The notes under the pieces are model-generated. The model ran no database searches. It was not told the DNA's origin and saw only the letters and a program-made list of their open reading frames with translations. 21,121 nucleotides of DNA, from IMG/VR virus record IMGVR_UViG_3300042562_001126, positions 1 through 21,121 of that record, one strand, 5' to 3'. Every line of letters starts with the position of its first letter. Positions within the stretch are counted from its first letter, which is position 1. A program made the translations under genes and the position numbers. This document shows, in pieces, positions 1 through 21,121 of this stretch. This DNA comes from a virus.

Positions 1-2
1 GC

Positions 3-344
3 GGAACTGCGAGCGATCAAGACGGGTCAACTGCACTGGCAAATACTGTCATTACTATGATCGATAACAGAACCGCGACTGCGTATTTTGCGGCACTGCC
101 GACGTATACTGTGACAGCAAACAACGGCACCGGCGGATCGAGTACGAGTTTTAATGGTAATTCTTCGGGCGCTCCAATCACGGGCGTTTTGGCGGGAGAA
201 TACCCAATATCATGCGTTCCCGAGGCCGGGTATGAATTCGCGGGTTGGACCGGTGGTGTTTTTGCAAACTCGGCGGCAAACCCTACATCAATTACAATCA
301 CCGGTGACACGTCATTCAGTTCTACGTTTACTCTTATCCCGTGA
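3..344 (+). CDS. C-terminal end of a tail/adhesin-type protein with divergent InlB-like repeat (5' truncated by window)
   Basis: The reading frame is open from the first bases of the window to the TGA at 342-344, so this is the 3' end of a longer gene. An ATG at 57 lies inside coding sequence and is probably not the start. The visible ~113 residues are rich in Gly, Ser, Thr and Ala. They include 'YTVTANNGTGG' and, near the end, 'GYEFAGWTGG', then 'SITITGDTSFSSTFT'. This Y-x-F-x-G-W pattern followed by a strand ending in x-F-x-A/S-x-F is typical of the bacterial divergent InlB B-repeat (Flg_new_2-like) beta domain. The same kind of domain occurs near the end of the gene at 4807-5898. I infer an extracellular or virion-surface tail protein. 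What precedes it is not visible. Confidence 0.75.
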   Translation, partial: GTASDQDGSTALANTVITMIDNRTATAYFAALPTYTVTANNGTGGSSTSFNGNSSGAPITGVLAGEYPISCVPEAGYEFAGWTGGVFANSAANPTSITITGDTSFSSTFTLIP

Positions 345-392
345 AGTCTTTAATAGTAAACGTGGAATATCGACAGAATTATTAATTGGTAC

Positions 393-420
393 TTGACATT
401 CAAATAGAACTGTGCATTAT
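393..420 (+). promoter_or_regulatory. Sigma70-like promoter for the small-gene unit 429-1257
   Basis: A perfect -35 hexamer TTGACA (393-398) is followed after 16 bases by CATTAT (415-420, four of six matches to TATAAT), with TG at 411-412 and 413-414 just upstream. A start point about 7 bases downstream would fall near 427. That leaves almost no leader before the ATG at 429, so the first transcript could be nearly leaderless. The call rests on pattern matching only. Confidence 0.55.
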
Positions 421-428
421 TTTCGTCG

Positions 429-617
429 ATGACACAAAAACCTGTTTCTGTTGTACCAAAACGTGGCCGTGGTAGACCCAAGAAAATATACGCCGAAGGT
501 GAAAAATACGCGTCTAAAAAAGTGGGGTTGCCAGCGGTCTTTCTGCCGACTCGACACGACCTAAACGAAGAACTTTCTATGTTAGATGGTTATGCATATT
601 CTCGCAATAACAAATAA
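429..617 (+). CDS. Small AT-hook DNA-binding protein
   Basis: This is a 62-residue basic protein. Residues 12-19 read RGRGRPKK, a canonical AT-hook core (R-G-R-P flanked by basic residues) that binds the minor groove of A/T-rich DNA. The rest has no domain I recognise. The ATG at 429 comes directly after a TTGACA-type promoter and has no Shine-Dalgarno sequence. It is the first of four small genes that share one promoter and one terminator, which suggests an early or middle phage operon. The same RGRP motif occurs twice in the late sigma factor at 17868-18773, so a role in phage transcription or DNA organisation is plausible, but that is inference. Confidence 0.75.
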   Translation: MTQKPVSVVPKRGRGRPKKIYAEGEKYASKKVGLPAVFLPTRHDLNEELSMLDGYAYSRNNK

Positions 618-627
618 AAAAACAAAC

Positions 628-819
628 ATGATCGATCCAGTTGTTAATCAAACTGTAGTAATGTATGCCGTTTTTCGGAACGGTGTACGAGTAAGCGAAT
701 CAGAATATGATTCAAAGAGCGGGGCTCAAAAGGAGTACGTGTATTGGGCCGGAATTATAAATCGATATCCAGATGGTTCTAAACTGGAAGTTCGTTCACT
801 AAACCAGAACCGCAGATAA
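628..819 (+). CDS. Small hypothetical phage protein (63 aa)
   Basis: The chosen start is the ATG at 628, which follows the A-rich stretch 'aaaaaaacaaac' and lies 10 bases after the stop of the upstream gene. An earlier in-frame ATG at 586 would overlap that gene by 32 bases and is less likely. The 63 residues (MIDPVVNQTV...) contain two aromatic stretches, VMYAVFRNG and YVYWAG, that look like short beta strands, and the end is basic. I do not recognise a family. It is second in the unit 429-1257 and sits 5 bases before the next start, so co-transcription is likely. Confidence 0.6.
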   Translation: MIDPVVNQTVVMYAVFRNGVRVSESEYDSKSGAQKEYVYWAGIINRYPDGSKLEVRSLNQNRR

Positions 820-824
820 AATAT

Positions 825-1031
825 ATGTTGGGACTAAGACAACGTATCCTATCAGCTACCTCTGTGGAGGGGGTGCAAAAGCTGCTAGACGAAGGAAAAA
901 CATATGAGTTTGCTAGTGTAAAAACTAGAAATTCTTGGGGAAACGCCGTCAAGCGAGTTGCGACAGGAGCAAAGTATGTTCCGACAACGACAACCCCCGC
1001 AAAGAAAAGAAAAGTTCGCAAGAGCCGATAA
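825..1031 (+). CDS. Small basic hypothetical protein with lysine/arginine-rich tail
   Basis: This encodes 68 residues. The N-terminal ~45 residues look helical (SVEGVQKLLDEGKTYEF, then NSWGNAVKRVATGA). A low-complexity TTTTPAKKRKVRKSR tail closes the protein. Such a tail usually binds nucleic acid, and it happens to resemble a eukaryotic nuclear-localisation signal (KKRKV). The ATG at 825 follows the previous stop by 5 bases, with 'ataaaatat' in front and no Shine-Dalgarno sequence. It is third in the four-gene unit. No function can be assigned; a small DNA- or RNA-binding protein is the most economical reading. Confidence 0.6.
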   Translation: MLGLRQRILSATSVEGVQKLLDEGKTYEFASVKTRNSWGNAVKRVATGAKYVPTTTTPAKKRKVRKSR

Positions 1032-1035
1032 ACAT

Positions 1036-1257
1036 ATGAGTATTAAATCAAAGCAACGCAACGAAAAACGGCCAAAGCCAAATTACAGCAAGGAATTGCA
1101 ACCGGGAGTATATAAATACTATATCCGGCAGAAGCCACCGGCGTCGTTCGAGTTTACCCCAGCAAAGACGCGAGGCGCGTTTGGTAAGGCTCGCATAAGC
1201 AGGAAGCCGGTGCCGGAAACTATTCCGACACTGGAATTAACGACCGCGACGGTCTAA
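1036..1257 (+). CDS. Small basic hypothetical protein (73 aa)
   Basis: The start chosen is the ATG at 1036 in 'taaacatATGag', 4 bases after the preceding stop. An in-frame ATG at 958 would overlap the upstream gene by 74 bases and is rejected. The protein is very basic in its first half (MSIKSKQRNEKRPKPNYSKE) and then carries PGVYKYYIRQKPPASFEF and a hydroxyl-rich end. I recognise no family. It is the last gene before the strong terminator at 1262-1290, so it closes the transcription unit that begins at the 393-420 promoter. Confidence 0.65.
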   Translation: MSIKSKQRNEKRPKPNYSKELQPGVYKYYIRQKPPASFEFTPAKTRGAFGKARISRKPVPETIPTLELTTATV

Positions 1258-1261
1258 TTAT

Positions 1262-1290
1262 AAAGGGGAGATTAAAAATCTCCCCTTTTT
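1262..1290 (+). terminator. Rho-independent terminator after the small-gene operon
   Basis: There is a perfect 12-bp stem: 1262-1273 (AAAGGGGAGATT) pairs with 1277-1288 (AATCTCCCCTTT) around a 3-nt AAA loop. The stem runs directly into a T stretch (1286-1290). It lies 5 bases after the stop at 1257. The T run on one side and the A run on the other would also allow partial function on the opposite strand. Confidence 0.92.
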
Positions 1291-1325
1291 AGTTTTATGT
1301 AACATGCGCACGATAGTTATGTGGC

Positions 1326-1535
1326 ATGAAAGTTATAACAAGGGAAGAATTTATAAAGCTTCAAGCAAATGGAAAGATTTACATATGCCGCTCGTGTTTT
1401 GACAATAAAAATCTAATAATAATGTTGAAACATGAGCTTGGAGAAAAACACGAGACTGTTTCTGGTACATGTCCGACTTGTATAAAGGCGATGGCAGGGT
1501 GTGTAACTTGTAAAAACTCACGCAATAAACCATAA
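1326..1535 (+). CDS. Small zinc-ribbon-like protein with three CxxC pairs
   Basis: The protein has 69 residues. Three CxxC pairs are visible: C21/C24 (CRSC), C49/C52 (CPTC) and C59/C62 (CVTC). His36 and His42 lie between the first two. This spacing suggests one or two structural zinc sites, as in small zinc-ribbon nucleic-acid-binding or protein-binding proteins. The N-terminus MKVITREEFIKLQANGK looks like a helix-capped lead-in. The ATG at 1326 is preceded by 'gttatgtggc' with no clear ribosome binding site. The gene is just downstream of the 1262-1290 terminator and probably has its own promoter in the 35-base gap, though I could not identify one. The exact role is unknown. Confidence 0.65.
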   Translation: MKVITREEFIKLQANGKIYICRSCFDNKNLIIMLKHELGEKHETVSGTCPTCIKAMAGCVTCKNSRNKP

Positions 1536-1552
1536 AATACATCAACAAAGAC

Positions 1553-1693
1553 GTGCTCCAAAAATCGATTGATGCGTCCGGACACAGTTATTCCGTTAAT
1601 CTAAATACTAAACCAGAAGAACCAACGGAAGAACCACTCAAGATAGAAGAAAATTTTGAAATTTATAGACAATTTTTCAAATATTTACTTTGA
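1553..1693 (+). CDS. Possible small acidic protein starting at GTG (46 aa)
   Basis: A frame open from 1529 to the TGA at 1691-1693 contains a GTG at 1553. The 46-residue product (VLQKSIDASGHSYSVN...) has an acidic, proline-containing centre (TKPEEPTEEPLKIEENFE) and an aromatic end (IYRQFFKYLL). Its composition looks coding rather than random, and it fills the gap between the genes at 1326 and 1685. The start is uncertain because no ATG is available. Its last 9 bases overlap the 3' end of the convergent minus-strand gene. I recognise no family. Confidence 0.4.
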   Translation: MLQKSIDASGHSYSVNLNTKPEEPTEEPLKIEENFEIYRQFFKYLL

Positions 1694-1957
1694 TGATACT
1701 TTTTCCCATTTAGCTGGCTGATGCGGGCAGGTTGCGCTTGGTATATACAACTTGCCCACAGAACAACCGCAAAGATTACATTTTCCTAAACCGGCGAAAC
1801 CAGTCTGGTCCCAGAATTGACAATTATTACATATCGACTTTCTATATGCGAACACTTCGGGAGAAACCTTCGCAAATCCGTCACTGGCCCAGTTGACCAT
1901 CGCGGCACCTAAATTTTTAGCTTTATCTGTTAAATTGGGTTCTTTGTTGATTTCCAT
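1685..1957 (-). CDS. Zinc-finger-like small phage protein (Cys-rich), the only minus-strand gene
   Basis: The protein has 90 residues and is read from the complement: start ATG at 1957-1955, stop TAA at 1687-1685. Cysteines at 43, 46, 60, 63, 65 and 77 plus His79 form the pattern CxxC-x13-CxxCxC-x11-CxH, a convincing zinc-binding module. It follows an N-terminal helical segment (ATMVNWASDGF-like, residues 19-29). Small Cys-rich proteins of this layout are common hypothetical genes in marine T4-like phages, and their role is not established. Its start lies only 14 bases from the start of the plus-strand gene at 1972. Any promoter for either gene must therefore overlap the coding sequence of the other. 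Confidence 0.75.
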   Translation of the reverse strand: MEINKEPNLTDKAKNLGAAMVNWASDGFAKVSPEVFAYRKSICNNCQFWDQTGFAGLGKCNLCGCSVGKLYIPSATCPHQPAKWEKVSSK

Positions 1958-1971
1958 TATACTTATATGTA

Positions 1972-2349
1972 GTGTTTAATCAAGAAACTCCGATAAAAAT
2001 ACCGAAAGAATTCACCCTTCTAGGACATAAGTACACCGTCATCTTAGATAAGGAATTATTCGCCAACGAGCAATGTTATGGAACTGCCGACGACGATTTA
2101 AAATTAATAAGAATACAGGACGTGGGGACGGTAACACGAAAATACGAAGAAGACGGAAAACAAGTTGAAACGGAGATTGTTATAACCGAGCGGGTCGTAA
2201 TCGAAACATTTTTTCACGAGTTGACACATATAATATTAGATGCGCTCGGAGAAGAAGAATTATCTGGCAGTGAGAAGTTTGTTAATCTTATGGGGAAAGC
2301 TTGGTTAGAAGTATACTTATATAGTGTATATGAAAAAGACTCCAAATAA
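1972..2349 (+). CDS. HExxH zinc metallopeptidase-like phage protein
   Basis: The protein has 125 residues. The key motif is F-F-H-E-L-T-H at 80-86, where HELTH fits HExxH (two zinc-ligand histidines and the catalytic Glu). It sits in a helix ('ETFFHELTHIILDALGE') and is followed by Glu101 in 'GSEKFVNLMGK', a possible third ligand. The N-terminal half has predicted beta strands (FTLLGHKYTVILD). This matches the small phage metallopeptidases related to SprT/ImmA-type folds, although no partner is apparent. The start is GTG at 1972, because no in-frame ATG lies near. The gene overlaps the next one by 20 bases, suggesting translational coupling. The substrate is unknown. Confidence 0.7.
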   Translation: MFNQETPIKIPKEFTLLGHKYTVILDKELFANEQCYGTADDDLKLIRIQDVGTVTRKYEEDGKQVETEIVITERVVIETFFHELTHIILDALGEEELSGSEKFVNLMGKAWLEVYLYSVYEKDSK

Positions 2350-2731
2350 AAAGAAGTCTGCGCCAAAAGTTGAAGATATATTAAAAGTAACGGAACTTCC
2401 ATCTAACAACGAGGAGATGGAAAAATATCTAGACGAAAACCGAGTACAAATCAACGAAGCCATGATTGATAATATAGACTATGCCATCAGAAAAAGAATG
2501 GCGGCAGTTGAAGTATTCAGTTTCAAAGGTTCTAAATTCGTAGTACTGATTAACCGCAAAGATTTTAAAGAAAATCTAGAAAATATTTTTGATTTTAGCT
2601 TGAGCAATGAACATTTTGAAGTGTGCGGAAAAGCCAAAAGAGTAATAGAAAAAGTAGACAAGTTCAGTTACTTTTTTGGATACAAAAAAATAAACAATAA
2701 ATATGTCAAAGACCAAACGTTTAAAAAATAA
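2330..2731 (+). CDS. Hypothetical phage protein upstream of phoH
   Basis: The chosen start is the ATG at 2330 (MKKTPNKKK...), giving 133 residues; a GTG at 2324 is also in frame. The N-terminal 15 residues are lysine-rich. After that comes a helical region (EEMEKYLDENRVQINEAM) and an alternating strand/helix portion with 'AVEVFSFKGSKFVVLINRKDF' split over residues ~50-72. No catalytic motif stands out and I do not recognise the family. It overlaps the upstream metallopeptidase gene by 20 bases and the downstream phoH gene by 29 bases. The three are therefore probably one coupled operon. Size and charge do not suggest a structural role. Confidence 0.65.
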   Translation: MKKTPNKKKSAPKVEDILKVTELPSNNEEMEKYLDENRVQINEAMIDNIDYAIRKRMAAVEVFSFKGSKFVVLINRKDFKENLENIFDFSLSNEHFEVCGKAKRVIEKVDKFSYFFGYKKINNKYVKDQTFKK

Positions 2732-3467
2732 AAAGACAAGATTCGCTGAACCGACCGATACCAGACCGGTCGATAGAAGCCCGATAGTACCACAGCGACA
2801 TAAAATAGATCACTTCCTGCGTATTACTCGGCGGGAATTGACCGAAAAACAAAACGCGTTCATCGATCTTGCGATGGATAAAAACGTCAAATTGTTACTG
2901 GTTACCGGCCCAGCCGGAACTACGAAAACATACTTGGCTGTATTGGCGTCGCTGATGCTGATGAACGAGAAAAAAATCAGTGACATATTATACGTTCGCA
3001 GCGTGGTTGAAAGTGCCGACGTAAAAATGGGAACATTGCCCGGTGAAGCCGACGATAAGCTTTCCCCGTTCAAGCGTCCGTTGATTGACAAACTTGACGA
3101 ATTTCTTTCCAAGGAAGACATTCAATTCTTAATAAAAGATAACCGAGTGGAAGGGTTGCCTATTGGATATTTGAGAGGCTTAAACTGGAATGCCAAGGCT
3201 GTTATCGGCGACGAGATGCAAAACTGCACCAAGCGGGAAATAGTAACAATGATGACTCGAACTGGCGAATTCAGTAAAGTGTTTGTTTGTGGCGACCCGC
3301 AGCAAGCAGACATAGGCCCGCGGTCCGGGTTTAAGGATATTTACAACATGTTCAACGACGACGACAGCAAGAAACACGGTATATACACGTTTGAATTCAC
3401 TACCGATGATATTCTACGCAGTGAGCTTGTAAAGTACATCGCTAAAAAGATCAACGGATTCAACTGA
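2703..3467 (+). CDS. phoH: PhoH-like P-loop ATPase
   Basis: The protein has 254 residues. The Walker A motif is GPAGTTKT at 69-76, with Thr in place of the usual third Gly. Walker B/DE is at 166-174 (AVIGDEMQN). The family hallmark GDPQQ at 197-201 is followed by 'RSGF', as in PhoH proteins. The family is an RNA-helicase-like P-loop ATPase (PhoH, PF02562). Its phage versions are very common in marine T4-like phages, where the biological role is still debated (RNA metabolism or phosphate-stress related). The first 35 residues are a basic, probably flexible extension. The ATG at 2703 overlaps the upstream gene by 29 bases and is preceded by A-rich 'aaacaataaat'. Confidence 0.93.
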   Translation: MSKTKRLKNKKTRFAEPTDTRPVDRSPIVPQRHKIDHFLRITRRELTEKQNAFIDLAMDKNVKLLLVTGPAGTTKTYLAVLASLMLMNEKKISDILYVRSVVESADVKMGTLPGEADDKLSPFKRPLIDKLDEFLSKEDIQFLIKDNRVEGLPIGYLRGLNWNAKAVIGDEMQNCTKREIVTMMTRTGEFSKVFVCGDPQQADIGPRSGFKDIYNMFNDDDSKKHGIYTFEFTTDDILRSELVKYIAKKINGFN

Positions 3468-3523
3468 TATAATAAGTAATCCAAGAAAATATAAAATGGT
3501 ATATATTTTTGGCTAGGGATTGA

Positions 3524-3531
3524 TATTTATA
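3524..3531 (+). promoter_or_regulatory. TATTTATA element upstream of the tail-fibre gene
   Basis: The octamer TATTTATA at 3524-3531 lies 18 bases before the ATG at 3550 in an 82-base A/T-rich gap. The same octamer occurs at 15575-15582 and 18791-18798, in each case just upstream of a gene start. It resembles the T4-type late promoter -10 (TATAAATA) only loosely. It may be a late promoter read by the gp55-like sigma encoded here, or simply an A/T-rich initiation region. Confidence 0.3.
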
Positions 3532-3549
3532 ATCAAACGATTCATTATT

Positions 3550-4791
3550 ATGTCAAATCAAAGAACAACCCAACTACGAAAGCTCCTATCTGCCGAAGTC
3601 GCGCCGGGAGACTTAATTCCGATCATCGATGTAAGTGCATTAGAATCTGGTCCGTCCGGGGAAACAAAAGCGATTCTGGCGCAGGAACTGGGCGGCTATT
3701 TTATCAGTTCATCCTTGGCGAACTTGTCGTTCCCATATCAGGGATCACAGACTTCAAATGGGCTGTATTTTAGTCAAGCAACCTCGCCGACTGGAGATTT
3801 AAAAAAATATTGTTATGGCGAGTTCCCCGCGTTGGGTTCTAGTTTTACATTGTACGTTCGTGGGTTCGTTCCTTCCGATATAACGCAAAACTCAAGCAGG
3901 CGAGCAATATTTGGGGTTGGGGCCGATCCAACAGATATAAATGGCGGCGGCGAGTGTGCGTACATCGGAATATCAAACTTGGACTTGATTGCATATTTTT
4001 ACGACGACGGGACAAACGAGAGTGAAGTCGCCAGAATTAATAACTTTTTTCTCGATCACGCGGACCAAACGTTTGCCGCCGCGCTGGTTAAAGACTTGGG
4101 TGCCGGGGTCTACAAGTTAATTGCCAACGGAGATTACGTCGTCACCGCATCCCTCGTAGGGTCAATTAGTAACAGCTATATTGGCATGGGGAATGGACGA
4201 AACGTGGGACAAAACATAGAATGCGTAATTTATGAAGCACAAGTTTTCAGCGGACCTCTAACCGAGACGGCTGTTTCGCAATTATTTTACGGCGGGTCGA
4301 ACCGAAATCACCCCGATATTATTGCGTCGTATACTTCCGACAATTTAAATCCCGGCCCGAGCCAGTGGCTGGATTCGGTGGGTGGGTACCATTTACTACT
4401 ACCGACGGTTGGTGCCAGTGCGACCAACCCCAACAAAAACTTCAACTTAAATTTTAGGGTTGACAGTTCTGGCTATCTCGGCGGAGACGGGACGGATGCT
4501 TCAAAGCGCAACGTTTTACCAGAAAAGTATATTTTAACTTCGTGCGTAGTAGAGTCCGATTACAAACCACTACTTTCTATAGGAACTTCTGGGTCTTTTG
4601 CCCCGATCTCAGGTAGTGGAACTGGTTCTTGGGTTGATAATAGGGTACCATACACCAGTGCCTCCTATGGCGTAAATCCGCTGGCGCTTATATCACTCGG
4701 GATTGCACATCCAGACAGAAGTATTTACGTCAATTTTAGTGGAAGTGCATATCCATGCACATTCAGTTTTGAAGGATATGTCAGAAATTAA
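3550..4791 (+). CDS. LamG/concanavalin-like tail-fibre or adhesin protein
   Basis: The protein has 413 residues. The N-terminus (MSNQRTTQLRKLLSAEVAPG, then 'DLIPIIDVS' and 'GETKAI') looks like the conserved virion-attachment leader shared by tail proteins of many marine phages. Two regions then resemble LamG-type jelly-roll domains. The first is at about 80-235 (a 'GSSFTLYVRGFV' strand, 'YIGISN', 'AYFYDDGTNES', 'IYEAQVFSGPLT'). The second begins near 270 with the typical 'PDIIASYTSDNLN...WLDSVGGYHL'. Such domains usually bind carbohydrate or host surface. The start at ATG 3550 is preferred over an upstream non-ATG in-frame start. It lies 15 bases before the second adhesin gene, so the two are probably expressed together late in infection. 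Confidence 0.75.
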   Translation: MSNQRTTQLRKLLSAEVAPGDLIPIIDVSALESGPSGETKAILAQELGGYFISSSLANLSFPYQGSQTSNGLYFSQATSPTGDLKKYCYGEFPALGSSFTLYVRGFVPSDITQNSSRRAIFGVGADPTDINGGGECAYIGISNLDLIAYFYDDGTNESEVARINNFFLDHADQTFAAALVKDLGAGVYKLIANGDYVVTASLVGSISNSYIGMGNGRNVGQNIECVIYEAQVFSGPLTETAVSQLFYGGSNRNHPDIIASYTSDNLNPGPSQWLDSVGGYHLLLPTVGASATNPNKNFNLNFRVDSSGYLGGDGTDASKRNVLPEKYILTSCVVESDYKPLLSIGTSGSFAPISGSGTGSWVDNRVPYTSASYGVNPLALISLGIAHPDRSIYVNFSGSAYPCTFSFEGYVRN

Positions 4792-4806
4792 GTTTGAACA
4801 AAGATT

Positions 4807-5898
4807 ATGGCGTATGATTCAATCCCAATTCACGGCAATCCGAATCGAGGAGTTTTCGGAGTCGTTGGTGAAAGAATGTCATCGGACATTGGCGCGGCTT
4901 TCATAAAAATTAGCGCAGACACACTGAATGTTGGATGGACTATTGTTGGGTCTTCGTCTTTTGAGGTTACTCCCACACCATCGGTGACCCCGTATTTAAC
5001 GCCGACCGTGACGCCAACCATAACGAACACGCCGACCGTGACGCCAACCAAAACGAACACGCCGACAAAAACTCCCACGGTAACGCCAACCCCAAGCATC
5101 ACTCCAACACACACCACTACGCCGTCGATTACACCAACTCTCACCGTTACTCCAACGGTTACTACAACGATTGGGTGGATTCCTACACCAACCCCCACGC
5201 CAATAACATATTATACATTATACACTACGTCGTCGGTTGCTTCTTATGGTCCGTCGGGAGAAGTTCCGAGCAGTTCCATCGTGCTGAGTCCACCGGGTGG
5301 GGTATACGCGTCTGGCACCGTGGTGACATTGTACGTCCTGCCAAATTTAAATTCGAGCGCGTCCTTATATAAAGACGGAGTTTTATTTGGTACATCGAAC
5401 ACTCTCATCACCACGACAGTGCCAATGCACTCCGATCACACAGCCAGTGTTGTGGTTGGCTGGCGAGACGTTCAGTGGCAAGTTGCAGCAAACCCGGTGG
5501 TGGGTGGATCTCCGTATGGCCCAAGCGGGCTCACGTCTGGTTACGCAAAAATGGGAGAAGTTATTACTATAACCGCGAACCCAACCGATTCGACGTTTGT
5601 TAGTTGGTCATATAGCAACTCTGTTCCCACGACTCCGACGAGCGCGACGACGGAAGTAACTCTCTCGGTGGACTCCACGAATCAATTCACCGCAAATTAT
5701 TCTCTAAATACTTATATTATCACCGCGAAGTACAGCGGAACCACCGGAACGTCTAGTTTTACATATTATGATTCCGCGGGGAACATCCAGACATATTATG
5801 GCACCGGCGTGCTGGGTGGCACCGTGGTCCCAGATCATTGTGGCAGGTTTGTTAGCCTATTGGCGGGCACGGCGGACCAAACAATATATCAATGTTAA
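4807..5898 (+). CDS. Tail adhesin with Thr-Pro-rich mucin-like stalk and InlB-like repeats
   Basis: The protein has 363 residues in four visible parts. Residues 1-52 are a conserved head ('NRGVFGVVGER', 'DIGAAFIK', 'NVGW') like that of phage tail accessory proteins. Residues ~53-135 are a Thr/Pro-rich stalk of TPT-V/S/K-TPT units. Residues ~140-310 are beta domains resembling divergent InlB B-repeats ('GEVITITANPTDSTFVSWS', 'QFTANYS'). A short C-terminal piece follows. The only two cysteines in the protein lie in the last 19 residues, which suggests a terminal disulfide or metal site. The stalk is the obvious candidate substrate for the glycosyltransferase operon that starts 65 bases downstream. 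The gene ends in TAA, without a clear terminator. Confidence 0.78.
   Translation: MAYDSIPIHGNPNRGVFGVVGERMSSDIGAAFIKISADTLNVGWTIVGSSSFEVTPTPSVTPYLTPTVTPTITNTPTVTPTKTNTPTKTPTVTPTPSITPTHTTTPSITPTLTVTPTVTTTIGWIPTPTPTPITYYTLYTTSSVASYGPSGEVPSSSIVLSPPGGVYASGTVVTLYVLPNLNSSASLYKDGVLFGTSNTLITTTVPMHSDHTASVVVGWRDVQWQVAANPVVGGSPYGPSGLTSGYAKMGEVITITANPTDSTFVSWSYSNSVPTTPTSATTEVTLSVDSTNQFTANYSLNTYIITAKYSGTTGTSSFTYYDSAGNIQTYYGTGVLGGTVVPDHCGRFVSLLAGTADQTIYQC
4999..5066 (+). repeat. 30-bp tandem repeat in the Thr-Pro stalk
   Basis: Two adjacent 30-bp units, 4999-5028 and 5029-5058, begin with the same 22 bases and differ at a single base (t versus a) in the following eight. A partial third copy starts at 5059. 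Each unit encodes ten residues of the form TPTVTPTxTN. The near-identity at DNA level shows recent unit duplication, so stalk length is likely variable between related phages. Confidence 0.8.
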
Positions 5899-5924
5899 AA
5901 AAGTGATAAAATTATTTATTATAA

Positions 5925-5940
5925 CTTGTATATATACAAG
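5925..5940. promoter_or_regulatory. Perfect 16-bp palindrome before the glycan operon
   Basis: The sequence CTTGTATATATACAAG is a perfect palindrome with no spacer. It sits in the 64-base gap between the adhesin gene and the first glycosyltransferase gene, 22 bases before the ATG at 5963. It has no following T-run, so it is not a classical terminator. It could be a dimeric-repressor operator. The central TATATATA could also be a promoter -10 region. Confidence 0.4.
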
Positions 5941-5962
5941 AAAGTAATAAACTAATGGTTAT

Positions 5963-7267
5963 ATGAGTAATAATAAAATTTTTATCCAAATTGCAGCGTA
6001 TCGCGATCCACAGCTAGTACCAACAATAAAAGACTGTATTGCCAATGCAAAAAATCCAGAGAATCTTGTTTTTTGCATCGCGTGGCAGCACGGCCCAGAA
6101 GAAAAGATCGACGAAATAAAAGATTTGCCGAATGTTAAAATCATTGACATTCCATATTTCGAAAGCAAGGGAGCGTGTTGGGCGAGGAATCAAATTCAAC
6201 AGCGATATGATGGCGAAGAATACACATTTCAATTAGATTCTCATCACAGATTTGTGAAAGATTGGGACGAGGTTGTAATCGGAATGTATAAGCAACTACA
6301 GGCGAAGGGTCACGCTAAACCATTACTTACCGGTTATATTCCATCATTCGACCCAGACAACGATCCGGGTGCGCGAATTCAGACGCCGTGGAGAATGGAT
6401 TTTGATCGGTTTATACCAGAAGGTGCGGTGTTCTTTTTACCGGCAAGTATAGACGATTGGAAAGAAAGAACTGAGCCGGTAGCATCGAGATTTTATTCGG
6501 CACACTTCTGTTTTACTGGTGGGCAGTTCTGTAAAGAAGTTCCACACGACCCGGAATATTATTTTCACGGGGAAGAAATAAGCATCGCCGCCCGGGCTTT
6601 TACGCATGGATATGATTTGTTTCATCCACACAGAGTCGTAGCGTGGCATGAATACACGCGCAAAGGCAGGACTAAACATTGGGACGATCATAACGGAAAC
6701 AATAAAAATATTACTCCCGACAAAAAAGATTGGGGTGAGCGAAACTCAGATAGCCACAAGCGCAATCGACGCTTATTTTCTATGGATGGAGAAAGCTATA
6801 ATAATATTTCGTGGGGACAATATGGGTTTGGGACAGAAAGAACGCTGCGAGATTATGAAGCGTACGCCGGCCTTCATTTTGGTAAGCGGGCGATTCAGCA
6901 ATCGACGCTGGACAAAAAGTATCCACCAAACACATTACATCAAAAATACGAAACTGCCGACGCGTGGGAGAATTCATTCCTGAGAGTATTCAAACACTGC
7001 ATAGATTTATCTCTGGACAAATTGAAACTGGACGATTATCATTTTTGGTGCGTCACGTTTGAGCGAGAAGACAATTCGCTGTTGTACCGGCAAGATGCCA
7101 ACACCGAAGAGTGCGCGAGACTATTGCGCGAAGCTCGCGACCCGAGCGGCGATAAGTACGTAAAGTTGTGGCGAACATTCGAAACTTCGGAGCGACCGCA
7201 CCATTGGGTCGTCTGGCCTAACAGCGCAAGTAAAGGTTGGGGCGAGAGGGTGACCGGAAACTTGTGA
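5963..7267 (+). CDS. GT60-like polypeptide N-acetylglucosaminyltransferase
   Basis: The protein has 434 residues. It opens with the strand 'KIFIQIAAYRDPQLVPTIKDC', followed by 'GACWARNQIQQRYDGEEYTFQLDSHHRF' (split around residues 70-97), in which D92-S-H94 is the nucleotide-sugar/metal-binding DxD/DxH motif. 'HGEEISIAARAFTHGYDLFHPH' follows later. This is the signature of the GlcNAc glycosyltransferase family (PF11397, CAZy GT60), whose characterised member adds GlcNAc to hydroxyproline in Skp1. The predicted reaction is transfer of GlcNAc (or a similar sugar) to a hydroxyl on protein. It is the first gene of the glycan operon and is directly downstream of the Thr-Pro stalk protein. It overlaps the next gene by 4 bases (GTGA). 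The ATG has A/T-rich DNA in front and no Shine-Dalgarno sequence. Confidence 0.85.
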   Translation: MSNNKIFIQIAAYRDPQLVPTIKDCIANAKNPENLVFCIAWQHGPEEKIDEIKDLPNVKIIDIPYFESKGACWARNQIQQRYDGEEYTFQLDSHHRFVKDWDEVVIGMYKQLQAKGHAKPLLTGYIPSFDPDNDPGARIQTPWRMDFDRFIPEGAVFFLPASIDDWKERTEPVASRFYSAHFCFTGGQFCKEVPHDPEYYFHGEEISIAARAFTHGYDLFHPHRVVAWHEYTRKGRTKHWDDHNGNNKNITPDKKDWGERNSDSHKRNRRLFSMDGESYNNISWGQYGFGTERTLRDYEAYAGLHFGKRAIQQSTLDKKYPPNTLHQKYETADAWENSFLRVFKHCIDLSLDKLKLDDYHFWCVTFEREDNSLLYRQDANTEECARLLREARDPSGDKYVKLWRTFETSERPHHWVVWPNSASKGWGERVTGNL

Positions 7268-8217
7268 AAACTATAGCATTTCACGACAATAATTTATGCT
7301 TGCGTGGAACGACCATTGCAATGTATGAGTACGCCGATTACAATGAGCGAATACTGGGAAATAAAAGTATTATATTGTCGTCTCCGGGCGGCGATCTGTC
7401 GGCGCTGCCCAAGTTTAAGCAGAGGTTTGCCGACGTTCATTTAATGCATTTCTGTGATTACGAAAAATTTTTGGTTTCTAGTGGAGCAGAGAAGCTCTAC
7501 ATCATAAAGTCGGGCGGAAAATCGGACGGCATTTGTTTGGGCAATTTTCCATCGTTGATTCATGTAGTTTTTCGAAGCAACGAACCACACGGCCACAGGT
7601 ACAAATATGTATCCGACTGGTTGGCGAGGGATCAAGGACACGACCCGACCACTCATTCGGTTCCACACATGGTGGAAAAGTTACCAGAGAGCGCGTATGA
7701 CTTGAGAGAAAAACTTGGTATATCAAAATCGAAGACAGTCTTTGGTTATTATGGCGGAGCAACCGAGTTTAATATCCGAGACGTGCATGAGGCGATAGCA
7801 GAAACAGTTAAAAAACGAGATGATATAGTGTTTCTTTTCATGAATGTAAACACGTTTTCTGACTCACACCCAAATATTATACACTTACCGGGAACATACG
7901 ACATGAGGGAGAAAGCCGCGTTCATTCGCGCGTGCGACGCGATGATTCATGCTAGAGGCGGTGGAGAAACATTCGGAAAAGCCGTTGGCGAGTTTGCTAT
8001 TGAGAACAAACCGATTGTTACATACGCCGATTCGGGAGAACGTTCTCATATAGAAATATTGGGAGAGCGTGGAATCTATTACCGTGGGTATGAATGTATA
8101 CTTGACATTCTTAATAACTTAAAAAAATACGCCATCAGGGATGATTATTACAAAGCGTATGATAACTATTCCCCGGAGATTATAATGGGAAAATTTGATA
8201 AACTTTTCTTACAATGA
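7264..8217 (+). CDS. GT-B fold glycosyltransferase (GT4-like)
   Basis: The start is GTG at 7264, overlapping the upstream TGA by 4 bases, and gives 317 residues. A TTG at 7237 is also in frame but would overlap by 31. The N-terminus 'IAFHDNNLCLRGTTIAMYEYA' looks like the first Rossmann half, with a GT-B acceptor loop. The C-terminal half shows 'VFGYYGGATEFNI', then 'AAFIRACDAMIHA' and RGGGETFGKAVGEFA at 231-245, where the GETFG is the E-x-F-G donor-binding motif of group-1 glycosyltransferases. It probably transfers a sugar in the same pathway as its neighbours. Donor and acceptor are unknown. It has no membrane segment, so it acts in the cytoplasm. Confidence 0.72.
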   Translation: MKTIAFHDNNLCLRGTTIAMYEYADYNERILGNKSIILSSPGGDLSALPKFKQRFADVHLMHFCDYEKFLVSSGAEKLYIIKSGGKSDGICLGNFPSLIHVVFRSNEPHGHRYKYVSDWLARDQGHDPTTHSVPHMVEKLPESAYDLREKLGISKSKTVFGYYGGATEFNIRDVHEAIAETVKKRDDIVFLFMNVNTFSDSHPNIIHLPGTYDMREKAAFIRACDAMIHARGGGETFGKAVGEFAIENKPIVTYADSGERSHIEILGERGIYYRGYECILDILNNLKKYAIRDDYYKAYDNYSPEIIMGKFDKLFLQ

Positions 8218-9047
8218 AAAAATTAAACATACTTGTCAGTGCAATTTGTTTCGTAAACCGGTCAAAACCGGGAGCAGAAATTTATATAAAATTCGCCAAG
8301 CGTCAGATAGCAGACGTGATGTCGAAAACCCCGTACGATTACAGATTAATAACGAACGAGGCGCATCAATTCGAGGATGTTGTCGCTGCCTTTCCAGCCC
8401 GGGTAACAATTACCGAGGACTTACTAGTTGGCGAGCGCATCATGGTTGGACCATTCAACCAAATGTTGAAGTATAAGACGATGCGCGACGTTCCGGCCAA
8501 ATATGACTGGCTGTGGTACATGGACTGTGACGCGGGTATCTGTGAAACAGTGAATACCGACAAAATTGATGCATTAGCTGATGCGTGGGTGTCTGCCGGG
8601 TTTGATATAATTGGAACCAGAACCAACGCGGTGTTGTCGGGGGAATTATTGGACCACGAACGTAAAATAAAGGAGTGGGAGGCAAAGAAAGCTGCTGGGG
8701 AACCCAATCCATATTTAGTCACAAATTTATTTAGCGCCAAGTTTATTTTCTACAATGTATCCAGCGAGAGCGGCCCGTTCGAGTGGATGGATGCCTGCTT
8801 GCCAAGCGAGCATGTACTATTCATAAAAAATAGCGAAAAACTTGCCAAGATGGCGGCGACATTTAAAAAATTCAACGAAAAGTTTGAAAAACAAACGATT
8901 CCCCTTGTTACTTGGGATATGGAGGCATTTGAAATCGGGGTTTCGGCTAAAATCGCCGGATACAAGATGGGCGATTTCGGAAATGCCCACGGCGACGACT
9001 TCAAAGTGCGCTTCAATTACAATAACTGGGAAAAGGTAAAATACTAA
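8214..9047 (+). CDS. Putative GT-A fold glycosyltransferase with DCD motif
   Basis: The protein has 277 residues and starts at ATG 8214 in a 4-base ATGA overlap with the upstream stop. It begins with a hydrophobic strand (LNILVSAICFV). The key feature is 'WLWYMDCDAGI' around 99-109: D104-C-D106 after a hydrophobic strand is the classical DxD divalent-metal/nucleotide-sugar motif of GT-A enzymes. A later acidic stretch, 'TWDMEAFEIGVSAKIAGYKMG', is the usual position of the catalytic or acceptor-side loop. I cannot assign a CAZy family with confidence. It is third in the glycan operon, one base before the next gene. Confidence 0.65.
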   Translation: MKKLNILVSAICFVNRSKPGAEIYIKFAKRQIADVMSKTPYDYRLITNEAHQFEDVVAAFPARVTITEDLLVGERIMVGPFNQMLKYKTMRDVPAKYDWLWYMDCDAGICETVNTDKIDALADAWVSAGFDIIGTRTNAVLSGELLDHERKIKEWEAKKAAGEPNPYLVTNLFSAKFIFYNVSSESGPFEWMDACLPSEHVLFIKNSEKLAKMAATFKKFNEKFEKQTIPLVTWDMEAFEIGVSAKIAGYKMGDFGNAHGDDFKVRFNYNNWEKVKY

Positions 9048-9048
9048 C

Positions 9049-9819
9049 GTGATAGAAATACTTAACAACTTTGCATCATCCGGGCGCGGACTGGGAAATA
9101 AACTATTCACGTATGCCCTCGCGAGGATTCTCTCCGACGAGCTTGACTTAAATATATCAGTGCCGGTAAACTCGTTTGTTGAGCGCGGCAACGTGATTAA
9201 ATCCTTCCCGTACGGGGACGTAACTTCAAAAAGAACTATAATGTCCCCAAGTACATATGTGTCAGATCGCTCGGTATACAACATAGGATTAACAAAGACG
9301 CTTGAAAATTGTCGAGATAGCCACGTCGCAATTGATGGGTATTTTTTAAAGTATGGATATATAAAGGCACACAAAAGAATGATCAAAGAAATGTATTCTG
9401 ATCTTGTGTCTCCGACGCAAAAAGAAAACACCGTGTTGGTTATGTTTAGACACCCGAACGTCGATCCAAAGTTCGCCTTGCCGGATGAATATTATTTGGA
9501 CGTAATAAAGAAATTGTCATTTGATAAATTATATTTAAGTTACGATACATACGATAAACACAAAACGATAGTCGAGAAGTTAAAAGCTTTATATAACACG
9601 GAAGTAATTGACCTTACTGTATTAGATATGATGAAAGCGATCACAGAACACAAAACATTAGTATGCGCACAAGGTACCTATGCATTTTGGGCAGCGTTCT
9701 TGTCCAACGCAGATAAAATTTACTTTCCTATCACACTGGAGGGTCCGAATTGTAGAACCGAGTGGTCGGTCGATTTAAAAGTTGACGACGAAGCGAGATA
9801 TATTCACGTGGAAGTATGA
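9049..9819 (+). CDS. GT11-like (alpha-1,2-fucosyltransferase-like) glycosyltransferase
   Basis: The protein has 256 residues, with a GTG start at 9049 two bases after the previous stop. Residues 12-24 (GRGLGNKLFTYAL) match the GLGNQMFQYA opening of GT11 fucosyltransferases (PF01531). 'DGYFLKYGYI' near 97-105 matches the family GYFQ segment. 'QGTYAFWAAFLSNADKIYFP' at 208-227 matches the C-terminal S-T-F-x-WWAA-L element. The normally strict HIRRGDY donor motif is degenerate here (F-R-H-P-N-V-D at 133-139), keeping only the R and D positions. It may therefore use a different donor or bind GDP-fucose differently. Expected product: a fucosylated glycan made in the cytoplasm with its operon partners. 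Confidence 0.68.
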   Translation: MIEILNNFASSGRGLGNKLFTYALARILSDELDLNISVPVNSFVERGNVIKSFPYGDVTSKRTIMSPSTYVSDRSVYNIGLTKTLENCRDSHVAIDGYFLKYGYIKAHKRMIKEMYSDLVSPTQKENTVLVMFRHPNVDPKFALPDEYYLDVIKKLSFDKLYLSYDTYDKHKTIVEKLKALYNTEVIDLTVLDMMKAITEHKTLVCAQGTYAFWAAFLSNADKIYFPITLEGPNCRTEWSVDLKVDDEARYIHVEV

Positions 9820-10757
9820 AAAACATTAAGTTTACATGTAGCTGGTGGTCGGATTCTAAAAAGCTAACGCGCCGGGTACTGGACCAATTCCTCACGGAAT
9901 CCAGCGACTTGTTCGATTATCGGATAGTGCACGACGACAGTTACGACATCATCGTATTCTTTGGTTACGTCTCGGAGCCAATTAAACCAACGGCCAACGC
10001 ATATCTGTTCCCACAGGAGCCAACATGGACCGGTACGCATCAAAAGCATTTTAATGGTATGCCTAACCTGACTGTGTATGGATTTGATCGTACTAATTAT
10101 GGCGGGGATTGTAAGTTTGTCGAAACGTTTGCCCATATGTTTTACGGTGGCATTGGCCCGGACGGAGAAGGGTGGGACGACTGGAAGTATAATAACATAA
10201 AGAACATTGCACCAAAAAAGACGATGAACATGTGTTCTACGATCTCTAGTCGCGGTGACGATTGGACCAGTTTCTCCGGTGGGTGTATGTATCAGCATAG
10301 ATGCGGCCTTGTTAGAAACATTCATCACCTCAACTTTATAGATTTTTTCGGTGGCTGGCAATTAAACGGTGCCAATATAAAAAGCTACGCGTTGCGTAAG
10401 TTCGACGCATTATTACCCTATAAATTCACGCTGACGGTTGAAAACTCAAATGAAAATTACTACGTTTCCGAAAAGTTTTTTGATCCAATATTGACGAATA
10501 GCATACCGATATACTTTGGTTGTAAAAATATAAAAACTCTTTTTCCGGAGAATGGTTATATTTTACTGGACAATTTGACAGATCACACCAAGATAGTTTC
10601 CCAATTGAATTATATAAACGACAATGCCGACAGACTTTACGGCGAAATGCTCCCGGAAGCTTTAAAAATAAAGCGGCGATATTTTAACGAACTTAATCCA
10701 TTAAACAAAATACTTGCACATGACTCGCCTAGTAATACATCAACCCAAAAACTTTGA
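9816..10757 (+). CDS. GT10-like (alpha-1,3/4-fucosyltransferase) glycosyltransferase
   Basis: The protein has 313 residues, with an ATGA overlap to the upstream gene. The C-terminal half carries the GT10 donor-binding signature: FTLTVENSNENYYVSEKFF at 204-222, then 'TNSIPIYFGCKNI' (compare F-ENS-x-x-x-YVTEK and VPVVLG in GT10, PF00852). The N-terminal half has 'LFPQEPTW', a typical acceptor-domain element. The family transfers fucose from GDP-fucose to GlcNAc or Glc in a glycan chain. Three Cys-containing segments (140-163) might be structural. The 3' end overlaps the next gene by 38 bases. With the GT11-like neighbour it suggests a multiply fucosylated glycan. Confidence 0.82.
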   Translation: MKNIKFTCSWWSDSKKLTRRVLDQFLTESSDLFDYRIVHDDSYDIIVFFGYVSEPIKPTANAYLFPQEPTWTGTHQKHFNGMPNLTVYGFDRTNYGGDCKFVETFAHMFYGGIGPDGEGWDDWKYNNIKNIAPKKTMNMCSTISSRGDDWTSFSGGCMYQHRCGLVRNIHHLNFIDFFGGWQLNGANIKSYALRKFDALLPYKFTLTVENSNENYYVSEKFFDPILTNSIPIYFGCKNIKTLFPENGYILLDNLTDHTKIVSQLNYINDNADRLYGEMLPEALKIKRRYFNELNPLNKILAHDSPSNTSTQKL

Positions 10758-11685
10758 GAGTAGACGTTACAGATACTATAATTTAGTATTTGACGCAATT
10801 ACGGCGAAACTTAGAGAAAGCTTCGACGTGATGGAGTGTGGTTACTATAAGTACGCCAATCAAGGATATTCTCCGACGTTGTTGTTACATAACGCCACGC
10901 GATATAACGATACCAATATCCAACTATTGGAATGTGAAATGATCATAGAAAACTATGAAACAAAAGAAATCAAGGTATTATCTGCGTCGGACGACTTGAC
11001 CGGGGCCATATTGAATTTCAAGGGAAATCCGCTTTTAACCAAGACTCTGGTTGCCCAGTTTGATCGTAAAAAAATACACTCGCATTTACCGGACGAAAAC
11101 GACCAGAAAAAAATTTGTCCGTGGGTTTACTTTCCAACGAACGATTATGATTTTGACGCAATAGAAAATCGGCGGCACAACAAAACGATACTCGGTACTA
11201 TCAACCAAAAATTTTATTTTAGAGGCTCGTCTCTGGAATGTCGTCGGATTGTAGCGGGATTTAATCCGGAGTTGTTTACCGGTGGTGGGCCAATCGGCGG
11301 ATTTGAATCATATACCGACGAGTTATTGAATTACCGACTGGGATTTTCCATCGCAGGCAGGGGAGAGTTTTGCTATCGGGACATAGAATACATGGCAATG
11401 GGCGTTCCATACATACGCTTTGAATATAATAGCGAAATGGCAGAACCATTGGTTCCTGACTTCCATTACATTTCCGTGCCGCGGCCACCCGATGCTCCAA
11501 ACGACCGGGATTTACGACCAGAACATGCACCGTTGATTGAGGCGAGGTTTCTAGAAGTACGGAATGATATTGACTATTTGAATTTTATCGCTAATAATGC
11601 ACTGGACTATTATAACAAGCACGTTAAAATGGTCGGGTGTGTTAACCACACGCTAAAACTTTTAGAAATTGACAAATGGCTATGA
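10720..11685 (+). CDS. Putative glycosyltransferase of unassigned family
   Basis: The start used is the ATG at 10720 (MTRLVIHQPK), giving 321 residues and a 38-base overlap with the previous gene. A TTG two codons earlier is also possible. The most telling region is 205-230, 'YRLGFSIAGRGEFCYRDIEYMAMGVP', quoted here in part. Its GRGEFCYRDIEYMAMG resembles the nucleotide-sugar-binding region of exostosin-like GT-B enzymes, where a conserved Glu follows a Gly loop. The context, inside a run of glycosyltransferases, supports the call. The donor, the acceptor and the exact family are not determined. No transmembrane segment is visible. Confidence 0.55.
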   Translation: MTRLVIHQPKNFESRRYRYYNLVFDAITAKLRESFDVMECGYYKYANQGYSPTLLLHNATRYNDTNIQLLECEMIIENYETKEIKVLSASDDLTGAILNFKGNPLLTKTLVAQFDRKKIHSHLPDENDQKKICPWVYFPTNDYDFDAIENRRHNKTILGTINQKFYFRGSSLECRRIVAGFNPELFTGGGPIGGFESYTDELLNYRLGFSIAGRGEFCYRDIEYMAMGVPYIRFEYNSEMAEPLVPDFHYISVPRPPDAPNDRDLRPEHAPLIEARFLEVRNDIDYLNFIANNALDYYNKHVKMVGCVNHTLKLLEIDKWL

Positions 11686-12305
11686 ACATAGAAATTACAA
11701 AGCAAGTAAACTTGGACCAAAACGACGGTCTATCGTCCGTTTTCGGGCTAGCTGCGCAACAACATCACGATGTTTATCAGGTGTTCTACGACTTTATACA
11801 GGACACGAAACCGGCGAGAATATTGGAAATTGGCACGGCACTTGGTGGGTTCACTCAATTTTTAAAGCGGTGTACAAGCGATTTACAATTGAATACTGAT
11901 ATACGTTCTTATGACATTCACAGAATGAATTGGTATAAAGATATTATAGCGGAGGGCGTCGACGTGCGTGTGGAGAATATATTTAACGCCGACTACTCGG
12001 AATGTTTTCCAGAAGTAGTGGAATATATAAAATCGCCGGGACTCACGGTTGTGTTATGCGATGGTGGAGACAAAATTAGAGAGTTTAGATTACTTTCCAA
12101 GCACATTAAATCGGGAGACATTATCATGGCACACGATTATGCCGAGTCGGTAGAAGTATTCAACTCTACAATAAAAGGAACGCGTTGGAACTGGTGTGAG
12201 ATTACCGCAGGTGACATAGAACAGAGCGCGGGCGAAAATAGTCTTCTATATTATAGCAAGCAGAAATTCGAAAATGTGGTCTGGACTTGCAGAATAAAAT
12301 TATGA
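11676..12305 (+). CDS. Class I SAM-dependent methyltransferase
   Basis: The protein has 209 residues (ATG at 11676). An in-frame ATG at 11682 would make a 4-base ATGA overlap of the kind repeated throughout this operon, so either start is possible. ILEIGTALGGFTQFL at 49-63 is motif I of Rossmann methyltransferases (SAM-binding glycine loop). 'VVLCDGGDKIREF' and 'SGDIIMAHDY' correspond to motifs III-IV. The layout resembles the Methyltransf_24/cephalosporin-hydroxylase type that methylates sugars or small molecules. The likely role is O-methylation of a sugar made by this operon. It overlaps the next gene by 4 bases. Confidence 0.75.
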   Translation: MAMNIEITKQVNLDQNDGLSSVFGLAAQQHHDVYQVFYDFIQDTKPARILEIGTALGGFTQFLKRCTSDLQLNTDIRSYDIHRMNWYKDIIAEGVDVRVENIFNADYSECFPEVVEYIKSPGLTVVLCDGGDKIREFRLLSKHIKSGDIIMAHDYAESVEVFNSTIKGTRWNWCEITAGDIEQSAGENSLLYYSKQKFENVVWTCRIKL

Positions 12306-14698
12306 CAAATGCCGATCTAGTAATGCGACAAAAAGATCTTCCCGTCGACGGAAGCATTATAAGTTACGAACAAAAACGAGAATTATCACTTGCGTTAGAC
12401 GCGGTATTAAGTAAAAACGTAGACGGCGAGGTAGTAGAGCTTGGTTGTTATGTTGGAGAATCCAGTAAAATATTACGTCGGACGCTCGACATAACCAAAT
12501 CAGATAAGCGACTACATGTGTATGACTCGTTCGAGGGATTGCCCCCGCTACATGATTGCGAAAAAAATTGTGGGTGGAAGCCGGGTACATTGAATACTAC
12601 AGAAGATGTGCTCGTCAAAAATTTCCAAAGAAACGGACTAGAACCCCCGATCATTTGTAAAGGGTGGTTCAAGGATATACCAGACGACAAGCTTCCACAG
12701 CAAATTTGTTTCGCCTTTTTGGACGGAGATTTCTATGATTCTATTTACGACAGCTTAATAAAAATTTATGACCGGGTAGTTAACGGTGGAATTGTGTTAT
12801 TTCACGATTATGGGAGAGCAGACCTACCGGGAGTAGAAACCGCCGTAAAAAATTTCTTCGAATCGAGGAATATAAAAATTAATCCAAAGAAGCATTGCGA
12901 GCAACTGTGGTCTATTACAAAAGGCACAGAAAACGCAGAACACGAAAAAATCGAAGTAATTAAGGTAGAAGAAGTTAAAAATATTATAAGTACATCACAA
13001 TCTATGCATAGCACTACACTAGTCACCGGCTTATTTGATTTGAAGCGCGGAGAATTGGACACCGGATTCAAGCGTCCATTTTCTCAATATCTCATGCATT
13101 TTGAGCGGCTACTAAAGGCGTGCAAGGATACTCCAATGCTGGTTTACGTAGACAAGGAGCATGAACAGTTTGTGTTAAAAGCGCGGGAAGGATCGGTCGG
13201 CACAGACATTCGATTCAGAACCGCCGAAGAATTTAAAACGTGGTTTCCATTTTATAACAAGGTAAATGAAATAAGACAAAAACCGGAATGGTATAATCAG
13301 GCAGGGTGGCTCGCTGAATCCACACAGGCTCGCTTGGATTTATATAATCCACTCGTCATGAGCAAGATGTTTATGCTTCACGACGCGTCAATTTTTAATC
13401 CGTTTGATACTGACAATTTTTGTTGGATAGACGCCGGATTGACGCAGACAGTGCATCCGGGATATTTTAGTCACGACAAAGTAATAGAGCGACTGGACCC
13501 ACTATTACAAAAATTCTTGTTTGTTTGCTACCCGTACGAATCTAACGCGGAAATACATGGATTCACGGCGGATGCGATGAACAAATACGCCAACGCGAAA
13601 GTCAATCGGGTTGCTAGAGGCGGATTTTTCGGGGGAAGTAAAAAGGCAATATCTCAGGTCAATACTGTATATTATAGCCTGTTGAATGAAACATTGAATG
13701 CTGGTTATATGGGCACGGAAGAAAGTGTGTTCAGCCTTATTACATATTTGAATCCAGAGCTTACGAACATAGAGATGATTGACGGCAATGGATTTATTTC
13801 TACGTTCTTTGAGCGGGTAAAGAAGATGCCAATCCCGAAGAAAGAAGTATTAATTTCTAAGAGCGACGTACCAGAAGGTGCGGAATACTTTCAGAGTGAA
13901 GAAGAAGTCGCGATGAATAAAGAGGGCAAGGGCGTTTACTTATACATTACATGTTTTAACTATCCTCAACAGCTTCAAATGCTGTTGGATTCATTCGAAA
14001 AATCTAATCCGGAGCTATTGTCTCAAACTACAAAATTCTTGATTGACAACAGCGTCGATGAAACGGTTTTCCCCAAGTTTGACGAGATTGCTAAAAAGTA
14101 TGGTTTCACGGTGATTAGAAAAGGCAATCTTGGGGTGTGTGGGGCTAGGCAGTGGGCCGCGCAACACTTTCATGATAACAAAGGAAAATACATTCTTTGG
14201 TTCGAGGACGATATGTTAATGGAACCAGAAAACAAGCTATGTAAGAATGGATTGAACATGCATTGCGACAATTGGTTGGACAAATGCATTAAAATTGTCG
14301 AGGAAGAAAAATTAGATTTCTTGAAGATTTCATTTTCTGAGTTTTTTGGGGATCATCACAAGCAGTGGAGTTGGCACAATGTTCCACAGGCAGTTAAAAA
14401 TAAATACTTTCCGGACGGTAAATGTAGAATGAAATGGAAAGAGTCAGGATGTATTGATGGGTTGAGTTATTTGATCGGGCAGGTATATTACAGCAACTGG
14501 CCTAGTTGCGTGTCAAGAGCAGGGAACTGGAAGATATTTTTAGAAACTGTTTATGCTAGTCCATTTGAGCAGACAATGATGAGCGCAGCATTCCAATTGT
14601 CTATGAAAGGGCGATTGCGGTCGGCGGTTCTTATGTCGAGTTTGGTCAATCACAATCGAGTTCATCATTACGACCGGGCCATTCGTAAAGAAGTTTAA
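12302..14698 (+). CDS. Trimodular fusion: TylF-type O-methyltransferase + HtrL/YibB-type glycosyltransferase + GT2-like glycosyltransferase
   Basis: The protein has 798 residues, starting at ATG 12302 (ATGA overlap). Module 1, about 20-207, is a TylF/macrocin O-methyltransferase (PF05711), with 'VVELGCYVGESSKIL', 'VYDSFEGLPP', 'FLDGDFYDS' and 'GGIVLFHDYG'. Module 2, about 237-505, resembles the HtrL/YibB family (PF09612), with 'TLVTGLFDLKRGEL', 'WIDAGL' at 375-380 and 'GFFGGSKKAI'. Module 3, about 545-760, is a GT-A enzyme with 'VYLYITCFNYPQQLQ' and 'YILWFEDDMLM' (EDD, 635-637) as the DxD site. The three activities would methylate a sugar and add two sugars. A short linker with an acidic, charge-rich stretch (210-230) separates modules 1 and 2. 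I see no frameshift. It ends the operon. Confidence 0.75.
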   Translation: MTNADLVMRQKDLPVDGSIISYEQKRELSLALDAVLSKNVDGEVVELGCYVGESSKILRRTLDITKSDKRLHVYDSFEGLPPLHDCEKNCGWKPGTLNTTEDVLVKNFQRNGLEPPIICKGWFKDIPDDKLPQQICFAFLDGDFYDSIYDSLIKIYDRVVNGGIVLFHDYGRADLPGVETAVKNFFESRNIKINPKKHCEQLWSITKGTENAEHEKIEVIKVEEVKNIISTSQSMHSTTLVTGLFDLKRGELDTGFKRPFSQYLMHFERLLKACKDTPMLVYVDKEHEQFVLKAREGSVGTDIRFRTAEEFKTWFPFYNKVNEIRQKPEWYNQAGWLAESTQARLDLYNPLVMSKMFMLHDASIFNPFDTDNFCWIDAGLTQTVHPGYFSHDKVIERLDPLLQKFLFVCYPYESNAEIHGFTADAMNKYANAKVNRVARGGFFGGSKKAISQVNTVYYSLLNETLNAGYMGTEESVFSLITYLNPELTNIEMIDGNGFISTFFERVKKMPIPKKEVLISKSDVPEGAEYFQSEEEVAMNKEGKGVYLYITCFNYPQQLQMLLDSFEKSNPELLSQTTKFLIDNSVDETVFPKFDEIAKKYGFTVIRKGNLGVCGARQWAAQHFHDNKGKYILWFEDDMLMEPENKLCKNGLNMHCDNWLDKCIKIVEEEKLDFLKISFSEFFGDHHKQWSWHNVPQAVKNKYFPDGKCRMKWKESGCIDGLSYLIGQVYYSNWPSCVSRAGNWKIFLETVYASPFEQTMMSAAFQLSMKGRLRSAVLMSSLVNHNRVHHYDRAIRKEV

Positions 14699-14709
14699 GT
14701 TTTTATAAG

Positions 14710-14737
14710 TTGACAAACCCCGTAACACGTGTAGTGT
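14710..14737 (+). promoter_or_regulatory. Possible sigma70-like promoter before the HD-hydrolase gene
   Basis: TTGACA at 14710-14715 is followed after 16 bases by TAGTGT (14732-14737), a weak -10 with three of six matches. It lies in the 55-base gap after the glycan operon, 16 bases before the ATG at 14754. I see no intrinsic terminator for the upstream operon, so read-through is also possible. Confidence 0.35.
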
Positions 14738-14753
14738 GTTGGGACGAATTCTT

Positions 14754-15431
14754 ATGAATAAAAAGTTAAACAATGAATTAGATTTGACAGAAAAGCAAGT
14801 TCAGGAAAACTATGAATATTTTCTTGAATTTTTAAATGAAAAGTTCTCCGGTGAACGCTTGAAGGGATTGCTAACGATGTATGCCGAGGAAAACCTTGGG
14901 TTACAGTTGGCTACCGCCCCCGCGTCTGGGAAAAAGACATATCACTATGCCCATACAGGTGGATACCTTCAACACGTGATGGATGTTGAGTTGGCAAGCC
15001 GGGGAGTTCAAAAAGTTTATACCACAATCAAGGGCGAAATTGATTACACCGAGGAAGAACGCATCATGGCCGCGCTGCACCACGATCTTGGTAAGTTGGG
15101 GGATGAGACTGGTGCATATTATCTCCCTAACACGGAGCAGTGGTCTATCGACAAGCAGGGATTGATTTTCAAACACAACACAAAGGCTCAATTCTGGAAA
15201 GTCGCGGATAGGGCGCTATACAATTTACAACGGTTTGGGATCGTGTTGACTTGGAAGGAAGTATTAGCAATTAAGTTGGCAGACGGACTTTACGACGAAG
15301 CTGCCGAGTTTTATCTCAAGACGTACGACCCAGAAAAGGGACTAAAAACCAATCTTCCACGCATCATTCACGTTGCCGATTACTTGGCCTGCAACGCGGA
15401 AAACGACATTTACAAGCGCGAAAAAGTATAA
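14754..15431 (+). CDS. HD-domain metal-dependent phosphohydrolase
   Basis: The protein has 225 residues, starting at ATG 14754 (MNKKLNNELD). A GTG at 14736 is in frame but lies next to the promoter-like sequence. Metal-binding residues of the HD superfamily are visible: His74 in 'YLQHVMDVE', His110-Asp111 in 'ALHHDLGKLGD', and Asp209 in 'IIHVADYLA'. Nearby His64 and His67 may also contribute. The family hydrolyses nucleotides or phosphodiesters. Similar proteins are frequent in T4-like marine phages, but their substrate is not established. It is followed by a structured non-coding segment rather than by another gene. Confidence 0.85.
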   Translation: MNKKLNNELDLTEKQVQENYEYFLEFLNEKFSGERLKGLLTMYAEENLGLQLATAPASGKKTYHYAHTGGYLQHVMDVELASRGVQKVYTTIKGEIDYTEEERIMAALHHDLGKLGDETGAYYLPNTEQWSIDKQGLIFKHNTKAQFWKVADRALYNLQRFGIVLTWKEVLAIKLADGLYDEAAEFYLKTYDPEKGLKTNLPRIIHVADYLACNAENDIYKREKV

Positions 15432-15441
15432 ACTTCTTGAC

Positions 15442-15569
15442 AAGACTCCGGATTTATGTATCGTGGAGTCTTCTAAACGAGGATGTTTCGGCCTCATTAA
15501 ATCCCCGAAACTGGTGGAGGACGTTCAATCAAGAACAGTCCCTAACTCAGCCCCCGAAATCGGGGGCTG
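15442..15569 (+). ncRNA. Candidate structured RNA with kissing loops, ending in a terminator
   Basis: This lies between the HD-hydrolase stop (15431) and the membrane-protein start (15588). Four hairpins can be drawn. H1: 15442-15449 pairs with 15465-15472 (8 bp, AAGACTCC/GGAGTCTT). H2: 15485-15491 with 15505-15511 (7 bp, GTTTCGG/CCGAAAC). H3: 15519-15526 with 15533-15541 (8 bp with one bulged A). H4: the terminator. The H1 loop contains GGATTTA (15450-15456) and the H2 loop contains TAAATCC (15498-15504), a perfect 7-bp loop-loop match. I know of no named RNA family that fits. It may be a small RNA or a leader for the downstream gene. The 5' end is not defined. Confidence 0.5.
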
Positions 15570-15574
15570 TTTTA
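15548..15574 (+). terminator. Rho-independent terminator upstream of the membrane-protein gene
   Basis: 15548-15557 (CAGCCCCCGA) pairs with 15560-15569 (TCGGGGGCTG) around a tiny AA turn. In practice the inner pairs open to give a 4-6 nt loop. It is followed by TTTTATATTTA. The GC-rich stem is strong and ends 14 bases before the next gene. Either it terminates the HD-hydrolase transcript or it acts as an attenuator for the next gene. Confidence 0.85.
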
Positions 15575-15587
15575 TATTTATATTGAA

Positions 15588-16742
15588 ATGAACATTAAAG
15601 AGAATTTATTTCAATACATACTCGGGATTTCCGCACTCTTTGTGGCGGCGATTGCTGCTTTCTTTAGCATCGCCGGAATTGGTATGTTGTTTTCTGGTGC
15701 GTATATATCAACGGTAATTATGGCCACTTCCTTGGAAGCAGGTAAAATAGTTGCCACTTCCTTTTTATATAGATATTGGAAGAAAATTGCTAATTGGCTG
15801 CGTGTATATTTGTGCGTGGCCGTCTTTGTGCTCATGGCTATAACGTCTATGGGTATTTTTGGATGGTTAACGTCAGCATATCAGGCGTCCGCGATAGAAT
15901 ATGAAATTTCACAACAACGGACTACCGCGCTCGTTGAACAAAGAAAATTGGTGCAAACTCAAGCAGATTTAGCTAAACAGCGAATTGACTTGATGTTAAG
16001 CATACGAACTGACCAAGAAAAACGGCTGAACGAGGCACTTGGAAATCCCGTGTTATCGAGGAATCCCACCGCACTTAGACAAGTACAAGAACAGAATATA
16101 GACTTAATAAAGCGGACTGACGCCGATTTAACAGAGGAAAAGAAGAAATATTCGGATACCGTAACCGAGCTTAGTAACGCCGATAAACAAATATTAGAAT
16201 CAAAGGTTCAGACGGGAAAAACAAAGGATATAATCACGTTTAAATTCGTAGCAGACGCGTTGGGACTGGACATGCAAACCACAGTCAAATGGTTTATAAT
16301 CGTCATTATCGTCGTGTTTGACCCCCTCGCGCTGAGTCTGATCCTTGCCTATAACATTGTGTTGTATGGTGACAAGAAGGACGGGCCATTGCCTTTGAAG
16401 CCCATCGAGGTTTTGCCTGTACCGACTATCCCGGTCGAAATAGCTGTGCCCACGTCTGTAATAACACCGGTAGTTGAGGAAGTAGCCGTGCCCACGTCTG
16501 TAATAACACCGGTAGTTGAGGAAGTGAAATACGAGGCAGCGGTTTTGGCACCGGAAATTCCGGTGCCACCCGCCCCCGCTCCCGACGTGCCGCCTCCGGT
16601 CGAAGTGGCAATCGTTCAATCGACCCCGGCTGATCCAACCCCACCACCGGCCAAAGTTGATATAAAAACAATTCTTCCCGAACCCCCACGGCAATTACCG
16701 TACATGCGACCAAGCGAAGTATACAACGCACCAACGAGATAA
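15588..16742 (+). CDS. Inner-membrane phage protein with coiled coil and proline-rich tail
   Basis: The protein has 384 residues. Hydrophobic segments at about 9-31, 33-57 (weaker), 72-97 and 233-260 suggest four membrane helices. Residues ~103-205 between the third and fourth are charged and heptad-like ('QQRTTALVEQRKLVQTQADLAKQ' region), probably a coiled coil. After the last helix the ~120-residue tail is rich in Pro, Val and Glu, with a duplicated 14-residue unit. Membrane proteins with this opening ('MATSLEAGKIVATSFLYRYW' at 45-64) occur in marine T4-like phages with no established function. A role in remodelling the host membrane or in lysis control is possible but not shown. The TATTTATA element lies 5 bases upstream of the ATG. 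Confidence 0.72.
   Translation: MNIKENLFQYILGISALFVAAIAAFFSIAGIGMLFSGAYISTVIMATSLEAGKIVATSFLYRYWKKIANWLRVYLCVAVFVLMAITSMGIFGWLTSAYQASAIEYEISQQRTTALVEQRKLVQTQADLAKQRIDLMLSIRTDQEKRLNEALGNPVLSRNPTALRQVQEQNIDLIKRTDADLTEEKKKYSDTVTELSNADKQILESKVQTGKTKDIITFKFVADALGLDMQTTVKWFIIVIIVVFDPLALSLILAYNIVLYGDKKDGPLPLKPIEVLPVPTIPVEIAVPTSVITPVVEEVAVPTSVITPVVEEVKYEAAVLAPEIPVPPAPAPDVPPPVEVAIVQSTPADPTPPPAKVDIKTILPEPPRQLPYMRPSEVYNAPTR
16446..16525 (+). repeat. Two identical 38-bp direct repeats in the proline-rich tail
   Basis: The 38 bases from 16446 to 16483 recur without a mismatch at 16488-16525, so the period is 42 bp. They encode two copies of the 14-residue unit (VPTSVITPVVEEV plus a linker residue). Perfect identity, including third-codon positions, indicates a recent duplication or strand slippage. 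Copy number is probably variable. Confidence 0.9.
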
Positions 16743-16755
16743 TCTTTATTATATA

Positions 16756-16783
16756 TTGACAAATGTAAAATTAAATATATATA
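16756..16783 (+). promoter_or_regulatory. Sigma70-like promoter before peptide deformylase
   Basis: TTGACA (16756-16761) is followed after 16 bases by TATATA (16778-16783) in a strongly A/T-rich 74-base gap. The predicted start near 16790 leaves a leader of about 27 bases before the ATG at 16817. That leader contains an inverted repeat. Confidence 0.5.
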
Positions 16784-16788
16784 TGTGC

Positions 16789-16804
16789 AATTGATGATTC
16801 AATT
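16789..16804. promoter_or_regulatory. Small inverted repeat in the deformylase leader
   Basis: AATTGA (16789-16794) and TCAATT (16799-16804) are perfect inverted arms around TGAT. The repeat begins where transcription from the promoter at 16756-16783 would start. It could be an operator or a weak 5' hairpin. An A/T-only repeat of this size can also arise by chance. Confidence 0.3.
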
Positions 16805-16816
16805 ATCACATAAAAT

Positions 16817-17431
16817 ATGAGTTACAAAATTGTTAAGAATAAAGATTTCTTGCACAAAAAGACCGAACCGGTCACTTCTGTCGAAGAAGGCCAAGAAATA
16901 GCAAATAAGTTAATACAGGCTTTAGACGAATTAAAATTCGGCCTCGGCCTTTCCGCCAATCAAATAGGAATACAAAAAAGTGTATCGGTAATAAGGGTTA
17001 AAAAAGACATGCCCCCGATTATATTGATGAATCCAGTAATATCGGAGGAGAGCAACGAAAAAATAGTATATGTAGAGGGGTGTGTAAGTTTGCCCGGGAA
17101 ACAAACAAAAACAGTTCGAAGCCTGAAAATTCAAGTGTCGACTCTCAACCACGCGAATGTATTACCGTTTGGTCCCACCGCCGATCCGCTTACACAAGAC
17201 TCAATTGCCAAAGACTATGGAGTTTTAGAGTCCGTCTGCGTACAACACGAAATAGATCATTTACGTGGCGTGTTGATGATCGATGATGGAGTCAGATTCG
17301 TAGAAACTCCACTCCGGACCGTTAAACACGGCAGAAATGACAAGGTGATGGTAGAAAAAGATGGTGAAATGCAATATATAAAGTATAAGAAGGCATTGCA
17401 TTTATTGAACGAAGGGTGGAAAATTAAATGA
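16817..17431 (+). CDS. def: Peptide deformylase
   Basis: The protein has 204 residues with all three deformylase motifs intact: GLGLSANQIG at 42-51 (GxGLAAxQ-type), EGCVSLPG at 87-94 (zinc-ligand Cys89) and QHEIDHL at 143-149 (HExxH with both zinc histidines and the catalytic Glu). It removes the formyl group from nascent proteins (PF01327) and is a common auxiliary gene in marine T4-like phages. After the catalytic core a ~45-residue charged extension ('KHGRNDKVMVEKDGEMQYIK...') is unusual for phage versions, which are often minimal. It overlaps the next small gene by 4 bases (ATGA), which supports the unit 16817-17864. Confidence 0.95.
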   Translation: MSYKIVKNKDFLHKKTEPVTSVEEGQEIANKLIQALDELKFGLGLSANQIGIQKSVSVIRVKKDMPPIILMNPVISEESNEKIVYVEGCVSLPGKQTKTVRSLKIQVSTLNHANVLPFGPTADPLTQDSIAKDYGVLESVCVQHEIDHLRGVLMIDDGVRFVETPLRTVKHGRNDKVMVEKDGEMQYIKYKKALHLLNEGWKIK

Positions 17432-17580
17432 AAAACGTCGATCCCGATAATTTAGAAGAGGCTGTAGAATTGTTGGAACATGCCTTGGACTCTCGTAGCT
17501 GGCCGTCCGTTGAGGACGCGCTGCTCATTTTAAAAGAAGAACTGGGACATGAGTCGGAAGAAACCCCTGACGAAGAATAA
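17428..17580 (+). CDS. Small acidic hypothetical protein (50 aa)
   Basis: The ATG at 17428 overlaps the deformylase TGA in an ATGA junction and the frame runs to the TAA at 17578-17580, two bases before the next ATG. The product (MKNVDPDNLEEAVELLEHAL...) is strongly acidic and looks like two helices with a DEE-rich tail. The junctions on both sides and the clean fit between two genes make it convincing despite its size. I do not recognise a family. Confidence 0.65.
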   Translation: MKNVDPDNLEEAVELLEHALDSRSWPSVEDALLILKEELGHESEETPDEE

Positions 17581-17582
17581 TT

Positions 17583-17864
17583 ATGATCTGGATTATATTG
17601 ACAGTATTGTTTTTTGTGTGCACGACTGGGCTTGCCTACGCGTGCTACAACATGATAAAGAAAATAGAAGTATACGAAGAATGGCTGAGTCATTTTCGCG
17701 CTGAGATAGGTGAGGTGCATACCCGTCTCACGGACGTAGACAAGACCGGGTTGTTCGCGAGCACGGTGGATGAAAAGGGATTGTTTGAGAAGGACGACGA
17801 CGTGGGCTTCGTGTTCTCAGAAATACTTAGGATTATAAAAGAGTTTGACGACAAGATCAAATAA
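17583..17864 (+). CDS. Small single-pass membrane protein
   Basis: The protein has 93 residues. Residues 2-25 (IWIILTVLFFVCTTGLAYACY...) form a membrane helix with a following basic residue pair, so the C-terminal part is probably cytoplasmic. That part is charged and helical ('YEEWLSHFRAEIGEVHTRL') and then contains 'DEKGLFEKDDDVGFVFSEI', a sequence recurrent in marine T4-like phage proteins of unknown function. It starts two bases after the 50-aa gene and ends 3 bases before the sigma-factor gene, so it probably belongs to the same transcript. Confidence 0.7.
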   Translation: MIWIILTVLFFVCTTGLAYACYNMIKKIEVYEEWLSHFRAEIGEVHTRLTDVDKTGLFASTVDEKGLFEKDDDVGFVFSEILRIIKEFDDKIK

Positions 17865-17867
17865 CAT

Positions 17868-18773
17868 ATGAAGAAAAAGAAACTTAGAGGCAGACCTAGA
17901 AAATCAAATATTATTAAAAAACAACTCGATGTTAAAAAAATAATAAATAATAGCACTAGGAAAATCAACCGAGTAAAGACTCTAATTAAAGTTCCAAATA
18001 CCACGGTGGTAGAAGCATTAAAACGACCGAGGGGGAGGCCAAAAGGAGCGAAAAACAAGACCAACGATCTTGCTGCACCACCAAAGGTCTCCAACATGTA
18101 TTTTACATCGGAGACCGAAGATGCAATTGTTGCGTATAATATATCAACAGATTTTAAAGAGAAGGATAAAATATACAACGAAAAAATTCAACCGGCATTT
18201 TTCAAAATTGCAGAAAATGTTTACAATACATTCAAATTTAGTTATGCTGATATGAGTCCATTGGAAATACAAAAACAAGCAATATCTCACATGGTGGCAA
18301 ATATCGACAAGTACGATAAACCCAAAGGTAGAGCATACAGCTATTTTAGCATCGTCGCTAAGAATTGGTTTATTCTAGACAACAATACGACATACAAACG
18401 ATTTAAGAAGCACGTAGAAATTTGTGAATCTGCCGGGGAGGCCGGTGAGTTCGTTGTTGAACCAGAACACCGAAAACAAGAAAGTGAGACACGAGAATTT
18501 ATCAAACTGATGGTTGAGTATTGGGATAAAAATATTGGAAAGTTATTTACAAAAGAACGCGACCTAAGAATTGCGAATGCCGTGGTGGAAATATTCAGAA
18601 ACGCCGACAGAATTGACGTATTCAATAAAAAGGCTCTGTATTTGTATATACGAGAGATAGCCGACTGCCATACACAGAATATTACTAAAGTAATCAATAA
18701 AATGAAAGCTACCCAACACACCATAACCGAAGAGTATTTAAATTGTGGCAATATTGCCGGGACTAGGATTTAA
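17868..18773 (+). CDS. T4 gp55-like late-transcription sigma factor with two AT-hooks
   Basis: The protein has 301 residues. Residues 1-75 are very basic and contain two AT-hook cores, RGRP at 7-10 and RGRP within RPRGRPKG at 53-60. The segment from about 78 onward matches the phage late sigma family: 'MYFTSETEDAIVAYN', 'KDKIYNEKIQPAFFKIAENVYNTF' (split), 'AISHMVANIDKYD' and 'GRAYSYFSIVAKNWFI', with sigma region-2-like helices for -10 DNA and core polymerase binding. In T4, gp55 with gp33 and the sliding clamp directs RNA polymerase to late promoters. The extra N-terminal hooks are unlike T4 gp55. ATG 17868 is preceded by 'taacat' and has no Shine-Dalgarno sequence. It is immediately upstream of baseplate genes. 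Confidence 0.8.
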   Translation: MKKKKLRGRPRKSNIIKKQLDVKKIINNSTRKINRVKTLIKVPNTTVVEALKRPRGRPKGAKNKTNDLAAPPKVSNMYFTSETEDAIVAYNISTDFKEKDKIYNEKIQPAFFKIAENVYNTFKFSYADMSPLEIQKQAISHMVANIDKYDKPKGRAYSYFSIVAKNWFILDNNTTYKRFKKHVEICESAGEAGEFVVEPEHRKQESETREFIKLMVEYWDKNIGKLFTKERDLRIANAVVEIFRNADRIDVFNKKALYLYIREIADCHTQNITKVINKMKATQHTITEEYLNCGNIAGTRI

Positions 18774-18801
18774 ATATATATTATAACGCCTATTTATAAC
18801 T

Positions 18802-19191
18802 ATGGAAAACGACTACGAAATATTTAAAGGCAAAAACTTCTCGGACTTGTGCAAAGACATAGTTAAAAACTCCGAAGAAAAGAAAAATGCGCTAGATATT
18901 TTGATTATCGATTTAAAAGATATGATTAAAACCATCGAGAATGCGGTCATGGTTGTTCCATTATTGGAAAAATATTTCGAAGTCGGGGTAAGAAACGACG
19001 AACAATTAATTAAGCTCGCCGCGATTGTTCAGCGGTTGATGGTGGGAAAAACGGTAGATGGAGATGGTAGCGTTATTCTAACAGACGACGAGAAAAAACA
19101 GTTGATGACGGCAATAGAAGAAAATACCGGTCAGAAGATTCCGGCGACAGCTAAGGACGCAATACAAGTAGTAGACAAAGAAAACGGCTAA
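18802..19191 (+). CDS. Hypothetical phage protein between late sigma factor and baseplate gene
   Basis: The protein has 129 residues and is mostly predicted helix, for example 'ALDILIIDLKDMIKTIENA' at 31-49 and 'EQLIKLAAIVQRLMV' around 67-81. The C-terminal third is more polar ('DGSVILTDDEKKQLMTAI'). No catalytic motif is visible and I cannot name the family. It starts three bases after the TATTTATA element at 18791-18798. It is 5 bases from the baseplate gene, so a structural or assembly role in the tail is the best contextual guess. Confidence 0.65.
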   Translation: MENDYEIFKGKNFSDLCKDIVKNSEEKKNALDILIIDLKDMIKTIENAVMVVPLLEKYFEVGVRNDEQLIKLAAIVQRLMVGKTVDGDGSVILTDDEKKQLMTAIEENTGQKIPATAKDAIQVVDKENG

Positions 19192-19196
19192 TTCCG

Positions 19197-20624
19197 ATGC
19201 ATCAAACCACAGACAGACGTAGTGATTTAAATTTGAAGCAAGATGACATGCTTGCTTCAAGGAGGTTCGTAATTGAGCGAAAGCCGGATACGGTATATTT
19301 TTACGAACTGGAAGAAGCGGTGGTTCTGGACGTAATCTTAGATGAAAATCACCCGGAGGTTCAATCGTCCACGGTGAGCCCGGATATATGGCCTCCAAAT
19401 ATAGATGGTTCTGAGCCATCTGCACAGGAGAAAAATTATGGTTTAATCGGGTGCATTAGATTTAGGTTTCTTCACAGCCAAAAAAATCAAGAAAAAGAAA
19501 CTTTATCGTGGGCATTTCCTATAGAGAAAACCGGTATCGTCGAATATCCGCTGATGAACGAGATTGTTATCATTGGAAAATATTTGGGAAAATATTTTTA
19601 TTCTAAGAAGTTGAATACAAACGCCGTTGCCAATTCTACCGCGCATTTTATTGCCGAGCGGGTCGCGGGAAAGGTTGACAAAAATATCAATACGTATAGT
19701 GCCGACGGAGAATACCCCGGACCAGTTTCTAAAATAAACGTCGGTGGTGGCCCAAACTACGAAGGAGTTCTTGGAAATTACTTTAAGTTTAATTCGAAGA
19801 TACGGTCCCTGAGACATTTTGAGGGCGACACCATACTAGAATCCAGATTTGGTTCGTCGATTAGATTCGGTGCATACGATGGTATCGGCTCAAATAACAA
19901 CGGGGTGGGCGAGTATTCTAGTGGCGGCGGCAATCCGATGGTGTTAATTAGAAACGGACAAGCGCCGGTCGACGCCGAGCCGGGGAAAACCGGCAAAGGA
20001 TATACAAAAGAGGATATTAATAAAGACGGTACATCTATACACATAACTTCTGGAAAAACAGTGTCGGGGTTCAAACCAGTCGTTGGTAATGCTATAGTCA
20101 AAGGCAAAACGCCGGTCGCTCTACCAACTCTCGACGGCGACCAAATCATAATAAACAGCGGCAGATTAATATTTTCGGCCAAAGCAAACGAAATGTTTTT
20201 CTTCTCTAAGAAGAAGATTGGAATGACAAGCGACGACTCAATTTCTATATCTTGCGTCGATAGGATGACGCTTACCGCATTGAAGACGGCCACGATAAAT
20301 TCTCCCAAGATATATCTGGGAGATCACGGAAAGACGTATGAGCCCGCGTTGTTGGGGAGAAGCACCGTTGCGTGGATGTATGCAATGTGCGACTGGATGT
20401 TATTGAACACTAATACTCAGTTGGAAGTGCTCCTCGCGCTCCAGTTGCATCTACATACAACCAAAACTGGTCCGACGTTGCTCCCTATACTTCCACCGGC
20501 ATCTGTCATGTGGGCCGATCAAATACTTTCATTAAAAGCACAGCAGATTAGTTTACTCGCACTTCGTTCTCAATTGAGTTCGCTCATGAGTGGGAGAGTG
20601 TTTGTCTCGGGAGGAGTCGATTAA
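19197..20624 (+). CDS. gp5-like baseplate central spike/hub protein
   Basis: The protein has 475 residues. Residues ~80-135 look like the OB-fold of gp5-type hubs ('GLIGCIRFRF', 'WAFPIEKTGIVEYPLMNEIVII' split). The segment HFEGDTILESRFGSSIRFG at 207-225 is highly characteristic of baseplate spike proteins of marine T4-like phages, as is 'GNPMVLIRNGQ'. Residues ~270-372 are short repeated strands (HITSG, IIINSGRLIFSAK, ATINSPKIYLG) consistent with a trimeric beta-helix spike. No T4-type lysozyme domain is visible between OB-fold and helix. The final ~90 residues are hydrophobic and helical. The predicted location is the tail tip that punctures the host envelope. Confidence 0.75.
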   Translation: MHQTTDRRSDLNLKQDDMLASRRFVIERKPDTVYFYELEEAVVLDVILDENHPEVQSSTVSPDIWPPNIDGSEPSAQEKNYGLIGCIRFRFLHSQKNQEKETLSWAFPIEKTGIVEYPLMNEIVIIGKYLGKYFYSKKLNTNAVANSTAHFIAERVAGKVDKNINTYSADGEYPGPVSKINVGGGPNYEGVLGNYFKFNSKIRSLRHFEGDTILESRFGSSIRFGAYDGIGSNNNGVGEYSSGGGNPMVLIRNGQAPVDAEPGKTGKGYTKEDINKDGTSIHITSGKTVSGFKPVVGNAIVKGKTPVALPTLDGDQIIINSGRLIFSAKANEMFFFSKKKIGMTSDDSISISCVDRMTLTALKTATINSPKIYLGDHGKTYEPALLGRSTVAWMYAMCDWMLLNTNTQLEVLLALQLHLHTTKTGPTLLPILPPASVMWADQILSLKAQQISLLALRSQLSSLMSGRVFVSGGVD

Positions 20625-20627
20625 CAT

Positions 20628-21121
20628 ATGCCAAGCATTCCGCTATTCTCCGCACCATCAGTCTCTTTGAGTCCACCGACTTCGCTGAGTGTGATTGCAA
20701 AAAGCGGAGCATCCATAGCCGTCCCAACTCTGAGTGCTCCTTCAATATCTATCGGAGCCGGTTCTTCCCTGTCGTCAATCGCTGCGGTTTCTCGAATTTC
20801 TTCGACGATAGGCGGCGCACCCACGACACTTGCGGGCGCTGCCGCAACTTTTGGTGCTCCCACGACACTTGCTGGTGCGGCTGCAACTTTTGGCGTTCCA
20901 ACAACGATTGGTGGTATATCATCAGCGTTTGGAGGACCAACTTCTCTGTCCGGTGTAATCGGGTCTACTGGACTGGCTGTTTCTCTTCCGAATTTTGCCG
21001 CATCGTTGCCCGCACTTCCAAGTTTAAAAATGCCAGACATGCCAAGTTTCCCCGGACTAGATAAGGCCGGTATTCTCCTCGGCGCTGGCCCAAAATTTAT
21101 TGCCGAGAAAATTACAAAATA
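20628..21121 (+). CDS. Start of a repeat-rich probable tail-tip protein (3' truncated by window)
   Basis: The ATG at 20628 ('taacatATG', 3 bases after the previous stop) opens a frame that reaches the window edge without a complete stop codon. The last two bases are 'ta', so the gene may end there or continue. The visible 164 residues are rich in Ala, Ser, Thr, Gly and Pro, with short repeats of a P-T-T/S-L/I-x-G unit, then 'SLKMPDMPSFPGLDKAGILL'. I do not recognise a family. The position directly after the spike gene suggests a baseplate or spike-associated protein. Confidence 0.65.
   Translation, partial: MPSIPLFSAPSVSLSPPTSLSVIAKSGASIAVPTLSAPSISIGAGSSLSSIAAVSRISSTIGGAPTTLAGAAATFGAPTTLAGAAATFGVPTTIGGISSAFGGPTSLSGVIGSTGLAVSLPNFAASLPALPSLKMPDMPSFPGLDKAGILLGAGPKFIAEKITK
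20817..20972 (+). repeat. Four 39-bp tandem units encoding 13-residue repeats
   Basis: Units at 20817-20855, 20856-20894, 20895-20933 and 20934-20972 encode APTTLAGAAATFG twice, then VPTTIGGISSAFG and GPTSLSGVIGSTG. The first two units are identical in protein but differ at several third positions. This means the duplication is older than the repeats in the membrane-protein gene at 16446, or has been kept by selection for the protein sequence. Confidence 0.8.

Follow-up and report, generated by a model that had tools for sequence, protein, structure and literature searches.

The locus described here probably encodes a cytoplasmic, phage-borne mucin-type O-glycosylation pathway that acts on the Thr/Pro stalk of a neighbouring tail-region protein and would give the virion a bristle of glycans. 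The window, that is, the whole stretch of 21,121 nucleotides that was analysed, is a 21 kb viral sequence from an uncultured fragment, and this virus of bacteria appears to encode the enzymes with which glycans are assembled on the Thr/Pro stalk of its tail. This reading is based on which genes are present, on their folds, on the association of the locus with stalk genes and on the variability of the cassette, together with glycoproteins reported in the literature for the jumbo phage XacN1.

As the first-pass annotation had proposed, a gene with a Thr/Pro stalk is followed by eight co-oriented ORFs (starting at 5963, 7237, 8214, 9049, 9816, 10714, 11676 and 12287), with the GT60 gene in the lead; the ORF map and the profile matches agree on this arrangement, and the ends of the eight ORFs overlap or abut. 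The claim that nearly all of them are glycan enzymes holds for the GT60, GT10, methyltransferase, YibB and GT2 matches, while 8214 and 10714 have no family and 7237 a weak one. The features are the following:

3520..4791, + strand: tail-region protein 5' of the stalk gene (ORF; homologues lie 5' of GT60 across the close clade)
4807-5898, + strand: stalk protein ORF, 363 aa
4807..4962, + strand: N-terminal domain common to Thr/Pro stalk proteins (motif IPxHGNP...VFG..G...D.G..Y.K...D..N.GW; alignment A5)
4966-5205, + strand: Thr/Pro stalk, candidate O-glycosylation acceptor (residues 54-133; 35 Thr and 19 Pro in 80)
5206..5898, + strand: remainder of the stalk protein (C-terminal), with repeats that look beta-rich
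5963..7267, + strand: GT60 glycosyltransferase (PF11397), proposed mucin-type O-glycan initiator (profile, DxH, fold model)
7237..8217, + strand: variable cassette, weak GT-B (GT4-like) glycosyltransferase (PHROG 2170, E 1.7e-4; 57% homologue in L031/L032)
8214..9047, + strand: variable cassette, ORF without family match, DCD motif (50% homologue in L047)
9049..9819, + strand: variable cassette, GT11-like (alpha-1,2-fucosyltransferase-like; PHROG 2644, E 6.5e-7)
9816..10757, + strand: variable cassette, GT10 (alpha-1,3/4-fucosyltransferase-like; PF00852, E 6.3e-13)
10714..11685, + strand: variable cassette, ORF without family match, GT-B-like by appearance (homologues of up to 47% identity within other GT60 cassettes)
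11676..12305, + strand: variable cassette, FtsJ/Methyltransf_24-like methyltransferase (PF01728, E 2.9e-6)
12287..12994, + strand: TylF-type O-methyltransferase domain, N-terminal in a fusion (PF05711, E 2.2e-25; PDB sugar O-methyltransferases, E 7e-14)
12995..14698, + strand: HtrL_YibB domain (E 1e-16) and GT2 domain (E 8.5e-5), constant bookend
14736..15431, + strand: MobH-like (weak) protein 3' of the cassette (PHROG 5889; weak NCBIfam MobH)
15548..15569, + strand: intrinsic-terminator-like hairpin (9-pair stem, 8 G-C, then a T-rich tail)

The stalk is a dense Thr/Ser/Pro tract of the kind expected of a mucin-like acceptor. Indeed, the best 80-residue window holds 55 Thr and Pro residues, whereas shuffled versions (n=2,000) average 31 and never exceed 39, and the rest of the protein contains 13% Thr and 5% Pro. 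A DNA microsatellite was ruled out because Thr and Pro codons are mixed. A Thr/Pro stretch is present in every distinct protein that strongly matches the N-terminal domain, which is the probable virion anchor. The C-terminal part gave no Pfam match and, used as a search query, retrieved a single match, a 100%-identical contig. Position and architecture fit the first description of 4807-5898 as a tail protein, a label that stays putative as no named tail family was matched. The preceding ORF (3520..4791) has a homologue in L487 (774 aa) with a Thr/Pro stretch of its own.

The GT60 assignment of the enzyme at 5963 was borne out by a PF11397 match of 245.7 bits (E 1.2e-72) against a curated cut-off of 21. 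Its DxH motif, which replaces DxD in GT27/GT60 (PMC7185993), is DSH at 92-94, with D92 and H94 invariant across 51 sequences. No GT60 member was found in the PDB by sequence search. The structure model (pLDDT 92) has ppGalNAc-T2 as its nearest PDB fold (Z 22.8), and the top 29 PDB entries are all ppGalNAc-Ts (Z 22.8-19.2), with the next family at 17.5 or below, so that the predicted GT-A catalytic fold is nearest to that of the ppGalNAc-Ts. The animal ppGalNAc transferases (GT27) share with the phage GT60 the fold, the DxH motif and, as proposed here, mucin-type acceptors, although they belong to another CAZy family, are only about 12% identical and carry a ricin-type lectin domain, of which no match was seen in the phage enzyme; in particular, most ppGalNAc-T alignments to the model stop near residue 340-405, and there is no Pfam lectin match.

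The linkage between GT60 and stalk genes, which the first-pass annotation had suggested checking, is strong in the close clade. A Thr/Pro ORF lies within two genes of GT60 in 12/13 distinct close-clade loci, where randomised positions give a mean of 4.2 (P<=0.0005, P-values here being optimistic because related records are not independent). In parallel, all 13 contigs recovered via the stalk N-terminal domain carry GT60; a 23-row alignment proved too variable for this search, and a six-sequence set was used. In L487 a divergent GT60 (40% identity) occupies the same slot by the stalk gene. DNA coding for TPTPTP is found in 12 of the 14 GT60 records of at least 100 kb vs 1/5 control contigs, and in none of seven named phages without GT60. 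Cassettes without any Thr/Pro protein, which had been named as contrary evidence, were encountered only in fragments or in records with Thr/Ser-Gly repeats: G027 and G029 have such repeats instead of a TPTPTP site, and several contigs of 40-98 kb have neither. When long Thr/Pro arrays were the starting point, GT60 was present in 5/50 contigs vs 0/50, which is suggestive only. The gene at 14736 (HD region), used as a query for operon-free sisters, retrieved six loci and no clean 'empty site', since five of these records also hold GT60 and the remaining one (L088) ends immediately 5' of the 14736 homologue.

A similar situation is found in bacteria, where Thr/Pro ORFs account for 8/244 genes within two positions of GT60 vs 1/407 far genes; among these neighbours, three have twin-arginine signals and one is a phage-type tail sheath. 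Divergent GT60 genes in Enterobacteriaceae and Burkholderiaceae lie beside genes for fimbrial-adhesin-like proteins and, in the case of Serratia, T6SS genes, with no Thr/Pro stretch; therefore, the family may have acceptors besides Thr/Pro stalks. It is conceivable, though unlikely, that the phage GT60 acts on another structural virion protein and that Thr/Pro stalks are plain linkers common in these phages. The T6SS-linked genes fit such a view, as do the distant phage clade, where stalk genes beside GT60 (4/35 loci) show no enrichment, and the Thr/Pro repeats without detected GT60 in 45 of the 50 array contigs; the recovery of GT60 in every contig found via the stalk domain, its replacement in place and the bacterial Thr/Pro parallels speak against it.

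Downstream of GT60, the cassette closes with a gene that fuses three parts, TylF, YibB and GT2, with two GT-A folds predicted for YibB-GT2. YibB-GT2 lies 3' of GT60 in 38/48 distinct loci, and between the two are 110 middle genes of about 50 families, which in other phages include GT25 and carbamoyltransferases. In the window, the GT10-like fucosyltransferase at 9816 was confirmed by its Pfam match; the GT11-like assignment at 9049 is supported by PHROG, the Pfam match (PF01531) being at E 0.061. The DCD motif makes 8214..9047 a probable GT-A transferase. A 'fucosylated, methylated' glycan, as first envisaged, fits this gene content and does not extend to phages in general, the middle genes being variable. 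GDP-fucose synthesis genes, also proposed for checking, are represented by PF16363 (GDP-fucose/NDP-sugar dehydratase) in 5/18 large GT60 records and not consistently, so the sugar donors are probably supplied by the host. A role in DNA glucosylation was rejected, as the cassette showed none of the DNA-base-modification families.

Bacterial capsule and O-antigen loci have constant flanking genes with an exchangeable transferase set between them. What is new here is that GT60 and YibB-GT2 represent constant bookends around exchangeable transferases, a capsule-like organization for protein glycans. The phage product would differ in being a protein-linked virion glycan, and polymerase and export genes are absent. 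It could instead be argued that the cluster alters glycans on the host surface, either capsule or LPS, and that the stalk gene is simply followed by a hot-spot for cargo genes, given that cyanophage glycosyltransferase clusters have been taken as capsule modification systems (PMC7824862) and that the LPS-type GT25 occurs among the middle genes. This is improbable when set against an initiator from a polypeptide-transferase family with a ppGalNAc-T fold, bacterial GT60 genes that also adjoin Thr/Pro ORFs, and the failure to detect any flippase, polymerase, ligase or membrane priming transferase in the cassette.

As for the acceptor residue of the stalk, TcOGNT1, a GT60 of T. cruzi, forms GlcNAc-alpha-Thr in mucin-like proteins (PMC9472816). 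It resembles the phage enzyme in CAZy family, in its role as an initiating polypeptide HexNAc transferase (proposed for the phage) and in the mucin-like Thr acceptor; it is, however, a protist Golgi enzyme, whereas the phage GT60 is presumably cytoplasmic and lies in an operon with extenders, beside its proposed substrate. It is thus a better precedent than the Skp1 route raised at first as one option, in which stalk Pro would be hydroxylated and then receive GlcNAc, as done on Skp1 by the GT60 enzyme Gnt1 (PMC6939170): this route is very unlikely, though a hydroxylase of the host or an oxygenase of some other family might serve it, as Thr outnumbers Pro in the stalk by 35 to 19, a Thr-using GT60 is known, and the 2OG-Fe(II) oxygenase PF13640, whose search had been advised, occurs in 2/18 large GT60 records (mostly fragments) and in none of the nearest. 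The Skp1 pathway of Dictyostelium and Toxoplasma does resemble the proposed one in that a GT60 start is followed by further sugars, but it requires hydroxyproline on one cytosolic protein. Since the T. cruzi enzyme uses Thr and PF13640 is absent from the nearest contigs, hydroxyproline is probably dispensable for stalk glycosylation.

From these data we infer which residue is modified, which sugars are used, in what order they are added and what the pathway is for. GT60 would place the first sugar, most likely alpha-GlcNAc and possibly another HexNAc, on Thr of the stalk; the exchangeable genes (here two fucosyltransferase-like, other transferases and methyltransferases) and YibB-GT2 would then lengthen the chain and cap it ahead of virion assembly. 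The virion would thereby gain a bristle that is stiff, resists proteases and differs between strains, and that may hide epitopes or tune adhesion. GT60-led stalk glycosylation, the core of the first proposal, is thus backed by adjacency, stalk-domain recovery, bacterial parallels, the ppGalNAc-T-like fold and the XacN1 glycoproteins. In particular, XacN1 encodes GT60 as ORF334 and 15 Thr/Pro-stalk genes, some adjoining the tail sheath, and at least two glycoproteins are reported, without protein names, in the available text of PMC5852040; raw data for this phage are public under PXD008065. The papers searched contained nothing relevant on Thr-Pro glycosylation in phages or on virions of a mucin-like kind. 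In mycobacteriophages, glycans on capsid and tail tube act as a shield (Freeman et al. 2023, cited in PMC12619734); these are on the C-termini of those proteins, and the available part of that account mentions neither GT60 nor Thr/Pro stalks.

It is mainly in eukaryotes that polypeptide transferases are known to start mucin-type O-glycosylation. The same kit also adjoins comparable stalk proteins in numerous further phages and in some bacteria, and a broader reading, which we credit about as much as we doubt, is that a widespread prokaryotic system (GT60, YibB-GT2 and an exchangeable cassette) coats Thr/Pro stalks of phage tails, phage-tail-like bacterial particles and Tat-exported surface proteins, works as a virion-glycan 'serotype' locus and may have given rise to protist GT60. 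The many Thr/Pro proteins of some jumbo phages would be accounted for by a phage-borne pathway that brings its substrate along with interchangeable sugar enzymes. If true, virion glycan 'serotypes' become a testable idea in phage-host and phage-immune recognition, and a compact toolbox for making O-glycosylated stalks in the bacterial cytoplasm would be at hand; XacN1 and RAS14, as cultured GT60 phages, are open to immediate testing. At the 3' end of the locus, 14736..15431 is a conserved neighbour of the cassette that is probably outside the pathway, and the hairpin at 15548..15569 may mark the end of the transcription unit.

The window's 21,121 bases make up an entire IMG/VR record, which is itself a fragment, and its main genes, including PhoH and peptide deformylase, are on the plus strand; a single small ORF, located upstream, is on the minus strand. 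A longer contig (L003/G001), whose proteins are 100% identical, carries downstream genes that were judged by eye to be baseplate-like. The features relevant to the locus are the following:

4807-5898, plus strand, stalk protein gene (363 aa)
4966-5205, plus strand, Thr/Pro tract of the stalk protein, the proposed O-glycosylation acceptor
5963-7267, plus strand, GT60 gene, first of the cassette
12287-14698, plus strand, TylF-YibB-GT2 fusion gene, last of the cassette
15548-15569, strong terminator-like hairpin after the gene next to the cassette
16817-17431, phage-encoded peptide deformylase gene, downstream of the cassette and kept in the close clade of GT60 relatives

From their content, fold, linkage and variability, each described below, these genes most likely form a phage-encoded locus for mucin-type O-glycosylation of the stalk. 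The first-pass annotation had proposed a Thr/Pro stalk of about 80 residues followed directly by eight genes, and both parts hold. Indeed, the tract contains 35 Thr and 19 Pro in 80 residues, greatly exceeding the expectation from shuffled sequences, and is encoded by mixed codons, while the eight cassette genes overlap or abut, and the plus strand has no strong terminator-like hairpin from the stalk gene to the cassette end. Among the enzymes named at first, GT60 and GT10 are firm family calls, as are TylF, YibB and GT2, whereas the GT11 call is weaker; two cassette ORFs matched no family in profile searches.

The structure model of GT60 (pLDDT 92) finds ppGalNAc transferases as its first Foldseek match (7e-10), with a Z of 22.8 over 277 residues at 3.5 A, the next family being GlfT2 at 17.5. 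In its DSH motif, D92 and H94 are invariant. GT60 has been grouped with GT27, with a common mode of Ser/Thr O-glycosylation (PMC7185993), and TcOGNT1 produces GlcNAc-alpha-Thr on mucin-like proteins (PMC9472816). Two GT-A domains make up the model of YibB-GT2; the closest folds are those of GT6 enzymes for the first domain (Z about 13) and of B4GALNT1, POMGnT1 and GnTI for the second (Z 14-15). The protein may act in early extension. In the proposed mechanism, Thr residues of the stalk would be the acceptor and GlcNAc the donor sugar; further enzymes would then extend the glycan in a presumptive order, and the product would serve in shielding or recognition.

The coupling between GT60 and the stalk was evaluated in 80 fetched viral loci with GT60 relatives. 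In the close clade, defined by a GT60 identity of about 68% or more and represented by 13 distinct loci, a Thr/Pro ORF lies at most two genes upstream of GT60 in 12, and such ORFs account for 14 of 52 near genes versus 2 of 96 far genes. In the distant clade, any stalk genes are for the most part not beside GT60 but in other parts of the record. The stalk proteins have in common an N-terminal domain of roughly 50 residues, and Thr/Pro tracts come after strong matches to it. When viral contigs were scanned with this domain as the query, GT60 playing no part in the selection, 12 of the 13 contigs retrieved were already known to carry GT60. In the thirteenth, L487, a GT60 only 40% identical follows the PhoH gene and the stalk gene at the unchanged position. 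Since a distant GT60 here replaces the usual one beside the stalk, the arrangement argues for a functional coupling of the two genes rather than a passive insertion hot-spot.

Across whole records, 27 of 40 with GT60 contain TPTPTP-coding DNA versus 4 of 35 control contigs; when only records of at least 100 kb are considered, the counts are 12 of 14 versus 1 of 5, although common ancestry of the records overstates the significance of these comparisons. Two of the 12 positive large records have a single site only, and none of seven named phages without GT60 has any. Both large records without TPTPTP, G029 and G027 (L329-L344), encode proteins with long Thr/Ser-Gly repeats that may serve as acceptor instead; in some smaller fragments neither TPTPTP nor comparable repeats were found. 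The cultured phage XacN1 encodes a GT60 (ORF334, 49.9% identity) and 15 genes with Thr/Pro tracts, three of them near the tail sheath gene. Its authors describe at least two glycoproteins in their proteomic analysis and suggest phage-encoded glycosylation (PMC5852040).

Of 48 distinct loci, 38 have YibB-GT2 downstream of GT60, those of XacN1 and RAS14, another cultured phage, among them. The 110 genes lying between the two fall into about 50 families, among them GT10, GT25, methyltransferases, carbamoyltransferases, a sulfotransferase and a pyruvyltransferase. GT60 identity in the close clade is mostly 70-80%, yet the window's middle genes are mostly absent there, while some are present in more distant loci; from this distribution, the middle of the cassette is exchanged independently of its two constant ends.

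Among 84,980 species genomes scanned, 80 bacterial GT60 loci were found. Thr/Pro ORFs adjoin GT60 in Saprospiraceae, Jiulongibacter, Acidobacteria and Sphingomonas MAGs, among others, and several of these GT60 genes also adjoin a YibB-GT2 partner. A crAss-type muzzle domain suggests that at least one locus, on the Planctomycetaceae contig L375, is phage DNA, and in another (L401) a tail sheath gene lies three genes from GT60. Three of the adjoining Thr/Pro proteins start with twin-arginine motifs, which fits modification in the cytoplasm before export. In Jiulongibacter sediminis (L370:7948-15148), a Thr/Pro protein with a Tat signal is encoded between two GT60 genes, and the locus also holds carbamoyltransferase and FkbM-YibB genes; it is a chromosomal version of the phage one. 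In the Sphingomonas MAGs (L398:6381-9995 and L400:6394-9999), a Thr/Pro protein of about 1,200 aa, encoded directly 5' of GT60, has an Rv2525c glycoside-hydrolase-like domain and an N-terminus resembling a baseplate-type protein, and possibly belongs to a phage-tail-like particle. In Enterobacteriaceae, Neisseriaceae and Burkholderiaceae (L426:7856-13152; L380:8850-14800; L377:8723-14626), the gene immediately 5' of divergent GT60 genes is fimbrial (PF00419, MrkD-like). In the Serratia locus L426, the GT60 genes are flanked by TssA-like (ImpA_N) and DotU/OmpA genes in a T6SS-like cluster, and may have a role in T6SS-linked protein glycosylation.

Follow-up and report, generated by a model that had tools for sequence, protein, structure and literature searches.

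A conserved, uncatalogued structured RNA that closes the chaperone gene cluster of a group of uncultured phages

The virus record IMGVR_UViG_3300042562_001126 is 21,121 bases long, and the window analyzed here covers its full length. The genes of the window include PhoH, peptide deformylase, glycosyltransferase, and methyltransferase. It was also observed that positions 12287–14698 encode an 803-aa protein combining a TylF-type methyltransferase, an HtrL/YibB domain, and a family 2 glycosyltransferase, and that positions 4807–5898 encode a 363-aa protein, probably a virion or surface protein, in which a long repeat tract is rich in Thr and Pro. The region of interest is bounded on the upstream side by an HD-type phosphohydrolase-like gene (14736–15431, + strand), the protein of which matched PHROG 5889 (unknown function) with an E value of 1.4e-11 and no Pfam family, and relatives of which carry the annotation phosphohydrolase. 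Downstream on the same strand are a gene for a membrane protein of unknown family (15588–16742) and a peptide deformylase gene (16817–17431; Pfam PF01327, E value 4.7e-27) that is syntenic with the RNA described below. The gap between the HD hydrolase stop codon at 15431 and the membrane protein start at 15588 had been described in an earlier note on this DNA as lacking a convincing gene. The open reading frame at 15373–15591 overlaps the HD gene and is unsupported.

Between the terminator in this gap and the next start codon, there is a late-promoter-like box, TATTTATA (15575–15582, + strand). The window contains four such boxes, compared to 1.69 expected, and similar boxes are visible 5′ of the downstream gene in several homologues. 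The same sequence is also present at 3524–3531 and 18791–18798, shortly 5′ of start codons, and resembles T4-type late promoters; we presume a late-promoter role by analogy with the T4 late promoter.

The hairpins, stems, and terminator that the earlier note had placed in the gap are all present in the sequence, on the + strand. Hairpin H1 (15442–15472) has 8-bp arms, AAGACTCC (15442–15449) and GGAGTCTT (15465–15472), and carries GGATTTA at 15450–15456 in its loop. Hairpin H2 (15485–15511) has a 7-bp stem formed by GTTTCGG (15485–15491) and CCGAAAC (15505–15511), with a 13-nt loop that contains TAAATCC (15498–15504). This is followed by the linker UGGUGGAGG (15512–15520), consisting of UGG and then UGG-A-GG, and by H3 (stem-loop 15519–15541; GGAC-GUUC/GAAC-A-GUCC), which has 4 + 4 bp with a bulged A and a conserved CUAA after it (to 15545). 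An intrinsic terminator (15548–15573) has a 9-bp stem at 15548–15569, of which 8 bp are G-C, and then TTTT. The folding energy of 15430–15580 was −55.6 kcal/mol (z = −5.46, with none of 200 shuffled sequences as good), a value that owes much to the terminator and H1. In the predicted ensemble of a transcript beginning at about 15472, H3 formed in a fraction near 0.99 and H2 in only about half (0.56).

Homologues were first recognized on IMG/VR contigs carrying relatives of the two flanking proteins, where the stretch proved to be conserved only in part. Four of these loci (L008–L011) keep H2, TGGTGGAGG, an H3 with different letters, CCCCTAA, and the terminator, whereas the H1 and H2 loop sequences are not kept. 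A scan of flanking-protein loci for TGGTGGAGG, followed by three pattern scans of viral contigs, gave a set of 26 distinct sequences, from which near-identical copies, Menderavirus sequences, and the doubtful L195 and L199 were excluded. The first viral pattern search yielded 48 stretches, comprising 29 clear members, 2 from Menderavirus, the 2 doubtful cases (L195 and L199, which are weaker candidates), and 15 chance matches that were dropped; another yielded 107 stretches, the loci of which were inspected through L347, with L348 by scan only. A pattern search of genomes gave 42 stretches, none of which was accepted as a member. Homologues on other phage contigs thus assembled retain H2, UGGUGGAGG, H3, CCCURA, and the terminator.

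A covariance model built from nine sequences with the window left out (R1) detected the window at 35.3 bits (E value 2e-5), as well as all of the other members. A second model (R2) detected an untrained member on the contig of L098 (61.1 bits, E value 1e-13) and the L385 element (E value 6.8e-14), and it found exactly one match of at least 50 bits in 27 of 32 records, most of which were in its training set. R2 matched none of 79 loci that surround relatives of the HD and membrane proteins, and in a further 78 loci its only matches were the L385 and L380 elements, the doubtful cases L195 and L199, and an antisense site in L385 (E value 0.08). R2 matches were absent from T4, Microcystis phage Mel-JY01, a Flavobacterium Immutovirus, and Pelagibacter phage Mosig. 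Weak matches in XacN1, RAS14, and two uncultured huge phages were rejected, as they lay off the linker, and so were those in 6 of 369 genomes of one bacterial class (E values up to 1e-3), which were plain terminators without GGTGGAG. A DNA comparison of the elements of the window, L202, L182, and L217 with 50,697 phage records gave no close relatives beyond scraps with an E value of 0.5.

The earlier note had proposed that compensatory changes be sought in the hairpins and in the loop–loop pairs. Changes on both sides were found in 18 of 22 base pairs among the 26 sequences, and 97.5% of 563 cells could pair; the covariation score was 0.611, compared to 0.201 in shuffles and 0.11 or less when the partner was slid by 1–3 columns, although the alignment behind these figures had been fitted to the structure. 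The 26 members share ancestry, and so the counts are not of independent events. On a plain MAFFT alignment, RNAalifold independently predicted H3 and the terminator, with 10 pairs changed on both sides; H2, the loop of which varies in length, was not predicted there. All six modeled pairs of H2 showed both-side changes, with 98.0% of cells paired, and in a separate test, 17 of 19 distinct members had a stem of at least 6 bp ending at or within one base of UGG. For H3, both-side changes were found in five of seven modeled pairs. Covariation therefore bore out the earlier proposal strongly for H2, H3, and the terminator; the loop–loop pairs did not pass, and H1 gave a modest signal in one subgroup of eight HSP20-type sequences, as described below. 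The earlier note was right that the gap encodes a structured RNA.

The linker UGGUGGAGG was identical in all 26 aligned members, in part by construction, because the 9-mer was the search key for most of them. RNAalifold also predicts a helix between UGG-A-GG and the CCCURA that lies past H3, which includes a G-U pair and a bulged A, and this pairing is kept in 26 of 26 members; since these pairs hardly vary (the one change is U-A to U-G), covariation cannot prove them. Whether or not this pairing forms, the UGGUGGAGG/CCCURA element is under stronger constraint than the surrounding helices, which change freely by compensation, and this points to contact with a conserved partner. The linker contains GGAG, the cut site of the T4 RegB nuclease; a RegB substrate was considered and rejected, as no RegB gene (PF10715) was present in 18 phage contigs, many of them fragments, or in two Menderavirus genomes, with T4 positive as the control. 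Pairing of the H2 loop with the linker was likewise discarded, exceeding shuffles only in L175 and L276.

The ARAGORN program and the Rfam tRNA model found no tRNA or tmRNA in the window, and there were no Rfam 15 matches in it at or above the gathering threshold. A comparison of 12 RNA-bearing loci with Rfam (E values up to 1) gave only sub-threshold rimP, Phe_leader, and STnc560 matches plus tRNAs, so that here, too, the earlier note was right in finding no named family, and no published account of the RNA was recognized in a search of open-licence papers. Taken together, the comparative data show that 15485–15573 is one copy of a conserved phage RNA consisting of H2, UGGUGGAGG, H3, CCCURA, and the terminator. 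This RNA is real, conserved, and uncatalogued, and it is a new family found in a group of uncultured phages.

A σ70-type promoter is predicted at 15437–15464 on the + strand (TTGACA at 15437–15442, a 16-nt spacer, and TATCGT at 15459–15464), with a predicted start at about 15471. By consensus, this was the best promoter-like site within 14000–17000 (10 of 12 positions). Sixteen of the 26 members have TTGAC(A/C) 60–80 nt 5′ of the linker together with a −10-like hexamer (3–5 of 6 matches); the 10 members without promoter hexamers belong to the HSP70 and GroEL types and to a second HD group.

Where H1 is present, it coincides with this promoter, and it is absent from HSP70-type members. An inverted repeat as good as H1 was obtained in 15 of 200 shuffles of this stretch of the window, and H1-like repeats exceeded most shuffles in L182 and L194 but not in L175, L215, or L271. 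In the eight-sequence HSP20 subgroup, 4 of 11 H1 pairs were changed on both sides, compared to 2 in the best slid control, which indicates some selection to keep a palindrome in this subgroup, whether at the RNA or the DNA level. In this connection, we observed an 11-bp inverted repeat that overlaps the promoter upstream of the RNA in L182, L185, L186, L194, L213, L304, L317, and L385. It has a 9-nt loop, mostly CTTCATACA, and some compensatory changes, and it is either a DNA operator or an RNA hairpin.

The earlier note had taken a kissing contact between the loops of H1 and H2 as the defining feature of a compact ligand- or protein-binding RNA. The exact 7-nt complementarity of GGATTTA and TAAATCC was confirmed, with a frequency of 0.007 in shuffled loops of the same length and make-up; with the 15 of 200 shuffles for the H1 repeat, neither H1 nor the kissing match is more than moderately unusual. 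A match of 5 nt occurs in L182 and L213 (frequencies 0.042 and 0.038), whereas 9 of the 12 members that have H1 show 3 nt or less and no other member has the 7 nt of the window, and so the kissing loop is not a family feature. Furthermore, because H1 overlaps the promoter, a transcript from that promoter would be without the H1 5′ arm, and no conserved aptamer–terminator switch was found. We conclude that the kissing loop is incidental and that it and H1 lie outside the conserved RNA; a compact ligand-binding fold is likewise unsupported, and an RNA that works through H1–H2 contact is very improbable.

Each contig carried the RNA as a single copy, positioned at the 3′ boundary of a gene cluster with the order HD hydrolase–(HSP20)–(HSP70 or GroEL). 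Upstream chaperones were identified with the Pfam families HSP20, HSP70, and Cpn60, for which 10 upstream proteins were submitted. In 37 loci, which include near-identical contigs and are therefore not independent, the gene immediately upstream encoded HSP20 (18), HSP70 (8: L351, L352, L359, L174, L220, L277, L329, and L344), HD (8), GroEL (1: L360), or an unrecognized protein (2). Several loci show the order HD–HSP20–HSP70–RNA. It was observed that the chaperone genes lying after the HD hydrolase and before the RNA vary among related phages (HSP20, HSP70, or GroEL), and that HSP70 is inserted after HSP20, next to the RNA. A membrane protein or deformylase was recognized downstream in 22 of the 37 loci, and the remainder were cut or had other genes. 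In HSP70 types, the stop codon is 29–35 nt 5′ of the linker, which leaves about 10 nt between it and the start of H2; by position, the RNA of these members appears to lie at an mRNA 3′ end and to share its terminator, as 3′ UTR-derived small RNAs do.

Among cultured phages, the sole candidate carriers are in the genus Menderavirus, with the stretch present in 16 Stenotrophomonas records. H2–linker–H3 is identical in Moby, IME-SM1, and Mendera, and the sequence after H3 differs. This copy lies in a tRNA cluster between tRNA-Cys and tRNA-Lys, just 5′ of tRNA-Lys, and has no U-tract terminator. R2 scored the Menderavirus copies at 35–36.5 bits (E value about 1e-6), and given such scores for a pattern-selected stretch, the match could be due to chance. 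Because it took an exact pattern, run against a very large collection, to pick out this genus, we consider the Menderavirus stretch to be probably, but not certainly, a copy of the RNA. Its location in a tRNA cluster without a terminator fits the placement of a free-standing RNA. T4 rnaC and rnaD, which by annotation are stable RNAs of the T4 tRNA cluster, are comparable in that the Menderavirus copies also adjoin tRNA genes, but the sequence differs, and R2 matched nowhere in T4.

The function of the RNA is inferred from its position and anatomy. We favor, with a probability of roughly 0.5, a cluster-linked RNA of about 90–105 nt that comes from a 3′ UTR, its own promoter, or both and acts in trans as a regulator. 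In this reading, a stable RNA of about 90–105 nt would be released. In HSP70 types, where any promoter of its own would have to extend into the coding region, it would be the 3′ UTR of the upstream message, ended by the terminator; in HSP20 and HD types, the window included, it would arise from a promoter such as that at 15437–15464. During infection, the RNA might then work in trans as a small regulator, with the terminator hairpin and U tail possibly serving as both the 3′ end and an RNA-chaperone site and UGGUGGAGG/CCCURA at the base of H3 possibly being the contact site for a conserved partner, either protein or RNA. The position, the terminator, and the promoter fit a small RNA originating in a chaperone-cluster 3′ UTR or at its own start.

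The closest parallel is CpxQ, a 3′ UTR-derived small RNA from the cpxP mRNA (PMC9438474). CpxQ is likewise a short RNA at the 3′ end of a stress/chaperone-type mRNA that ends in the intrinsic terminator of the mRNA and starts near the stop codon; in contrast to CpxQ-type RNAs, the RNA described here is phage-borne, is conserved mainly as structure plus an invariant 9-mer, and has its own predicted promoter in some members. Any processing, Hfq binding, or targets of the phage RNA are hypothetical. The manA RNA is also a structured phage RNA near small heat-shock (Hsp20/IbpA) genes, but it has been reported 5′ of genes, whereas the present RNA is 3′ of them. The manA model RF01745 matched none of 10 records at E values up to 1, the control genomes giving no match either, and cmscan with all Rfam families listed no manA in the 12 loci. 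The L17 downstream element resembles the phage RNA in that it, too, is a 3′ UTR domain with conserved structure, but it belongs to a ribosomal protein operon of Lactobacillales and Listeria (PMC2864571).

A purely cis-acting role appears less likely, but it is the rival that deserves most weight. Here H2–H3 would join with the terminator in a specialized 3′ end that terminates or stabilizes the HD/chaperone mRNA and shields the late genes beyond it. Consistent with a cis role, the RNA always lies at the end of the cluster and is followed by genes with a late-type box, and the HSP70-type RNA begins about 10 nt past the stop codon. However, an invariant 9-mer and a covarying 5′ hairpin would be superfluous for an ordinary terminator, a promoter-like site separates the upstream gene from the RNA in 16 of 26 members, and the RNA is missing beside relatives of the downstream membrane protein (79 loci, no match). 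It is quite improbable that the terminator is opened by the sequence before it, as in a transcription attenuator or riboswitch. A structured RNA does lie directly 5′ of the terminator, and 6–7 upstream nt could pair with the terminator 5′ arm in L189, L217, and L208, but such a complement exceeded shuffles (frequency <0.05) in only 2 of 26 members, and that of the window is 3 nt. A leader peptide translated through H2 is very improbable: ATG frames following AAAGG, AAGTGG, or GAGG occur in 12 of 26 members, the window included (MFRPH; other examples are MCQPLC and MVVSGSTN, with the stop codon 4 nt 5′ of the linker), whereas the other 14 have no such frame, the peptides are unrelated between groups, and the H2 arms change by compensation.

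Partners of the linker were also considered. The first 8 nt, UGGUGGAG, are an exact 8-nt complement of the 3′ ends of Escherichia coli tRNA-Ala(UGC) and tmRNA (which may not be those of the host), and so the RNA could bind the acceptor end CUCCACCA-3′ in a T-box-like way, whereas the best linker complement in 16S, 23S, and 5S rRNA, rnpB, and two other tRNAs was 7 nt or less. Five genome matches of the first pattern that were checked with ARAGORN were antisense to tRNA-Ala genes on bacterial contigs, and the Menderavirus motif sits within a tRNA cluster. Against this, the complementarity was noticed after the fact, the tRNA-Ala of Menderavirus ends in GGUCCACCA and matches only 7 nt, and the linker may not be free, given its predicted pairing with CCCURA in 26 of 26 members. 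We therefore consider tRNA-Ala/tmRNA binding to be improbable and keep it as a speculative lead, because it was a post hoc observation and the stretch may pair inside H3. The specific proposal that a single-copy chaperone-cluster RNA uses UGGUGGAG to capture the acceptor end of the host tRNA-Ala and tmRNA is highly improbable; if it were true, the phage would control trans-translation or alanine tRNA use while overproducing and folding virion proteins. Complements of the linker in 33 phage stretches, some of them overlapping, were on the antisense strand of the element itself or scattered, and none was prominent at start codons by eye. A plain mRNA target in phage genes was rejected, as the excess of linker complements is the antisense strand of the element.

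Few structured RNAs of lytic phages are well supported, and most of those lack a known function. The clear core, strong covariation, single copy, and fixed place beside changeable chaperone genes make this a defined 90-nt RNA for knock-out and pull-down experiments, and cultured Stenotrophomonas phages contain apparent relatives. Should the RNA act in trans, phages would pair chaperone genes with a regulatory RNA, in a manner like that of bacterial CpxP and CpxQ.

Two further features were observed among the members. The sequence AAAGGTTAT lies directly 5′ of H2 in 16 of 26 members, and the window does not have a copy at 15474–15484. In addition, L202 (near position 778), L208 (near 771), and L349 (near 2523) contain a longer, second type of the RNA, with what seem to be two tandem hairpin–UGGUG units and an extra helix between them.
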